Below, one piece after another: positions 1 through 64,000 of a stretch of DNA of 64,000 nt (position 1 is the first letter of the stretch; every line of letters begins with the position of its first letter). The DNA lies in contig NZ_SOCE01000003.1 in assembly GCF_004365175.1 (NCBI RefSeq), positions 434,001-498,000 of the forward strand. The letters run 5' to 3'. Origin of the DNA: Kribbella voronezhensis. GTDB lineage: Bacteria; Actinomycetota; Actinomycetes; Propionibacteriales; Kribbellaceae. Made by a program: the position numbers and the translations under genes. The notes under the pieces are model-generated. The model was not told the DNA's origin, made no database searches, and saw nothing but the letters and a program-made list of their open reading frames with translations.

Positions 1-21
1 GACGGGGACAGCAGCGAATGA
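1..21 (+). CDS. 3' end of upstream gene, probably rimM (partial)
   Basis: Reading frame 1 runs from the window edge to a TGA at 19-21, giving the last residues DGDSSE. The stop overlaps the trmD start as ATGA, which is the coupling expected between rimM (16S rRNA processing protein) and trmD in the rpsP-rimM-trmD-rplS operon. The identification rests on synteny alone, because only six residues are visible. Confidence 0.35.
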
Positions 22-1217
22 GGCTGGACGTCGTCTCGATCTTCCCGGAGTACCTGGCTGCGCTGGACCTGAGTCTGGTCGGCAAGGCGGCGAAGAGCGG
101 CCTGCTGGACGTCCGGGTGCACGACCTGCGCGAGTGGACGTACGACCGGCACCGGACAGTGGACGACACGCCGTACGGCGGTGGCGCGGGCATGGTGATG
201 AAGCCGGAGCCCTGGGGTGAGGCCCTGGATGCTGTGGCGCCCGCTGACGGCCCGTCGCAGCCCCGGTTGATCGTGCCGACGCCGGCAGGCCGCCCGTTCA
301 CTCAGGAGTTGGCTTACGAGCTCGCTGCCGAGCCCTGGCTGGCCTTTGCGTGTGGGCGCTACGAAGGGATCGACGCACGGGTCGCTGCGCATGCTGCCGA
401 GCGGATGCGAGTCGACGAGGTCTCCATCGGCGACTACGTGCTCAACGGCGGCGAGGTCGCCGTACTGGTGATCGTCGAGGCCGTAGCCCGTCTACTGCCT
501 GGCGTGATCGGCAACCCGGAGTCCCTGTCCGAGGAGTCCCACTCGGGCGACGGGCTGCTGGAGTACCCGGTCTACACGAAGCCGCCGACTTGGCGAGGTC
601 ACGCCGTACCGGACGTGCTGCTGTCGGGCAACCACGGTCTGGTGGCGCAGTGGCGACACCACGAGTCCGTACGGCGTACTGCCGAGCGCCGGCCGGATCT
701 ACTGGCCGCCTGGGGCGCTGCTGTTGCTGACAAGGACGACGCCGTCTCTGCCGTGCAGGTGCTCCCGGCAACCGTTGCGGACGCGGGGGAGATCCACACG
801 CTCCAGCTCGCCGCTTACTTGTCGGAGGCAATGGCCTACGACGACTTCGGCATCCCGCCGATGCAGGAAGACCTGGCGGGCACTGTGGAGCGGGTGGCCG
901 CAGGCGGCGTCTGGAAGGCCGTGGCCGGGACCAGGATCGTCGGCGCCGTCCATGTCGCAGTGGACGGCTCAGTGGCGCGCATCGGCCGGTTGATGGTCGC
1001 TCCCGACTGGCAGGGCCGAGGGGTCGGGACGAAGCTGCTGCGGGTCGCCGAGCAGACCGCGCCCGCCGGCGTCACGCAGTACGAGCTGTTCACCGGCGCC
1101 GAGAGCGAGCGCAACCTGCGGCTGTACCGGAAGGCCGGTTACCGAGAGGTACGCCGGGAGTCACAGACCGCGAAGGTCGAGCTGGTGCTGCTGGCCAAGC
1201 GGCGACGGCGGCGCTGA
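18..1217 (+). CDS. trmD: tRNA (guanine-37-N1)-methyltransferase TrmD fused to a GNAT acetyltransferase domain
   Basis: TrmD uses S-adenosylmethionine to methylate N1 of G37 next to the anticodon, which prevents +1 frameshifting. Residues 1-235 are a full TrmD: start [25 protein letters not shown] at 53-65, the knotted SAM-binding stretch YEGIDARV (115-122) and [10 protein letters not shown] (137-146), then [13 protein letters not shown]. TrmD normally ends near residue 240-255. Here the frame continues for another 150 residues as a GNAT fold: [16 protein letters not shown] at the start, the acetyl-CoA loop WQGRGVGT at 331-338, and [10 protein letters not shown] near the end, finishing in a basic tail KRRRRR. 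The ATG overlaps the preceding stop. The gene precedes rplS as in most bacteria. The substrate of the acetyltransferase part is unknown. Confidence 0.95.
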
Positions 1218-1371
1218 TTTCGGTTCGGCTCAGGTCGTGTGGCAAACTTGGTCGCTGTTGCCAGTACGGTGCTCCTGCCACAGGGGGTGACCACCGGACG
1301 GCGGCATCTTCGACTCCTCACCACCGAGCATTCGTGGGTGACCTGTGGCACGCGCGAGAGAGAGACACCTG
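1218..1371 (+). promoter_or_regulatory. trmD-rplS intergenic region, possible rplS leader
   Basis: 154 bases without a gene between the trmD stop and the rplS start. The length would allow an rplS promoter or leader. I see no strong hairpin or consensus promoter, so this is only a location where a leader is plausible. Confidence 0.25.
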
Positions 1372-1734
1372 ATGAGCAACATCCTGAACGAGCTCGACAA
1401 CGCGAGCAAGCGCGACGACATCCCGGCCTTCCGCGCCGGTGACACCGTGAACGTGCACGTGAAGGTCGTCGAAGGCAACCGGTCCCGCGTCCAGGTGTTC
1501 AAGGGTGTCGTGATCCGCCGCCAGGGTGGTGGCCTGCAGGAGACCTTCACGGTCCGCAAGGTCAGCTTCGGTGTCGGCGTCGAGCGCACGTTCCCGATCC
1601 ACACCCCGATCGTCGAGAAGGTCGAGGTCGTCACCCGCGGTGACGTGCGTCGCGCCAAGCTGTACTACCTGCGCGAGCTGCGCGGCAAGGCAGCCAAGAT
1701 CAAGGAGAAGCGGGACAACATCTCGGCCTCCTGA
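1372..1734 (+). CDS. rplS: 50S ribosomal protein L19
   Basis: L19 (120 residues) lies at the 30S-50S interface. The protein starts [16 protein letters not shown] and has the family hallmarks [51 protein letters not shown] and [15 protein letters not shown]. An upstream in-frame ATG at 1345 would add nine residues foreign to the family; the chosen ATG is preceded by a purine-rich GAGAGAGAC. A 154-base gap separates it from trmD, so it may have its own promoter or leader. Confidence 0.97.
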
Positions 1735-1758
1735 TCGTCTAGTAACGACGGTCACAGC

Positions 1759-2502
1759 ATGGCGCCGAGCACTGCGACTCGCGCTCGCCCGGTCGCCAGG
1801 AGAGCACGTCGCAGCAAGGGACGTCACCGTAGGCTCAAGCAGCGGAATCCGCTGCTGAGCCTGCTCGTGGAGATGACCACCGTGACGGTGCTCGCACTCG
1901 TCATCACGGTCGTCCTGCGGCTGTTCGTGGCCGAGGCCTTCTACGTGCCCTCGGAGTCGATGTACGACACGCTGACGACGAACGACCGGATCCTGGCCGA
2001 GAAGGTCAGCTATCTGCACCGCGACGTCGACCGTGGCGACATCATCGTCTTCAAGGACCCCGGCCACTGGCTGAACGAGGAGCAGAAGCCGCCCGGCACG
2101 ATCCGGCAGATCGGCGAGTTCGTCGGCATCCTGCCCCGCAGCGGCGAGGGTCACCTGGTCAAGCGGGTGATCGGCGTCGCCGGCGACCGGGTGATCTGCT
2201 GCGACCGGTCCGGCCGGATCATGGTGAACAAGATCCCGCTGGACGAGCAGGAGTACCTGCTGAAGGACGCCAAGCCGTCGCTGCAGCCCTTCGACGTCAT
2301 CGTGCCGCCCGGCCATCTGTGGGTGATGGGCGACAACCGGGCCGAGTCCGCCGACTCCCGCGCCCACATGGGCGGCCCCGGCGGAGGATTCGTGCCCGTG
2401 GAGAACGTGGTTGGCCGGGCCTGTTGCGTAATCTGGCCGTCTGACCGGATGACGATGCTGCGTCCTCCGGAAACCTTCAAGAAGCCGGGGCTGAAGAAGT
2501 GA
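1759..2502 (+). CDS. lepB: signal peptidase I (first of a tandem pair)
   Basis: Membrane-bound serine/lysine peptidase that removes signal peptides from exported proteins on the outer face of the membrane. A basic N-tail (1-30) precedes one membrane segment (about 37-57). The catalytic Ser is S67 in PSESM, the general-base Lys is K135 in HLVKRVIGVAGD, and box E is GDNRAESADSR. The length, 247 residues, is normal. The stop overlaps the next start by four bases, so the two peptidases are translationally coupled. No good ribosome site precedes the ATG. Confidence 0.93.
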   Translation: MAPSTATRARPVARRARRSKGRHRRLKQRNPLLSLLVEMTTVTVLALVITVVLRLFVAEAFYVPSESMYDTLTTNDRILAEKVSYLHRDVDRGDIIVFKDPGHWLNEEQKPPGTIRQIGEFVGILPRSGEGHLVKRVIGVAGDRVICCDRSGRIMVNKIPLDEQEYLLKDAKPSLQPFDVIVPPGHLWVMGDNRAESADSRAHMGGPGGGFVPVENVVGRACCVIWPSDRMTMLRPPETFKKPGLKK

Positions 2503-3266
2503 CTGAGACACCGACTGCGACGAAAGAGAAACCCGCCCACCGCTCGGGCCTCGCGGCTGCCACTCGCGAGTTCGTGCTGATCGTGGTCGGTGCTCTCATC
2601 GTCTCGTCGATCCTGCGGGCCTTCGTCGGCCAGATGTTCATCATCCCGAGCGAGTCGATGCAGAACACGCTGCTGGTCGGTGACCGGGTCGTGGTCGAGA
2701 AGCTCACCGACGTGGAGCGCGGTGACGTCGTCGTCTTCGAGGATCCGGGCGGCTGGCTGGGCCAGGAGGAGAGCGGTCAGAAGCGGGGCTCGGTCGGGCG
2801 GTTCTTCGAGGTCGTCGGACTGTTGCCGGACTCCAGCCACGGGCACCTGATCAAGCGGCTGATCGGCATGCCGGGCGACAAGGTCGCCTGCTGCGACGCC
2901 AAGGGCCGGCTGATGGTGAACGGCAAACCCCTCGACGAGACCAGCTACCTGTACCCCGGTGACGCGCCGTCGGCGATGGACTTCCAGGTCACTGTGCCGG
3001 CCGGCCACGTCTTCGTGATGGGGGACCACCGGTCCGAGTCCGGCGACTCCCGGGTGCACCTGAGCGACACCGGCCCCAACGGTGGCTCACCCGGCGACGC
3101 CGCCTTCGTCCCGCTCGACAAGGTCACCGGGCGCGCGATCCTGGTCGTCTGGCCGGCGAACCGGTTCGACAAACTCGAGATCCCGGACACCTTCAAGGAC
3201 GTCCCCGCGGCAGCGGCACCGCCGCCGGACAAGCCTTCGATCTCCCTGACCCCACCCCCTAAGTGA
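2499..3266 (+). CDS. lepB: signal peptidase I (second of a tandem pair)
   Basis: Second type I signal peptidase of 255 residues. It has a membrane segment at about 25-42, catalytic S53 in IPSESM, catalytic K119 in HLIKRLIGMPGD and box E GDHRSESGDSR. It starts with GTG, overlapping the previous gene's stop. The protein is clearly paralogous to its neighbour but diverges in the loop between the Ser and Lys boxes and ends in a Pro/Ala-rich tail. Two or more paralogous signal peptidases in this position are known from Streptomyces and relatives, where they differ in substrate preference. Confidence 0.93.
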   Translation: MTETPTATKEKPAHRSGLAAATREFVLIVVGALIVSSILRAFVGQMFIIPSESMQNTLLVGDRVVVEKLTDVERGDVVVFEDPGGWLGQEESGQKRGSVGRFFEVVGLLPDSSHGHLIKRLIGMPGDKVACCDAKGRLMVNGKPLDETSYLYPGDAPSAMDFQVTVPAGHVFVMGDHRSESGDSRVHLSDTGPNGGSPGDAAFVPLDKVTGRAILVVWPANRFDKLEIPDTFKDVPAAAAPPPDKPSISLTPPPK

Positions 3267-3976
3267 GTGGTTCGCCGATGAGTGCACTCCCACGGGGCAG
3301 CACCATCCGGCGGGACGCCGGGTTGTACGGGTACGAGCGCGCCCTGCGGCGGGTCGGTCTGGACCCGATCGCGGGCGTCGACGAGGCGGGTCGTGGCCCG
3401 TGCGCCGGCCCGCTGGTCGCCGCCGCGGTGATCCTGCCGGACGGCAAACGCGGCCAGATCCCCGAACTGGCCGACTCCAAGCTGCTCACCGCCAAGGCAC
3501 GCGACCGCTGCTACGACCAGATCCGCGAGCGGGCGCTGGCCTGGTCGGTGGTGTCGATCGAGGCCGCGGAATGCGACCGGCTGGGAATGCACGTCGCCAA
3601 CGTCGAGGCGCTCCGCCGGGCGCTGTTCCGGCTCGACCTGCGCCCGTCGTACGTGCTGACCGACGGCTTCGGCGTCGACGGCCTCGGCGTACCGGGTCTG
3701 GCGATCTGGAAGGGTGACCGGGTGGCCGCCTGCATCGCGGCCGCCTCGGTGATCGCGAAGGTGACCCGGGACCGGATCATGGAGCACTGGCACGAGGTGT
3801 ACCCGCAGTACGACTTCGCCGTCCACAAGGGCTACTGCACCCCCGAACACCAGGCGGCACTGGACCAATACGGCCCGTGTCCACAACATCGACGGCGGTT
3901 CGAGAATGTCCGCCGCAGTCTGCGGCCCGATATGGGACAGAATGTGACCAGTCCCACCGGAGTGGAGAGCCGATGA
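3263..3976 (+). CDS. rnhB: ribonuclease HII
   Basis: RNase HII cuts the RNA strand of RNA-DNA hybrids and starts removal of misincorporated ribonucleotides. The catalytic carboxylates are D40 and E41 in GVDEAGRG, D134 in LTDGFG and D170 in AKVTRD; the substrate-binding HKGYCTPEH follows. The length of 237 residues fits. The GTG start overlaps the lepB stop by four bases. An in-frame ATG at 3278 is an alternative start that would lose five residues and the coupling. Confidence 0.95.
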   Translation: MSGSPMSALPRGSTIRRDAGLYGYERALRRVGLDPIAGVDEAGRGPCAGPLVAAAVILPDGKRGQIPELADSKLLTAKARDRCYDQIRERALAWSVVSIEAAECDRLGMHVANVEALRRALFRLDLRPSYVLTDGFGVDGLGVPGLAIWKGDRVAACIAAASVIAKVTRDRIMEHWHEVYPQYDFAVHKGYCTPEHQAALDQYGPCPQHRRRFENVRRSLRPDMGQNVTSPTGVESR

Positions 3977-3998
3977 GCGAGCGTAGCGAGGTGAAGGC

Positions 3999-4322
3999 GT
4001 GAGCGCTGACGACCTCGAGAAGTACGAGACCGATATGGAGCTGCAGCTCTATCGGGAGTACAAGGACGTCGTCGGGATCTTCAAGTACGTCGTGGAGACC
4101 GAACGACGCTTCTATCTGTGCAACGCGGTCGACCTGAAGGTCCGCACCGAAGGCGGTGACGTGTACTTCGAGGTGACCATGGCCGACGCCTGGGTCTGGG
4201 ACGTCTACCGGTCGGCCCGGTTCGTCAAGAACGCGAAGGTGGTCACCTTCCGCGACGTCAACATCGAAGAGCTCGCCAAGTCCGACCTGGAAGTCCCCAA
4301 GGACTCCGACTTCGGTCGCTGA
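3999..4322 (+). CDS. DUF2469 family protein
   Basis: A 107-residue protein of an actinobacterial family found next to rnhB. It contains the family core ADDLEKYETDMELQLYREYKDVV and YVVETERRFYLCNAVDL. It is soluble and acidic with no signal peptide. The GTG start follows GAGGTGAAGG. It is the last gene of the lepB-rnhB cluster. The function is not known; the constant linkage to rnhB suggests a nucleic-acid or translation role, which is inference. Confidence 0.9.
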   Translation: MSADDLEKYETDMELQLYREYKDVVGIFKYVVETERRFYLCNAVDLKVRTEGGDVYFEVTMADAWVWDVYRSARFVKNAKVVTFRDVNIEELAKSDLEVPKDSDFGR

Positions 4323-4327
4323 CTTCC

Positions 4328-4358
4328 GCACCCCGGGCGCGTCTGCGCTCCGGGGTGC
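4328..4358 (+). terminator. hairpin after the DUF2469 gene
   Basis: A nine-base-pair GC stem, GCACCCCGG at 4328-4336 pairing with CCGGGGTGC at 4350-4358, lies six bases past the DUF2469 stop and also just past the stop of the converging gene. It could end transcription from both sides. The U-run is weak, as is usual in high-GC genomes. Confidence 0.7.
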
Positions 4359-4390
4359 GCTTTGCCCTAATCGCTGAGCAGCACTCCGCG

Positions 4391-5515
4391 TCAGTGGTGG
4401 AACAGTCTGCCGGTGGTGTGGGTGAGCGTGATCCCGTACTCCGCGCACGCCTGCGCCACCTCGTCCGACCGGATCGATCCACCCGGCTCGGCGATGTACC
4501 GAACCCCGTGCCGCTGTGCGTGATCGACGTTGTCCCGGAACGGCAAGGCTCCGTCGGACACGAAGGCGACGTCATCGAGCTTCTGCAGCCACTCCGCGCG
4601 CTCGACTTCTTGCGGCGGCTCGACCAGGTCCAGCTTGAGCCGCTCGATCTCCTGGGTCGTGAGGTCGCCTTCGCACCACCGGATCTGCCAGTTGATCCGC
4701 TCCTGCCGCTTCAGGTCGTCCCGGAACACCAGGCCGCGGATCGCCGGATGCCGCCTGAGCCACCAGATGTCGGCCTTCGCTCCGGCCAACCGAGTGCAGT
4801 CCACTCGCGACTGCTGCCCGGCACCGATCCCGATCGTCATGCCGCCGCGCACATAGCAAACCGAGTTGGACTGCGTGAACCGCGAGACCGCCATCCCCAA
4901 CTGGAGATCGTGCACGGCCCCTTGAGACATCTGGTTGGCCACGAGCTGGGGGAGCTGAGATCGCTCCTGGGTCAGGCGTACGCCGTACACCTCACGCGCC
5001 TCTTCTCGCGGCGGCACGTACTCCTGGTCAGCCTCGATGACCAAGAATCGCCCCTTCTTCTTCCTGCCGAGCCGCTCGACCGTGCCCGGCTCGTACCCGG
5101 GCGCGATGATGCCGTCGCACACGAGCCCGCCCAACACCTCGGCCAGCTCACCATCCACCGGATGCGACACCGCGGCGAAGTCCCCGTACGACGACTTCGG
5201 GTCGGCATCCCGGGCGCGAAGGTACGCACTGGTGAGCTCACCGACGCTGCCGCTGTCCACGCCGTACAGTCCAGCGGCAACCTCATCGACAGGTCCCGCA
5301 ACAGCCGCGCCGGCAGGAGACACGTGCTTGAAGGACGCCGCCGCCGGCTTCCCCAGGCTCTGACTCGCTTCCCGCACCAACTGCCAACTGTTCAACGCAT
5401 CAAGCAGGTTGATGAACGACGGCTCCCCGTGCACCACTCGCATCGGCCACTCACCAGCCACCACCGGCACCGCACTCGCGTCCTGCCCGGGGTTGATTCC
5501 ATACCGCAATTCCAT
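4391..5515 (-). CDS. stand-alone AICAR formyltransferase (purH-like without the cyclohydrolase domain)
   Basis: The protein of 374 residues corresponds to the AICAR transformylase part of ATIC/PurH, which transfers a formyl group from 10-formyl-THF to AICAR in the penultimate purine step. It starts MELRYGINPGQDA (the LRYGxNP motif) and carries the catalytic Lys-His in SFKHVSPAGAA; SNSVCYVRGGMTIGIGAGQQSRVD and AFVSDGALPFRDNVD are typical transformylase segments. The MGS-like IMP cyclohydrolase domain of bifunctional PurH is absent, and the length matches the known single-domain AICARFT family. No other purine gene is nearby. I did not name it purH because a bifunctional copy probably exists elsewhere. 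Confidence 0.88.
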   Translation of the reverse strand: MELRYGINPGQDASAVPVVAGEWPMRVVHGEPSFINLLDALNSWQLVREASQSLGKPAAASFKHVSPAGAAVAGPVDEVAAGLYGVDSGSVGELTSAYLRARDADPKSSYGDFAAVSHPVDGELAEVLGGLVCDGIIAPGYEPGTVERLGRKKKGRFLVIEADQEYVPPREEAREVYGVRLTQERSQLPQLVANQMSQGAVHDLQLGMAVSRFTQSNSVCYVRGGMTIGIGAGQQSRVDCTRLAGAKADIWWLRRHPAIRGLVFRDDLKRQERINWQIRWCEGDLTTQEIERLKLDLVEPPQEVERAEWLQKLDDVAFVSDGALPFRDNVDHAQRHGVRYIAEPGGSIRSDEVAQACAEYGITLTHTTGRLFHH

Positions 5516-5648
5516 GTCGGGGCCTCCTCGTCACCAACCAAGGAAGCGCCCAGGCGGTCGACGCTCACACGGAATCAGGTCGCTCCCCGGTGGTCCTCCA
5601 CCCTCGCCAGTCACGACTCTCGCGACCCTAACCGATCGGGCTGCGGGC

Positions 5649-6221
5649 TCAGGGGTGCAGGGTGGGCCGGTAGATGAGTTCTTGGGTGTGGTTGTCGAGG
5701 GTGCGTGTCTCGATCAGTTCCAGGTCGAAGGCGGCCGCGTCGTCGAAGATCCGGCCCAAGCCGCTGTGACCGGTGATCACGGGAAAGAGCGTGACCTGTA
5801 CGCGGTCGACCAGTCCCGCGGCGAGCAGGGCGCGGTTCAGCGTCAGGCTGCCGTGCGAGCGCAGCGGCACGTCGGACTCCTTCTTGAGCCGGGCGATGGC
5901 CTCGACGGCGTCACCGTTCAGGATGGTCGCGTCCCAGTCGAGCGGTGCGTCGAGGGTGTTCGACACCACCGTCGTCGGCAGGTTCCGCATCCGGGTGACC
6001 CACGGATCCCACACCTCGGAGTCCGCGGAGGCCGAGGCGAGCATCGACGACATTCCCCGGTAGGTGTTGGCTCCGAGAACGAGCCGCTGCTGTTCGCCGT
6101 ACTGGTTGAAGCGGTGTTCGAGCAGCTCCGGACCCTGCTTGCCGAAGTACCCACCGAATGTCTTGCTGTTGGAGTAGCCGTCGAGGCTGGAAAAGATGTC
6201 GAACGTGTAGCTGACACTCAT
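5649..6221 (-). CDS. dihydrofolate reductase / RibD C-terminal family protein
   Basis: 190 residues with the DHFR fold: MSVSYTFDIFSSLDGY at the N-terminus, GANTYRGM in the middle and a KKESDVPLRSHGSLTLNRALLAAGLVD-like NADPH segment near the C-terminus. This is the YyaP/YwjB-type reductase family found in many actinomycetes, whose substrates are mostly unknown. The start chosen has a strong upstream AGGAGA; an in-frame start 18 codons earlier lacks it. The gene stands alone. Confidence 0.82.
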   Translation of the reverse strand: MSVSYTFDIFSSLDGYSNSKTFGGYFGKQGPELLEHRFNQYGEQQRLVLGANTYRGMSSMLASASADSEVWDPWVTRMRNLPTTVVSNTLDAPLDWDATILNGDAVEAIARLKKESDVPLRSHGSLTLNRALLAAGLVDRVQVTLFPVITGHSGLGRIFDDAAAFDLELIETRTLDNHTQELIYRPTLHP

Positions 6222-6397
6222 GATGGTGTTTCTCCTGATCTCGGTGGACGCTCTCGTCGGCGCCCTCATCCCCACTACGAACGCCTCAACTTCAATCCGA
6301 CAAACCGCTCTCCAACTCAGATGGCCACGCGTATCAACAAGTCATCGAACCGCACGTTCGAAGGAACGCAGCCGAGGCCCACCCCGCCGCGCGCTGT

Positions 6398-6871
6398 CTA
6401 ATCGAGGGTCACTGTCATTCGCCGGTCGGTGCCTGTGCCGTACTCCGGGTCTCGGCCGGGGACGTGGATCGAGTGCTCGCTGACCTGCGCCCGGTACAGC
6501 CGCCACAGCTCCGGTTCACGGAGCTCCGCGGCGTCGAACTGCCTGAGTCCCGGGAACCGTGTCCAGGTCACGGTGTCGAGACAGCTCTCCAACTCCTCGT
6601 CCGGGACCACCTCGGCGCGGGCGATCAAATAGACCGCCTGCCCACGCCCGATCTCCGCGGCCGAGTCGAACACCACCATGCTGACCTCTGGCCGCTCGGC
6701 GATGTTCCGCGAGTGATGCGACTCGACCGACGACACCCAGTACATCAACGAGTAGCCGTCCGGCGCGAAGTACACCGGCGACACCCGTGGACGCCCGTCC
6801 GGATCCACAGTCCCGAGAACCATGTACCGATTGCTGTCGATCAAGTGCTTGGCCAACTCCTCAGATCCCAT
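6398..6871 (-). CDS. pyridoxamine 5'-phosphate oxidase-fold (PPOX) protein
   Basis: 157 residues. It reads MGSEELAKHLIDSNRYMVLGTVDPDGRPRVSPV, the usual opening of split-barrel FMN/F420-binding PPOX proteins, followed by VSSVESHHSRNIAERPEVSMVVFD. Such proteins act as flavin- or F420-dependent reductases or heme-related proteins; this one cannot be assigned further. An upstream in-frame start would add 40 residues of low-quality Gly/Arg sequence. The hexamer TAGCTT sits five bases before the ATG, so the transcript could be leaderless. Confidence 0.82.
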   Translation of the reverse strand: MGSEELAKHLIDSNRYMVLGTVDPDGRPRVSPVYFAPDGYSLMYWVSSVESHHSRNIAERPEVSMVVFDSAAEIGRGQAVYLIARAEVVPDEELESCLDTVTWTRFPGLRQFDAAELREPELWRLYRAQVSEHSIHVPGRDPEYGTGTDRRMTVTLD

Positions 6872-7011
6872 CCGGAAAGCTAACCGCCCGTCGGTCCACC
6901 CTCCACAACCCAGACCCCGACCGCGCCCTCCGTACAGCTCTCTCAGACCCAGGAATTCGAGAAGACCGGGCCGGGTCGAAGCCGGCCCCACCGATCAGCC
7001 GTAGCCAGCAT

Positions 7012-7330
7012 CGGCATGAACCCCTACACGAACCCACCGGGGATGTGGTGACCAAGCGGCGCCCAGAGAGCGGCGGTGGTTTGGGATGGACGCCGGCCGG
7101 ATCGGCATGAACTCCTGCACGAACGTACCGGCGGCAGCAGGGTGATCAAGCGGCGCTCAGGGAGCGGCGGTGGTTGGGGGAGAGGCGCCAGCCGGATCGG
7201 CATGAACTACCGATGGCAGCAGGGTGATCAAGTGGCGCTCAGGGAGCGGCGGTGGTGGGGGAGAGACGCCGGCCGGATCGACATGAACTCCTGCACGGAC
7301 GCAGCGGGGTGTGATGGTCAAGCGGTGCCT
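7012..7330. repeat. tandem decayed copies of the dprA 3' end
   Basis: Downstream of dprA a unit of about 80-95 bases is repeated. The shared anchor TGAYCAAGYGGCG appears at 7048, 7143 and 7224, and the gene's own version at 7314, giving spacings of 95, 81 and 90. Each unit contains, on the minus strand, the last dozen codons of dprA: the copies read LSPNHRRSLSAA-stop against LSPNHRRSLGTA-stop in the gene. A linker with ATCGGCATGAACTCCTGCACGAACG separates them, and a truncated linker copy begins near 7012. Bases 6872-7011 hold nothing I recognise. Confidence 0.88.
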
Positions 7331-8844
7331 AGGGAGCGGCGGTGGTTGGGGGAGAGGCGCCAGCCGGAGTCGAGGTATTCGACGAGGTCTGCGTCGGCGA
7401 GGGTTTCTAGGCATTCTTGGACTGTGTCGGTGTCCAGGCCGGCCGTGACGGCGATGCGTTGGGCGGGCGCTGGTCTGAGGACCGGGACCGCGTCGAGCGT
7501 GCGTTGGACTTCCAAGTCCAGACCGTCGGTGGGGCCTGCGGGAGCGTGCGGGTATGAGGTGAGCGCGGCGCCGAGTGGCGAGATCGCTTCGAGGATGTCG
7601 GCGATGCTCGTGACCAGAACGGCGTTGCGTTCGCGCACGAGGAGGTGCGCGCCTTCGGACATGCGGGAGGTGATCGGCCCGGGGACCGCCAGCACGGCTC
7701 GCCCGCACTGCTCGGCCCAGCCGGCGCTGTTCAGTGCGCCGCTTCGTACTGCGGCTTCGACCACCAGAGTCCCGAGGGTGCTTGCTGCGATCAGCCGGTT
7801 GCGAGCGAGGAACCGCAACTTGGTGGGCGAGCAACCGGGTGGCAACTCGCTCACGATCAGCCCTTCAGTCGCGATTCGGTCGAAGAGTGCGGTGTTGCGC
7901 TTCGGATAGCAGACGTCAACACCGCAGGCGAGTACTGCGATCGTCATCCCGGAGCCGGCGAGTGCGCCGCGGTGAGCAGCAGCATCGATTCCGTACGCGC
8001 CGCCTGACACCACAGTCACCTCGTTGTCGGCCAGCCCGGCGGCGAGTTCGGCAGCCGCATGCTCGCCGTACGACGAACAGGCGCGCGATCCGACGATGGC
8101 GACGGACTTCGCCAGCGCCTCGCGGAGGTTGCCCGGGCCGCGAACCCAGAGGCCGTACGGAACGCCTCCTCGACGAGATTGCTGTCCGGCATCTGCGAGT
8201 ACTTCGACCTGCTCCGGCCACTCGTCGTCGCCCGGTATGACGAATCGCCCGCCTACCGCCCGTACGCGCGCGAGATCTCGCTCCGGATCCGTGTTCGCGA
8301 GCCGATTGGCCCACCGCTCGACGCGAGGTGCGCCGGTGCGCAGAAGGTCCCAGACCTCACGCGCAGACAGCCCGTCGAACGCCTCCAGCGCCGCCGGATC
8401 CCCAGGCTCCACCACTCGCGACAAACCAGCCCGCGCAATCCGCTCCAGATCCCGCGCATCCCCACCCCCCAACCCCGCTGGTCCACCCATCCCACCAACG
8501 CGCGTCCGAACGGCAAGGGATGGGGTGTCGGCGGAGGAGGCTGGCGCGCCGGGCGTGCTGGGTTTGTCGGGCGGCGGGGCAGGGGCGAGGGGTGGGGTGT
8601 CGGAGGAGAAGGCTGGGGCGTGGGGTGTGCTGGGTTTGTCGGACGGAGGGGTGGGGCCGAGGGGTGCGGTTGGGTGGGTGGAAGCGAGGTCGGTGGGGGC
8701 GAGGGGTGCGGTGGGGTTGATCGGGACGAGGTCGGTGGGGGCGACGGGTGCGGTGGGGTCGGTGGAAGGGAGGTCGGTGGGGGCGAGGGGTGCGGTGGGG
8801 TTGGTGGGGGCGAGGTCGGTGGGGGCGAGGCTCGGGATGGTCAT
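7318..8844 (-). CDS. dprA: DNA processing protein DprA with a Pro/Thr-rich repeat N-terminus
   Basis: DprA binds incoming single-stranded DNA and loads RecA during natural transformation; in organisms not known to be competent it is still conserved. The Rossmann core is clear: SVAIVGSRACSSYG (247-260), VSGGAYGIDAAAH (279-291), PPGCSPTKLRFLARNRLIA (335-353) and VVEAAVRSGAL (361-371), followed by a C-terminal winged-helix region. Residues 1-110 are unusual: four 14-residue repeats of the type APTDLxPTxPTAPL, then two imperfect repeats around PPDKPSTPxAPAxSSDTP. At 508 residues the protein is about 120 longer than usual. The ATG lies just after the comM stop with AGGTGA before it, which supports translation of the repeat region. 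Starts inside the repeat, or a GTG near the SAM-like domain, remain possible. Confidence 0.9.
   Translation of the reverse strand: MTIPSLAPTDLAPTNPTAPLAPTDLPSTDPTAPVAPTDLVPINPTAPLAPTDLASTHPTAPLGPTPPSDKPSTPHAPAFSSDTPPLAPAPPPDKPSTPGAPASSADTPSLAVRTRVGGMGGPAGLGGGDARDLERIARAGLSRVVEPGDPAALEAFDGLSAREVWDLLRTGAPRVERWANRLANTDPERDLARVRAVGGRFVIPGDDEWPEQVEVLADAGQQSRRGGVPYGLWVRGPGNLREALAKSVAIVGSRACSSYGEHAAAELAAGLADNEVTVVSGGAYGIDAAAHRGALAGSGMTIAVLACGVDVCYPKRNTALFDRIATEGLIVSELPPGCSPTKLRFLARNRLIAASTLGTLVVEAAVRSGALNSAGWAEQCGRAVLAVPGPITSRMSEGAHLLVRERNAVLVTSIADILEAISPLGAALTSYPHAPAGPTDGLDLEVQRTLDAVPVLRPAPAQRIAVTAGLDTDTVQECLETLADADLVEYLDSGWRLSPNHRRSLGTA
8655..8835. repeat. 42-base in-frame tandem repeat within dprA
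   Basis: GAGGTCGGTGGGGGCGA recurs at 8686, 8728, 8770 and 8812, an exact 42-base period encoding 14 residues. A longer degenerate repeat around GTGCTGGGTTTGTCGG precedes it at about 8520-8650. Because 42 is a multiple of three, gain or loss of units keeps dprA in frame. Confidence 0.9.
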
Positions 8845-8848
8845 GTGG

Positions 8849-10414
8849 TCACCTGATGGGTCGTTGGTCGGACAGTGGGGTGAGGGGTTCGCCGCTGCGG
8901 AGTTGATAGGCCTGGTGGGTCAGTTCTGGGGTTGGCTGGGCGATGCCTTCGAGATCGGCCAGGGTCCAGGCGAGGCGGACTACGCGGTCGAAGCCGCGGG
9001 CGGTCAGGCGGCCTTCGGTGTAGAGGTTCTCGAGCATCTTCTGGCTGACCGGGTCGAGCTGGAACTGTCGTCGCAGCAGCGGTCCGGGGATCTGGCTGTT
9101 CAGGAGCCAGCCGGTCTCGCGGTAGCGGAAGGTCTGACGATCGCGGGCGGCCTGCACCCGCTCGGCGACGACGGCCGTGGACTCCGGCTTCTCGCCGTCC
9201 TCACCGCCGCGTGCGGCCGGCAGGATCTGGCGCTGGATGTCGATGCGGTCCTTGATCGGCCCACTGATCCGCTGCCGGTAGCGGTGCAGAACCTGCGGAG
9301 TGCAACTGCAGAGCCCGTACGGCGTACCGGATTGGCCGCAGGGGCAGGGGTTGGCTGCGAGCACGAGCATGAACCTGGCCGGGAACTTCGCCACGGCCGC
9401 TGCTCGGTGCACCTCGATGAACCCGGACTCCAGCGGCTGCCGCAGAGTGTCCAGCGTCAACGGGTGCATTTCCGGCGCCTCGTCGATGAAGAGAATGCCG
9501 CGGTGCGCGCAGCTGATGGCTCCAGGGCGGGGCATGCCCGAGCCGCCGCCGACGAGGCTGGACAGCGAAGCCGTGTGATGCGGTGCGATGAAAGGCGGCC
9601 TGACCACGAGCTCGGCGTCGCCGGTGAGAAGCCCTGCCAGTGAGTGCACCGCTGACACCTCGAGCGAGTCGTCTGTGCTGAGGTCAGGCATCAATCCAGC
9701 AAGGCGTTCCGCCAGCATCGTCTTGCCCGAACCGGGTGGGCCGTGCAGGTAGAGATGATGCCCGCCAGCCGCGGCTGCTTCGATCGCGCGGCGGCCCTCG
9801 TGCTGGCCGAGCACGTCGTCGAGATCCACTTCGGGAACACGGGTCAGTGATTCAGAGAGCAGCCGCGGCTCAGCCCGCGGCGGCTCTTCGTCGGGAATCT
9901 CGACACCGCGGAGAATCGCGAGCACCTGGCGCAGCGAACGGACGCCGTACACCGCGATGCCTGGCACCAGCCGCGCCTCGCCGGCGTTCAGCTCCGGGAC
10001 CACGATGCGCTCGAAGCCGGAACGCGCCGCGGCCAGGGTCATCGCGAGCGCGCCGCGCACCTCGCGGACACGGCCGTCGAGGCCGAGCTCGCCAATCATG
10101 GCGGCCTGCCGCAGCCGTTGGCCTTCGACCACACCGGCAGCGGCCAGTAGAGCGCAGGCGATCGCGACGTCGTAATGGGAGCCGGTCTTCGGAAGTGTGG
10201 CGGGGGACAGGCCGATGGTCACCTTGCGGTCCGGGAATCGCTCGCCGGAGTTGACGACCGCCGCGCGCACCCGATCTCTTGCCTCCGACAACGAGGTGTC
10301 CGGCAGGCCGATCAGGGTCGTCTTCGGCAATCCTTGCGCGATGTCGGCCTCGACCTCGACCAGGTGACCTTCCAGGCCGACCAGGGCGACGGACCACGCC
10401 TGGGCGAGCGGCAT
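8849..10414 (-). CDS. comM: YifB/ComM family Mg-chelatase-like AAA+ ATPase
   Basis: 521 residues. ComM-type helicases promote branch migration during integration of transforming DNA. The N-terminal domain begins MPLAQAWSVALVGLEGHLVEVEADI; the AAA+ core has Walker A LHGPPGSGKT (224-232) and Walker B ILFIDEAPEM, and ANPCPCG marks the Mg-chelatase-like family. The C-terminal helical domain ends in LAWTLADLEG...HQAYQLRSGE. The ATG overlaps the yraN stop by one base (TGATG), and dprA follows after four bases: a yraN-comM-dprA operon. A longer in-frame start upstream lies inside yraN and was rejected. Confidence 0.94.
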   Translation of the reverse strand: MPLAQAWSVALVGLEGHLVEVEADIAQGLPKTTLIGLPDTSLSEARDRVRAAVVNSGERFPDRKVTIGLSPATLPKTGSHYDVAIACALLAAAGVVEGQRLRQAAMIGELGLDGRVREVRGALAMTLAAARSGFERIVVPELNAGEARLVPGIAVYGVRSLRQVLAILRGVEIPDEEPPRAEPRLLSESLTRVPEVDLDDVLGQHEGRRAIEAAAAGGHHLYLHGPPGSGKTMLAERLAGLMPDLSTDDSLEVSAVHSLAGLLTGDAELVVRPPFIAPHHTASLSSLVGGGSGMPRPGAISCAHRGILFIDEAPEMHPLTLDTLRQPLESGFIEVHRAAAVAKFPARFMLVLAANPCPCGQSGTPYGLCSCTPQVLHRYRQRISGPIKDRIDIQRQILPAARGGEDGEKPESTAVVAERVQAARDRQTFRYRETGWLLNSQIPGPLLRRQFQLDPVSQKMLENLYTEGRLTARGFDRVVRLAWTLADLEGIAQPTPELTHQAYQLRSGEPLTPLSDQRPIR

Positions 10415-10770
10415 CAGGCCACGCCCTTGACGTGGTCGATGGTCGGCCGGCCGCCGTGCGGGACGAGGACGGCGACCACGTCGATCCGGATCTGGCCCGG
10501 CCGGGTGCCGTGCTGGCTGAGCCAGCGGCCGGCCAGGCTGCGCAGCTTCGCCAGCTTGCGGTAGGTGATCGACTCCAGCGGCGAGCCGTAATTGAGCCCG
10601 CGCCGGGTCTTCACCTCGCAGACGACCAGGGTGTCGCCGTCGCGGGCGACGATGTCGATCTCGCCCAGCTCGCAGCGCCAGTTCCGCTCCAGAATGGCGA
10701 AACCGGCCGCTGTCAGATGTTTCGCGGCGAGATCCTCGCCGTACTGCCCGATTGCTTGTGTGGCTCGCAT
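10414..10770 (-). CDS. yraN: YraN family (UPF0102) putative endonuclease
   Basis: 118 residues of the UPF0102 family, which has a restriction-endonuclease-like fold related to Holliday-junction resolvases. Visible motifs are GQYGEDLAAKHL, ERNWRCELGEIDIVARD (the E and D of the nuclease core), LVVCEVKTRR (E-x-K) and ITYRKLAKLRSLAGRWL. It heads the operon with comM and dprA, consistent with a role in DNA uptake or recombination. Biochemical function is still debated. Confidence 0.93.
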   Translation of the reverse strand: MRATQAIGQYGEDLAAKHLTAAGFAILERNWRCELGEIDIVARDGDTLVVCEVKTRRGLNYGSPLESITYRKLAKLRSLAGRWLSQHGTRPGQIRIDVVAVLVPHGGRPTIDHVKGVA

Positions 10771-10894
10771 CGGTGACCACCTCCGGCTAAGAACATGCCG
10801 GGATGGACGCCGATTTCAGCTGCGAGTTCGGACCTGTGGAGAAGTTGTGAGTTCGAGGCTGTGGAGAATCATCAGCCGGTGGCCGCGGAGCCGG

Positions 10895-12514
10895 TCAGTT
10901 GCGCATGTGTTTGCCGCGCGTCGGCTTCGGTGGCGTCCGGATCGCCCGGAGCTCGGAGGTGTCCGAGTCGGTGGGACGGATGGCTTGCAGGCCACCACTG
11001 CCCGGATCGGTGTCGCCGATCTCGAAGTCCCAGCTCTCCTCGTTGGCCAGCCGGCTGTGCCAGCGACCGTAGAGACCGTAGACGGCGAGTCCGAACACCA
11101 TCCAGACGATGAACATCCACCAGGTGCTGGTCTTCAGGTTCAGCATCAGCCACAGTGTCGCGCCGAGTGACAGCAGCGGGACGAGCGGCACCATCGGCAC
11201 CCGGAAACCGCGCTCGAGGTTCGGCTCGGTCCGCCGGAGCCTGAGCACGCCGACCGCGCAGAAGGCGAAGCAGAACAGGGCACCGATGACGAGCAGCTCT
11301 TCGAGGTCGATCACGTTCGGGTACAGCGTGAGGATCACGGCTGCGACGCCCGCGGCACTGGCGGCGCGGGCGGGGGACGAGTAGACGCGGCTGACCCGGC
11401 CCAGGCTCTTCGGAAGCAGCCCGTCACGACCCATGTTGAACAGCACCCGGCTCTGCGCGATCAACACCACCATGATCACGGTCATCAGGGCGAGCAAGGC
11501 GCCGAGGTTGACCACGTCGGCGGCCCAGCCGATCCCGACCGAGTCCATCGCCTCCGAGACCGGAGCGGGCCCGCCCAGCTGACCGTAGGGCCGCAGACCG
11601 ACGAGGACGACGGCCATCGCGACGTACAGGATGGTGACGGCGCCGACTCCGAGGAGCATGCCTTGAGGGACCGTCTTGCGCGGGTTGCGCGCGTCCTCCG
11701 ACGCGGTCGCGATCAGGTCGAAGCCGATGAAGGCGAAGACGATCGAGCTGGCGGCGGTGAAGATGCCCATCACGCCGAACGTGCCGAACGAGGAGTCCAC
11801 GATCCAGCTGAGCAACGTCGGGCTGGCGGTGGCCTGGGCGGCGCGGCGCATCGGGATGAACGGGTGGTAGTTCGCCCAGTTGATGTGTGTGGCGCCGATG
11901 ATGACGACCAGGAGAATCACGGCGACCTTGGCCGCCACGACGACGGTCAGCACCCGGGACGACAGCTTCGTGCCGGTGACGATCATCGCCGTCAGCAGCA
12001 GCAACAGCAGTGGCGCGACCAGGTTCACTTTGGCGTCGGGGCCGAAGAACTGCGCGAGGCTGTGGGGCAGCGTGACGCCGAAACCGTCCAGGGTCGCCAG
12101 GAAGTACGCCGACCAGACTCGGGCCACGATCGCGGCCGCGGTGACGAGTTCGAGTACGAGCGCCCAGCCGACCAGCCAGGCCCACATCTCGCCGAACGTC
12201 ACATAGCTGAACGTGTAGGCGCTACCGGAAACGGGGATGGTCGAGGACAGTTCGGCGTAGCAGGCGGCCGCGAGCACGCAGACGAGCGCAGCGATCAGGA
12301 ACGACAAGATCACGGCAGGTCCGGCGACGGTCGCCGCCTCCTTGCCGCTGAGGCTGAAGATGCCGGACCCGATCATCACACCCAGGCCGAGCACGACTAG
12401 GTCGCGCCGGCCGAACAGGCGTGGCAGACGGTGCCTCGCATCCTCGACTCGAGTGAACGCCGACTCGACCGGCAGGCGCCGGCCTACGGTCTGTCCGTTC
12501 GCTGAGGGGGCCAT
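10895..12514 (-). CDS. APC-superfamily amino-acid permease
   Basis: 539 residues with about 12 membrane segments, cytoplasmic membrane. The APC signature is GLGVMIGSGIFSLSG in the first segment, with AACYAELSSTIPVSGSAYTFSYVTFGEMWAW and FIGFDLIATASEDARNPRKTVPQGML further on. This pattern matches the cationic amino-acid transporter (CAT/YhdG) branch, so a basic amino acid is a likely but unproven substrate. The tail after the last segment (about 70 residues) is hydrophilic. GGAGG lies 11 bases before the ATG. Divergent from xerC with a 136-base gap. Confidence 0.88.
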   Translation of the reverse strand: MAPSANGQTVGRRLPVESAFTRVEDARHRLPRLFGRRDLVVLGLGVMIGSGIFSLSGKEAATVAGPAVILSFLIAALVCVLAAACYAELSSTIPVSGSAYTFSYVTFGEMWAWLVGWALVLELVTAAAIVARVWSAYFLATLDGFGVTLPHSLAQFFGPDAKVNLVAPLLLLLLTAMIVTGTKLSSRVLTVVVAAKVAVILLVVIIGATHINWANYHPFIPMRRAAQATASPTLLSWIVDSSFGTFGVMGIFTAASSIVFAFIGFDLIATASEDARNPRKTVPQGMLLGVGAVTILYVAMAVVLVGLRPYGQLGGPAPVSEAMDSVGIGWAADVVNLGALLALMTVIMVVLIAQSRVLFNMGRDGLLPKSLGRVSRVYSSPARAASAAGVAAVILTLYPNVIDLEELLVIGALFCFAFCAVGVLRLRRTEPNLERGFRVPMVPLVPLLSLGATLWLMLNLKTSTWWMFIVWMVFGLAVYGLYGRWHSRLANEESWDFEIGDTDPGSGGLQAIRPTDSDTSELRAIRTPPKPTRGKHMRN

Positions 12515-12650
12515 GGTCAGGGGTGCCTCCGTTGCTACTAGGGCAATCGGGCCGAACAGTAGTCGACCATTGGTCTACGGGCCAGACCTCCTGTGTCTCG
12601 ACTCCGCGCGGTGGCTTGCGATGCCGGGGCCACTCCCGCATGGTCGAGTC

Positions 12651-13595
12651 ATGGTGCCGGACGATGTCAGCGAAATCCCTGCTCTGTCGGAAGATTTCAC
12701 TGCGTTACTGGCTGACTACGAACGGCACTTGACGGCGGAAAGAGACCTCAGCGAACACTCGGTGCGAGCGTACCTCGGTGATATCGCGGACCTGCTGGAC
12801 CATTTGACTCGGCTTGGTCACGATGCTGATCTGAACGGACTCGACATCCGCGGCCTGCGCTCCTGGCTCGCCAAGCAACAGAGTCTGGGCAAGGCACGCA
12901 GCACCATGGCGCGCCGTGCGACGGCCGCGCGAGTGTTCACCGCGTGGGCCCAGCGGACCGGGCGCATCCAGACCGACCCTGGTGCGCTGCTGGCCAGCCC
13001 CAAGCCACACAGGCCACTGCCCGGTGTGCTCGGCCAGGCCGATACCCGCGCCGTCCTGGACGCAGCGGCCGTCGCAGCCGACGACGGCAGCCCCGTCGGC
13101 CTGCGCGACCTGGCCATCATGGAACTGCTCTACGCCACCGGCATCCGAGTCGGAGAACTCTGCGCGCTCGACATCGACGAGGTCGACTCGTCCCGCCGGG
13201 TGGTCCGCGTCTTCGGCAAGGGCCGCAAGGAGCGGTCCGTCCCGTACGGCGTACCGGCGGCCGAAGCGCTCGAGACCTGGATCCGGACCGCCCGGCCGAA
13301 GTTGGCACAGCCCGGAAGCGGACCGGCTCTCTTTCTCGGTGCGCGGGGTGGACGGATCGATCCACGGACCGTACGTCGGGTCGTCCACGCCCGGATCGGC
13401 GCCGTCGACGCGCCGGATCTGTCGCCGCACGGCCTGCGGCACACGGCGGCGACGCACCTGCTCGAAGGGGGAGCCGACCTTCGCAGCGTGCAGGAGTTGC
13501 TCGGCCATGCGTCGCTGGCGACCACGCAGGTCTACACCCATGTCTCGGGGGACAGACTGCGACGCGCGTACGAACAAGCCCATCCACGCGCCTGA
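12651..13595 (+). CDS. xerC: tyrosine recombinase XerC
   Basis: 314 residues. XerC with XerD resolves chromosome dimers at dif near the division site. The N-terminal SAM-like domain (14-105) contains YERHLTAERDLSEHSVRAYLGDI. All catalytic residues are present: R166 (TGIRVGEL), Lys in GKGRKER (190-193), H260 and R263 (HGLRH), H286 (LGHASL) and nucleophile Y295 (TQVYTH). Length and context near dprA and rpsB are those of chromosomal XerC, not an element integrase. ATG at 12651 gives the usual length; ATG 12621 in the same frame and the adjacent GTG 12654 are alternatives. Confidence 0.92.
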   Translation: MVPDDVSEIPALSEDFTALLADYERHLTAERDLSEHSVRAYLGDIADLLDHLTRLGHDADLNGLDIRGLRSWLAKQQSLGKARSTMARRATAARVFTAWAQRTGRIQTDPGALLASPKPHRPLPGVLGQADTRAVLDAAAVAADDGSPVGLRDLAIMELLYATGIRVGELCALDIDEVDSSRRVVRVFGKGRKERSVPYGVPAAEALETWIRTARPKLAQPGSGPALFLGARGGRIDPRTVRRVVHARIGAVDAPDLSPHGLRHTAATHLLEGGADLRSVQELLGHASLATTQVYTHVSGDRLRRAYEQAHPRA

Positions 13596-13626
13596 CGACG
13601 GCCCCGGATAGGGCAGACTGCGGAGC

Positions 13627-14106
13627 ATGCGGGTTTCGGCGAAGTCTGACTATGCGTTGCGAGCGCTGATCGAGATCACTCAGCGCTGGCTGGCGAGCGA
13701 CCCCACGGTGGTGTCCGCCGAGGAGCTCAGTCGTGCCCAGGGGATTCCGCACGGTTTCTTGCAGGGCATCCTCGCCGATCTGCGCCGGGCCGGGGTGTTG
13801 TCCAGCCAGCGCGGGCAGTCCGGTGGCTGGAAGCTCGCGGTCGATCCGAACAAGATCTCGGTCGCCGATGTGATGAGAGCCGTCGACGGGCCGATCGTGA
13901 GCATCTCGGGCGTACGGCCGGAAAGCGTCGACTACAACGAACAAGCGGTCGTCCTGCAGCGGGTGTGGATCGCCGCCCGTGCGAGTCTGCGGGACGTTCT
14001 GGAGCACACGACGCTGACAGACCTTGCCAAGGGCAAGCTTCCCGCCGGGGTGGAGCGTCGCTCCCGCGACGAGGACGCCTGGCAGGCGCGGGTTCAGGGC
14101 AGCTGA
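13627..14106 (+). CDS. Rrf2 family transcriptional regulator lacking cysteines
   Basis: 159 residues. The winged helix is canonical for Rrf2: MRVSAKSDYALRALIEI, then SAEELSRAQGIPHGFLQGILADLRRAGVLSSQRGQSGGW, where family members have the wing GxxGGY/W. The protein has no cysteine, so it cannot bind an Fe-S cluster as IscR, NsrR or RsrR do. It could instead sense a small molecule, as CymR does through a partner. It starts 31 bases after xerC; no obvious target gene is next to it. Confidence 0.86.
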   Translation: MRVSAKSDYALRALIEITQRWLASDPTVVSAEELSRAQGIPHGFLQGILADLRRAGVLSSQRGQSGGWKLAVDPNKISVADVMRAVDGPIVSISGVRPESVDYNEQAVVLQRVWIAARASLRDVLEHTTLTDLAKGKLPAGVERRSRDEDAWQARVQGS

Positions 14107-14230
14107 GCCCACAGCGGACGAACGCTTGACGGCGGAGTTCATCGCGGCCGCCCCGGCAGGCATCGGACTCGGTCTGTGGATCTGGAATGGCGTGAGCCGG
14201 TCGGAGGGCTTGGAAGGCTCGGGCGGCTCA

Positions 14231-15085
14231 TCAGTGGCGTCTGATCAAGAGGCCGCCGGCCAGCGTGAGCGCCGCTGAGAGGCCCACGACGACCGCGGGT
14301 GCCAGTCCGGAGCCGCGCAGCGAGCCAGGCGTGGAGGCATCCCCGGAGCCGCGCCCGGAGTCGTGGTGGAAGCCAGGTTCGGGGTCGCGGTCTGGGCTGA
14401 GAACCGGGGGGCTGGTGCGGGGATCGAGGGGGTCGTTGGCCTGTGGCTCGGCGGTGCTGGTTGAGCTGTTGGTGCTGAGGAGGTGTCCGGTCGTGGGGGG
14501 TGGCGCGAGGGGGAGTAGGCGCACGGGGCTTGCAGTGAGGAGTGTGAGCGGGTTCAGGTAGGTGGCGGCTCGGCGGAGGCCCCAGTGGAGGCAGGTGCGC
14601 GGTGGGCAGTGGGTGCCTGCCGAGGAGAGGGTGCCTAGTTGGTCGCCGGGAGCGACGGTGGCGCCGACGTGGGTTGAGGCGATGACGGGCTCGTAGGTGG
14701 TGCGGAGTGGGCCGTTGGTCACCACGACGACGCCGCGGCCGGCCAGCGGACCGGCGTACGTGATGGTGCCTTTGGTGGCTGAGAGGACCGGTTGGCCGGG
14801 GGAGCCGGACAGGTCGAGGCCTCGGTGGCCGGGGAGCCAGGGCTTGGCGGGCAGTTCGAAGCCACGCACGATTTCTGGGCGTGGAGTGAGCGGCCAGACG
14901 GCGGGCGACGGCTCGGCGCCGGGTGGTGCGGCCGTGGCGGGTGGCGGCAAGGCGAGGGCGAGGGCGACAGCGGCGAAAGCTGAGAGGGTGGCGGCGAGGA
15001 GCGCGCCCCGCCGTGCGGCGGCGCGTGACACGGAGGCGGCGGGCAGGTGGGTGCGGCGGGCGGGGGTCTGCTGAGTTGGCTTCAT
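14231..15085 (-). CDS. secreted M23-type peptidase with C-terminal membrane anchor
   Basis: 284 residues. A signal peptide (basic start, hydrophobic 20-41, cleavage near ATAAPP) is followed by an LytM/M23 fold: GHRGLDLSGSPGQPV gives the zinc H-x3-D, and HVGATVAPGDQLGTLSSAGT the core sheet. The second zinc motif, normally HxH, reads TCLHWGL, so the first His is replaced by Cys. A Ser/Pro/Asp-rich linker and a terminal membrane helix VVVGLSAALTLAGGLLIRRH follow, suggesting attachment to the outer face of the membrane. It may be an active peptidoglycan endopeptidase or a catalytically weakened regulator like some LytM factors. It is divergent from rpsB. The long reading frame continuing upstream through rpsB is spurious. 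Confidence 0.87.
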   Translation of the reverse strand: MKPTQQTPARRTHLPAASVSRAAARRGALLAATLSAFAAVALALALPPPATAAPPGAEPSPAVWPLTPRPEIVRGFELPAKPWLPGHRGLDLSGSPGQPVLSATKGTITYAGPLAGRGVVVVTNGPLRTTYEPVIASTHVGATVAPGDQLGTLSSAGTHCPPRTCLHWGLRRAATYLNPLTLLTASPVRLLPLAPPPTTGHLLSTNSSTSTAEPQANDPLDPRTSPPVLSPDRDPEPGFHHDSGRGSGDASTPGSLRGSGLAPAVVVGLSAALTLAGGLLIRRH

Positions 15086-15157
15086 GCTTGGAATGTGCCG
15101 CGGAACGGACCACGAACAGCCTGTGGATTGTGGGGCTGTGGACAAGGGGCAGGCCGG

Positions 15158-15370
15158 TTCGACCTGGGGCCCGGCGTCCCGTAGACTTTTGCTGGCGTCC
15201 CACGCGAGTGGGTCGACTACGCACGCCTGCATAACCCCGAACCTCCTAGGTCCCGGCTCGCCGGGTGGAGGGTCGTGGCGGGCGTCAGGCGCGGCGGACC
15301 ATCCGGTCCGGCGCGGGACAACCGAACATGCTCCGGCTCGAGCGAGCCGGCGCGACAGGAGGAACACCTC
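15158..15370 (+). promoter_or_regulatory. rpsB promoter and 5' leader
   Basis: A good housekeeping-type promoter is visible: TTCGAC (15158-15163), an 18-base spacer and TAGACT (15182-15187). This predicts a start near 15194 and a leader of about 175 bases before rpsB. The leader is rich in short inverted repeats (for example CCCACGCGAGTGGG). rpsB leaders bind S2 for autoregulation in several bacteria; here that is inference. Confidence 0.6.
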
Positions 15371-16339
15371 ATGGCCGTCGTGACCATGAAGCAGCTGCTC
15401 GAGAGCGGCGTCCACTTCGGGCACCAGACCCGTCGCTGGAACCCGAAGATGAAGCGATTCATCTTCACCGAGCGCAACGGCATCTACATCATCGACCTGC
15501 AGCAGTCGCTGTCGTACATCGACCGCGCCTACGAGTTCGTCCGGAGCACCGTCGCCTCCGGCGGCGCGATCCTGTTCGTCGGCACCAAGAAGCAGGCCCA
15601 GGAAGCGATCGCCGAGCAGGCGACCCGGGTCGGCATGCCGTACGTGAACCAGCGCTGGCTGGGCGGCATGCTCACCAACTTCCAGACCGTCAACAAGCGG
15701 CTCCAGCGGCTCAAGGAGCTCGAGCTGCTGGACTTCGACGACGTCGCCGCCTCCGGCGTGACGAAGAAGGAGCTGCTGCAGAAGCGTCGCGAGCACGACA
15801 AGCTGCTCAAGACCCTCGGCGGTATCCGTGACATGGCCCGCGTTCCGGCCGCCGTCTGGATCGTCGACACCAAGAAGGAGCACCTCGCCGTCGACGAGGC
15901 GCGCAAGCTGAAGCTGCCGATCATCGGCATCCTGGACACCAACTGCGACCCGGACGAGGTCGACTTCCCGATCCCGGGCAACGACGACGCGATCCGTTCG
16001 GTCGGCCTGCTGACCCGCGTGGTCGCCGACGCCGTCGCCGACGGGCTCATGTCGCGTGGCGGCCAGGGCGCTGCCGCGGCCGGCGAGGAGCTGGGTGCCG
16101 AGGAGCCGCTGGCGGCGTGGGAGCGCGAGCTGCTGGAGAGCCAGAACGGCGCCGCCACGGAGGCCAAGGCCGACGAGGCCCCCGCCGCCGAGGCGAAGAC
16201 CGAGGAGGCTGCGGTCGCCGCGACCGACGAGGTTGCCGACAACGCGCCGGTGGCCGAGTCCGCCGCTGTCGCCGAGACCATCGCCAAGGCCGACGACACG
16301 CCGGTCGAGGGCACCGAGGCGCCGAAGACCGAGGCCTGA
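15371..16339 (+). CDS. rpsB: 30S ribosomal protein S2 with acidic C-terminal extension
   Basis: 322 residues. Residues 1 to about 235 are standard S2: [54 protein letters not shown] and [21 protein letters not shown]. The rest is an Ala/Glu/Lys-rich tail (about 70 residues), much longer than in E. coli S2 but common in actinomycetes. ATG at 15371 has AGGAGG eleven bases upstream; an in-frame start 32 codons earlier is rejected. First gene of rpsB-tsf. Confidence 0.97.
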
Positions 16340-16480
16340 TCGGCCCGTCGCCGCTCGGCGCACCCGCCGGCTCCCGTACTACGGACAGCCGGCCCGGGCA
16401 CCGGGCGGCGACCAGCCACCGGCGCAGGCCGGTCGGCGAATCCACCAGCTGACGCACCACTGAAGACGAGAGAACGAGGA

Positions 16481-17299
16481 ATGGCGAACTACACCGCCGC
16501 TGACGTCAAGAAGCTCCGCGACGCAACGGGCGCGGGCATGATGGATGCGAAGAAGGCCCTCGAGAGCACCGACGGCGACTTCGAGAAGGCGATCGAGGAG
16601 CTGCGCATCCACGGTGCGGCCAAGGCCGCCAAGCGTGGCGCCGAGCGTTCCGCGACCAACGGCCTGGTGGCCGCCGCGGAGAACGCGATGGTCCAGCTCA
16701 ACTGCGAGACCGACTTCGTCGCCAAGAACGAGCAGTTCCAGCAGCTCGCGGCCGACATCGTCGCGCACGCCTCGGCCAGCAAGGTCGGTGACGTCGAGGG
16801 TCTGCTCAACGAGAAGCTGGCCGACGGCAAGAGCGTCGCGGAGAACATCGAGGCCCTGGCCGCGGTGATCGGTGAGAAGCTCGAGCTCGGCAAGGTCGCC
16901 GTCTTCGACGGCAAGGTCGCGGCGTACATGCACAAGCGTGCCGCCGACCTGCCGGCCCAGGTGGGCGTGCTGGTCGAGTTCGAGGGCGACAACCTCGACG
17001 CCGCCCGCGGCGCGGCCATGCAGGCCGCCGCGATGCGCCCGCAGTACACGACCCGTGACGAGGTGCCGGCCGAGACGGTCGAGACCGAGAAGCGGATCGC
17101 CGAGGCCACCGCCCGCGAAGAGGGCAAGCCCGAGCAGGCGCTGCCGAAGATCATCGAAGGCCGGGTGAACGGCTTCTTCAAGGAGGTCGTGCTGCTCGAG
17201 CAGGCGTCGGTCCAGGAGAACAAGAAGACCGTGAAGGCCGTGCTGGACGAGGCCGGTGTCACCGTCAAGCGGTTCGCCCGGTTCGAGGTCGGGGCCTGA
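16481..17299 (+). CDS. tsf: translation elongation factor Ts
   Basis: 272 residues. EF-Ts exchanges GDP for GTP on EF-Tu. The UBA-like N-terminus reads [27 protein letters not shown], and the [10 protein letters not shown] motif that contacts EF-Tu is present, followed by the dimerisation region. ATG preceded by GAACGAGGA. A 141-base gap after rpsB contains weak hairpins but no convincing terminator. Confidence 0.98.
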
Positions 17300-17346
17300 C
17301 GGTCGCGGTAGCAAGAGTCAACGCAGTCGACGAGGAGGCCGGAATC

Positions 17347-18108
17347 GTGACGGAAACCCTGGGTACCGAGACGAGTCCGGCCTCTTCGCCGTCCGCTCCG
17401 GCCTATCACCGGGTGCTGCTGAAGCTGTCGGGCGAGGTGTTCGGCGGCGGCAAGCTGGGCGTCGACCCCGACGTGGTGAACTCGATCGCCAAGCAGATCG
17501 CCGAGGTGGTCCGGGCCGGCGTCCAGGTCGCCGTGGTGGTCGGTGGCGGCAACTTCTTCCGCGGCGCCGAGTTGCAGCAGCGCGGGATGGAGCGCAATCG
17601 CGCCGACTACATGGGCATGCTCGGCACGGTGATGAACTGCCTGGCGCTGCAGGACTTCCTGGAGAAGCTCGGCGTCGAGACCCGGGTTCAGACCGCCATC
17701 ACGATGGGCCAGGTCGCCGAGCCGTACATCCCGCGCAAGGCCGACCGGCACCTGGCCAAGGGCCGCGTGGTGATCTTCGGGGCCGGCTCCGGGATGCCGT
17801 ACTTCTCCACCGACACGGTCGCCGCCCAGCGCGCGCTGGAGATCGGCGCCGAGGCCCTGCTGATGGGCAAGCAGGGCGTCGACGGGGTCTACGACTCCGA
17901 CCCGAAGAAGAACCCGGACGCGGTCAAGTTCGACCAGCTCTCGTACGACGACTTCCTCGCTCGCGGCCTCCGGGTCGCCGACGCGACGGCGATCAGCCTG
18001 GCCCGCGACAACGCGCTCCCGATCGTCATCTTCGGTCTGGAAGAGGGCAACATCGCCCGCGTCGTCCAGGGCGAGAAGCTCGGCACGGTCGTCTCGCCCG
18101 GGCAGTAG
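17347..18108 (+). CDS. pyrH: UMP kinase
   Basis: 253 residues, amino-acid-kinase fold. Phosphorylates UMP to UDP. Motifs: [61 protein letters not shown] and [13 protein letters not shown]. The first 18 residues are a hydrophilic extension. GTG start with GAGGAGG upstream. Located 47 bases after tsf. Confidence 0.97.
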
Positions 18109-18231
18109 GCGCGCGAGCCGCGGCCGAAGCGAGCCCGGCCGACGCCGCCGACCGCCGTAAGCACTAAGATCACGGCCAACACACGGGCTGACGTCCGTGG
18201 TCTGGTAAACCAGCGTTCGTAGGGTTGGAGC

Positions 18232-18249
18232 GGCCGCACCGATGCGGCC
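18232..18249 (+). promoter_or_regulatory. hairpin in the frr leader beside the ribosome site
   Basis: A perfect seven-base stem, GGCCGCA (18232-18238) with TGCGGCC (18243-18249), ends three bases before the TGAGGAAGCGAGGA ribosome-binding stretch of frr. It could limit or protect initiation. A TAAGAT hexamer at 18164-18169 upstream is a possible -10 box for a frr promoter in the 161-base pyrH-frr gap. Confidence 0.4.
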
Positions 18250-18269
18250 TTGAGGAAGCGAGGATTGTC

Positions 18270-18827
18270 GTGATCGACGAAGCACTCCGCGATGCCGAGC
18301 AGAAGATGGCGAAGGCCGTGGAGGTCGCCAAGGACGACTTCGCCGCGATCCGCACCGGCCGGGCGCACCCTTCGATGTTCGCGAACATCGTGGCGGACTA
18401 CTACGGATCGCCCACCCCGTTGCAGCAGCTGGCGGGTTTCCAGGTCCCCGAGCCGCGCACGGTGCTCATCTCGCCGTACGACAAGGGCGCGACGGCCGCG
18501 ATCGAGAAGGCCATCCGCGACTCCGACCTCGGCGTGAACCCGGGCAACGACGGGTCGGTGATCCGGGTCGTGATGCCGCAGCTCACCGAGGAGCGCCGCA
18601 AGGAGTACATCAAGGTGGCCAAGACCAAGGCCGAGGAGGCCAAGGTCTCGGTGCGGAACATCCGCCGCAACGCGATGGATCAGGTGCACAAGACCGTCAA
18701 GGACGGCGGCGCGGGCGAGGACGAAGGAAAGAGTGCTGAGAAGCGGCTCGACGGGTTGACGAAGAAGTATGTCGACTCCATCGACGCGCTGCTCAAGCAC
18801 AAGGAAGCCGAACTGCTCGAGGTGTGA
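18270..18827 (+). CDS. frr: ribosome recycling factor
   Basis: 185 residues. With EF-G, RRF splits post-termination ribosomes. The start is [60 protein letters not shown] and [27 protein letters not shown] are diagnostic. GTG chosen because GAGGAAGCGAGGA precedes it; an earlier in-frame start adds 15 residues unlike the family. The stop overlaps cdsA (TGATG). Confidence 0.97.
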
Positions 18828-19660
18828 TGGGCGTCGACCAGAGCACGCCCGCACCGAGCCGTGCCGGGCGCAACCTGCCCGCGGCGATCGCGGTCGGTGT
18901 CGGCCTCGGTGCGGTCATCCTCGGTTCGCTCTTCTGGCAGAAGGTCCTGTTCATCTTCGTCGTGCTGGCTGCCGTCCTGGTAGCGGTCGACGAACTCATC
19001 CGCGTCTTCCACAACAGTGGCGCGAAACTGCACCGGATCCCGTTGTTCGCGGGCACCACCGCGATGGCGGTCGCCGCGTACTTCGGAGGTCCGCTCGCGC
19101 TGCTGGTCGCGATGGCGCTCACCGTGCTGGCCACGATCTTCTGGCGGATGCCGGACGGTTCGGCCGGCTTCGTCCGCGATGTCACCACCGGCACGTTCCT
19201 GATCAGCTACGTGCCGCTGCTGGCCGGGTTCGCGATCCTGCTGGTGCAGCCGGAGCACGACGGGCCGGAGCGGGTGGTGACGTTCTTCCTGGTCGTGGTG
19301 GCGAGTGATGTCGGCGGTTACGTCGCCGGGATCCTCTTCGGCAAGCACCCGATGGCACCGACGATCAGCCCCAAGAAGACCTGGGAAGGTTTCGCCGGCT
19401 CGACACTGGCCTGTATCGGTGCCGGCATCGCGGCCGTGGTCTGGCTGCTCGACGGGCACTGGTGGGTCGGCGCGATCGTCGGCGCGGTCGCGGTGCTGAC
19501 CGCGACGGTAGGCGACCTGGCCGAGTCGATGATCAAACGCGATCTCGGCATCAAGGACATGTCGAACCTTCTGCCCGGCCACGGCGGTGTGATGGACCGG
19601 CTGGATTCCTTGCTGGCAACGGCTCCCGCGGTCTGGCTCCTGCTGCACCTGCTGGTCTGA
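18827..19660 (+). CDS. cdsA: phosphatidate cytidylyltransferase
   Basis: 277 residues, integral membrane, about 7-8 segments. Makes CDP-diacylglycerol from CTP and phosphatidic acid for phospholipid synthesis. The family signature is complete near the C-terminus: GDLAESMIKRDLGIKDMSNLLPGHGG followed by MDRLDS. PTISPKKTWEG is also typical. The ATG shares one base with the frr stop; a GTG three bases upstream is possible. Confidence 0.95.
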   Translation: MGVDQSTPAPSRAGRNLPAAIAVGVGLGAVILGSLFWQKVLFIFVVLAAVLVAVDELIRVFHNSGAKLHRIPLFAGTTAMAVAAYFGGPLALLVAMALTVLATIFWRMPDGSAGFVRDVTTGTFLISYVPLLAGFAILLVQPEHDGPERVVTFFLVVVASDVGGYVAGILFGKHPMAPTISPKKTWEGFAGSTLACIGAGIAAVVWLLDGHWWVGAIVGAVAVLTATVGDLAESMIKRDLGIKDMSNLLPGHGGVMDRLDSLLATAPAVWLLLHLLV

Positions 19661-19681
19661 CGACCTGGTTTGATGGGCTCC

Positions 19682-20272
19682 ATGACGACAGCCCCTGACG
19701 GCCGCACCCTGACCGGAGACATCGTCCGCCTCGACCAACTGGTTGCCGAGGACATCGAAGCGCTGTACGCCGCGATCGGCAACGAACAGGTGTACGCCGG
19801 TGGTTTCGGCGGCGGCGTCGCCGGAATGCCTGCCGACGCCGACCAGATGCGCGAGGACTGGGTCGCGGGCGCGGCGAAGCGTACGGCGTACGTGGTGCGG
19901 TTGGTCGGGGACGGGACAGTGGTCGGTACGTCGAGCCTCGGTGACGTCGATCTCCACAACGAGTCGGTGCACCTCGGCTGGACCGCCTATGCGCCGTCGG
20001 TGTGGGGGACAGCGGTCAACCCTGCCACCAAGTTTCTCCTGCTGCAGCACGCCTTCGAGGACTGCGGGTTCGGCCGGGTCAAGATCCAGACCGGCTTGAC
20101 CAATACCCGCTCGCAAGCCGCCATCGCCAAGCTGGGTGCGACGCGTGAAGGCGTACTGCGCCGGCACAAGCGACTGGCCGATGGCTCGTTCCGCGACACC
20201 GTGGTGTTCTCCATCCTGGCCGACGAGTGGCCGGATGTTCGCAAGCGGCTCCAGGACCGCATCAGCGGCTAG
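19682..20272 (+). CDS. GNAT family N-acetyltransferase (RimJ/RimL type)
   Basis: 196 residues. The opening TGDIVRLDQLVAEDIEALYAAIGNEQV and the C-terminal FEDCGFGRVKIQTGLTNTRSQAAIAKLGATREGVLRRHKRLADGSFRDTVVFSIL match the RimJ/RimL-like acetyltransferase branch that acts on protein N-termini, antibiotics or other amines. Its substrate cannot be told from sequence. ATG at 19682 gives a family-like start; a TTG and ATG a few codons upstream are alternatives. It ends 11 bases inside the opposing luciferase-like gene. Confidence 0.85.
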   Translation: MTTAPDGRTLTGDIVRLDQLVAEDIEALYAAIGNEQVYAGGFGGGVAGMPADADQMREDWVAGAAKRTAYVVRLVGDGTVVGTSSLGDVDLHNESVHLGWTAYAPSVWGTAVNPATKFLLLQHAFEDCGFGRVKIQTGLTNTRSQAAIAKLGATREGVLRRHKRLADGSFRDTVVFSILADEWPDVRKRLQDRISG

Positions 20273-21305
20273 CGAGACTCCGCAAGCCGGCAAGCTCCGC
20301 CAGTTCCCGGTACGACGCCAGTAGGTCGCCGCGGTCGTAGGTGTTCGTCGTCAGCAGCACCTCGTCCGCTCCCGTTCGCTGCACGAGACCGCCCAGCAAG
20401 GAGTCGACCTCGGCGGGCGTGCCGTAGAGCTGCCCGTCGAGCGAGCGCTCGAAGATCTCACGCTCCTTCGAAGTCATCTCCAGCTGGAGCACTTCATCGA
20501 CGGGCAGCAGGGGCGGGAAGACACCCCGAGTACGTGAGTAGGCGCTGGACCAGGCCTCCGGCAGCAAGAGTCGCCGAGCGTCGGCAGTCGTCGCAGCAAC
20601 AGCAGCGGTGGCCGCCAGTACGACGTACGGGCGCTGTGCCCAAGCAGAAGGGCGGAAGGTCGAGCGGTAGCGCTCCAGCAGCGCCAGGAGTTCCTGCTCG
20701 CCCTTGACTCCGGCGATCACCAGCGGAAGCCCCAGCGACGCGGCAAGCAGCGCACCTTCGCCGATTGCCAGTACGTACGCCGGTACGCGCAAGCCCTCAC
20801 CGGGTCGCGCGTGCACCTGCGGGTGGACCTGCTGAGTGCCGGTGAAGTACCCCAGCAGCTCTTGTACCTGTGCCGAGAAGTCCTCGGCCGCGTCCTTCTC
20901 CACGCCGAGCGCTCGGCGGATCCCGTTCGTGAAGCCGACCGATCGCCCGAGGCCCATGTCGATCCGCCCGGGGAAGAGCGACTCCAGTACGCCGAACTGC
21001 TCGGCGACGACGAGCGGCTGATGATTCGGGAGCATCACGCCGCCCGTGCCGACCCGGATCCGGCTGGTCGCTGACGCCACAGCCGCCGCGAGGACCGTCG
21101 GCGCGGAACCGACGACACCGGGAACGCTGTGGTGCTCGGACACCCAGAAGCGGTGGTAGCCGAGCTCCTCGACCTGCTGGGCCAGCCGGACCGTACCGCG
21201 CAGCGTCTCCGCTTCGCTCTCGCCGGACCGGGTCCGGGACCGGTCGAGGACGGACAGCGGCACACCGGCGAGCAACGGCTGGGGGAGTGCTCCTGGCAGG
21301 TCCAT
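20262..21305 (-). CDS. LLM-class flavin-dependent oxidoreductase
   Basis: 347 residues, bacterial-luciferase-like TIM barrel. The N-terminus LLAGVPLSVLDRSRTRSGES and the segments YHRFWVSEHHSVPGVVGSAPTVLAAAVASATSRIRVGTGGVMLPNHQPL are hallmarks of the MsnO8/YhbW-like group. These FMN-dependent enzymes oxidise varied substrates; this one has no clue from neighbours. An in-frame start 35 codons upstream gives a poor extension and was rejected. The 3' ends of this gene and the GNAT gene overlap. Confidence 0.85.
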   Translation of the reverse strand: MDLPGALPQPLLAGVPLSVLDRSRTRSGESEAETLRGTVRLAQQVEELGYHRFWVSEHHSVPGVVGSAPTVLAAAVASATSRIRVGTGGVMLPNHQPLVVAEQFGVLESLFPGRIDMGLGRSVGFTNGIRRALGVEKDAAEDFSAQVQELLGYFTGTQQVHPQVHARPGEGLRVPAYVLAIGEGALLAASLGLPLVIAGVKGEQELLALLERYRSTFRPSAWAQRPYVVLAATAAVAATTADARRLLLPEAWSSAYSRTRGVFPPLLPVDEVLQLEMTSKEREIFERSLDGQLYGTPAEVDSLLGGLVQRTGADEVLLTTNTYDRGDLLASYRELAELAGLRSLASR

Positions 21306-21579
21306 GATGCAGAGTCCAACGGCCGCACCGGAACCTCCATTCCCGGCCGGGAGCGGAACCCTTTCGATTGAGGTCGAAATGTCGTCGTCAATTTTTGACG
21401 CGATCCACACGCCTCTCGTCAGGGGTTGACACCCCTCTGACCTGCGGAAACGTCGGCGAGACCGTCGCGGACAGTGCCTGAACGGGCGCGAAGAGTGGGT
21501 TTACAACCCCTCGGTCGCAGGTCTGCACTGGGCTTTGGCGGTGGCCGCGCCGGTCGCCGTTCGAGGCTGAGGAGCTGAC
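21306..21579. promoter_or_regulatory. divergent promoter region with two palindromes
   Basis: 274 bases between the oxidoreductase and the C39-type gene. GTCAATTTTTGAC (21387-21399) is a perfect palindrome with a three-base centre, and AGGGG-TTGACA-CCCCT (21421-21436) places a -35-like TTGACA inside an inverted repeat. Either could be an operator. I see no matching -10 box at 16-18 bases, so the promoter assignment is open. Confidence 0.35.
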
Positions 21580-22332
21580 ATGCGAAGTCACCTGATCCGG
21601 CCGCCCGTGAGGCTCGGGAGGCGTACCACGACGAAGTTGAAGGCCGCAGCATGCGGTCTGGCCCTGGTGGCGGGAGTGTCGATGCCCGCGGCGCTCGCGA
21701 CCGCGGCTCCGACCGCGACCACCGTTGCGGGAGCGCCTACCGCCCTGGGCACTCCCCAAGCAGTGCAGGCCGCCAATGCCGCCGCCGCGGCCAAGAAGGT
21801 GCCGGCCGGGGCCTACTCCACCCAGGGCCTGCGGACGCTGAACATCCAGTTCCAGTACCAGCAGACCGGCTACTGGTGTGGCCCCGCCGCCACCAGGATC
21901 GCGCTCTCCGCGCGCATCTCGCCGCCGAGTCAGCAGCAGTTGGCCAACGAACTCCCGACCACGACCAACGGCACCGACTGGATCGGCCAGGTCACCCGGG
22001 TGCTCAACAACCACCTCGGCACCGGCTGGTACGAGACCAAGGAGATGCCGAACGACCCGCCCACCCAGGCGCAGCGCGATCTGCTCTGGCGGGACGTGAT
22101 CCTCGACATCGACAACAACTACCCGATCGTCGCGAACATCGTTGCCCCGGCCAACAACCACCCGCCGGGCTACCCGAACTACACGATCTACCACTACTTC
22201 ACCGTGATCGGCTACGACACCAGCGACTCGACCGTCCTGATCGCCGACCCGGCCGGCTTCGGCCCGGCCACCTACTGGCTCACCTTCAACCAACTCGCCA
22301 CCCTGATCCCGCCGAAGGGCTACTCCGCCTGA
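21580..22332 (+). CDS. secreted C39-type peptidase-like protein
   Basis: 250 residues. A long signal peptide (basic start, hydrophobic 22-42, cleavage near ATAAP) is followed by a low-complexity Ala/Thr stretch and a papain-like C39 domain: catalytic Cys in TGYWCGPAATRIAL, His in YHYFTVIGYD and Asp in VLIADPAG. Such secreted single-domain C39 proteins in actinomycetes are probably peptidases, but the targets are unknown. TGAGGAG precedes the ATG. A perfect hairpin follows. Confidence 0.85.
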   Translation: MRSHLIRPPVRLGRRTTTKLKAAACGLALVAGVSMPAALATAAPTATTVAGAPTALGTPQAVQAANAAAAAKKVPAGAYSTQGLRTLNIQFQYQQTGYWCGPAATRIALSARISPPSQQQLANELPTTTNGTDWIGQVTRVLNNHLGTGWYETKEMPNDPPTQAQRDLLWRDVILDIDNNYPIVANIVAPANNHPPGYPNYTIYHYFTVIGYDTSDSTVLIADPAGFGPATYWLTFNQLATLIPPKGYSA

Positions 22333-22344
22333 CCACGGTCACCC

Positions 22345-22378
22345 GCGCCCCGCAGTACGAGCCAGTACTGCGGGGCGC
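22345..22378 (+). terminator. strong hairpin after the C39-type gene
   Basis: Perfect 14-base-pair stem: GCGCCCCGCAGTAC (22345-22358) and GTACTGCGGGGCGC (22365-22378), six-base loop, 12 bases after the stop codon. No U-run, as is common in GC-rich actinomycetes. Confidence 0.8.
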
Positions 22379-22395
22379 CGGTTGCGGTCGCGGGA

Positions 22396-22432
22396 TTGTG
22401 AGAGGTTTGTTTCGAGAGTAATCTCTCAGATA
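22396..22432 (+). promoter_or_regulatory. leaderless promoter of the alpha/beta hydrolase
   Basis: TTGTGA (22396-22401), a 17-base spacer and TAATCT (22419-22424), then seven bases to the ATG at 22432, so the transcript should begin at or next to the start codon. The -10 box lies within the inverted repeat GAGAG-TAAT-CTCTC (22414-22427), a possible operator. Confidence 0.65.
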
Positions 22433-23940
22433 TGACCGAATGGGTGGGGTACCTGGAAGTCGACGGCCTACGCCGGGTCGTCATGATGACCGGAGACCTG
22501 GTTCCGGACGGGGTGGTGGAGTTCGCCTTCCCGGCCGAGCGGGTCTTCCGGCTGGAAGTGAAGCTTGCCGAGCTGCGGGGTGAGGTGGTGGCTCGCGGCG
22601 AGACCATCCGCTTCGAGGGGCAGCGAGACGAAGAGACCTTCGCAGGCACGTGCGAGACGGACAGCGGGCAGGGCTTCATCGAGCTGCACCGGGTGCACTT
22701 ACTGAGCCTCGGCGAGTACCGGAAGCTCAGCGCGCAGTACGAGCTGGAGGACGGTCGGCGCATCTCCGTCTTCGTCAACGCCGACGAGTTCATCGGGACG
22801 CCGACCCTCTTCTTTGCCGAGCGAGATCGGTTCGTGCGGCTCTACCCCAGCGCGAAGGGGCTGTTCTCCGAGGACGGCGAGTGGCTGGAGCTGAGCACAC
22901 GCACAGACGGCTGGATCGACGAGGACGTGACGATCGACGGCCCGGACGGCAAGCTCGCCGGCACGCTGATGTCACCGCCCGGCCCCGGTCCGCATCCGGC
23001 CGTCGTGATGATCCACGGCGCCGCGGGCGGCCGCCGTGACTACTACCGAGCGTTCGCCGAACAGTTCGTGCGCAACGGAGTCGCGGCCCTGGTGTTCGAC
23101 CGTCGCGGCTGGGGCGAATCAGAAGGGCATCCGCCGTCGACGTTCGAGGAGAAGGCCGACGACGCCGCGGCGTGGATCGACTACCTGCGAACCCGGCCGG
23201 ATGTGGCGAAGGTCGGCATCTGGGGTTTCAGCAACGGCTCGTGGGTCGCGCCGCTGGTGGCCGCGCGCGATCCGCGGGTCGCCTTCGTCTGCGTCATCGG
23301 AGCCACCGGGACGACGGCGCTCGAGACCGAGATCCACCGACGGGCGTTCGATCTCCGCGGCCAAGGGGTGCCGGAAGAGCAGATCGGGTGGATCCGCGAG
23401 ATGTGGAGGATGATCTTCGCGGCCGATCTCAGCCGGCAGCCCGATGAGGAGCACCGACGCCGGTACGACGAGCTGGCGCCGATGGTTGCTGCAAGCAACG
23501 AGCTGCGGGGGATCACCCTGCAGGAGTACGCGATCCAGGAGCCGACCCTCGGACCGGTGCCGCCCTGGGCGTCGTACGACGAACTCCTGGCCGAACTGGG
23601 TGAGCCGGAGGAGGCCGGCGACCTGTGGACCTGCGATCCGGTCGACTCCTATCGCGCGATCGAGGCGCCGGTCCTCTTCCTGGTGGGCGTCGACGACTCG
23701 AACCTGCCCGGGGTGGAGAGCGCCGAACGGGTCAGCCGGGCACTGGAACACAATCACGAGTCGATCGTCGTTCTCTTCCCGAACACCGGTCATGCGATGA
23801 ACCTGGGCCGCCCGGACGCGATCGGGATGAGCGACGAGGAAGCGGGCTACCGGCTGCACGACTACCGCTTCGTCAGTGGCTATCTGGACCTGATCGAGCA
23901 CTGGATCCGGACCCGGGTGACCGAGCACACGGTGATGTGA
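22432..23940 (+). CDS. alpha/beta hydrolase with N-terminal extension
   Basis: 502 residues, cytoplasmic. The C-terminal hydrolase domain begins near residue 165 ([39 protein letters not shown]). It has [11 protein letters not shown], the nucleophile elbow GFSNGS and a catalytic His in NTGHAMN near 453. The first 160 residues are an unassigned, beta-rich domain. This architecture (S9-like dienelactone hydrolase with an N-terminal domain) is seen in uncharacterised bacterial esterases. No ribosome site precedes the ATG; the promoter arrangement predicts leaderless translation. Confidence 0.85.
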
Positions 23941-23980
23941 ATTTGTGAATGGGGGTGGCCGGGGGCGACAATTGAAGGCG

Positions 23981-25102
23981 ATGACTACCTCCCTCCCCCT
24001 TGTTTTCGATGAACCGCGCCGTGCCAAGAAGCCGCCGCGGCACCTGGCCGACCTCACCGGCGAGGAGCGGCGTACGGCGGTGACCGCGCTGGGGGAGCCC
24101 GCGTTCCGGGCCAAGCAGTTGTCGAACCACTACTTCAGCCGGCTGACCGACGACCCGGCGCAGATGACCGACCTGCCCGCGGCGACCAGGGACAAGCTGG
24201 TCGCCGAGTTGATGCCGCCGCTGCTGACCAAGGTCCGCGACCTCGAATGCGACAACGGCACCACCCGGAAGTCGCTGTGGAAGTTGCTGGACGGTTCGCT
24301 CGTCGAGTCCGTTCTGATGCGCTACAAGGACCGCACCACGATGTGCGTGTCGAGCCAGGCGGGCTGCGGGATGGCGTGCCCGTTCTGCGCGACCGGCCAG
24401 GCCGGGCTGACCCGCAACATGAGCACGGCCGAGATCGTCGAGCAGGTCGTGGACGGTGCTCGTGCGCTGTCCCGCGGTGAGATCGCCGGCGGTCCGGGGC
24501 GCGTCAACAACATCGTGTTCATGGGCATGGGCGAGCCGATGGCCAACTACAAGGCCGTGATCGGCGCCGTACGCCGGTTCACCGAGCCGTCGCCCGACGG
24601 TCTGGGCATCTCGGCTCGCGGTGTGACGGTGTCCACCGTCGGCCTGGTGCCGCGGATCAACCAGCTGTCGACCGAGGGCATCCCGGTCACCCTGGCGCTG
24701 TCCCTGCACGCGCCGGACGACGAACTGCGCGACGAGTTGGTCCCGATCAACAACCGGTGGAAGGTCGACGAGGTCCTCGACGCCGCCTGGGGCTACGCGG
24801 AGAAGACCAAGCGCCGCGTCTCGATCGAGTACGCGATGATCCGCGACATCAACGACCACGCCTGGCGGGCGGACCTGCTCGCCGAGAAGCTCCGGGCCCG
24901 CGGCGACTGGGCCTGGGTGCACGTGAACCTGATCCCGCTGAACCCGACACCTGGCTCGAAGTGGACGGCCTCCGACCCGGCCGACGAGCGCGAGTTCGTC
25001 CGCCGGCTGCAGGCGGGCGGCATCCCGACGACGGTCCGCGACACCCGCGGCCAGGAGATCGACGGCGCCTGCGGCCAGCTCGCCGCCTCGAACAAGGCCT
25101 GA
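23981..25102 (+). CDS. rlmN: 23S rRNA (adenine-2503-C2)-methyltransferase / tRNA A37 methylase RlmN
   Basis: 373 residues, radical-SAM enzyme that methylates A2503 of 23S rRNA and A37 of some tRNAs. The cluster cysteines are C129, C133 and C136 in CGMACPFC; methyl-carrier cysteines are C364 near the C-terminus and C122. [27 protein letters not shown] and [17 protein letters not shown] are diagnostic. ATG at 23981 matches the family; a GTG-type start 12 codons earlier would add a Gly/Arg stretch. Confidence 0.96.
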
Positions 25103-25103
25103 C

Positions 25104-25604
25104 GTGCTCCGACCCGAATTCACCGTCCGCCGGATCGGTGAACGCTACGACCGTGCCGCGGTCGACGCGCTCGTCGAACGCGTCCTCGCGACAGCGAACC
25201 GTACGACGAAGCAGTCGGTGACCGTCGCCGAACTCCGCAACGCGGCATTCCGTACTCCGCTGCTGGGCCCCGGCTACTCCGCCGAAGAAGTCGACGACTT
25301 CCTCTCCGACGCCGAGCAGTGGATGCCCGATCGACCGGTCGCCGGCCGGCCCAGTACCGATCAGCAGCGCCAGCCCCCGCTGTTCACGCCGGTCCGGCTT
25401 CGCGAGGGCTACAACATGGAGCAGGTCGACGACTTCGTCGACCGGGTGATGGCGACGGTGAACGGCCTGCCCGTCGAGCGGCCGGTCACGCCGCGCGAGA
25501 TCCACAAGGTGAAGTTCACGCCGGTCCGCCTGACCGAGGGCTACGACGTGGAAGAGGTCGACAAGTTCCTCGACGAAGCGGAGAGCTGGCTCAGCGGCGG
25601 CTGA
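25104..25604 (+). CDS. DivIVA-domain repeat protein
   Basis: 166 residues made of four copies of the short N-terminal DivIVA motif: FTVRRIGERYDRAAVDALVERVL (6-28), FRTPLLGPGYSAEEVDDFLSDAE, FTPVRLREGYNMEQVDDFVDRVM and FTPVRLTEGYDVEEVDKFLDEAE. DivIVA uses the GY/F turn to bind curved membrane at poles and septa. This protein has no long coiled coil, so it is not a scaffold like Wag31; it may be a small polar or septal adaptor. GTG start one base after the rlmN stop, so the two genes are cotranscribed. The 3' end overlaps the opposing hydrolase by 14 bases. Confidence 0.87.
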   Translation: MLRPEFTVRRIGERYDRAAVDALVERVLATANRTTKQSVTVAELRNAAFRTPLLGPGYSAEEVDDFLSDAEQWMPDRPVAGRPSTDQQRQPPLFTPVRLREGYNMEQVDDFVDRVMATVNGLPVERPVTPREIHKVKFTPVRLTEGYDVEEVDKFLDEAESWLSGG

Positions 25605-26340
25605 CGTCCAGCAGCGCCCGGAGGAGTTCCTCGGGCGTCTCCAGTTGCGGCAGGTGGCCGGTGCGGGGGAGCACCGTGAAGGTCGAGCCCGGAATCGCCG
25701 CGGCGAACGCCCGTCCGTACTCCGGGTCGGCGATGCCGTCGCTCTCGCCCCACAGCACGTGCACCGGAATCTCGATGTCGCCGAGGCGCTTGCTGAGCGT
25801 CGGATCGAGCATGGCCGGGCCGGTGTAGCCGATGAGTGCCAGGACATCCGGGCTGGGCCCGGTGGTTCCGGCCGGCGGCACCGGTGCCTTGCTCGGATCG
25901 TGGAAGGAGAAGGACCGGAGCTCCGCGACCGACAGGCCGCTGACGTCGGTGATCGGGTGACCGTCGACCTCGATGCCGATCGCGTCGACGATCACCACGC
26001 TGCTGATGCGCGGGCTGTGCTGCAGGGCGATCTCAGCGGCCAGCCAGCCGCCGAAGGAGTTGCCGATCACCGTCACGTCGGTGAGGTCGAGCTGCTCCAG
26101 CATCGCGACGTACACGTGCGCCAGCTCGGCGACGCTGGTCAGCGTCTCGGGTTTCGGCGTACCGGCGAAGCCCGGATGGGTCGGCAGCAACACCCGGGAG
26201 TGGGTGCGCTCGGCCAGGAGGTCCGCGAAGCCGGCCATGGTCGCGACGCCGCCGCCGCCGTGCAGCAGCAGATACGGGCGGGTGCGGTCGCGGTCTTGGA
26301 AGGTCAGCTCGACTGATCCATCAACGGTGAGTGTCGTCAT
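25591..26340 (-). CDS. alpha/beta hydrolase under probable MarR control
   Basis: 249 residues. LLLHGGGGVATMAGFADLLA is the oxyanion-hole region, GNSFGGWLAAEIAL holds the nucleophile Ser, and TGHLPQLETPEELL holds the catalytic His. The acid is probably D in WGESDGIADPEYG. Substrate unknown. It is transcribed away from a MarR gene, with a palindromic operator between them. ATG at 26340; a start five codons earlier is less likely. Confidence 0.87.
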   Translation of the reverse strand: MTTLTVDGSVELTFQDRDRTRPYLLLHGGGGVATMAGFADLLAERTHSRVLLPTHPGFAGTPKPETLTSVAELAHVYVAMLEQLDLTDVTVIGNSFGGWLAAEIALQHSPRISSVVIVDAIGIEVDGHPITDVSGLSVAELRSFSFHDPSKAPVPPAGTTGPSPDVLALIGYTGPAMLDPTLSKRLGDIEIPVHVLWGESDGIADPEYGRAFAAAIPGSTFTVLPRTGHLPQLETPEELLRALLDVSRR

Positions 26341-26372
26341 GGCGGTACGTCCCAACAGATCGAAGAAGGTTT

Positions 26373-26390
26373 ATCTAAGGAAACTTAGAT
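26373..26390. promoter_or_regulatory. MarR-type operator between the hydrolase and its regulator
   Basis: Perfect inverted repeat ATCTAAG-GAAA-CTTAGAT, seven bases each side of a four-base centre. It overlaps a TAAGTT hexamer read on the minus strand, with TTGCTT 17 bases further upstream, which would be the hydrolase promoter. Position and symmetry fit autoregulation and repression by the divergent MarR protein. Confidence 0.75.
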
Positions 26391-26426
26391 CAGCTTCCTG
26401 ATATAAGCAACCTGTCTTCCATGCGC

Positions 26427-26440
26427 TAGGGTGGCAGCCA
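26427..26440 (+). promoter_or_regulatory. leaderless -10 box of the MarR gene
   Basis: TAGGGT (26427-26432) followed by seven bases and the ATG at 26440; no ribosome site is present. Confidence 0.5.
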
Positions 26441-26862
26441 TGACGTATCGACCGGCCGAGGTCGCGCTGGCGGTCAAACGGTTGCAGTACCGGCATCACC
26501 GCGCCCTGAGCCAGGCGCTGGCGCCGCTCGGACTCTCGCTCGTCCAGTGGGACACGCTTCGCCATCTGCACCGCAAGCCGGATGCCTCGCTGCACGACCT
26601 CGCGGTGCTGACCTTCCAGACCGACCAGTCCTTCGGCTCCTTGGCCACCCGGATGGCGGACCGCGGCCTGATCGAGCGGGTGCCAGGGCCGGGCCGGGCA
26701 GTGCGGCATCAGCTCACCGAGGAGGGCGCGCGCCTGCGAGCTGAGGGGCAGCGTGCGGTGGACAAGGTCGTCGAGTCCTCGTTCAAGAGCCTCTCGACCG
26801 CCCAGCTCAACCAGTTGGGCGAGTTGCTCGACCTGGCCCTCGGTGCAGACCCGACCGCCTAG
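26440..26862 (+). CDS. MarR family transcriptional regulator
   Basis: 140 residues. Winged helix: ALAPLGLSLVQWDTLRHLHRKPDASLHDLAVLTFQTDQSFGSLATRMADRGLIERV, wing GPGRAVRHQLTEEG, and a C-terminal dimerisation helix. MarR dimers bind palindromes of 16-20 bases and release them on binding a ligand, often a phenolic compound. The divergent hydrolase is the probable target. The first ATG after TAGGGT was taken as the start, giving a leaderless transcript. Confidence 0.9.
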   Translation: MTYRPAEVALAVKRLQYRHHRALSQALAPLGLSLVQWDTLRHLHRKPDASLHDLAVLTFQTDQSFGSLATRMADRGLIERVPGPGRAVRHQLTEEGARLRAEGQRAVDKVVESSFKSLSTAQLNQLGELLDLALGADPTA

Positions 26863-26877
26863 CAGCCCAGCCGATCG

Positions 26878-27975
26878 TCAGGCTGAAACGAGCTTGGTGG
26901 CTTCCTCGATGGAGTCGACCAGGTGGATGGACGAAGCCATCGGGCGGTCGGCGGCCAACCGCTGGAGGACGTCCCAGACCGGCACCTTCGCGGTCCAGTG
27001 GTCGGTGTCGACCAGAATCATCGGCGTCTGGGTCGCGCGGTCGCCGTAGTAGTTCGGCGTCACCGCCTGGAAGATCTCCTGCACCGTGCCGGCCGCGCCG
27101 GGGAGGTAGATGATGCCGCCGCGCGCCCGGCGGAGCAGGACGTCCTCGCGCTGCGCGTTGGAGAAGTACTTCGCGATCGAGCTCGCGAACACGTTCGGCG
27201 GCTCGTGCCCGTAGAACCAGGTCGGGATCGACACCCCGCCGTCACCCGGGAAGGTCTGCCGTACTGCGAGACCCGCAGCAGCCCAGTCGGCGATCGACGG
27301 CCGGAACCACGGCACCTGGGCCAGCTCACCCAGAACCGTTTCGACCGAAGCATCGTCGTACGCCGCCAGCGATGCACCCAGGTTGGCCGCTTCCATGGCA
27401 CCCGGGCCGCCGCCGGTGGCAACCGTCAGCCCCGAGCGGGCCAGCGTCCGCCCGAGCAGTACCGCGGAACGGTAGTGGGGATCGCCTCGCAGGATCCCGT
27501 GCCCGCCCATCACGCCGACCCAGGGCCGGTCGCCCGGGAGTTCCGCCAGGGCGTCGGCGATCGCGTGATCGTGCAGTGCGGCCGCGAGTGTCCGGCTGGT
27601 GTCGCCGCGCTCGTCCTGCTGCCGCGACCAGGCGTAGATCCGGGCGTCCGGCGTCGCCTCGTACCCCGAGGACAGGCCGGCGTACAACTCGTCGGCGGTG
27701 TACAGGGAACCGCGGTACGGGTCGAAGGGCAACTCGGGGATCGCCGGGAAGATCAGTCCACCGCCGTCGCGGATCCAGGTGGCGGCTTCCTCTTCCAGCG
27801 TGCAGCCGAGGAAGACCGAACCGGCCGGCTTGAGCTTGCGTAGTACCGACGTCCGGTCGACCAGTGGCACGGACTGGACCCGCCAGCCGGTCATCGAGGT
27901 GGCCCCGGCGGCCACGATCCGGTCGAAGTGCTCCAGCGACTCGATATCCACATGTGGAACAGCAGGCATCGTCAC
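26878..27975 (-). CDS. LOG family (lysine decarboxylase-like) nucleotide-binding protein
   Basis: 365 residues. The LOG fold shows VGVMGGHGILRGD, TVATGGGPGAMEAANLGA and YLPGAAGTVQEIFQ, which are the nucleotide-binding and catalytic PGGxGTxxE-type motifs. LOG and PpnN enzymes hydrolyse nucleoside 5'-monophosphates to the base and ribose phosphate. The N-terminal 140 residues are an extension typical of a longer bacterial subgroup. The start was taken as GTG 27975 because TAGGGT (27983-27988) is seven bases upstream, predicting a leaderless mRNA; ATG 27969 is the alternative. It ends 15 bases from the converging MarR gene. Confidence 0.85.
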   Translation of the reverse strand: MTMPAVPHVDIESLEHFDRIVAAGATSMTGWRVQSVPLVDRTSVLRKLKPAGSVFLGCTLEEEAATWIRDGGGLIFPAIPELPFDPYRGSLYTADELYAGLSSGYEATPDARIYAWSRQQDERGDTSRTLAAALHDHAIADALAELPGDRPWVGVMGGHGILRGDPHYRSAVLLGRTLARSGLTVATGGGPGAMEAANLGASLAAYDDASVETVLGELAQVPWFRPSIADWAAAGLAVRQTFPGDGGVSIPTWFYGHEPPNVFASSIAKYFSNAQREDVLLRRARGGIIYLPGAAGTVQEIFQAVTPNYYGDRATQTPMILVDTDHWTAKVPVWDVLQRLAADRPMASSIHLVDSIEEATKLVSA

Positions 27976-27997
27976 GCAGAGCACCCTAGCGCCCGGG

Positions 27998-28873
27998 CTA
28001 GTCCTTCAGGCCCGCATTGATGTCGGCGTTCATCACGTACTTCTGGAAGACCAGGTAGAGGGCCACCAGCGGGATCATCGACAGCACCGACGCGCCGAGC
28101 AGGACCGACCAGTTCACGTTCTCCGCGCCCACGATGGTCGCCACGCCGATCTGGAGGGTGTACTTGCCCGGGTCGTTCAGCACGACCAGCGGCCAGATGT
28201 AGTCGTTCCAGCGCCACTGGAACGAGAAGATCGCCAGCGTCAGCATGATCGGTCTCGACAGCGGCAGCATGATGCGCAGCAACGTCGAGAGCTCTCCCGA
28301 CCCGTCGATGCGGGCCGCCTCCAGCAAGTCGTTCGGCACCGTGAGGAAGAACTGCCGGAACATGAACGTCCCGGTCGCGGTGATCACCGCCGGTACGACG
28401 ACGGCCGACAAACTGTTGTAGAGGTGCAGATCGCGCACCACCAGGAACAGCGGCGCGAGGATGACCTCGCCGGGCAGCATCGTGGTCGCCAGGATGCAGA
28501 GCGCGAACGCCTTGACCCACCAGTTGTTGTACTTCGCCAGCGCGTACCCGCAGGCGGCACTGGCCACGATGGTGAGCACGGTGGCCGAGACCGCGACGAT
28601 CAGCGTGTTGACGAAGTACTTGGCGACGTCGAAGCTCGTCCAGGCCTGGGTGTAGCCCTTGATCGTCGGGTGCTTGGGGAAGAACGTCAGCGGGTACGAG
28701 AACAACTCGCCGGCGGGCTTGAACGAGCTGAGCAGGAACCACAGGACCGGCAGGCCGTACACGGCGACCATCAGCCACATGATGGCCGTCGCCCAGAACT
28801 TCTTGGTGAGGTCTCCGGTCATGCCCTGCTTGACGGGACGGCGAACGGCCGAGGGCGCGGTGGTGGCGGCCAT
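27998..28873 (-). CDS. carbohydrate ABC transporter permease (MalG type)
   Basis: 291 residues, six membrane segments. The EAA loop that docks the ATPase is EAARIDGSGELSTLLRIMLPLSRPI, a clear MalG-like CUT1 motif. It follows the other permease by one base. With the lipoprotein at the head of the operon it forms a sugar importer. No ATPase gene is present; actinomycetes commonly share one MsiK-type ATPase among CUT1 systems, which is probably the case here. Confidence 0.93.
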   Translation of the reverse strand: MAATTAPSAVRRPVKQGMTGDLTKKFWATAIMWLMVAVYGLPVLWFLLSSFKPAGELFSYPLTFFPKHPTIKGYTQAWTSFDVAKYFVNTLIVAVSATVLTIVASAACGYALAKYNNWWVKAFALCILATTMLPGEVILAPLFLVVRDLHLYNSLSAVVVPAVITATGTFMFRQFFLTVPNDLLEAARIDGSGELSTLLRIMLPLSRPIMLTLAIFSFQWRWNDYIWPLVVLNDPGKYTLQIGVATIVGAENVNWSVLLGASVLSMIPLVALYLVFQKYVMNADINAGLKD

Positions 28874-28874
28874 G

Positions 28875-29840
28875 TCAGGACTCCCTGCGCCGGTTGATGA
28901 CGAGTTGCACGATCGCGATGACCATCAGGATCAGCATGAGGACGAACGACGCGGCGCTCGCGTAACCGATCTGCGCTCGCTGGAAGCCCTTGGTGTAGAT
29001 GTACTGGACGATGAGGTTGTTGGCCGTGCCCGGGCCGCCGGCGTTGATCGCCTGGACGAGCGCGTACTCCTTCATCGACCCCAGCACGCTCAGCAGCACC
29101 ACGATGAAGGTCGTCGGCGCGATCGCGGGCAGGGTGATGTTGCGGAACTTGGCCCACGAGCCGGCTCCGTCGAGCGACGCCGCCTCGTAGTACGCCGTCG
29201 GCACGTTCTTCAGGGCCGCGACGAACAGCAGCATGTTGAAGGCCGTGCCGCCCCAGGCCGCGGCGATGATGACGACGAACAGGGACAGGTTCGCGTTCGA
29301 CTGCCAGGGCACCTCCTTGCCGCCCAGTGACGTGATGACGAAGTTGACCAGGCCGAAGTTCTCGCCGAACATCCAGCGCCAGATCACACCGGCGATGATC
29401 GGGGAGATCAGCCAGGGCAGGAAGAAGATGATCCGGGCGACGCTCTTGCCCTTGGTGTAGTCCGTGACCAGCAGTACCGCGGTGCCCAGTGACAGCACGA
29501 TCGTCAGCGGCACCACGCCGGCAGTGAAGGTCACTGTGCGAGTCAGGGCCGAGTAGAAGGCCTTGTCGTTCAGCAGCCGCTGGTAGTTGTCCAGGCCCAC
29601 GTACGGCGCGTCGCCGACGCCGGTGTAGCTGGTGAACGAGTACAGCAGGCCGGTCACCGCAGGCCACACGAAGAACGTGACGAACAACAGCAGATTGACC
29701 GAGATGAGCACCAGCGGCGCCCCGGTGTAGCGGTTCAGTCGTCTGCCCCGCCGCCGAAGCAGGCGCGGTCGTGCGGGCTCCGGCCCACGCCGTACTGCGC
29801 GGCTCGGTGCCTCCGCCGTCGCGTGGATGCTGTCCACCAT
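28875..29840 (-). CDS. carbohydrate ABC transporter permease (MalF type)
   Basis: 321 residues, six membrane segments after a basic N-tail. EAA loop: EAASLDGAGSWAKFRNITLPAIAPTT. ATG at 29840 is preceded by AGGAGAGCAGC. An in-frame start 13 codons upstream lacks this. It lies 71 bases after the binding protein gene. Confidence 0.93.
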   Translation of the reverse strand: MVDSIHATAEAPSRAVRRGPEPARPRLLRRRGRRLNRYTGAPLVLISVNLLLFVTFFVWPAVTGLLYSFTSYTGVGDAPYVGLDNYQRLLNDKAFYSALTRTVTFTAGVVPLTIVLSLGTAVLLVTDYTKGKSVARIIFFLPWLISPIIAGVIWRWMFGENFGLVNFVITSLGGKEVPWQSNANLSLFVVIIAAAWGGTAFNMLLFVAALKNVPTAYYEAASLDGAGSWAKFRNITLPAIAPTTFIVVLLSVLGSMKEYALVQAINAGGPGTANNLIVQYIYTKGFQRAQIGYASAASFVLMLILMVIAIVQLVINRRRES

Positions 29841-29911
29841 GCTGCTCTCCTCGTACTCCGTGCAGTGGACCGCCGGCATCGCTCGCTGCCGGCGGTCCCG
29901 CGATCAGGACG

Positions 29912-31192
29912 TCAGCTCAGTTGCGAGTTGAGACCGTTGACGATGTTGTCGACGGTCTTCTGCACGTCCTGTTCGCCGTTGATGAACTTGGCCATCTCCG
30001 GCTTGGTCGGGTCGTCCTGGACGGCCTTGCCCTCGAGGATGAGCTTGGTGCCGGCAGCCTGGCCCGATGCCGAGATCGGGTCGGCGAGCTCGATCTCCTT
30101 GTTGTAGAGGTCGAACGCGGCCAGCGCGGCCGGGGACTTGAACGGGTACTTCAGCGCGAGTCCGGACTCGACCGACAGGTAGCCGTTGGACTGGGCCAGC
30201 TTGGTGTAGTTCTCCTTCTGGAAGAGGAAGTCCACCCACTTCTTGGCCGCCGAGGCGGTCTTGTCGTTGTTGAAGGCAACGACCTTGCCGCCGAGGTTGA
30301 TGTCGGTGGCCTGCACCGGGCCCGGCGTCGGGACACTGGCCCACTCGAAGCCGGTGATGCCGTCGGCGAAGTCCGGTACCTGCCAGACGCCGGAGTAGTA
30401 GGCCACCACCTGGCCGCTCTTGAACAGCGCGTTCGGATCGGCGCCCGAGGTCCAGACCGACTTCGGCATCACCTTGTCGTCGTTCATCGCCTTGAACTTG
30501 GTCAGCGCGGCGACCGTGGCGTCGTCAGGCTTCTGGTACTTGCCGTCGTCGCCGAGCTGGAAGCCCTTGCCGCCGTTGTTGTAGATGAAGCCCCGGATCC
30601 GGGCGGCGGAGTTGTCGTAGACCAGGTCGTACTTGGCCTTCGTCGCGGTGCGCACCTTGGTCGCCGCCGCGAGGAACTCGTCCCACGTCCAGGTCTTGGC
30701 CGGGTCGGTCGGGAACGGGACTCCGGCCTTGGTGAACAGGCTCTTGTTGATGAACAGGCCGGCCGCGGTGAGGTCGGACGGGATCGCGAGCACCTTGCCG
30801 TCCTGCTCGGTGACCAGGTCCTTGCGGATCTTGTTGGCGTCGTTGTTCGCCGTCGCGCTCAGGTCCTGGAGCTTGTTGATCCAGATGGTGTCGAGCGAGG
30901 GCACGCTGGCGACGTCGGGCAGCGAGTTGGCCTGCGCGGACTGCCGCAACTTGTCCTGGTAGCCGTCGTAGGGCTGGTTGACGACCTCGACCTTGACACC
31001 CTCCTTGGCCTCGAACTCCTTGGCCAGGTCGGTGTAGCCCTGGATCTGGGCCGCGGTCGACAGCCAGAACGTGATCTTCTTGGCGCCGCCCGAGGCCGAG
31101 TCGTCGCCGGAACCGCCACCGCAGGCGGCCAACGCCACCGCGGCCACGACCACCACCGGCAGCCATCGCCAGCGTCGAAGTGAAGTGCTCAT
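29912..31192 (-). CDS. sugar-binding lipoprotein of an ABC importer
   Basis: 426 residues. Lipoprotein signal with lipobox LAAC, Cys at 24, then the solute-binding protein family 1 fold (KKITFWLSTAAQIQGYTDLAKEFEAKEGVKVEVVNQP..., TWTWDEFLAAATKV, GFEWASVPTPGP). Captures a sugar outside the membrane and delivers it to the two permeases. The substrate cannot be told. The operon is probably regulated by a LacI-type protein acting at 31247-31260, although no such regulator is encoded here. Confidence 0.93.
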   Translation of the reverse strand: MSTSLRRWRWLPVVVVAAVALAACGGGSGDDSASGGAKKITFWLSTAAQIQGYTDLAKEFEAKEGVKVEVVNQPYDGYQDKLRQSAQANSLPDVASVPSLDTIWINKLQDLSATANNDANKIRKDLVTEQDGKVLAIPSDLTAAGLFINKSLFTKAGVPFPTDPAKTWTWDEFLAAATKVRTATKAKYDLVYDNSAARIRGFIYNNGGKGFQLGDDGKYQKPDDATVAALTKFKAMNDDKVMPKSVWTSGADPNALFKSGQVVAYYSGVWQVPDFADGITGFEWASVPTPGPVQATDINLGGKVVAFNNDKTASAAKKWVDFLFQKENYTKLAQSNGYLSVESGLALKYPFKSPAALAAFDLYNKEIELADPISASGQAAGTKLILEGKAVQDDPTKPEMAKFINGEQDVQKTVDNIVNGLNSQLS

Positions 31193-31246
31193 CTTGCAGT
31201 CTCCTTGGGGTTCCAGGCGGGCCTTCGTTGGCGTCGGACGCTAGTG

Positions 31247-31260
31247 GGCAAGCGTTTACC
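31247..31260. promoter_or_regulatory. LacI-family-like operator of the sugar importer
   Basis: On the minus strand the site reads GGTAAACGCTTGCC, a palindrome around a central CG matching in five of seven pairs and close to the general LacI/CcpA operator pattern with AAnCGnTT. It lies 55 bases before the binding-protein start. Confidence 0.55.
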
Positions 31261-31335
31261 GCGTCAATAGTCAGGACAAAATTAGGTAGGTTGTTCTGAC
31301 ATTTTCTTGTTATCTCCTCCGTGGATGTTAGCGGT

Positions 31336-31362
31336 ATCACGCCGGGGAGCGTTCCCCGTGAT
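31336..31362. promoter_or_regulatory. two-part palindrome upstream of the aminotransferase
   Basis: Nested inverted repeats: ATCAC (31336-31340) with GTGAT (31358-31362), and GGGGA (31344-31348) with TCCCC (31353-31357). It sits about 90 bases before the aminotransferase start and could be an operator or a leader hairpin. Confidence 0.4.
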
Positions 31363-31449
31363 CGAGTGCTCGCCACGAGTAGCACTGAGACGCGGTCCCG
31401 TAGTACGGCGTACTGTCGGCGAACCGCGCGATGAGGTAATGCTTAGGGC

Positions 31450-32739
31450 ATGACTCATGCGGAGCTCTGGGAGCGTCACAAGGCCGTCATGCCGGACTGG
31501 CTCGCGTTGTACTACGAGGAGCCGATCGAGATCGTCAAGGGATCCGGTCGCCGGGTGACCGACGGCGAGGGGAAGGAGTATCTCGACTTCTTCGCCGGCA
31601 TCCTGACCAACGCGATCGGGTACGACATCGCCGAGATCTCGGACGCGGTCCGGGAGCAGTTGGCCAGCGGCATCGCGCACACCTCGACGGTGTACCTGAT
31701 CCGGCGGCAGATCGAGCTGGCCGAGAAGATCGCCGAGTTGTCCGGGATCCCGGACGCCAAGGTCTTCTTCACCAACTCCGGCACCGAGGCGAACGAGGCG
31801 GCCCTCCTGCTGGCCACGCAGAAGCGACGCTCGAACCAGGTGCTGGCGCTGCGCAACTCGTACCACGGGCGGGCGTTCGGCACCGTCGCGATCACCGGCA
31901 ACCGCGGCTGGTCCGCCAGCAGCCTCTCACCGGTGAACGTGCAGTACGCGCAGGGCGCGTACCGGTATCGCAGCCCGTTCAAGGACCTGCCGGACGCGGA
32001 GTACATCAAGGTCTGCGCGGACGACCTGCGCGAGGTCATCCAGACCACCACGGCCGGCGACGTGGCCTGCATGATCGTGGAGCCGATCCAGGGCGTCGGC
32101 GGCTTCTCGTCCCCGCCCGACGGCCTCTACGCCGCGTTCAAGGAGGTGCTCGACGAGTTCGGCATCCTGCTCATCTCCGACGAGGTACAGACCGGGTGGG
32201 GCCGCACCGGCGACCACTTCTGGGGGATCCAGGCGCACGATGTGGTGCCGGACGCGATGACGTTCGCGAAGGGCCTCGGCAACGGGTTCGCCATCGGGGG
32301 TGTGGTCGCGACGCCCGCGCTGATGGACAGCCTGAGCGCGAACTCGCTGTCGACGTTCGGTGGCAACCCGATCTCGACCACCGCGGCGAAGGCGACCATC
32401 GACTACCTGCTCGACCACGACCTGCAGGCGAACGCGGCCAAGCGCGGTGCCCAGTTGATGGACGGTCTGCGGGGCATCTCGGAGGAGTTCCCCGAGTTGG
32501 GCGACGTCCGCGGGAAGGGCCTGATGCTGGCGGCCGAGATCGTCATGCCAGAGGACAACAAGCCGGACCCGGCCGCCACGGCGAAGCTGCAGCAGGAGAC
32601 CAAGAACCGCGGCCTGCTGATCGGCAAGGGCGGCCTCTACGGCAACGTCCTGCGGATGGCACCGCCGATGACCCTGACCGAGGAAGAGACCACCGAGGCG
32701 CTGGAGATCATCCGCGACTCCTTCAACACCCTGCGCTGA
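31450..32739 (+). CDS. class-III PLP-dependent aminotransferase
   Basis: 429 residues, fold type I. Motifs: FFAGILTNAIGYD near the N-terminus, FFTNSGTEANEAALLLA (phosphate cup), NSYHGRAFGT, ISDEVQTGWGRTG with the PLP-contacting Asp, and catalytic Lys in MTFAKGLGNGFAIGG. Closest in flavour to the AGXT2/beta-alanine-pyruvate and 4-aminobutyrate group; the exact amino donor is uncertain. A TAATGC hexamer stands seven bases before the ATG, so the mRNA may be leaderless. Its stop abuts the converging kinase gene. Confidence 0.88.
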   Translation: MTHAELWERHKAVMPDWLALYYEEPIEIVKGSGRRVTDGEGKEYLDFFAGILTNAIGYDIAEISDAVREQLASGIAHTSTVYLIRRQIELAEKIAELSGIPDAKVFFTNSGTEANEAALLLATQKRRSNQVLALRNSYHGRAFGTVAITGNRGWSASSLSPVNVQYAQGAYRYRSPFKDLPDAEYIKVCADDLREVIQTTTAGDVACMIVEPIQGVGGFSSPPDGLYAAFKEVLDEFGILLISDEVQTGWGRTGDHFWGIQAHDVVPDAMTFAKGLGNGFAIGGVVATPALMDSLSANSLSTFGGNPISTTAAKATIDYLLDHDLQANAAKRGAQLMDGLRGISEEFPELGDVRGKGLMLAAEIVMPEDNKPDPAATAKLQQETKNRGLLIGKGGLYGNVLRMAPPMTLTEEETTEALEIIRDSFNTLR

Positions 32740-32740
32740 A

Positions 32741-33646
32741 CTACCCGGCCGCCGCGTGGTCCTCGAGGACCTCTTCGATCACGCGGCGGTTGGTGGCGAC
32801 GCTCTCCTCGTCCGTCTCGAGGTCGGCAGCCATGACGATCAACGCCTTCCACAGCGCCCACCCACGCGCCCGTGCCCAGGTGCCTGCGTCCTGATCGACC
32901 GTACGGCGGAATGCCTCGCGCGCGGCCCCGTCGAACATGGTCCACGAGATCACCAGGTCGCACGCGGGGTCGCCGACCCCCGAAGTACCGAAGTCGATCA
33001 CCGCTGACAGACGCCCGTCCACGACAAGAAGGTTGCCACTGGCAATGTCTCCGTGGAACCACTTCGGCGGCCCGTCGTACACCGACCCGATCGCAGCTTC
33101 CCAGACCTCAGCCGCGGCAGCGGTGTCGACGTGTCCCTCGAGTACTTCGAGCGCTCGGCGAGTCTCGCTGTTGTAGTACACCGGCGGCGCACCCCGATGG
33201 AAACTGTGCGCCCCGGCGACTGGCCCGTCGGTGACATCACACCTCTGCAAGGCCCGAACGAACTCGCCAACCTCGGTCGCGAACTCGACCAGATCCTCGA
33301 TCCGCTCCGGCGCCGACGTCTCCCCGTCCAGCCATCGCCGAACCGACCAGTTGAACCCGTACCCCTCACCCGGAACCCCCTTACCCAGGGGTTCCGGGAC
33401 CGCAACCGGCAACTGCGGCGCCAGCACCGGCAGCCACCGATCCTCTTTGTCCACAGCAGGCGCGTACGCCGCGGCCGTCGGCAGCCGAACCGTCATCGAG
33501 TCACCGAGGCGATAGGTCCGGTTGTCCCACCCATCGACCTTGACCGGCTCGACCGGCAGGTCGCCCCACTGCGGAAACTGCGCCTTCACCAACCGCCGAA
33601 CCAACCCGGCATCGATCCCGGCACGCCCATCCGCCTTCGAATTCAT
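32741..33646 (-). CDS. aminoglycoside phosphotransferase-family protein
   Basis: 301 residues with the APH/choline-kinase fold: GWDNRTYRLGDSMTVRLPTA (nucleotide loop), catalytic HGDIASGNLLV and metal-binding AVIDFGTSGVGDPACDL. Such proteins phosphorylate small hydroxyl compounds; few of the chromosomal ones give resistance. The substrate here is unknown. ATG 33646 chosen over one 12 codons upstream because the upstream residues do not fit the family. Confidence 0.88.
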   Translation of the reverse strand: MNSKADGRAGIDAGLVRRLVKAQFPQWGDLPVEPVKVDGWDNRTYRLGDSMTVRLPTAAAYAPAVDKEDRWLPVLAPQLPVAVPEPLGKGVPGEGYGFNWSVRRWLDGETSAPERIEDLVEFATEVGEFVRALQRCDVTDGPVAGAHSFHRGAPPVYYNSETRRALEVLEGHVDTAAAAEVWEAAIGSVYDGPPKWFHGDIASGNLLVVDGRLSAVIDFGTSGVGDPACDLVISWTMFDGAAREAFRRTVDQDAGTWARARGWALWKALIVMAADLETDEESVATNRRVIEEVLEDHAAAG

Positions 33647-33712
33647 TCCGGCAGTCTCCGGCCGGAGCGGCGATCCACGCAACGCGATTTCTGCCCGGCG
33701 GCCCCTGGAGCC

Positions 33713-34138
33713 TCAGCCGGTGCAGCCCTTGCAGGGCAGGTAGCCGAGATCCTCCTCGTAGACGTTCTTCCAGTTGCCATAGGTATAGGTGATCTTCGCG
33801 TAGGTGTAGTTGCCACGCCTGTCGTTGGGCTTCGGCATACTCGGCGCGGACGTCTTGATCGTGTGTGTGCCGGTCTTCACATTGCCCTCCGAGTAGACCC
33901 ACCACTCGCCGTTGACGTAAACGTCCATCCGCCAATGTGCTTTGACCGTCGCGCACTCCCCGGTCACGACGACGGTGCCGCTGCGGCCCGCCGTGGACGT
34001 CTGCCAGGCGGCCCCGGTCGAACCGCAGAACTCGGTCCCCGAGACGTCGGTGCCACCGGCAACGCCGACGCCTGGGGCGACTGCCATCAGTGCCAGACCG
34101 GTCAGGGTGGCGATGATGAATCGCTTGGTCGTGTGCAT
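33713..34138 (-). CDS. secreted protein of unknown function (C-terminal CxxC)
   Basis: 141 residues. Signal peptide MHTTKRFIIATLTGLALMAVAPGVGVAG, then a small beta-rich domain with aromatic repeats (WRMDVYVNGEWWVYSEG, YTYAKITYTYGNWK) and a terminal CKGCTG; two other Cys (in EFCGS and GECAT) could form a disulphide. I recognise no family. GGTGAG lies before this ATG; an ATG seven codons upstream is possible. It follows the next gene by 24 bases, so the two are probably cotranscribed. Confidence 0.75.
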   Translation of the reverse strand: MHTTKRFIIATLTGLALMAVAPGVGVAGGTDVSGTEFCGSTGAAWQTSTAGRSGTVVVTGECATVKAHWRMDVYVNGEWWVYSEGNVKTGTHTIKTSAPSMPKPNDRRGNYTYAKITYTYGNWKNVYEEDLGYLPCKGCTG

Positions 34139-34161
34139 CTTCTGCTCACCGTTTCTCATGG

Positions 34162-34590
34162 TCAGGGTGCGGCGGTCTTGAAGCAGGCGTTTCGCGATTC
34201 CGAATCGATCAGGGTCTTGTCGAAGTAGTAGAGCTCCGACGTGGCCGAGACGCAGGCGGACTTCTTCTGGCTCGCCGCGGTGGCCGGCACGATCGTGCGG
34301 TTGTCGTACGGATCGGTGCGGTAGCCGGTGTTCTCACTGGCGAAGTGCTTGGTCAGTGGCCGGTCGTAGATCTGCAGGTCGTACCGCTTGAAGTAGCTCG
34401 CCGGTGAGCACTTCATCGAGGTGGTGACGACCCACCACCCGCCGGTCTGGTCATTGTCGAAAACGTAGCTGATCGAGATCGGGCTGCATTGTGCCGTGGT
34501 GGCGGCGGGTGCCGCCGCGGCCGTACCTGCGGTGATCAGTGGTAGCAGTGCCACCGCGGCGAATGCCGAAAGCGCTGAGCGCGCACGCAT
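34162..34590 (-). CDS. secreted protein of unknown function (four cysteines)
   Basis: 142 residues. Signal peptide with hydrophobic core AFAAVALLPLITAGTAAAAPA, mature part with four cysteines (QCSP, KCSP, ACVS, ACFK) able to form two disulphides. No family recognised. AAAGGACGAAGAC precedes the ATG. It heads a two-gene unit with the other unknown secreted protein. Confidence 0.75.
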   Translation of the reverse strand: MRARSALSAFAAVALLPLITAGTAAAAPAATTAQCSPISISYVFDNDQTGGWWVVTTSMKCSPASYFKRYDLQIYDRPLTKHFASENTGYRTDPYDNRTIVPATAASQKKSACVSATSELYYFDKTLIDSESRNACFKTAAP

Positions 34591-34780
34591 GTCTTCGTCC
34601 TTTCACTGGGGAGCCGGCCGGTTACGGCCTGTTGCGCCAGTGTTGCCCTAGGCAAGGATTACTGTCCACGCAGCGTCGCCGGGTTGCAGGAAGTGGCAGA
34701 CCGAAAGGGCGTCCGAGACACAAATGAAACAGCTACCCAGGGAAGACCCATGGGTAGCTGTAACAAAGATGTGCAGCGGT
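34591..34780 (-). other. intergenic stretch with a palindrome and the glu-operon terminator
   Basis: 190 bases between gluD and the secreted-protein pair, all read on the minus strand. TTGCCCTAGGCAA (34643-34655) is a perfect palindrome with a three-base centre about 55 bases upstream of the secreted-protein start, a possible operator. The rest contains the terminator listed separately. Confidence 0.45.
34729..34761 (-). terminator. rho-independent terminator of the gluABCD operon
   Basis: Perfect 11-base-pair stem (ACAGCTACCCA at 34729-34739, TGGGTAGCTGT at 34751-34761). Read on the minus strand it starts 20 bases past the gluD stop and is followed by TTTCATTTG. Confidence 0.85.
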
Positions 34781-35695
34781 TCAGAAGCCGGGTTGACCGG
34801 TGTTCGCCTGGTTGGCGTTGGCGGCGGCGACCTCGACGGCGGCCTGGTCGATCTGGTCCGGGGCCAGGGGGCCGCCGGCGGAGCGGCCGCGGCGGCGGGT
34901 GCGCTGTTCGATCTTGTTCGCGGCCAGGCTGACCAGGTAGTTGACGATCACGAACAGGGCGCCGACGAAGATCAGGGCGGGCAGCAGGTTCGATTTGAAG
35001 TTGCCGATCTGCTCCGCCTTCCGGAGCAGTTCCTCGTAGGTGATGATGTAGCCGAGGGCGGTGTCCTTCAGGATCACCACCAGTTGGCCGACGATCGCCG
35101 GCATCATCGCCGTGATTGCCTGCGGCAACAACACCAGCCGCATCGTCTTGCCGGTGGTCAAGCCGATGGCCAGCGCGGCCTCGTTCTGCCCCTTCGGCAG
35201 CGAGTGCACACCGGACCGGACCAGCTCGGCGATGACGGAGCCGTTGTAGAGGGTCAGCCCGGTGACGACGCCGGCCAGCGCGATCTGATCCGCTGGGAAC
35301 GTCTCGTAGTGCCCGTAGAGCGCATAGGCGAACAGCATCATCAGCAGGACCGGAACCGCCCGGAAGAACTCGACGACAATGCTGCTGGGCCAGCGGATCC
35401 ACTTCGCCGCGGACAGTCGGCCGACGCCGAGCAGGACACCGAGGACGAGCGCGAGCACGGTCGAGATCGCGGCGGCCTTGAGCGTGCCGAGCAGGCCGGG
35501 GATCAGGTACTGGGTCCAGATCTCCCCGGTGAGGAACGGCTTCCACTTCGCCGCGGTGAGTTGGCCCTTGTCGTCGAGCTTGGCCAGCACGAACCACAGG
35601 ATCAGCAGCAGGATGACGACGCTGGCCACGCCGACCGCGGCGTACAGGCGCTTGGACCGCGGTCCCGGGGTGTCGAACAGAACGCCGGCGCTCAT
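34781..35695 (-). CDS. gluD: glutamate-type ABC transporter permease (GluD)
   Basis: 304 residues with an N-terminal segment (22-43) and four or five more. EAA-like loop EAALAIGLTTGKTMRLVLLPQAITAMMPAIVGQ marks the polar amino-acid (PAAT) family. A basic, Gly/Ala-rich C-tail of about 40 residues follows. It overlaps gluC by four bases. The order gluA-gluB-gluC-gluD is that of the Corynebacterium glutamate importer. Confidence 0.92.
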   Translation of the reverse strand: MSAGVLFDTPGPRSKRLYAAVGVASVVILLLILWFVLAKLDDKGQLTAAKWKPFLTGEIWTQYLIPGLLGTLKAAAISTVLALVLGVLLGVGRLSAAKWIRWPSSIVVEFFRAVPVLLMMLFAYALYGHYETFPADQIALAGVVTGLTLYNGSVIAELVRSGVHSLPKGQNEAALAIGLTTGKTMRLVLLPQAITAMMPAIVGQLVVILKDTALGYIITYEELLRKAEQIGNFKSNLLPALIFVGALFVIVNYLVSLAANKIEQRTRRRGRSAGGPLAPDQIDQAAVEVAAANANQANTGQPGF

Positions 35696-36381
35696 CGCTT
35701 CACCGCCAGCCGCTTGGACAGCGAGGTGAACAGGATCCCGACCGGCAGGGTGAGGATCACGAAGCCGACCGCGAAGATGCCGAAGACCACGAACAGCACG
35801 TCAGGCCGGTTCTCCATCATGTCCTTCATCGTCGCCGACGACTCGGATACACCGATCACGGAGGCGACGGTCGAGTTCTTGGTGAGTGCGATCAGTACGT
35901 TGCCCAGCGGCGCGATGGCGCCCCGGAAGGCCTGTGGCAGCACGATGTGGCGCAGCGTCTTCAGGAACGGCAGGCCGATCGCGCGAGCGGCCTCTGCCTG
36001 GCCCAGTGGCACCGTGTTCACGCCGCTGCGGATCGCCTCGGCCACGAACGACGCGTGGTAGACGGACAGGCCCAGCACCGCGAGCCGGAAGTTGTTGTCG
36101 TCGATGGAGGTCGGCGAGTTCGGGTCGACCAGCGAGATGCCCAGCTGGACGAAGAGCCCGAGGTTGCAGAACACGATCACCAGCGTCAGCGGAGTGTTCC
36201 GGACGATGTTGACGTAGCCGGTGCCGATCAGTTGCAGCACCCGGACCGGCGAGACCCGCATCACCGCGACGACGGTGCCGATCAGCAGCGCGAACACCGC
36301 CGACAGCAGCGTCAGGTAGATGGTCTGCTTGAAGGCGCCGAAGATCGGATAGTCGGAGAACAACTCGGAGATGACGTGCAT
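35692..36381 (-). CDS. gluC: glutamate-type ABC transporter permease (GluC)
   Basis: 229 residues, five membrane segments. EAARAIGLPFLKTLRHIVLPQAFRGAIAPLGN is the ATPase-contact loop. GSGxxNxxRNTPLTLVI-type sequence (NIVRNTPLTLVIVFCNLGL) is typical of PAAT permeases. It follows a perfect hairpin after gluB, so its expression may be lower than that of the binding protein. Confidence 0.92.
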   Translation of the reverse strand: MHVISELFSDYPIFGAFKQTIYLTLLSAVFALLIGTVVAVMRVSPVRVLQLIGTGYVNIVRNTPLTLVIVFCNLGLFVQLGISLVDPNSPTSIDDNNFRLAVLGLSVYHASFVAEAIRSGVNTVPLGQAEAARAIGLPFLKTLRHIVLPQAFRGAIAPLGNVLIALTKNSTVASVIGVSESSATMKDMMENRPDVLFVVFGIFAVGFVILTLPVGILFTSLSKRLAVKR

Positions 36382-36415
36382 GCTGCTCCAGCGGGGGAAC
36401 GAGGTGGAGACCTAC

Positions 36416-36450
36416 TCGTGGGGAGGGATCAGCACGATCCCTCCCCACGA
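36416..36450 (-). terminator. intercistronic hairpin between gluB and gluC
   Basis: Perfect 15-base-pair stem: TCGTGGGGAGGGATC (36416-36430) and GATCCCTCCCCACGA (36436-36450), five-base loop, eight bases beyond the gluB stop on the minus strand. Without a U-run it probably acts as a partial terminator or as a 3' stabiliser of the gluAB mRNA. Confidence 0.75.
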
Positions 36451-36458
36451 GACACAGG

Positions 36459-37295
36459 TCAGGCGCAGGTGTCGAACGTCTTCGGCGGGTTCGTCGCCGG
36501 GTCCAGCTTCAGCCCGGACGGGCCGATGTTGGCGTCGAAGGCCTTCTGCCACTCGCCGGAGTCGACCATCTTCTTCAGGGCGGCGTTCACCTTCTCGCAG
36601 GTGTCCTTGTCGCCCTTCTTCAGGCCGACGCCGTAGCGCTCGGTGGAGAAGGTCTTGCCGACGACCTTGAACTTGCCCTGGTTGGCCGGCTGCGCGGCGA
36701 ACCCGGCCAGGATGGTGTTGTCGGTGGTGACGGCGTCGATCGAACCGCCGGCCAGCGCCTCGACACACTTGGAGTAGGTGTCGTACTTCTGCAGCTGAAC
36801 GGTCTTGGCGTACTTGTCGGCGACCTTCTGGGCCGACGTCGAGCCGCTCACCGAGCAGAGCTTCTTGCCGTTCAGCGCGTCCGGACCGGTGATGTCGCTG
36901 TTGTCGGCCTTGACCAGCAGGTCCTGACCGGCGACCAGGTACGGGCCGGCGAAGGAGACCTTCTCCTTGCGGGCGTCGGTGATCGAGTAGGTCGCCAGGA
37001 TCATCTTGACCTGGCCGTTCTGGAGCAGGCTCTCGCGCTGCGCCGACGGGGACTCCTTGAACTCGATCTTGTCCTCGGCGTAGCCGAGTTCCTTCGCCAC
37101 GTACTTGGCGACGTCGACGTCCATACCGGTGTTCTTCGAGCCTTCCTTCAGGCCGAGACCGGGCTGGTCGAACTTGACGCCGATGACGATCTTGTCGCCC
37201 CCGCCACCGCCCGAGCCCGAGTCGTCGCCACAGGCCGTCAGACCGGTTGCGGCCAGGACCGTGATGCCGAGGGCAGCGATGATCCGCTGTCGCAT
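36459..37295 (-). CDS. gluB: glutamate-binding lipoprotein (GluB)
   Basis: 278 residues. Lipobox LTAC with Cys at 22, Gly-rich linker, then PBP family 3 domain: KIVIGVKFDQPGLGLKEGSKNTGMDVDVAKYVAKELGY, QNGQVKMILATYSITDARKEKVSFAGPYLVAGQDLLV and LCSVSGSTSAQ. Membrane-anchored receptor for glutamate or a related acidic amino acid. Confidence 0.93.
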   Translation of the reverse strand: MRQRIIAALGITVLAATGLTACGDDSGSGGGGGDKIVIGVKFDQPGLGLKEGSKNTGMDVDVAKYVAKELGYAEDKIEFKESPSAQRESLLQNGQVKMILATYSITDARKEKVSFAGPYLVAGQDLLVKADNSDITGPDALNGKKLCSVSGSTSAQKVADKYAKTVQLQKYDTYSKCVEALAGGSIDAVTTDNTILAGFAAQPANQGKFKVVGKTFSTERYGVGLKKGDKDTCEKVNAALKKMVDSGEWQKAFDANIGPSGLKLDPATNPPKTFDTCA

Positions 37296-37353
37296 GTTGG
37301 TTTCCTCCAGGTATTCGGTACTGCTCAGGAATTGCAGGGGATGGACGGGGCGG

Positions 37354-38114
<761 letters not shown>

Positions 38115-38115
<1 letters not shown>

Positions 38116-38127
38116 GGCGAGAACTTA
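38115..38127 (-). promoter_or_regulatory. possible leaderless -10 box of the glu operon
   Basis: On the minus strand GATAAGTT is followed by CTCGCC and then the gluA ATG. No good -35 box is visible 16-19 bases upstream. Confidence 0.35.
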
Positions 38128-38199
38128 TCGGAGCCGGGGGTGAGCCGCACGGCTCCGGGGTCCCACGGAGGTAACGATCTGCGACCAGCGTGTCGTTGA

Positions 38200-38215
38200 G
38201 TCACCGATCGGTCAC
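38200..38215. promoter_or_regulatory. operator-like palindrome upstream of gluA
   Basis: GTCACCGATCGGTCAC is a 16-base palindrome with seven of eight pairs matching, 85 bases upstream of gluA. ATCCTGCAGGAT (38224-38235), a perfect 12-base palindrome, follows. Both lie in the 256-base region between gluA and the divergent propeller gene. Confidence 0.45.
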
Positions 38216-38371
38216 GCACCGAACGATCCTGCAGGATTTCCCTTGTTCCACCCCGCGCCGGTCCGATCCCTACCGTCGGCCGCATCCCCGGACGTATGGT
38301 CCGAGCGGCCGTGTGCTACGGGAGCAACCGCGAGAACCAACGGTGCCCCGCCGGAAACTGCGGAGTGAGTC

Positions 38372-41044
38372 ATGCGAATCTCGCTGACGGGACGTCATCG
38401 GAAGATCCTGGCAGGTGTCCTCGGCGTAGGACTCGTTGCCACCGGCATTGGCGGCTACGCCGGCCGGTACGAACTCAAGGAGCAATGGCTCAAACATCAA
38501 TGGGCCGACAAGCACTACAACGCGGCCGTGATGGAGAAGGCGCTGATGATCGCCGGCGGCAACCCGTCGGAGATGCAGAGCGAGTCCAAGGAAGCGTTCA
38601 CCATCGCCGACGAGTTCGAGCAGGCGCGGACGGCACCGGGCATCGTTGCCCCGGGCGCGTACTCCGCGGCCTTCGCCCAGCTCACCGCGATGCAGCACAC
38701 GGCCGGGACCTGGAGTGACGTCACCAAGGTTCCCTACAACGCGGACGACCCGCGCTACCGCGACTGGTACTCGAACTCCAGTGGTGGCGCCGGCCACGTG
38801 ACCGGCCGGATCACCGGCCTCGCCGCCGACAACTCGAATCACGTGTACGCCGCCGGCGCGAACGGCGGCGTCTGGCGCTCCAGCGCGGGCGGCGGCAACT
38901 GGACCCCGCTGAGCGACTCCCTGCCCTCACTGAGCGGCGGTGACCTGCAACTGGCCGGCGACGGATCGCTCTGGTACGCGACCGGCGAGGCCAACACCGG
39001 CGGTACGTCGTACGTCGGGTCGGGCGTCTATCGCCTCGCGAACCCGACCTCGGGCGCCTTCGCTCCGTCGGACCGGGTCGGTGGCAAGGAGCTCGAGTCC
39101 ACCACCGTCGGCCGGCTGCGCTGGGGTGGCGGCCAGGTGTTCGCGGCGACCAACCGCGGAATCTGGTACCACGACGCGTCGACCAAGGCCGGCGCCTGGA
39201 AGGTCGGGTTCTACCCGAACCCGGACTTCATGCCCGAGATCAAGGACGACGCCGGCAACGTGCTGGTGCCGGCCGGAAGCCAGACGGGTGGCGCCACGAA
39301 CGCGGCGTACAAGAACATCGTCAACGACATCGCGATCGACCCGAAGAACCCCAAGCACGTGATCGCCGCGATCGGCTGGCGTTCGGGCGACACCTACAAC
39401 GGCTTCTACGAGACGAACGACTTCACCGCCGGTCCGTCGAGCTGGAAGCGGCTGAGCGTCGTGCTCGGCGGTATCAAGAACAGCACCGACGTCGGCTACA
39501 CGACCTTCGCCTTCTCCAAGACCGGCGACCGGTTGTACGCGCTGGTGCAGCAGCCGAGCAAGATCAACAGCAGCACCAGTCTGGCCGGGATCTTCGTGTC
39601 GAAGACCGGCAGCCCGGCCGGTCCGTGGAACAAGATCGCGGATCCGCAGATCCTGCACAACAGCGGCTCCGCACTGAGCCGCAAGGGCTACGCCGTCGGC
39701 GTACAGGCCTGGTACAACCAGTTCCTCGCCGTCGACCCGGCCAACGCCGACCACGTCTGGGCCGGTCTGGAAGAGGTCTTCGAGACCACCGACGCCGGCT
39801 CGCACTGGGCGACCATCGGCCCGTACTGGAACTTCGGCTTCGGCTGCTGGGACATCTCGGACGCGAAGAACACGTGCCCGATGGCACCACACTCCGACCA
39901 GCACTCCGTTGCCGTCGGTACGGCGGGAGGTAAGCCGGTCGTGTTCGTCGGCAACGACGGTGGTCTCTACCGGCGCCCGGTGAACGGCCAGATCAACGCG
40001 AACAAGAACGGCACCGACTGGTCGTCGCTCACCGACGACGGGACGATGGACGCGCTGCAGTACTACTCGGTGTCCGTCGGCAAGGACACCAAGAACGGCG
40101 GCGTCGTAGTCTCCGGCGGTCTGCAGGACAACGGGGTGTCGAACCTGTTCTCGGTCAAGCCCGACGGCACGACCAGCGACTCCGAGATGGGCTCGAACTT
40201 CGGTGGCGACGGCGGTGACGGCGCGGCCGACCCGCAGAACGGGTGCAACCAGCTCCAGGAGTACACCTCGCTGGCGGTCAAGATCACCAACAACTGCGCG
40301 CTGAACCCTGGTGCGTTGAGTGTCGACCAGGCGAGCTCGTGGAGTCTCGACCCGGGCGACCCGGCGCCGCGGTTCATCGCGCCGGTCGCGATCGACTCGG
40401 CGAACTCCAACGGCTTCATCGCGGGTGGCCAGTACGTCTACACCTCCACCAAGGGCTGGGGGATGCGGAGTGCCTCCGAGTGGACCAAGGCGTTCGACCT
40501 CGGCGCGGGTCACTCGGCGACCGCGGTCGCGATGCGTGGCGGCGTCGGCTGGGTGAGCTGGTGCGGTCCGTGCAACAACGCCGGATTCGCCCGCGGGCTG
40601 GCGACCAATGCGGGTGGCAGTTGGCACCAGGTCACGCTGCCGGGCACCTTCCCGAACAGGTACCTCGCCGGGATCGGGATCGATCCGGCGTCGGGTCAGC
40701 ACGCGTACGTCGCGGTGAACGGCTTCTCCCGCCGCTTCACCGAGGGACCGGGTGCGGGGGTCGGCCACGTCTTCGAGACCAAGGACGGCGGCGCCACCTG
40801 GACGGACATCTCGGCGAACATGCCCGACATCCCGACCAGCGCGGTCAAGCAACTGGCGAACGGTGCCTTGGTGGTCGGGTCCGACCTGGCCACGTTCTAC
40901 CGGGCGCCGGGTGCGACGAACTGGCAGGTCCTGGGCAACGGTGCGCCGACGACGACCGTGATGGACATCGAGGCCGGGCCTGACGGCCGGGTGTACGCCG
41001 CAACTCACGGCCGCGGGATCTGGAGCATCACCCCGCCGGCCTGA
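38372..41044 (+). CDS. large exported VPS10/BNR-type beta-propeller protein
   Basis: 890 residues. N-terminal signal or anchor helix (ILAGVLGVGLVATGIGGYAG at 12-31), a helical region to about 110, then a long beta-propeller containing BNR-like Asp boxes: SAGGGNWTPL, TTDAGSHWATIG, TNAGGSWHQV and TKDGGATWTDIS, with AATHGRGIW at the end. The arrangement resembles sortilin/VPS10 and GH74-like repeats. No GH74 catalytic residues can be assigned by eye, so I call it an exported propeller protein: possible roles are glycan binding or xyloglucanase-like hydrolysis. GCGGAG lies before the ATG. Confidence 0.85.
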   Translation: MRISLTGRHRKILAGVLGVGLVATGIGGYAGRYELKEQWLKHQWADKHYNAAVMEKALMIAGGNPSEMQSESKEAFTIADEFEQARTAPGIVAPGAYSAAFAQLTAMQHTAGTWSDVTKVPYNADDPRYRDWYSNSSGGAGHVTGRITGLAADNSNHVYAAGANGGVWRSSAGGGNWTPLSDSLPSLSGGDLQLAGDGSLWYATGEANTGGTSYVGSGVYRLANPTSGAFAPSDRVGGKELESTTVGRLRWGGGQVFAATNRGIWYHDASTKAGAWKVGFYPNPDFMPEIKDDAGNVLVPAGSQTGGATNAAYKNIVNDIAIDPKNPKHVIAAIGWRSGDTYNGFYETNDFTAGPSSWKRLSVVLGGIKNSTDVGYTTFAFSKTGDRLYALVQQPSKINSSTSLAGIFVSKTGSPAGPWNKIADPQILHNSGSALSRKGYAVGVQAWYNQFLAVDPANADHVWAGLEEVFETTDAGSHWATIGPYWNFGFGCWDISDAKNTCPMAPHSDQHSVAVGTAGGKPVVFVGNDGGLYRRPVNGQINANKNGTDWSSLTDDGTMDALQYYSVSVGKDTKNGGVVVSGGLQDNGVSNLFSVKPDGTTSDSEMGSNFGGDGGDGAADPQNGCNQLQEYTSLAVKITNNCALNPGALSVDQASSWSLDPGDPAPRFIAPVAIDSANSNGFIAGGQYVYTSTKGWGMRSASEWTKAFDLGAGHSATAVAMRGGVGWVSWCGPCNNAGFARGLATNAGGSWHQVTLPGTFPNRYLAGIGIDPASGQHAYVAVNGFSRRFTEGPGAGVGHVFETKDGGATWTDISANMPDIPTSAVKQLANGALVVGSDLATFYRAPGATNWQVLGNGAPTTTVMDIEAGPDGRVYAATHGRGIWSITPPA

Positions 41045-41055
41045 GTCACCCAGCC

Positions 41056-41088
41056 AGGACGGCCCGCTCTCTCGAGGCGGGCCGTCCT
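41056..41088. terminator. bidirectional terminator between the propeller and amidohydrolase genes
   Basis: Perfect 12-base-pair stem AGGACGGCCCGC (41056-41067) and GCGGGCCGTCCT (41077-41088), nine-base loop, placed between two converging stops. Confidence 0.85.
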
Positions 41089-41100
41089 GCTGTCCATCGG

Positions 41101-42630
41101 TCAAGCGGGGCGGTTGGTTCCGCAGCAGCCGCCGGCGGCGATCGCGGCGGCCGACGGGGGCTGCTTCACCGCGGCCTCGACGTCGGCGAGCATCTTCTGC
41201 TGGGCAGCGGGGGAGATGACGCGGCCGCGGGTGATGACCGAGTGGATCCGCCGGGTGTTGCGGATGTCCTGCAGTGGATCGGCGTCGAGTACGACGAGGT
41301 CGGCCAGCTTCCGCGGCTCGACCGTACCGGTGTTCATCCCGAGGAATCGCGCGGGCTCGATCGTCGCCGCGGCCAGCGCCTGCCTCGTCGATGCACCGGC
41401 GGCAACGAGCAACTCGAGTTCGTCGTGCAACGCGAAGCCGGGTACGGAGTACGGCGTACCGGTGTCTGTGCCGGCCAGGACCGGTACGTCGTGCTCGAAC
41501 AACTCGCGGACGAAGCGTTGCCGGTACTCCCACATCTGTCGCTGGTGGGCGATCTCCTCGGCACCGCGGTTCGCCTTGTAGAGGGTGTCCATCACGTACT
41601 CGAAGGTCCCGATCGAGTCCTCACTGAGGTACTTCAGCGTCGCCGGATCCGGGCCGCTGAAGTCGGGCAGGTCGAGCGCGTGGTGCATCGTCAACGTGGG
41701 CGTCACCCGGGTCCGGTTGCGTCGGAGCGTGCCGAACACGTCGGCCGCTCGCGCCGGGCTGTAGGTGTTCGCGGCGATCCACTCGATCGGGTGCATCTGG
41801 CGGAACCAGCCGTTGTAGTCCCCGGTCCGTACGGCGATCGCCTGCTGCATCCGGCGTACTTCGGCCTCGCGGGTCGACACCGACAAGGCCAGCGAGTGGA
41901 TGTGCTCGATACTGCGCTGCCCGGCGGCGCTGACCTGCTTGATCGACACTTGGTCCGGCGCATGCCCGTGCACAGTCAGGCCAACCCGGCGTGCCTCGTC
42001 GAGGATCGCCCGGTACGCCGTGGGGCTGAGCCGCGAGTACACCTTGACGAAGTCCGCGCCCTCGCCCTTCACCTGCCGTACTGCGGCCCGCGCGCCGGCC
42101 TCGTCGTTCACGACCAGCACGTGCAGCAGGTTCGGATCCCACAAGGTCGGGTCCCCGTCGATGATCTGGCTCGCCACGACCATCCGCGGTCCCAGCAGGC
42201 TGCCCGCCTCGATCCGGTCACGCCAGTCGTACAGGACGGGGTCGGGGGCCGCCATCTCGCGGACCGTGGTGAGGCCGTTCGCCAGGTAGAGCGGCGGCGA
42301 GACGTGCTCGTCACCCAGCGAATGAACGTGCATATCGGCAAGCCCGGGGATGACGAACTTGCCGGAGAGCCTGAGTTCGGTGGCACCACGCGGTACCGGT
42401 AGGCGACCGACTCCAATGATCCGGTCGCCGCTGATCAACACGGTCTGATGCTTGTCCCGGCGACCGCCCGCGACGTCGATGACGGTGACGTCGGTCAAGG
42501 CGGTGATGCGGGTGCCACGCCGGCTACGCGAGATGGCGGCGGCGGGGGAGCCGACGGCGAAGGAACCACCGGCAAGCACTGCGGCCCCGGCGGCGGTACG
42601 GGCGAGAAACTGACGACGAGAACTGTTCAT
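41101..42630 (-). CDS. Tat-exported amidohydrolase
   Basis: 509 residues. Tat signal: SRRQFLART followed by AAGAAVLAGGSFAVGSPAAA. Amidohydrolase superfamily metal site: LADMHVH, Lys in FVKVYS (possible carbamylated ligand), HGHAPD, EHIHSL and AGTDTG. VVLDADPLQDIRNTRRI and VITRGRVI close the barrel as in imidazolonepropionase-like and prolidase-like members. The substrate is open (peptides, lactones or cyclic amides). It ends in an unusual Cys-Cys (GGCCGTN). Upstream is the inverted-repeat region. Confidence 0.87.
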   Translation of the reverse strand: MNSSRRQFLARTAAGAAVLAGGSFAVGSPAAAISRSRRGTRITALTDVTVIDVAGGRRDKHQTVLISGDRIIGVGRLPVPRGATELRLSGKFVIPGLADMHVHSLGDEHVSPPLYLANGLTTVREMAAPDPVLYDWRDRIEAGSLLGPRMVVASQIIDGDPTLWDPNLLHVLVVNDEAGARAAVRQVKGEGADFVKVYSRLSPTAYRAILDEARRVGLTVHGHAPDQVSIKQVSAAGQRSIEHIHSLALSVSTREAEVRRMQQAIAVRTGDYNGWFRQMHPIEWIAANTYSPARAADVFGTLRRNRTRVTPTLTMHHALDLPDFSGPDPATLKYLSEDSIGTFEYVMDTLYKANRGAEEIAHQRQMWEYRQRFVRELFEHDVPVLAGTDTGTPYSVPGFALHDELELLVAAGASTRQALAAATIEPARFLGMNTGTVEPRKLADLVVLDADPLQDIRNTRRIHSVITRGRVISPAAQQKMLADVEAAVKQPPSAAAIAAGGCCGTNRPA

Positions 42631-42714
42631 GGGTTCCAGTGTTGTCGGGACGAGCGTGCGCGGCAGGGGTCGCAGAACCCCGATCGGGGTGGTGCTAGAC
42701 CCACCTGTTTCTCA

Positions 42715-43097
42715 CCCACGCCGCCGCCTACGGGCGCTCCTGCGTCGCGTCCTCCGGCGGCTGGCTCCCACCCGCCCGGGACGCGGGCTCCTACGCCGCC
42801 TGCTGAAACGGTTGCCTGGCTGAGGCCGCCGAACGAGTACCCGCAGGCTGAAGGCAAGAGAACCCGTGAGAGGCGACGACGTGAAATGAGGCGACCTCGG
42901 CCTGCAACTCAACCAGCTCCGGCGTTGGCCCTCACGTCACGCCCCTGGAGCGGCCTGCCACCCGCTTTCGGACACGTATTCGACCACCCGAGCCAGGCAC
43001 CCATCCAGCGGGCGACGGAGGAGCCCGCGTCCCGGGGCGGGTGGGAGCCAGCAGCCGAAGGACGCGACGCAGGAGCGCCCGCAGGCGGCGGCGTGGG
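42715..43097. repeat. 77-bp inverted-repeat pair flanking about 228 bp
   Basis: The left arm 42715-42791 and the right arm 43020-43097 are reverse complements over about 77 bases with roughly four mismatches and one single-base indel. Shared anchors include GGAGCCCGCGTCCC, GGCGGGTGGGAGCCAG and GGACGCGACGCAGGAGCGCC. The 228 bases between them have no credible gene. The structure occupies most of the 538-base region between the divergent amidohydrolase and propeller genes. It could form a cruciform, or represent a non-autonomous element. Confidence 0.88.
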
Positions 43098-43155
43098 CAA
43101 GACGCGCGCGCCTCTGCCGGCGTGCGTGGCTTGGGGCGCGACCCCGGTGTCCACC

Positions 43156-43169
43156 TATCCTCGGCCGGG
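43156..43169 (+). promoter_or_regulatory. leaderless -10 box of the membrane propeller gene
   Basis: TATCCT (43156-43161), seven bases, then the GTG at 43169; no ribosome site. Confidence 0.5.
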
Positions 43170-44704
43170 TGAAGTTTCAACTGGTCCCTCGCGGGCGGGC
43201 CATCTTTCTGGGGATCCTGGCTTTGGTCGGCCTGGGGGCGGTGGGTTGGGCGATCGCCGTGCCGCGACCGGTCCTGTACGTCGTGGGCCTGCTGCTCTGC
43301 GCGCCGCTGGTCATCCTGGCGGTCGCCGAGCTCGTCCGGCGTCGGACTTCGCGAAGGCTGGTTCTCTGGTCTGCTGGGTTGCTGGTCGCGGTGGTTGTGC
43401 TGGTGGTTGCGATCGCCATTCCGCGGGCGGCGCTGGACGGTCAGAGCCGATCCGGCGTCAAGTGGTCCGCATCGCTTGACGATCGGCTGTCGCACACGGG
43501 TGGAATTTCGGTCTGGGCGATCGGGGACCGTATCTATCTGCTGGGCGCCGAGCAGCCGCTGCGGTCCTACGAGAAGTCGACGGGCCGGTTCGTCGCGAGC
43601 TATCCAGCGGCCCGGTACAAAACGACGGCGGTGGCTGCCGACGGCTCGGTAGTTGGCTGGTCGGCCTCCGCCGATAACCAGGGCACCGTGACCTACTACT
43701 CCCGGGACGGTCAGGAGCTCTGGGCAAAGTCTTTCAAGGGTCGCGGGGCGATCGGCTCGCTCGACTACTTCACGCCCGTTGTGGCGGCGTCCGACGGGCT
43801 GGTCGTTCTCGCGGACTGCCAGTTCAGGGAGTTGAGCGAGGCCAAGCCCTGTACCTGGACCGGTGTCGACAAGACCGGCAAGACCGTCTGGACACAGCAG
43901 GACCACCGGGCGGCCGAGAACACTGCGGGGCGGACCGTCATCTTCCGCCGTACGGTCCCGGCGCTGCCGTCGGTGGTCGTGGGCCTGCGCCAGTTGGACG
44001 CGGATCGCAACGAGTACGTGATCCGGTCGGCCGTCGACGGCCGTGAGCTGAACCGGTACGCCGTCCAGCCGCTGAGCGCGCTCGGCCTGCAGGGTGATCT
44101 GACCGTGATCGCGGAGAAGGTCAATGGCAACTGCCAGGTGCTGGGCTTCCGCGACGGCAAGCAGGCAGTCGCGACCACGGGAATGCCCTGTTTGCAGGGG
44201 ATGCACACGACGTACCCCGGCAGCCTTCGGCTCACGCCCGACCGGGCCTATCTGCTGGAGGGTGGCAATGCGCGGACGGTGTCGCTGAAGGACGGCAGTT
44301 GGCGGTCGATCGGCGGCCTGACCATCTCCACCGGTGACGAGCCTGCGGTGGCCGGGTCGGACGAGATCGTCTACCGCAGCGGCGGCACACTGACGGCAGT
44401 CGACGCGGGCAGCGGTGACAAGCTGTGGAAGAAGGACGTGCCCGGGAAGATCGTCGACATGTACGTCGACAACGGCGGCCTGCTGGTGTTCAGCAGGCCG
44501 AACGTGCACAACCCGTTCCTGTCCCACGCGGACCAGGACGAGAACGCCCTCCAGGTGACGTCGTGGGTCTCGCGGACCGGCAAGCAGACCGCGTCGCTGC
44601 TCGTCCGGAACGGCGACGCGACCCGCGGCGCCTCGATCGGCCCGGGCCAGAGCTTCCTGGTCGCCTACGACGTCCCGGGCGTCCGACTGGTCGGTGCCGA
44701 CTGA
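43169..44704 (+). CDS. membrane-anchored PQQ-like beta-propeller protein
   Basis: 511 residues. Three N-terminal membrane segments (about 11-30, 34-57, 64-85) are followed by an extracytoplasmic beta-propeller with PQQ-like blades: [51 protein letters not shown] and [14 protein letters not shown]. No enzyme motif is visible; such proteins are usually scaffolds or sensors. GTG start after TATCCT. It lies 32 bases before miaB, which has its own -10-like TAGGCT. Confidence 0.83.
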
Positions 44705-44736
44705 GACCGCCGTACGACGTAGGCTTGGTGGCTGTT

Positions 44737-46227
44737 ATGCGTACATATGAGGTCCGCACCTACGGGTGTCAGATGAACGTCCACGACTCCGAGCGCCTGC
44801 GCGGGCTGCTGGAGGACGCGGGTTATGTCCGTGCGCCCGAGGGTGACCAGGCCGATGTGGTCGTGTTCAACACCTGCGCGGTCCGTGAGAACGCCGACAA
44901 CAAGCTGTACGGCAACCTCGGTCATCTCGCGCCGGTGAAGGCGAAGAAGCCGGGGATGCAGATCGCCGTCGGCGGCTGCCTGGCGCAGAAGGACAAGGCG
45001 ACCATCACCAAGAAGGCGCCATGGGTGGACGTCGTGTTCGGCACCCACAACATCGGCTCGCTGCCGGTGTTGCTGGAGCGGGCCCGGATCGCCGAGGAGT
45101 CCCAGGTCGAGATCCTGGAGTCGCTCGACGTGTTCCCGTCGACGCTGCCGACCCGCCGCGAGTCGCCGTACTCCGCCTGGGTCTCGGTCAGCGTCGGCTG
45201 CAACAACACCTGCACGTTCTGCATCGTCCCGGCCCTCCGCGGCCGCGAGAAGGACCGCCGGCCGGGCGACGTGCTCGCCGAGGTCGAGGCACTCGTTGCC
45301 GAGGGCGTGCTCGAGGTGACCCTACTCGGTCAGAACGTCAACTCGTACGGCGTGGAGTTCGGCGACCGCTACGCCTTCTCGAAGTTGCTCCGCGCCTGCG
45401 GCGGCATCGAGGGGCTCGAGCGGGTCCGGTTCACCTCGCCGCATCCGCGCGACTTCACCGCGGACGTGATCGAGGCGATGGCCGAGACGCCGAACGTGAT
45501 GCCGTCGCTGCACATGCCGCTGCAGTCCGGCTCGGACCAGATCCTCAAGGCGATGCGCCGCTCGTACCGGCGCGACCGCTATCTCAAGATCATCGAGGAC
45601 GTGCGCGCCGCGATGCCCGAGGCGGCGATCACGACCGACATCATCGTCGGCTTCCCCGGGGAGACCGAGGAGGACTTCCAGGGCACGCTCGACGTGGTCC
45701 GCCAGGCGCGGTTCGCCGGCGCGTTCACGTTCCAGTACTCCAAGCGGCCCGGCACTCCGGCGGAGTCGATGGAGGACCAGGTGCCGCGGGACGTAGTACA
45801 GGACCGCTACGAGCGGCTCGTCGCGTTGCAGGAAGAGATGGCCTGGGCCGAGAACAAGTCGATCGTCGGCCGGTCGCTCGAGGTGCTCGTTGCCGAGGGG
45901 GAGGGGCGGAAGGACGCCGCGACCCACCGGCTGTCCGGGCGGGCGCAGGACAACCGGCTCGTCCACTTCGCGCTGCCCGAGGGCGTCGAGAAGCCGCGCC
46001 CCGGTGACATGGCGACCGTCGAGGTCACGTACGCCGCTCCGCATCACCTGGTGGCCGACGTGTTCGGCTCCGTACGGCGTACTCGCGCGGGCGACGCCTG
46101 GGAGCGCCTGCAGGACGCGCCGGCCACTTCGCCCTCTGCTTCGCCCGGCGTGATGCTCGGGATGCCGCAGATCGGCGTGAAGCCCGCGCCACTCGAACCC
46201 GCAACCGGCGGCTGCCAAGTTGGCTGA
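44737..46227 (+). CDS. miaB: tRNA-2-methylthio-N6-dimethylallyladenosine synthase MiaB
   Basis: 496 residues. Radical-SAM methylthiotransferase acting on i6A37. N-terminal UPF0004 cluster cysteines C11, C47 and C81; radical-SAM cluster C155, C159, C162 in CNNTCTFC; C-terminal TRAM domain (about 390-450). The last 40 residues are a Pro/Ala-rich extension. The true start is ATG 44737, where TAGGCT stands 11 bases upstream; the open frame upstream overlaps the previous gene and is spurious. Its partner miaA is at 52 kb. Confidence 0.96.
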
Positions 46228-46894
46228 TGTGATCCCAGCCGACGCGGAGCCGTTCGCCTCGGGGCGGGATGCGGATGTCTACTCCATCGACGACTCCTGG
46301 GTACTACGGCGTTACCGCAACGGCCATTTGGTGCGCGACGAGGCCGACTTCATGCGCTGGGTCGCGAAGTACGACTACCCGGTCCCGGCCGTCCGCCAGG
46401 TCGACGGTGCCGACATGGTCATCCAACGGCTCACCGGCCCGACCCTCGCCGACGCAGCCCTGGCAGGCGACATCACCGCGATCGAACTGGGCCGCCTCCA
46501 CGCCGACCTGCACCGCCGCCTCCACGCCATCCCACCCCCGAGCGGAACCCGCGGCCTGGTCGTCATGCACGGCGATCTTCACCCCTACAACGTGATCCAG
46601 ACCCCCGACGGCCCGGTAGTCATCGACTGGCGCAACGCAGAAGAGGGCCCGCCCGAATTCGACATCGCCATGACAGCGATCATCTTCGCCCAGGTAGCCC
46701 TCGACCCCGCCTGGGCAACCCTCTCCCCACTCCTCCGCGAGTCCCTGGCCACCTACCTCGCACACTCGATCGACCCCACCCCCGGCCTCGACGCCGCCCT
46801 GGCTTCCCGCTCCCGCAACATCACCCTGACTCCAGAAGAACTGGCCCTCCTCCCAGCCCAGGCAGAACTCATCCGCTCCCTTCTTCCGCAGTAA
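46220..46894 (+). CDS. small APH/kinase-fold protein downstream of miaB
   Basis: 224 residues. Kinase-like motifs: [22 protein letters not shown] at the nucleotide loop, [34 protein letters not shown] with catalytic and metal Asp. Short relative to typical APH proteins. The TTG start overlaps miaB by eight bases; GTG 46229 is an alternative. The coupling suggests cotranscription, but a functional link is not established. Confidence 0.83.
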
Positions 46895-46896
46895 AC

Positions 46897-46920
46897 CCCT
46901 CACACCGCTCCTTGTGAGGG
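46897..46920 (+). terminator. hairpin after the kinase-like gene
   Basis: Eight-base-pair stem CCCTCACA (46897-46904) and TGTGAGGG (46913-46920), right after the TAA stop; no U-run. Confidence 0.6.
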
Positions 46921-46963
46921 CCGGGTTCTGCTATTGCCTGCAGGCTCGCGTCTGACGGCATGA

Positions 46964-48160
46964 CTACTCGAGACAGCTCTCAAGTAGCTGTCCCAAGGTG
47001 TCGGCCTCAACATCCCAGCGGACAAGATGCACAGCGCCCGACCGACCACGCCGGATGTGCTCCAGTTGCCGCTCGGACAGTCCTACTCCGGCAACGATCA
47101 GAATGATCGGCGCCTCAGTGGGAAGATTCTCGATCAACCTCGTGACTCGTTCGCGTTCATTTGCGGCCCGAGGCGTCAAGCGTGATCGAATCTCAAGAGC
47201 GACTTCCTTCTCGCCGGCCGAGACGATGGCGTCGACAATCGCGCCGCCGAAAAGGGCGTTCTCCCGCACGATCGCATCTGTCGGCGCAACCTCCGTGAGT
47301 ACGTCCAGGACATGATCCTCGAATCGCTGGGCGACCGAGCCGCGCCGCTGGGCCAAGGATTGGAGGATCGGTGGACCGGATTGTTCTGCCGCCCGGCTGA
47401 CCCGTTCCGGCACTCGGTCGCCATGAGCAGCGCGGTCGCCCGCTTGCAGAAGTTGCGAGATCGGCCCTCTTAGGTCGGCGGGCACAATTCCGCGATTGAT
47501 GAGGACGTCCAGCATGGCCATGGCGGACCGCTCCCCGGGTGGAGGTGGTGGGGCCGCCAGCGATCTGATGACACGTTCGAGTTCGAGCCGCAGTTGCACC
47601 AGTCCTGTCGGGCCGATGGCGGTCTCGACGGTGATGTCCTCGTGGGGTTCCCGGTTTTCGGTTCGAGCAGGAGGCCCTTCGCCTGTCGCGGTAGATTCGG
47701 AGGGGATTACGCGGGCCGGCTGTTCAGCGAGACTCTGAAGTGCAGTTCCGAAGGGTTTGGTATCGTCCGGAATCTCGCCGATTTCAACCAAGCTGCCGAG
47801 CTTTATGGCGTAGCGGCCGAGTAGCGTGCGTTGGATCAAAGCGGCAGCTACAAAGGCGGTGCCGAGCAGGAGAATGATCTTGGTGAACAGTATTGCCACC
47901 GGGGTGGCTAGACGCCCTATTGCCGATGGTTCTGCGCCCGGTTTCGTCGTCTTTTGCGTTGTTGTAGACGACGAAGTCTTTCCAGCTTCGCCTACTTTGG
48001 ACTCGCTGGTCTCCACCGTCGTGACCTCAGTGGCCTCGTGGGGCGGCACATCTTCCCGGATGAGGACAAATGCACCGCCGAGCAAGGTAAGCGTCAACAC
48101 CGCGAAGGCGATCCAGTTGGCGATCTTTGGGCGCGCGACCGCATCTTGATGGCTCGGCAC
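46964..48160 (-). CDS. two-helix membrane protein with a restriction-endonuclease-like C-terminus
   Basis: 398 residues from GTG 48160. Helices at about 15-33 and 85-109 flank a Ser/Thr/Lys-rich extracytoplasmic loop. The cytoplasmic part has a helical segment resembling DUF4145 (VLINRGIVPADLRGPISQLLQAGDRAAHGD), then FEDHVLDVLTEVAPTDAIVRENALFGGAIVDAIVSAGEKEVALEIRSR. The spacing of D in IVDAIV and E-x-R in ALEIRS recalls a PD-(D/E)xK nuclease core with Lys replaced by Arg. A possible sensor or defence protein; not assigned. The gene is visibly less GC-rich than its neighbours. TACCTT stands seven bases before the GTG (leaderless); TTG 48169 is the alternative start. Confidence 0.72.
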   Translation of the reverse strand: MPSHQDAVARPKIANWIAFAVLTLTLLGGAFVLIREDVPPHEATEVTTVETSESKVGEAGKTSSSTTTQKTTKPGAEPSAIGRLATPVAILFTKIILLLGTAFVAAALIQRTLLGRYAIKLGSLVEIGEIPDDTKPFGTALQSLAEQPARVIPSESTATGEGPPARTENREPHEDITVETAIGPTGLVQLRLELERVIRSLAAPPPPPGERSAMAMLDVLINRGIVPADLRGPISQLLQAGDRAAHGDRVPERVSRAAEQSGPPILQSLAQRRGSVAQRFEDHVLDVLTEVAPTDAIVRENALFGGAIVDAIVSAGEKEVALEIRSRLTPRAANERERVTRLIENLPTEAPIILIVAGVGLSERQLEHIRRGRSGAVHLVRWDVEADTLGQLLESCLE

Positions 48161-48173
48161 GGCTGACAAGGTA
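48158..48173 (-). promoter_or_regulatory. leaderless -10 box of the membrane protein gene
   Basis: On the minus strand TACCTT (48168-48173) is seven bases before the GTG start codon (48158-48160). There is no ribosome site before this start or before the alternative TTG. Confidence 0.5.
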
Positions 48174-48470
48174 GCGCCCTGAGAGCGTCGCCGCTAGAGG
48201 ATCCGCACCTTGGGCAGGTGACTTCTTGCTAGCAGCCTCGTGTCGCCACGTGAGTATTCTGCTCGAATCGACAATGGTGAGGCGGCACGTTCTCACCTAT
48301 TCGAGCGGTCCTTTCGTTTGGGGACGGTGTATCGAGCTCAATGAGAAACGCAACGCGGCACATTCAGTCACAGGCGGGCTCGCCTCAGCCACCGCGGGTT
48401 TGTCTGAGCAGCGACGGAGGAGCTGCGAACTACGGGCGGGCGGGAGCCGCGACGGAGGAGCGGCGTGGGA
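48161..48470. repeat. gene-free region with two GCGACGGAGGAGC cores
   Basis: 310 bases. From 48174 to about 48400 I see nothing but the promoter already listed. GCGACGGAGGAGC occurs at 48411-48423 and again at 48449-48461, 38 bases apart, the second within GGGCGGGCGGGAGCC...GGCGTGGG and ending at the stop codon of the next gene. This is the core of the dispersed repeat also found at 42.7-43.1 and 56.1-56.3 kb. Confidence 0.8.
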
Positions 48471-50354
48471 TCAGGCGTTGAGGAACTGGCTTGGTTTGAG
48501 GGCGTGGTCAACTATGCGGACGTCGCCGATGGTGCCGGCGAAGGTTTGGTCGATGGTGTTGGCGTAGTGGCCGGCGCCCAGGAGCCAGGGGGCGCCGGTG
48601 GTGCTGAGGCCGTTGGACGGGGTTGCCGGGTTGCGGAGGAGTTCTGAGGAGTCGACGTACAGGGTGCTGTGTTTGCCGTCGTTGACGACCGCGAGGTGGA
48701 ACCAGCGGCCGGCGAGTTGCTCGTGGCCCCAGTTCGTGAAGGTGTCGTTCTGGTCGAGCGGGTAGACCGCCCACTGGGCCTGGCGACCGCCGGAGAAGCC
48801 GAGCTTCGCGACCGGCTCGGACGGGTCGCTGCCGGTCTTGCCGACGTCGGCGCCGGTGCCGAGTCGGCTGAGCAGGCCCTCCCACGCGTGGTCGGCGCCG
48901 TCATCGGCCAGCTTGACGAAGGCTTCGATCGTGTAGCCGCTGCGGAAGGTCTGGCGGTTGAGTGGCGCGTTGTCCGCGGTACGGAGGTAGCCGCCGCGAG
49001 CGGGGTCCTTGCCGCCGGCAAATATCCAGCTGGCGTGCGCCGGCTGGTCCGGGTGGTGGTCGGTCGACGTCTTGAGGCTGTCGGCCGGGCTGCCCGGCAG
49101 CAGGACCGGGGTGAGGTCGTTGCCGCGTCCTGACCGGTCGATCACCTTGCTGCCAACAGCTCCATCGAGTCGCCAATAGGCGAGCGTGCCGGGGATGACC
49201 AGTTCGCGCGCCGGGCGTTCCGGACGGACCGGCTGCGGGTCGAACCCGGCGAAACGGGCGGTGAAGTCGAGAGGCACTGAGAAGCGGTTGGTCTCGTCGG
49301 TGAGTTCGAGCTCACCCTCGGCCAGCAGGCTGCGCCGGGCCGGCTGCTGCTCCAGGATCCACGGCGAGATGGTCTCGACGTCGATCGTGTTGCGCGCCAG
49401 GTCGAAGTGGTAGAGGCGGATCATCGCCGAGCCGCCGTAGTACCGGTCCTGGTAGTTGGTGATGTGCAGGTGCACGTCGTGGCCGGCCTTGTTCTGCCGG
49501 ATCACGCGGCCGGACGGCCAGAAGTGACCATTCAGGGTGAGGAAGATCTGGTCGTTGCCGTCGACAAGTTGTTCCCAGACGCGGTTGCCGTGGTCGGAGA
49601 ACTTCGCCACCGGGTCCCCGGCATCGGCGTAGACGAGCTCGTGGATGGTCAAGATGACCGGCATCCGAGGGTGGTCGGCGATCACCTTGCGCGCCCACGC
49701 GAAGCCGGCGTCCGACGGTCGCCAGTCCATTGCCAGCAGCAACCATTGCCGGCCGGCCGCGCGGAACACGTGGTACGAGTTGTACCCGTCCGGCGTCGAC
49801 CCGCCGTACGTGCTCGATCTGCGGAACCGGCGCGGCCCGAAGGTCTGCAGGTACGGCGTATCGCCGCGCTGGTCGTCGGTGCTGCCGTCGATGTCGTGAT
49901 TGCCCGCGAGCACGGAGTACGGCATCCGGGCACGGTCGAGTACGTCGAACACAGGGGCCGCTTGGGCGAACTCCATCGTGAGCGCGTTCTCCACCACGTC
50001 GCCGAGATGCGCGGTGAAGACGATGTTGTCCGCGGCCCGCTGCTCGATCAGATACTCGAAGCTCGCGGTCAACGGCGCGGGATCGCCCCGGTCGGTGTCG
50101 AACAAGTACTGCGTGTCCGGCACGACGGCGAGCGTGAATCGCGGGCTGTCCGGATCCCCCGTACGCCGCGCAGCCGCGCCGGTGGTGACCGCCGCCGAGG
50201 CGGTGTCGCCCATCGTCGAGGCGGTGTCAGTCGTCGTACCGGCGAAGGCAGGTGAAAGAGCGCCCGGCAGAGCCCCGACTCCGAGCGCGCCGACGCCGGT
50301 AGCACCGGCCTGAAGCAGCCGCCGCCGGCTCGTACCGTCGTTGTGGATGGTCAT
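48471..50354 (-). CDS. Tat-exported metallophosphoesterase with LamG domain
   Basis: 627 residues. Tat signal SRRRLLQAGATGVGALGVGALPGA. Calcineurin-like phosphoesterase domain (about 70-340): VVPDTQYL, HLGDVVENA, LAGNHDIDG, ILTIHELVYADAG and LNGHFWPSG, all metal-binding motifs. C-terminal concanavalin/LamG domain (about 395-620): AYWRLDG...VIDRSGRGNDL, GYTIEAFVKL, GRWFHLAVVNDGKHSTLYVDS. A secreted phosphodiesterase or phosphomonoesterase with a binding module. ATG at 50354 lies before a hydrophilic stretch as expected for Tat substrates. Confidence 0.92.
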   Translation of the reverse strand: MTIHNDGTSRRRLLQAGATGVGALGVGALPGALSPAFAGTTTDTASTMGDTASAAVTTGAAARRTGDPDSPRFTLAVVPDTQYLFDTDRGDPAPLTASFEYLIEQRAADNIVFTAHLGDVVENALTMEFAQAAPVFDVLDRARMPYSVLAGNHDIDGSTDDQRGDTPYLQTFGPRRFRRSSTYGGSTPDGYNSYHVFRAAGRQWLLLAMDWRPSDAGFAWARKVIADHPRMPVILTIHELVYADAGDPVAKFSDHGNRVWEQLVDGNDQIFLTLNGHFWPSGRVIRQNKAGHDVHLHITNYQDRYYGGSAMIRLYHFDLARNTIDVETISPWILEQQPARRSLLAEGELELTDETNRFSVPLDFTARFAGFDPQPVRPERPARELVIPGTLAYWRLDGAVGSKVIDRSGRGNDLTPVLLPGSPADSLKTSTDHHPDQPAHASWIFAGGKDPARGGYLRTADNAPLNRQTFRSGYTIEAFVKLADDGADHAWEGLLSRLGTGADVGKTGSDPSEPVAKLGFSGGRQAQWAVYPLDQNDTFTNWGHEQLAGRWFHLAVVNDGKHSTLYVDSSELLRNPATPSNGLSTTGAPWLLGAGHYANTIDQTFAGTIGDVRIVDHALKPSQFLNA

Positions 50355-50492
50355 TCAGTGCCTCCGCAGTCGTTGACAACGAAGGCACTGTAGAGCCTCT
50401 CACCCGGCCCGACGGTGAACGGCGAAAGAACAGCCTTCTTCGTCGGCGCTACGTCAAGGCGCGAGCCTTCGAAGGCGAGGTGGCCCGGGCAG

Positions 50493-50957
50493 TCAGGGGG
50501 AGTCGGGCGAGAAGCCCTGCGCGATGATCGCGGGGAGTCCGCCGGAGCGGACGCCGGCGAGCACTCGGGCCTCGTGGGGGACGACCGGGTCGGGGAGGTT
50601 GTCCAGGGAGTACCAGCCGAGGCCGGCTGCTTTGCCTGGTTCCATCAGGCGGGGTTCGCCACGCCAGCGGGTGGTGGTGAAGAAGAAGTCGACGCGTTCG
50701 TCGATCGGCCGGCCGTTGCCGCCGGTGCGGTGCATCGCGGTGAGGGGGAGCAGGTCGGCCGGGTCGATCTCGACGCCGACCTCCTCGCGGACCTCGCGGA
50801 TCGCGGCGGCGAGCACCGACTCGTCCTTCTCGACATGGCCGGCGGGCACGGCCCAGTAGCCGTCCATGTAGCCGGTGTCGGCCCTGAGCAGCAACAACAC
50901 CTCGTCGCCGCGCCGAAGCACGACGTACGCCGCCGGAATCACCTGGAACCGATCCAT
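50493..50957 (-). CDS. NUDIX hydrolase
   Basis: 154 residues. The NUDIX box GHVEKDESVLAAAIREVREEVGVE at 40-63 is complete (GX5EX7REUXEEXGU). The substrate may be an oxidised nucleotide or a diphosphate; not assignable. TAGGGT (50964-50969) lies six bases before the ATG on the minus strand, so the mRNA is probably leaderless. The repeat region lies just upstream. Confidence 0.92.
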   Translation of the reverse strand: MDRFQVIPAAYVVLRRGDEVLLLLRADTGYMDGYWAVPAGHVEKDESVLAAAIREVREEVGVEIDPADLLPLTAMHRTGGNGRPIDERVDFFFTTTRWRGEPRLMEPGKAAGLGWYSLDNLPDPVVPHEARVLAGVRSGGLPAIIAQGFSPDSP

Positions 50958-50969
50958 GCCGCAACCCTA
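50958..50969 (-). promoter_or_regulatory. leaderless -10 box of the NUDIX gene
   Basis: TAGGGT on the minus strand (50964-50969), six-base gap, then the ATG ending at 50957. Confidence 0.5.
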
Positions 50970-50980
50970 GACGGACCTGC

Positions 50981-51230
50981 CGACAACCCGAACCGCCAAG
51001 GCCGACCCACCGAGCGCAACCCGGCAAGGCCAACCCAGCGAGGGCCCCGGGCGAGGGCAACCCGGCAAGGGCAACCCGGCGAGGGCACCGGGCGAGGGCA
51101 ACCCGGCAAGGGCAACCCGGCGAGGGCGCCGGGCGAGGGCAACCCGGCAAGGGCAACCCGGCGAGGGCACCGGGCGAGGACAACCCGGCAAGGGCCAACC
51201 CGGCAAGAGCACCCGGGCGAGGAAACCGAA
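50981..51230. repeat. 41-base GC-rich minisatellite
   Basis: Units start at 51038, 51079, 51120 and 51161, an exact 41-base period. Each unit is itself three diverged copies of a 13-14 base word GCRAGGGCAACCCG (13+14+14), and decayed single words extend from about 50981 to 51230. The period is not a multiple of three, so long open frames on the minus strand (PGALAGLPLPGCP-type) result from repetition and are not genes. Confidence 0.92.
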
Positions 51231-51246
51231 AGGAAGGGGGAACAGT

Positions 51247-51280
51247 GAAGGGCCGCGAGGACGAATCCTCGCGGCCCTTC
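51247..51280 (-). terminator. terminator of the MT0933-type gene
   Basis: Perfect 15-base-pair stem GAAGGGCCGCGAGGA (51247-51261) and TCCTCGCGGCCCTTC (51266-51280), four-base loop, about 12 bases past the stop on the minus strand. Confidence 0.85.
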
Positions 51281-51292
51281 GGAGACGAGACG

Positions 51293-51538
51293 TCAGGCGG
51301 GGTTGTTCGGCCCGTTGTCGATGTCGTCGTCCTGACCGTCGAGACCGTCGAGACGGTCCTTGGCGACGCCGACACCCTGGTCGATCTTGTCGCCGTACTT
51401 GCCGCCGGTCTTCTCGTCAACGAAGTCGCCGGCCTTGTCGAGACCCCCGCCGACCTGGTCGCCGTGCTGGTCGACGAGGTCGGTCGCCTTGTCCTTGAGT
51501 TCCTCGGCCTTGCCCTTGAACTTGTCGAAGATGCCCAT
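51293..51538 (-). CDS. MT0933/Rv0909-type antitoxin-family protein
   Basis: 81 residues. MGIFDKFKGKAEELKDKATDLVDQHGDQV, then DKAGDFVDEKTGGKYGDKIDQGVGVAKDRLD, a highly charged helical pattern of PF14013 proteins (Rv0909 antitoxin and relatives, also CsbD-like). No toxin gene lies beside it; the neighbour is another small acidic protein. It may be a stress or cell-envelope associated protein rather than a true antitoxin. Confidence 0.75.
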   Translation of the reverse strand: MGIFDKFKGKAEELKDKATDLVDQHGDQVGGGLDKAGDFVDEKTGGKYGDKIDQGVGVAKDRLDGLDGQDDDIDNGPNNPA

Positions 51539-51628
51539 CTCGTGGGGCTCCCATTCCTAGCGTAGTGAACTACTTACAGACAGCTAGCGGTGATCTTCCC
51601 ACCTGGAAGCCCCCGAGTGTGGGATGTC

Positions 51629-51847
51629 TCAGTTTCCGCCGGCCGGCGGTGCCTCGACGTCGCCGCCGCTCTCCTCCGGGTCGTCGCCGCCGACCTCGAC
51701 GTCCCCGCCACTCTTGGCCTCGACGTCGCCGCCGCTCTTGCCCTTCAGTTCCACATCGCCACCACTGCGCTTGGCGGCGTCGAACTCGCCGTCCAGGTCC
51801 AGGGCGTCCTTGGCCGCGTCGGTCTCTTCGTCGAACGGATTCGTCAC
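51629..51847 (-). CDS. small acidic protein with SGGDVE repeats
   Basis: 72 residues. VTNPFDEETDAAKDALDLDGEFDAAKR, then four SGGDVE copies: SGGDVELKGK, SGGDVEAK, SGGDVEVGG and SGGDVEAPP. Very acidic, no cysteines, no membrane helix, likely disordered. GTG start with GGGAGGAC upstream; a start 29 codons earlier is rejected because no ribosome site is there. I know no family. It lies upstream of the MT0933-type gene, separated by 90 bases. Confidence 0.65.
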   Translation of the reverse strand: MTNPFDEETDAAKDALDLDGEFDAAKRSGGDVELKGKSGGDVEAKSGGDVEVGGDDPEESGGDVEAPPAGGN

Positions 51848-52025
51848 TGTATGTCCTCCCGAGTCGGTACTGCGCTGAATCGTGTCGGCCCCCCAGAGCG
51901 GACCGCACTCCTTGCCTCCGTTCCTACCGAACACACAGGGTCATCACAACCCCTTCGGCCCCAGTCTTGGGCAAGAGTTCACGCCTCCTACCGTGGATCA
52001 GGGCAGGCACTGTCACACTGGTCGG

Positions 52026-53015
52026 ATGGTCGTGCCACTGGTCGTCGCGGTCGTCGGTCCCACCGCGGCCGGCAAATCCGACCTCTCCGTTGCCCTGTGC
52101 AAGCGATTGCACGGTGAGGTGGTCAACGCCGACGCGATGCAGGTCTACCGCGGGATGGACGTCGGTACCGCGACGATCACCGTCGCCGAGCGGCAGGGGA
52201 TCACCCATCACCTGCTCGACATCCTCGACGTCACGCAGACCGCGACCGTCGCGGAGTTCCAGCAACTCGCCCGGGCCGCGATCGACGACTGTCTGCGGCG
52301 TCAGGTGGTGCCGGTGCTCGCCGGCGGCTCCGCGCTGTACGTCCGCGCGATCCTGGACGACTTCGCGTTCCCGGGCACCGACCCCGCAGTACGGGAACGG
52401 CTCGAGGCCGAGCTGGCCGAGCACGGGTCCGGCGAACTGCACCGGCGTCTCGCCGAGGTGGACCCGCCTGCCGCCGAGCAGATCCTGCCGAGCAACGGCC
52501 GGCGGATCGTGCGTGCGCTGGAGGTCATCGAGATCACCGGTACGCCGTACGTCGCGACCCTGCCCGAACACACCTACATCTACCCGGGTGCTGTCCAGCT
52601 CGGACTCGACGTGCCCAGGCCGGTCCTCGACGAACGGATCGGCCGCCGGGTGGACCGGATGTTCGAGAACGGGTTCGTCGACGAGGTCCGCGACCTGCTC
52701 GGCAAGGGCCTGTTGGACGGCCGTACGGCGAACCGCGCGCTCGGGTACTCCCAGGTGATCGCGCTGCTCGCCGGTGAGATCAGTGAGGCCGAGGCGCGCG
52801 AGCGGACGGCTCAGGCGACCAGGCGGTTCGCCAGGAGGCAGGATTCCTGGTTCCGCAAGGACCCCCGGATCACCTGGCTGGCCTACGACGATCCCGACCT
52901 CGTCGAGCGCGCGGCAACCGTCGTACGAGAGTCCGTGGTCCAGGGCAACCGTTCGGCGCCGGGCGGCGTAGATGGGGTGGAAGAAGGCCTGGGGGCTGTG
53001 GATGCGAGGGGGTGA
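52026..53015 (+). CDS. miaA: tRNA dimethylallyltransferase MiaA
   Basis: 329 residues. Transfers a dimethylallyl group to A37, giving the MiaB substrate. P-loop GPTAAGKS (11-18), then VNADAMQVYRGMDVGTATI, HHLLDILDVTQTATVAEFQQLA, VPVLAGGSALYVRAIL and RALGYSQV. ATG 52026 is correct; the upstream frame is shorter-lived and non-family. The 3' end overlaps the sigma-factor start. Confidence 0.95.
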   Translation: MVVPLVVAVVGPTAAGKSDLSVALCKRLHGEVVNADAMQVYRGMDVGTATITVAERQGITHHLLDILDVTQTATVAEFQQLARAAIDDCLRRQVVPVLAGGSALYVRAILDDFAFPGTDPAVRERLEAELAEHGSGELHRRLAEVDPPAAEQILPSNGRRIVRALEVIEITGTPYVATLPEHTYIYPGAVQLGLDVPRPVLDERIGRRVDRMFENGFVDEVRDLLGKGLLDGRTANRALGYSQVIALLAGEISEAEARERTAQATRRFARRQDSWFRKDPRITWLAYDDPDLVERAATVVRESVVQGNRSAPGGVDGVEEGLGAVDARG

Positions 53016-53523
53016 CCGCGAGGCCGAGTTCCGCGAGTACGTGCTCGCGGATCGCACCAGACTGATGCGTACGGCGATGCTGCTCACCGCGGGCGATGTG
53101 CACACCGCCGAAGATCTGGTCCAGACCGCGTGTACGAGGGTGTACGTGCACTGGCACCGGATCCGGCACGAGGGCGCGGGGCCGTATGCCCATCGCATCC
53201 TGGTCAACGCCTTCCTGGACGAGCGCCGCCGGGCCGGCCGCCACCCCGAGGTGGTGACCGCCGAGACGTTCGAACCACGGCTGTCCGAGGAGACGGACCA
53301 GGTGGACACGCTGGCCGTCCGGCGCGCGCTGCTCGACCTGGCGCCGCGGCAACGGGCGGTCCTGGTCCTGCGGTACTTCCAGGATCTCGACGTCGCCAGT
53401 TGCGCGCGCATCCTGGAGTGCACCGAGGGGACTGTGAAGAGCCAGACGGCGAAAGCTTTGAAACGACTGAAGGATCTGATGGCCGAGGACCCGGCCGCCG
53501 ATCCCGCGACCGGGAGTAGTTGA
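53002..53523 (+). CDS. SigE-family (ECF) RNA polymerase sigma factor
   Basis: 173 residues. Region 2: FREYVLADRTRLMRTAMLLTAGDVHTAEDLVQTACTRVYVHWHRI; region 4: LAPRQRAVLVLRYFQDLDVASCARILECTEGTVKSQTAKALKRLKDLM. Typical of the actinobacterial SigE-family ECF group with a C-terminal extension lacking here. It starts inside the 3' end of miaA; ATG 52972 in the same frame adds ten residues. The next gene, one base downstream, encodes its probable anti-sigma factor. Confidence 0.9.
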   Translation: MRGGDREAEFREYVLADRTRLMRTAMLLTAGDVHTAEDLVQTACTRVYVHWHRIRHEGAGPYAHRILVNAFLDERRRAGRHPEVVTAETFEPRLSEETDQVDTLAVRRALLDLAPRQRAVLVLRYFQDLDVASCARILECTEGTVKSQTAKALKRLKDLMAEDPAADPATGSS

Positions 53524-53524
53524 C

Positions 53525-54205
53525 GTGGACGACGTGAAGTTGCTGCTGACGCAGTTCGCCGACCAGGCGGTCGACGGCCTGCCGCCGGCCGACGTGGACG
53601 CGGATGTGGCGCGTGGTCGCCGGGCGCTGTTCCGGATCCGGGCGCGCCGGCGGACCACCGGTGTGCTCTGCATCGCCGCTGTCACCACGGCCGTGTTCGG
53701 CTTCGGCAACCAGTTGAAGTGGTGGGGCGGTCCCGACAAGGAGGTCGCCACTGGCGGCGCGCCGGCCGAGGCCTCCGCGACTCCCACCCCCAGTCCGGCT
53801 ACGCCACAGAGCGAGGAGACGATCTCGACCTTCGCCGGTGCCGCCCTGGAACTGGTCCCGAACACCAAGCCCTGGAGCACAGTCGCCTGCACGCTCGTGC
53901 CGCAGGGCTGGACCCCACAGACCCCGATCGCCGCCGACCGCGTAGTACTGACCCCTCCGAGTGCCCGAACGTCCGACGACCAGGCCAAGCTCGTACTGCG
54001 GTCCGCCGCCGACGCGCAGAGTCTGTTGTCGGTGCGAGTGACGCAGGCCGGTGGCAAGGTCTTCCACATCGGGACGGCGGCCGGTCGCGAGGTCGGTCAG
54101 GTCAAGCTCGGCGAGCGCTGGCTGGTGGTTCAGTTGCCCACCGAGCATCCGGGCTGGGACGACGCCTCACTGCAGCGGTTCATGGCATCCTGCACGGTGT
54201 CCTGA
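53525..54205 (+). CDS. single-helix membrane protein, probable anti-sigma partner
   Basis: 226 residues. A cytoplasmic N-part (1-45, RGRRALFRIRARRR at its end), one membrane helix (about 46-62), then a Pro/Ser-rich linker and an extracytoplasmic domain with two Cys (VACTLV, ASCTVS). The genes are one base apart, and membrane proteins of this type follow SigE-family sigma genes in actinomycetes. No zinc-binding HxxxCxxC anti-sigma motif is present, so the anti-sigma role is inference. Confidence 0.8.
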   Translation: MDDVKLLLTQFADQAVDGLPPADVDADVARGRRALFRIRARRRTTGVLCIAAVTTAVFGFGNQLKWWGGPDKEVATGGAPAEASATPTPSPATPQSEETISTFAGAALELVPNTKPWSTVACTLVPQGWTPQTPIAADRVVLTPPSARTSDDQAKLVLRSAADAQSLLSVRVTQAGGKVFHIGTAAGREVGQVKLGERWLVVQLPTEHPGWDDASLQRFMASCTVS

Positions 54206-54281
54206 CACGGTTCGACTGGCGTTTGCGTCGCCGAGCAGGTAGGCAGGGCCTGTCCCTGTACGCCGACCCGCGGAGGACCCG

Positions 54282-56105
54282 GTGACACCGAAAAGCTTGG
54301 CCGCAGCCCTGACGGCTGGCGCGCTCGTCCTGTCCGGCCTGACTGCCAGTACGGCGGTCGCCCACCGGCACGCCCCGCCGGTGAAGACGCCCACCGCGAT
54401 CGGCTTCGGTGGTGCCGTCGCCTCCGTCGATGCCGACGCCACCAACATCGGCCTGTCGGTACTCCGGCACGGCGGCAACGCGGTCGACGCAGCAGTCGCG
54501 ACGGCGGCCGCGCTGGGCGTGACGGAGCCGTACTCCGCCGGTATCGGTGGCGGCGGCTACTTCGTCTACTACAGCGCCAAGAACCACAAGGTCTACACGC
54601 TCGACGGCCGCGAGACAGCGCCGGCGACGATGCCGAACAACGCCTTCATCAACCCGGCGACCGGCAAGCCGTACAACTTCTTCCCCGAACTCGTCACCTC
54701 GGGCGTCTCGGTCGGAATCCCCGGCACGCTGGCGACCTGGGACTCGGCTCTGCACAACTGGGGATCGCTCTCGCTCGGCAAGGCCCTGCAGCCCGCCGCG
54801 AACCTGGCCGACCGCGGCTTCGTCATCGACCAGACCTTCCGCAACCAGACGCTCGACAACAAGGCCCGCTTCTCGGCGATCACGCCGACCGCGAAGCTCT
54901 ACCTGCCCGGTGGAGACGCGCCGGTGGTCGGATCGGTGTTCAAGAACAAGGACCTGGCGAAGACGTACGAACTGCTGGGCCGCAAAGGCCCGTCCGCCTT
55001 CTACAGCGGGCCGATCGCGCACGAGATCGAGAAGGTCGTGCAGACCCCGCCGAAGGCACCGGGCGCGACCTTGCCGGTGATGCCCGGCTATCTGACGACC
55101 GCTGACCTGGCGAAGTACAAGGTCATCAAGCGGGACCCGACGAAGGTCCACTACGAAGGACTCGACGTCTACGGGATGGCGCCGTCGTCGTCCGGTGGAA
55201 CGACGGTCGGTGAGGCGCTGAACATCCTGGCGCCGCAGCACCTGTCGAAGATGTCGACGCCGCAGGCTCTGCACACGTACCTCGAGTCGTCGGCGCTCGC
55301 CTTCGCCGATCGCGCCGCCTACGTGGGCGATCCGGCGTACGTGAATGTGCCGGTGAAGGAGTTGTTGTCGCGCGGCTTCGGCGCTGAGCGGTCCTGCTTG
55401 ATCGATCCGGATCACGCGTTGGTGAAGCCGTTGAAGGCCGGTTCGCCGGACGGCAGCTACTCGCCGTGCACGCCGGGTGTCGCCACGACGCAGCGGCCCG
55501 ATACCGAAGGGTTGTCGACGACTCACCTAGTCACCGCTGACAAGTGGGGCAACGTCGTCTCGTACACGTTGACGATCGAGCAGACCGGCGGCAGCGGCAT
55601 CCTCGTACCGGGTCGCGGCTTCCTGCTGAACAACGAGCTGACCGACTTCTCCGCCGCCTACGACCCGGCCGACCCGAACCGGATCCAGCCCGGCAAACGC
55701 CCCCGCTCCTCGATGTCGCCGACGATCGTGCTCCGTGGCGGCAAGCCGTTCCTCGCTCTCGGCTCTCCTGGTGGCTCGACGATCATCACCACGGTCCTGC
55801 AGACCCTGACCAACCGGCTGGACCGCGGGATGACGCTGCCTGAGGCGATCGCCGCCCCGCGTGCTTCCCAACGCAACACGGCGACGGTGACAGCGGAGCC
55901 GCCCTTCATCGATGCCTATGGCAAGGACTTGGCGCCGTACGGTCACGTCCTCGTCCCATCCGGCGACGCACTCACCTCAGCAGCCGAAATCGGCGCGGTC
56001 GCGGCGCTCGAGTTCCTCCCCGGCGGCGGCTATCTCGCAGCAGCCGAACCCAAACGCCGAGGCGGTGGCGCCGCCGGAACCGTCCACCAACTCTGGCCGA
56101 ACTGA
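54282..56105 (+). CDS. ggt: gamma-glutamyltransferase
   Basis: 607 residues, secreted (signal peptide 1-27, cleavage near TAVAHRH). Ntn-hydrolase that hydrolyses glutathione and transfers glutamyl groups. Autoproteolysis makes the nucleophile T413 in STTHLVTADKWGN. The substrate Arg region GRETAPA, oxyanion SSSGGTTVGEALNIL and the C-terminal GSPGGSTIITTVLQ and PRxSSMSPTIV motifs are all present. GTG start after GGAGGAC. Separated from the sigma cluster by 76 bases, so independent control is likely. Confidence 0.93.
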   Translation: MTPKSLAAALTAGALVLSGLTASTAVAHRHAPPVKTPTAIGFGGAVASVDADATNIGLSVLRHGGNAVDAAVATAAALGVTEPYSAGIGGGGYFVYYSAKNHKVYTLDGRETAPATMPNNAFINPATGKPYNFFPELVTSGVSVGIPGTLATWDSALHNWGSLSLGKALQPAANLADRGFVIDQTFRNQTLDNKARFSAITPTAKLYLPGGDAPVVGSVFKNKDLAKTYELLGRKGPSAFYSGPIAHEIEKVVQTPPKAPGATLPVMPGYLTTADLAKYKVIKRDPTKVHYEGLDVYGMAPSSSGGTTVGEALNILAPQHLSKMSTPQALHTYLESSALAFADRAAYVGDPAYVNVPVKELLSRGFGAERSCLIDPDHALVKPLKAGSPDGSYSPCTPGVATTQRPDTEGLSTTHLVTADKWGNVVSYTLTIEQTGGSGILVPGRGFLLNNELTDFSAAYDPADPNRIQPGKRPRSSMSPTIVLRGGKPFLALGSPGGSTIITTVLQTLTNRLDRGMTLPEAIAAPRASQRNTATVTAEPPFIDAYGKDLAPYGHVLVPSGDALTSAAEIGAVAALEFLPGGGYLAAAEPKRRGGGAAGTVHQLWPN

Positions 56106-56275
56106 GCCGGTACGACGGAGGAGCCGCCCCACGCAGCTCCTCCGTCGCCGCTCCCACCCACCCTGAAACGCCGGCTCCTGGCGTCGCGGCTAAGTAGGCC
56201 CGCCCCGTCGCCTGCTCCCGCGTCGCGGCTCCCCCCACCCGAAACAACGCTCCTACGTCGCGGCTCCGCCAAGCG
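56106..56275. repeat. array of GCTCCTNCGTCGC repeat cores
   Basis: Reverse-complement cores at 56136-56148 (GCTCCTCCGTCGC), 56174-56187 (with one extra base), 56214-56226 (GCTCCCGCGTCGC) and 56249-56261 (GCTCCTACGTCGC), spaced 38, 40 and 35 bases. Same family as at 42.7-43.1 and 48.4 kb. The array lies between converging genes. Confidence 0.82.
56114..56146 (+). terminator. hairpin after ggt, formed by repeat cores
   Basis: GACGGAGGAGC (56114-56124) pairs perfectly with GCTCCTCCGTC (56136-56146). It lies nine bases past the ggt stop, and is made of two opposed copies of the dispersed repeat core. Confidence 0.7.
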
Positions 56276-56330
56276 AACTGCGCTGGTACGTGCCTGGTCG
56301 TCACCACCCAGTGCGAATCGGAGCACCTAC

Positions 56331-56606
56331 TCAGCTGTTCTTCAAGCGTTTGGGGGCTGACGGCAAAGGTGCTGGTTCGGGGACCGGTTGGTCAGCTGCC
56401 GGAGATTCCAGCCACCCCTCGTACTGCGTGAGTAAGCCATCCAGCACCGTCAGATCCGTAGTGGCGGGGAGGAGAACCGTCCAAGGGTGGTCCTCGTCGT
56501 CGTCCTCGCCCTGGAAGTGGCCTCGGCGGAGCGTTCCATCGAGCGCGTCCGCGACGTGTTCCGCGTCCTCGCGTTCGAAGAAACAGGCGACCAGGTCCAT
56601 GGTCAT
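56331..56606 (-). CDS. small unknown protein coupled to the STAND regulator
   Basis: 91 residues. MTMDLVACFFEREDAEHVADALDGTLRRGHFQGEDDDEDHPWTVLLPATTDLTVLDGLLTQYEGWLES, then a Pro-rich basic tail. No family recognised. The ATG starts four bases after the stop of the upstream STAND gene, so coupling is probable. ATG 56600 would remove two residues. Confidence 0.65.
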   Translation of the reverse strand: MTMDLVACFFEREDAEHVADALDGTLRRGHFQGEDDDEDHPWTVLLPATTDLTVLDGLLTQYEGWLESPAADQPVPEPAPLPSAPKRLKNS

Positions 56607-56610
56607 CAGC

Positions 56611-58932
56611 CTACTGGGACACCGCGGCGAGGCCCGCGCGTGCGACCGTTGCCTCGTGTGCGTAGCCGGTCGACTCGGCGAGTTCCAGAGCCTGCTGGTA
56701 GATCGCGCGTGCATGGTCGGCCAGACCGGCCGCCAGGGAAGTTTCGGCATAGCTGTTCAGGAAGTTGACCGCCCACTGGCGTTCTGCGGAATCCTCGACG
56801 AGCTGCAGCGCCTTCCGATGAGTCGCGAGTGCTTCCTCGTAGCGTCCGGCCTCGCGTAGAGCTACGGCCAGGTAGTTGAGGCACCAGGCCTGGTTCTGTA
56901 CGTGGTCGTCCTCGCGGGCCAGCCGCAACGCGTCGGTCAGGTACGCGATCGCCCCCGCCGGATCCGTCGCGCCGATCGCAGCGCCGAGGGTGACCAGAGC
57001 GGTGATCGGCGGCGGCCAGTCCTCCGCATCGCTCTGCAAAGCCAGCGCCGTACGGGCGAGCGCGGCGGCTTCGTCGAGTTGGCCGAGTTGGTACGCCGCC
57101 CAGGCCTGGAACGCCGTCGCGTGGGCGACTCCCTTCGGCTGCTGGTCCCGGTCGAACAGCTCGGCGGCCGACCTGAACAGTTCCATCGCCTGCGAGGTCT
57201 CGCCGAGATCCTGGTGAAGATAGCCACGGCGTACCGCAAGAGAGGCCGACTCCGGCATCGTCGTCGCCGCCGATTCGTAGTACTGCAAGGCTTCCGGGAA
57301 GCGGCCGGCGCTGTAGCGGGCGAAGCCGAGATCCGCTTGCACGGCAGCGACCACTGCGGGGTCGCCAAGGCGTTCGGCCGCTGCCAGTGCCTGCTCGAGC
57401 AGACGGTTCTCGTCGGCGGACGCGGCGCGGCGGAAGTAGTAGGGGCGGAGCAGTCGCGGCAGGCGGCTGACGTGCAGATCGGAGCCAACCGTCAGAGCCT
57501 CGACCAGGTTCGGATATTCCTCGTCGAACCAAGCCAGCGCGGCCTCCTGACCGGCGAACGCAGGCAGGGCAGCCGGCGCTGGACAAGGCAGCGGTGTCTC
57601 GTCCGGGTACGCATACCGAAGCAGCTTGCCGGCCGCCGCCGCGCTGTGCAGGTAGTAGTCCAGCACCCGTACTACGGCCTGCCGCTGGTCCGCCGATGAT
57701 TCCTCGGCCGTAGCGAGCCGCCCCGCAAAGCCGCGCACCAGATCGTGCAAACGGAAAACGGCCGGTCGCGGTTCCTGCACCAAATGGCTGTCGACCAGGT
57801 CCTCGAGCGAAGTCTGTGTCGCTGCCAGGCTGCTGCCGGTGAGCGCGGCCACGACGTATGCATCAAAGGTTGCTCCAGGCAACAGACCGAGCAGCCGGAA
57901 GGTTCGCCGTTGGCCGTGATCGAGTTGGCGAAGCGACATCGACAGCGCCGTGTCGACATGGTCGGAGCCGGTTCGCAGCCGGTCGGCCAGCACGCCGATG
58001 GTCCAGCCGGGACGATGCCGCAGCCGCGCCGCCGACAATCTGATGGCCAACGGCAACCCGCCGCACAGCCGTAGTACCTCGGCGGTCGCTTCGGGTTCTT
58101 TCGCCACCCGGTCGCCCGGACCGCTCGCCTGCTGGAGGAGCTCGATCCCGTCGGCAGCTCCGAGCACGTCCAACGACACCGGCGGTACTTGGTCGAGCTC
58201 GACGAGCCGGTTGCGGCTGGTGATCAGGACGGCGCTGGCGCCGGCTCCGGGAAGCAACGGCCGGGCATGCTCGGCGTCAGCGACGTTGTCCAGCAGGACC
58301 AGCACTCGCCGCTGCGCCAACTCCGCTCGCCAGAGCGCAGCGAGCTCTTCCACGCCGGCCAGGCTGTCGGCAGTCGGGATCTCCAGAGCGGCCAGCAACA
58401 TCCGCAGCGCCGCAACCGGCTCCAGCGGCTCACGGGCAGGCGTGAAACCGTGCAGGTCGAGATACAGCTGACCATCGGCGTACTCCGGCGCCAGCTGATG
58501 TGCCAAATGGACCGCCAGGCAGGTTTTGCCGACGCCGGCCATCCCGTCGATCGCGACCGCCCGGGCTGCGAGCAGGCTCTGCCGCACGGCGTCGAGTTCT
58601 TCCTGCCGTCCGGTGAAGTCCGCGACATCCAGCGGCAGGTCGTTGCGGCCGGCCACCTTCGGACGCACCGCGGCGGCCGGCGGTGGCGGGGGGAGCTGGG
58701 ACGCCAGCTCCCAGAGCTCCCGCAGCGGCCGGGGATCGCGCCGCACGAGGCGACACAACGCGACAACCGAGGACCAGGGTGGCAGGCTGCGGCCCGCGAA
58801 GTACCGCGACAGCGACGACGAGCTGATGCCGGTCGCCCGCTCCAACTCGCGCAAGCTGCGCCCGGACAGCTTCTGGATCGCCTGCAACCGCCCGGCCAGC
58901 TCGGTGCGGGGCGACTCGGCCCGCTGTGTCAC
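56611..58932 (-). CDS. HTH / NB-ARC / TPR STAND regulator
   Basis: 773 residues. XRE-type HTH (10-60): LQAIQKLSGRSLRELERATGISSSSLSRYFAGRSLPPW. P-loop GMAGVGKT (130-137), Walker B RRVLVLLDNVADAEHA, LITSRNR sensor, RLCGGLPLAIRL (GLPL motif), and HDLVRGFAGRLA as in the MHD region. C-terminal TPR array (about 470-770) with AAERLGDPAVVAAVQADLGFARYSAGRFPEAL repeats. This is the AfsR-like/STAND ATPase fold used for signal-gated switching. GTG start with GGAAGGTGGGGC. It is divergent from an AhpD-like operon, which is a natural candidate target. Confidence 0.9.
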   Translation of the reverse strand: MTQRAESPRTELAGRLQAIQKLSGRSLRELERATGISSSSLSRYFAGRSLPPWSSVVALCRLVRRDPRPLRELWELASQLPPPPPAAAVRPKVAGRNDLPLDVADFTGRQEELDAVRQSLLAARAVAIDGMAGVGKTCLAVHLAHQLAPEYADGQLYLDLHGFTPAREPLEPVAALRMLLAALEIPTADSLAGVEELAALWRAELAQRRVLVLLDNVADAEHARPLLPGAGASAVLITSRNRLVELDQVPPVSLDVLGAADGIELLQQASGPGDRVAKEPEATAEVLRLCGGLPLAIRLSAARLRHRPGWTIGVLADRLRTGSDHVDTALSMSLRQLDHGQRRTFRLLGLLPGATFDAYVVAALTGSSLAATQTSLEDLVDSHLVQEPRPAVFRLHDLVRGFAGRLATAEESSADQRQAVVRVLDYYLHSAAAAGKLLRYAYPDETPLPCPAPAALPAFAGQEAALAWFDEEYPNLVEALTVGSDLHVSRLPRLLRPYYFRRAASADENRLLEQALAAAERLGDPAVVAAVQADLGFARYSAGRFPEALQYYESAATTMPESASLAVRRGYLHQDLGETSQAMELFRSAAELFDRDQQPKGVAHATAFQAWAAYQLGQLDEAAALARTALALQSDAEDWPPPITALVTLGAAIGATDPAGAIAYLTDALRLAREDDHVQNQAWCLNYLAVALREAGRYEEALATHRKALQLVEDSAERQWAVNFLNSYAETSLAAGLADHARAIYQQALELAESTGYAHEATVARAGLAAVSQ

Positions 58933-59000
58933 GCCCCACCTTCCGCCCTGTCCCAGCCCGGGACGATCTCTTCGCTGCAGATTAGTGCAGGTGGGCGGCC

Positions 59001-59040
59001 GGTCGGCTGTCCCACGGTGTCCCACCGACCTCGCTGGGAC
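59001..59040. promoter_or_regulatory. repeated TGTCCCAC boxes between STAND regulator and AhpD-like operon
   Basis: Two direct TGTCCCAC copies (59009-59016 and 59019-59026), then an inverted GGGAC (59036-59040). They are enclosed by GGTCGG (59001-59006) and CCGACC (59025-59030). The 176-base divergent region otherwise lacks clear boxes. Plausible binding site for the HTH protein. Confidence 0.5.
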
Positions 59041-59108
59041 GGTGCTCCCGGTGGTCCGATCGGTCCTGTTCACACCGAACGAGAACCACACCGAGAAGGA
59101 GCAGCACG

Positions 59109-59564
59109 ATGCAGTCACGGATGAAGAACCCGGTCATGGTCATCACCGAGGCGATGGGCCCGGCGCAGAAGCTGATGGGCGCGGCCAAGCTGGGCGGCGT
59201 ACCGGACACCACCCTGGAACTGGTCCACCTTCGGGTCAGCCAGATCAACGGGTGCAGCGCCTGTGTGGACGGCGGCACGAAGACCGCCCGCAAGAACGGT
59301 GAGACCGACGACCGGCTGGGCACGGTGGCCGCCTGGCGGGAGACGACGTACTTCACCGACGCCGAGCGGGCCGCGCTGGCCCTCGCCGAAGGCGCGACCC
59401 GGCTGGCCGACGGCGCCGGGGGAGTCTCCGACGAGGTCTGGGACGAGGCCGCCAAGTACTACGACGAGCGGGGGCTGGCCGCGCTCGTCCTGATGATCGG
59501 GGTCACCAACCTGTTCAACCGGCTCAACGCCATCACCCGTCAGATCGCCGGCGCCTGGGGCTGA
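59109..59564 (+). CDS. AhpD-like / carboxymuconolactone decarboxylase-fold protein
   Basis: 151 residues. The AhpD core with redox pair is NGCSACVDGGTKTARKNG, followed by RLGTVAAWRETTYFTDAERAALALAEGATRLAD and VLMIGVTNLFNRLNAITRQ. This resembles the peroxidase-related YfaA-type/CMD family. Probably a thiol peroxidase or hydroperoxide-related enzyme. The ATG follows CGAGAAGGAGCAGCACG. It forms an operon with the next gene. Confidence 0.88.
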   Translation: MQSRMKNPVMVITEAMGPAQKLMGAAKLGGVPDTTLELVHLRVSQINGCSACVDGGTKTARKNGETDDRLGTVAAWRETTYFTDAERAALALAEGATRLADGAGGVSDEVWDEAAKYYDERGLAALVLMIGVTNLFNRLNAITRQIAGAWG

Positions 59565-59589
59565 GCGAACACCTCCCGAGGAGAACCCG

Positions 59590-59883
59590 ATGAACACGAT
59601 CGCCGTACGAATGCACACCTACCGGGTCGGCCCCGATGAGCTGACCGAGTTCCTCAGCCGGCGGGCGGCTCTGGTCGCCGGGCTGCGGGCGGAGTACCCG
59701 GGTCTGGCGCAGGTCCAGTTGATCCGCCTGGAGGACGGGACCTACCGCGACACCTGGCGCTGGGACTCCTTCGAGCAGATGGCCGCTGCCTTCCCGGCAG
59801 CCGGCTCGCCCCAGGCAGCCGCCGTCCAGTCGTTCCTCACCGAAGCCGCTGCGCTGAACGGCGAGATCGTCGACGAGCGCTGA
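59590..59883 (+). CDS. antibiotic-biosynthesis-monooxygenase-like small protein
   Basis: 97 residues. MNTIAVRMHTYRVGPDELTEFLSRRAALVAGLRAEYPGLAQVQLIRLEDGTYRDTWRWDSFEQMAAA matches the ABM dimeric ferredoxin-like fold. No cofactor motif is visible. CGAGGAG precedes the ATG and the gene lies 25 bases after the AhpD-like gene. Confidence 0.8.
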   Translation: MNTIAVRMHTYRVGPDELTEFLSRRAALVAGLRAEYPGLAQVQLIRLEDGTYRDTWRWDSFEQMAAAFPAAGSPQAAAVQSFLTEAAALNGEIVDER

Positions 59884-60061
59884 CGCCGAGCCGTAAGACG
59901 CCGCCCTCGAAAGGGTTGCGGCGCCCGGGGGTGAGCCGCGTCCGGAACTCGACGAGCGCCGCCGGTTCTGGCGCTCCCGCGAGACCAGTACGGCGGAAGT
60001 CCACGACCCACAGCCGGTCCGCGCCCCGCATCGCGCGGACCGGCTCACATCGCCCGCACCG

Positions 60062-60074
60062 TAGGATCGGGGTG
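60062..60074 (+). promoter_or_regulatory. leaderless -10 box of dapF
   Basis: TAGGAT (60062-60067), six bases, then GTG at 60074. No ribosome site. Confidence 0.55.
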
Positions 60075-60919
60075 TGGGAGAGACTTTCAGCTGGCTCAAA
60101 GGGCATGGCACGGAGAATGACTTCGTGCTGCTGCCGGATCCCGACGGGACCGTACACGGGGACCTGGATGCCGCGTTGGTGCGGTTCCTGTGTGACCGGC
60201 ATGCCGGGATCGGGGCCGACGGCGTCCTGCGGGTGATCGAAGGGTCGAAGCAGGCGTACGTCGAGGACGGCGGCGCCTGGTTCATGGACTACTGGAACTC
60301 CGACGGGACCATCGGCGAGATGTGCGGCAACGGGATCCGCGTGTTCGCCCGCTACCTCGCCGAGGCGGGCCTGGTCGGCGACAAGCCGGTCCGGATCGGG
60401 ACCAGGGCCGGCATCAAGGAAGTCTCGTTCAACGACGACGGCACGATCACCGTCGACATGGGCGAGCCGAGCTTCCCGGGTCCGGCCGGCATCGTCGTGG
60501 AGGCGAACGGTCACCAGTGGCCGGCCCTGCACGTGAACGTGGGCAACCCGCATGCCGTTGCCTTCGTCGACGACCTCCGTGAGCCCGGCGCGCTGGTGGA
60601 TCCACCGGTGTGGTCCCCGGCCGAGGCCTACCCGAACGGCGTGAACGTGGAGTTCGTCGTCCGCAAAGGCCCGAACCAGGTACAGATGCGCGTGCACGAG
60701 CGCGGCTCGGGGGAGACCCGCTCGTGCGGCACCGGGACCTGTGCCGTGGCGGTGGCGTCCGCCCGGGCGGCCCACCAGGAGGCACCGGTCACGTACAAGG
60801 TCGGCGTACCGGGGGGTGAGCTCACCGTCACCTGGCGTGAGGACAACCACCTGGAGATGACCGGGCCTGCCGTGATCCACGCTCGCGGTGAATTTTCGCG
60901 CAGCTGGCTGCCCGCCTGA
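60074..60919 (+). CDS. dapF: diaminopimelate epimerase
   Basis: 281 residues. Converts LL- to meso-diaminopimelate for lysine and peptidoglycan. Catalytic cysteines C84 (MCGNGIR) and C218 (SCGTGTC). WLKGHGTENDFVLLPDPDG at the N-terminus and HVNVGNPHAVAFV are conserved. GTG start is leaderless by the TAGGAT box. Confidence 0.96.
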   Translation: MGETFSWLKGHGTENDFVLLPDPDGTVHGDLDAALVRFLCDRHAGIGADGVLRVIEGSKQAYVEDGGAWFMDYWNSDGTIGEMCGNGIRVFARYLAEAGLVGDKPVRIGTRAGIKEVSFNDDGTITVDMGEPSFPGPAGIVVEANGHQWPALHVNVGNPHAVAFVDDLREPGALVDPPVWSPAEAYPNGVNVEFVVRKGPNQVQMRVHERGSGETRSCGTGTCAVAVASARAAHQEAPVTYKVGVPGGELTVTWREDNHLEMTGPAVIHARGEFSRSWLPA

Positions 60920-61010
60920 GGCGTAGTACGGGGAATTCGGTACCACGTGCGGTCGTTGGACTGTTAATCGGGTCGCCTGTCCGGGCGCTCCGTGCCACGA
61001 TGGAAGGTAT

Positions 61011-62486
61011 ATGACGACCCAATCGCATTCATACGAAGAAGCAGATGTCGAACTCGACCTGGACCAGGGCGAGGACTCGGACTCTTCGTCGGGTTACGAC
61101 ACCTCGCTGAGCACCGAGGGACTCGAGCTCGAGGAACGCCAGGCGCTGCGGCGCGTGGTCGGGATGTCGACCGAGCTGACCGATATCAGCGAGGTCGAGT
61201 ACCGCAAACTTCTGCTGGAGCGCGTCCTGCTGGTCGGGGTGTGGACCGAAGGCAGTGCCGAGGACGCCGAGAACTCGCTCGCCGAGCTGAAACTGCTCGC
61301 CGAGACCGCCGGTTCCGAGGTGCTCGACGGCGTGATCCAGCGGCGCAAGAAGCCGGACCCGGCGACCTTCATCGGTTCCGGCAAGGTGGCCGACCTGCGC
61401 AACCTGGTCGCGTCGCTCGGTGCCGACACGGTGATCGCCGACGGCGAGCTCGCGCCTGCCCAGCTGCGCAACCTGGAGGACAAGCTCAAGGTCAAGGTGG
61501 TCGACCGGACCGCGCTGATCCTGGACATCTTCGCCCAGCACGCGAAGAGCAAGGAAGGCAAGGCGCAGGTCGAGCTGGCCCAGCTGCAGTACATGAAGCA
61601 GCGGCTGCGTGGTTGGGGTGGGAACCTGTCCCGCCAGGCCGGTGGTCGCGTCGGTGCGGCCGGTGGCGGTATCGGTGGCCGTGGTCCCGGTGAAACCAAG
61701 ATCGAGACCGACCGGCGCCGGATCAACACCAAGATCGCCAAGCTGCGGCACGAGCTGAAGGCCTTGAAGGGCACCCGCTCGACGATGCGTCAGGAGCGCC
61801 GTCGGCACTCGATCCCGTCGGTCGCGATCGCCGGGTACACCAACGCCGGCAAGTCCTCGCTGCTGAACAAGATCACCGGTGCCGGCGTGCTGGTCGAGAA
61901 CGCGCTGTTCGCGACCCTGGACCCGACCACCCGGCGTACGACGACGTCGGACGGCCGCGTCTACACGTTCACCGACACCGTCGGATTCGTCCGGCACCTG
62001 CCGCACGACATCGTCGAGGCGTTCCGCTCCACGCTGGAAGAGGTCGCCGACGCGGATCTGCTGCTGCACGTGGTGGACGGTTCGCATCCCGACCCGCTGG
62101 CGCAGATCCAGGCGGTCCGTGAGGTGCTCGCCGAGATCGGCGCGGGTGACGTCCGGGAGATCATCGTGATCAACAAGGCCGACCTGGCCGATCCGATGGC
62201 CCTGGCGCCGATCCTGCACCGGGAGCCGCACGCGATCGTGGTCTCCGCGCGGACCGGCGACGGCATCGACAAGCTGACCGCGCTGGTCGAGGCGTCGCTG
62301 CCCCAGCCGGACGTCTCGGTCGACCTGCTGCTGCCGTACGACCGCGGCGACCTGGTCTCGCGGATCCACTCCGAGGGCTCGGTCGACACCCTGGAGCACA
62401 CCGGCGAAGGCACCCGCCTCGCCGCCCGCGTCCACGCCGGCCTGGCCGACGAACTCGCGCCGTACGAGGTCAGTACTACGCGCTGA
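61011..62486 (+). CDS. hflX: GTPase HflX
   Basis: 491 residues. Ribosome-associated GTPase involved in rescue of stalled ribosomes after stress. Long acidic N-tail (11-45), N-terminal domain (69-165), coiled coil and GGRGPGETKIETDRR (222-236), G1 GYTNAGKS (275-282), G3 DTVGF, G4 NKAD. GGAAGG lies four bases before the ATG. It ends in a strong terminator. Confidence 0.96.
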   Translation: MTTQSHSYEEADVELDLDQGEDSDSSSGYDTSLSTEGLELEERQALRRVVGMSTELTDISEVEYRKLLLERVLLVGVWTEGSAEDAENSLAELKLLAETAGSEVLDGVIQRRKKPDPATFIGSGKVADLRNLVASLGADTVIADGELAPAQLRNLEDKLKVKVVDRTALILDIFAQHAKSKEGKAQVELAQLQYMKQRLRGWGGNLSRQAGGRVGAAGGGIGGRGPGETKIETDRRRINTKIAKLRHELKALKGTRSTMRQERRRHSIPSVAIAGYTNAGKSSLLNKITGAGVLVENALFATLDPTTRRTTTSDGRVYTFTDTVGFVRHLPHDIVEAFRSTLEEVADADLLLHVVDGSHPDPLAQIQAVREVLAEIGAGDVREIIVINKADLADPMALAPILHREPHAIVVSARTGDGIDKLTALVEASLPQPDVSVDLLLPYDRGDLVSRIHSEGSVDTLEHTGEGTRLAARVHAGLADELAPYEVSTTR

Positions 62487-62530
62487 CGCCGTACGGCGGT
62501 GTGCTTCTCGCACTGCCGGGACACAAAAGG

Positions 62531-62564
62531 CCGGCGGCCCTGGGAGATTTCCCAGGGCCGCCGG
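62531..62564 (+). terminator. rho-independent terminator after hflX, likely bidirectional
   Basis: Perfect 15-base-pair stem CCGGCGGCCCTGGGA (62531-62545) and TCCCAGGGCCGCCGG (62550-62564), followed by TTTTTGTT on the plus strand. The reverse complement also carries a short U-rich tail, serving the converging protease gene. Confidence 0.95.
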
Positions 62565-62582
62565 TTTTTGTTGCTCAGGGCA

Positions 62583-64000
62583 TCAGCTGCGCTTCGAGAC
62601 CTTCACGGTCATCGAGGTGCCGCTCTGACCGGTGACCTTGATGTTGACCCCGTTGTTCGGGACCTTCACACCGGCACTCGGAAGCTCCGGGTACCAGTAG
62701 GTCTTGCTGTCGTTGAACGTCGGCACGGCGGCCTGTCCACGGATGTAGCTGGGCTGGCCGTTGAAGTGCAGCGTGAACGAGTCAGCCTTGGTGAGCCCGA
62801 ACGGAGCGTCGTAGCCGCTGACGCGCGGGCGCCAGACGGTTCCGTCCATCCGGTTGATCGGGACCGGCCGCGAGTCGATCGGCAGGGCCCGGCCCGTGCC
62901 CGGGTGCACGCTGGTGTTGTTGTCCGGCGTCGAGGTGTCGACGTACCAGATCAGCAGACCCGGCTGGTACGGGAAGTGCTCGACCTTGTCCGGCTGGGTG
63001 TTCAGGAAGCCGAAGTTGTACGGGCCGGTCTTGAGGTTCGCGTCGTACGAGATGTGGTTCACGTTCGTCGCGATGTAGTAGTTGTCGTACAGCGTGGTGA
63101 TGCTGGCGCCGACGGAGCTGAAGCCGTTCAGCGTCCAGCCCTCCGGTGACGTCTCCGCACCCGAGTCGACCACCGTGGTGGTGCCCGAGGTGACCTTGAG
63201 GTCGTCGACGAAGAAGCCCTTGCCGCCGGCCGCCGCGTCGGTCACGTAGTGCAGCTGCAGGCCGATCGTCTTGCCCGCGTAGGCGGACAGGTCGAAGGTG
63301 GCCGGGACCCAGCCGGCGCTGGTGCCGTCGATACCGTTGCCCTCGGCCGCCTTGGTGATGCTGCCGGGGATCGCCTTGTAGCCGGTGCCGTCGTTGACCT
63401 CGACGTAGGCGTAGTCACACGGGTCCGGACCGCAGTCCTCGATGTCGTAGTTCGCCTGGAAGGTCAGGCTGGCCGAGCCGGCCGGCAGCGTGACCTGGCG
63501 GCTCATCGAACGGTCGAGGTTGTTGCCCTGCCCGCTCCACCACTGCTTGGTGCCGACCGGGGGAGTGACCAGCGGACTGACCACCTGCTTCTTCGGCAGC
63601 GTGACCACCAGGCCCTGGGCCTTGGCGGTGTTGTACTCGAACGGGCCGAGCTCGACGGTCCGGTTCTGGCCGGAGTTCACGATCTCGTAGTCCAGCCAGC
63701 CGAGGAACATCTTGTCCCAGGCGCCGAAGTCGGCCGCCTGCTCGCCGATGCCGCCGTCGGTGGGCTTGCTGACCCGGCTCTGCGCCATGATCGTCCACCA
63801 GTTGACGCCGTTCTCGCCGCCGGCCGTGTCGTACTGGTCCGGCAGGCCGAGGTCGTGGCCGTACTCGTGCGCGAAGACGCTGATGCCGCCGTTCTCCGGC
63901 TGCACCGTGTAGTCGCCGACCCACACGCCGGTGTTGCCGATCTGGGCGCCACCGATCGGGAAGTTGGCCGGGCCACCCGGGGTCTGGACACGCCAGCGGT
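62583..64000 (-). CDS. M6-family (immune inhibitor A-like) metalloprotease, 5' end outside window
   Basis: The last 472 or so codons; the frame is open to the window edge, so the start lies beyond 64000. The zinc motif HEYGHDLGLPD and NWWTIMAQ belong to M6 peptidases. Two jelly-roll regions follow (WWSGQGNNLDRSMSRQVTLPAG..., DSGAETSPEGWTLNG). The C-terminus SGTSMTVKVSKRS is a short beta strand. Secreted protease of the InhA type; the GTG at 63926 is internal. Confidence 0.9.
   Translation of the reverse strand, partial: RWRVQTPGGPANFPIGGAQIGNTGVWVGDYTVQPENGGISVFAHEYGHDLGLPDQYDTAGGENGVNWWTIMAQSRVSKPTDGGIGEQAADFGAWDKMFLGWLDYEIVNSGQNRTVELGPFEYNTAKAQGLVVTLPKKQVVSPLVTPPVGTKQWWSGQGNNLDRSMSRQVTLPAGSASLTFQANYDIEDCGPDPCDYAYVEVNDGTGYKAIPGSITKAAEGNGIDGTSAGWVPATFDLSAYAGKTIGLQLHYVTDAAAGGKGFFVDDLKVTSGTTTVVDSGAETSPEGWTLNGFSSVGASITTLYDNYYIATNVNHISYDANLKTGPYNFGFLNTQPDKVEHFPYQPGLLIWYVDTSTPDNNTSVHPGTGRALPIDSRPVPINRMDGTVWRPRVSGYDAPFGLTKADSFTLHFNGQPSYIRGQAAVPTFNDSKTYWYPELPSAGVKVPNNGVNIKVTGQSGTSMTVKVSKRS

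Follow-up and report, generated by a model that had tools for sequence, protein, structure and literature searches.

REP-like repeats have been studied mostly in proteobacteria, where their spread is attributed to a RAYT transposase. In the CGTC-tagged REPs the CGTC is an unpaired end tag, and each unit has an 8-9 bp stem and a loop of 4-5 bases (PMC3733652). REP hairpins can affect the genes that they follow: in E. coli, those separated from a stop codon by fewer than 16 nt reduce translation (PMC12306157). Rho prefers C-rich unstructured RNA, a preference that the Rho of M. tuberculosis retains (PMC4167861). The inverted repeat described here is located in a stretch of 64,000 nucleotides of the Kribbella voronezhensis genome, called the window below. 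Its arms are facing copies of one element that is specific to Kribbella and probably of a REP/BIME-like kind, and for which spread and a role at the 3'-end of transcripts are proposed from its placement and turnover.

A sequence-only reading of the window had reported a long, near-identical inverted repeat at 42715-43097 in a divergent promoter region. The repeat is present there, and its arms extend to 98 and 99 nt (42715-42812 and 42999-43097), with 89 of 98 bases identical (91%) and one gap; over their first 77 bases they are only 3 substitutions and one 1-base gap apart. The divergent setting was likewise confirmed, since the amidohydrolase gene starts at 42630 on the minus strand and the PQQ-repeat gene at 43169 on the plus strand, both pointing outward. 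As for the 228 geneless bases said to lie between the arms, no credible gene was found in the enclosed sequence, but its truly non-repeated part measures 186 bp (42813-42998). The features of the pair, its neighbours and the other copies in the window are as follows.

42715-42812, plus strand: left twin-hairpin repeat copy, C-rich strand, with the outer CCCACG at 42715 and an R2 match at 42736-42807.
42732-42752, plus strand: hairpin 1 of the left copy, GGGCGC, loop TCCTGCGTC, GCGTCC (from sequence, loop match and co-variation of the first-hairpin stems).
42765-42777, plus strand: C-rich linker CTCCCACCCGCCC between the hairpins of the left copy (from sequence; conserved among copies).
42783-42803, plus strand: hairpin 2 of the left copy, GCGGGC, loop TCCTACGCC, GCCTGC (from sequence, loop match and stem co-variation).
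42813-42998, no strand: 186-bp geneless core between the copies, oriented as in K. monticola.
42999-43097, minus strand: right twin-hairpin repeat copy, C-rich strand, with the outer CCCACG at 43097 and an R2 match at 43003-43076.
43060-43080, minus strand: hairpin 1 of the right copy, GGGCGC, loop TCCTGCGTC, GCGTCC (from sequence and loop match).
43008-43028, minus strand: hairpin 2 of the right copy, GCGGGC, loop TCCTCCGTC, GCCCGC (from sequence, loop match and stem co-variation).
41101-42630, minus strand: Tat-type amidohydrolase gene, starting 84 nt to the left of the pair (ORF call and profile search).
43169-44704, plus strand: PQQ-repeat membrane protein gene, starting 71 nt to the right of the pair (ORF call and profile search).
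48403-48472, minus strand: third copy, compact (R2, 80.1 bits, E 2.4e-16).
56125-56195, plus strand: fourth copy, 3' of a plus-strand stop codon (R2, 68.8 bits).
56202-56269, plus strand: fifth copy, making a tandem pair with the fourth (R2, 41.8 bits).

When the whole 64-kb window was scanned, no second inverted repeat with arms of at least 28 nt within 1.5 kb was found, and a terminator scan of 42400-43400 gave no terminator-like site. Upstream of the minus-strand gene, at 42672-42695, is a separate palindrome, CCCCGATCGGGG, which we regard as a candidate operator. Its left half (CCCCGATC) is identical in K. monticola, where the right half reads ACGGG. The PQQ-repeat gene (43169-44704) was present in two of the 38 Kribbella genomes searched, this one and that of K. 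monticola.

Each arm matched dozens of further places in the genome, which excludes a chance origin of the inverted repeat. BLAST gave 84 matches to the pair in the 8.03 Mb of K. voronezhensis, a sequence-only model gave 143 places at E<=1, and a model that included the twin hairpins recognised at least 133 copies among 134 candidates scored. The structured model also recognised 108 copies in K. monticola and 29-73 in six further Kribbella genomes; the remaining 30 Kribbella genomes had two copies at most, and the other genera of the order that were sampled gave one marginal match. Exact copies of the 13-mer GCTCCTNCGTCGC numbered 278 in K. voronezhensis, against 4 for a reversed-pattern control, and 62-126 in five other Kribbella genomes, with most others near background. 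The twin-hairpin family appears, from these counts, to be confined to one clade of Kribbella, with about 30 to at least 130 copies per genome, and to be almost absent elsewhere. No phage matches to the repeat were found, and the single plasmid match, of 37 nt, was to a Nonomuraea record as large as a chromosome; a literature search on Kribbella repeats found nothing relevant. In one place of the K. voronezhensis genome (L097:1364-1827), three near-identical tandem units lie about 195 bp apart, which is a recent tandem amplification.

The search for the same arms in this genome and in relatives, which the sequence-only reading had proposed, accordingly turned up a dispersed family both here and in further Kribbella. 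That reading had also named exact conservation across distant relatives, as part of a known RNA, as the finding that would speak against it; no Rfam match up to an E of 1 was obtained in 42000-44000, and the family is Kribbella-confined.

More than 100 copies of a small palindromic extragenic unit, found also as inverted and tandem dimers, would fit REP sequences mobilised by a RAYT (a Y1 HUH transposase) that has since been lost from the genome. We consider this improbable, because Y1_Tnp (PF01797) was detected in none of 18 genomes, eight element-rich ones included, although positive controls were detected, and because the GTAG end tag is absent, the conserved flank being CCCACG instead.

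The copies align over about 95 nt, with CCCACG first on the C-rich strand, followed by hairpin 1 with the loop TCCTNCGTC, a C-rich linker of the CTCCCACCCACCC type and hairpin 2 with an identical loop. Most copies are compact units of about 69 nt within a family range of about 65-98 nt, and the spacing from loop to loop is 37-38 nt in compact copies, against 51-52 nt in the longer form to which the window arms belong. The stems are 5-6 bp long and the loops 9 nt, with CGTC inside the loop, and the TCCTNCGTC loop is closed by an invariant C-G pair. Stem bases vary widely among copies while pairing is kept. Among 71 distinct second hairpins, 89.9% of the pairing cells were paired, against 66.0% after shuffling, and the covariation was 0.493 against 0.120, a value reached in 0 of 500 shuffles and lower in all slid registers. 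First hairpins co-varied likewise, more weakly, and the same was seen in 29 compact twin hairpins. In 47 distinct copies from other Kribbella genomes, which had been left outside model building yet were aligned to the model, 92.5% were paired, and nine of the ten pairs had changed on both sides.

The twin-hairpin structure became visible only when stem pairs were counted over many copies, single-copy folds being unremarkable: the folding free energy of a single 135-nt copy was not unusual (z -0.9). An RNAalifold consensus of the first 23 copies recovered the second hairpin with a covariation term of almost nil. The unit is 49% C and 28% G, against 33% and 33% in the sequence 3' of genes that have no unit. 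After hairpin 2 the sequence is GCT[CG]A-like, and no U-tract follows the hairpin, as it would in an intrinsic terminator.

Units are usually located 3' of a stop codon in sense orientation, either singly, as tandem copies, or face to face where two genes converge. The compact copy at 48403-48472, directly 3' of the stop codon that ends gene 48471-50354 on the minus strand, exemplifies this usual arrangement. Gene positions were taken from codon-usage ORF calls and no annotation. Of the 117 copies of K. voronezhensis, 52 had the outer CCCACG end no more than 30 nt from a stop codon and two had it equally close to a start codon, whereas the inner end came within 30 nt of a stop codon in a single copy; about one fifth of the copies had a start, not a stop, behind them. 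Of 48 intergenic hairpins in an unbiased sample of 864 kb, 19 were between convergent genes, compared with about 18% of random intergenic positions. Because hairpins are enriched there, facing pairs mostly represent two gene ends that meet. The pair at 42715-43097 faces inward in the way that is usual for the family but is an exception in its place, located between two gene starts and behind no stop codon, and we read it as an older, displaced pair, which either moved as a block or was left when the genes that once ended there were lost. Judging from its position and structure, it may at most stop transcripts that run inward between the two promoters.

In order to follow the turnover of the family, the orthologous K. 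monticola sites of 21 copies were read. About two thirds of them had no unit in K. monticola, while the flanking genes were 88-97% identical, and homology mostly broke no further than about 25 nt from the CCCACG end. K. voronezhensis has about 160-430 extra bases at the four empty sites that were cleanest. Two K. monticola copies were internally shortened (L018/L086 and L017/L078), their outer end and second hairpin being kept. As read from these alignments, the comparison showed units to be both gained and lost between closely related species. At one locus (L017:1154-2101), a gene of the APH family (aminoglycoside phosphotransferase-like) is located between facing copies and is missing at the K. 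monticola site.

The empty sites in K. monticola would also be expected if the pair were a MITE, that is, a non-autonomous DNA transposon of 383 bp, bounded by terminal inverted repeats of 98 bp and mobilised in trans by a DDE-type transposase, and where nearby pairs were examined, their CCCACG ends do point outward as terminal inverted repeats would. We consider this unlikely, however. Copies are mostly single or tandem rather than paired, so that they do not form terminal inverted repeats; the interiors of the pairs, of 0.3-1.3 kb, are unrelated and have nothing in common; convergent genes account for the facing pairs; and the orientation of the units is locked to stop codons. Among the genes of about ten wide pairs, inspected as ORF calls, no transposase was identified, and profile search recognised one APH-like kinase. 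Finally, no target-site duplication was evident at the four cleanest empty sites, a test that is limited by intergenic divergence.

These comparisons also bear on the origin that the sequence-only reading had proposed. A mobile-element origin holds in so far as the pair is element-derived, belonging to a dispersed family whose presence differs between sister species, whereas the reading as a MITE is disfavoured, and the search for target-site duplications that had been suggested found none recognisable at the four cleanest empty sites. The pair is not the product of a recent event, as had been thought, because K. monticola carries it at the same place, the likeness between the two species being 85% for the left arms and 76% for the right arms.

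Within K. monticola the two arms are 70% alike. The 91% likeness of the K. voronezhensis arms, set against the 76% of the right arms between species, hints that either the arms have exchanged sequence or the right arm has decayed in K. monticola. Arm exchange would fit an invertible promoter segment or a cruciform switch for the two divergent genes, and so would long near-identical arms around a 186-bp core between two gene starts. Such a switch is nevertheless very improbable, because the arms are generic dispersed repeats, no recombinase gene was noticed beside the pair, and the core has the same orientation in the two genomes compared (forward score 18.5, inverted score 2.5, best of 200 shuffles 14.0); the inversion hotspot put forward earlier finds no support in this pair of genomes. 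The pair is kept in both species together with the right-hand gene, as would be expected of an RNA or DNA site that regulates the two flanking genes in cis, is specific to them and is kept by selection; but the same unit is found at more than 100 unrelated genes, and the right arm has decayed in K. monticola, and we hold a site of that kind to be quite improbable.

The placement, the turnover and the co-varying stems together suggest that the family is most likely a new REP/BIME-like kind without RAYT that would act in RNA at gene 3'-ends. A job in RNA is indicated by the orientation lock to stop codons and by the co-varying stems, although it might instead be in single-stranded DNA that the hairpins act. 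According to the proposed mechanism, units would spread as copies inserted behind stop codons and would then act within the transcript as a 3'-end module that may mark or protect the mRNA end or may aid transcription termination. Rho would probably act on the C-rich linker between the hairpins, judging from its composition. A 3'-end module of the Rho type fits the strand asymmetry, the C-rich linker between hairpins and the placement behind stops. The unit might also affect the gene upstream of it, by analogy with the E. coli REP hairpins that lower translation near a stop codon.

More tentatively, it is possible that a Kribbella clade acquired a portable 3'-end RNA module, which would spread RAYT-free behind stop codons in one orientation and would give more than 100 genes new transcript ends, such as Rho-dependent terminators. 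That the same genes have the unit in one sister species and lack it in another makes both the movement of the repeat and its effects on transcript ends directly testable. The family is a structurally distinct REP-like burst in one actinobacterial clade, in which no RAYT was found.

Several known systems share part of these characteristics. Paired Kribbella copies resemble the terminal inverted repeats of MITEs and the family looks mobile, as MITEs do; unlike them, single copies prevail, and no target duplications or common interior were seen. In being C-rich, G-poor and located behind genes, the unit is like the rut sites of Rho-dependent termination; its C-rich linker is, however, flanked by two conserved hairpins, so that the likeness is one of composition and placement. 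The palindromic arrays of a genome from another family of the Propionibacteriales (G026) have the apical 13-mer GCTCCTNCGTCGC in common with the Kribbella unit, but the stems of those palindromes (GGTCTCGATACG...CTACTCGACC) are longer and different, and the arrays alternate. Such GGTCTCGATACG...CTACTCGACC arrays are dense at loci L199-L226 of that genome, where GCTCCTNCGTCGC has 125 copies in 3.6 Mb.

The CGTC-tagged REPs (Di Nocera et al. 2013, PMC3733652) are similar in having no dedicated transposase, CGTC in every unit and inverted dimers, although the geometry is different, with CGTC inside a 9-nt loop on a 5-6 bp stem in Kribbella; no actinobacterial case was found in the text of that paper. 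The closest likeness is to the gammaproteobacterial REP/BIME (PU, GTAG-tagged), which are also short palindromic extragenic units in more than 100 copies, form mosaic tandem and inverted groups, and are in many cases located directly behind stop codons (PMC2817692, PMC12306157). The Kribbella repeat is likewise a high-copy, short palindromic extragenic unit. It differs from REP/BIME in having neither RAYT nor a GTAG tag and in belonging to the Actinobacteria, as well as in its 5-6 bp stems, its 9-nt loops, its two hairpins at fixed spacing and its orientation locked to the sense strand.
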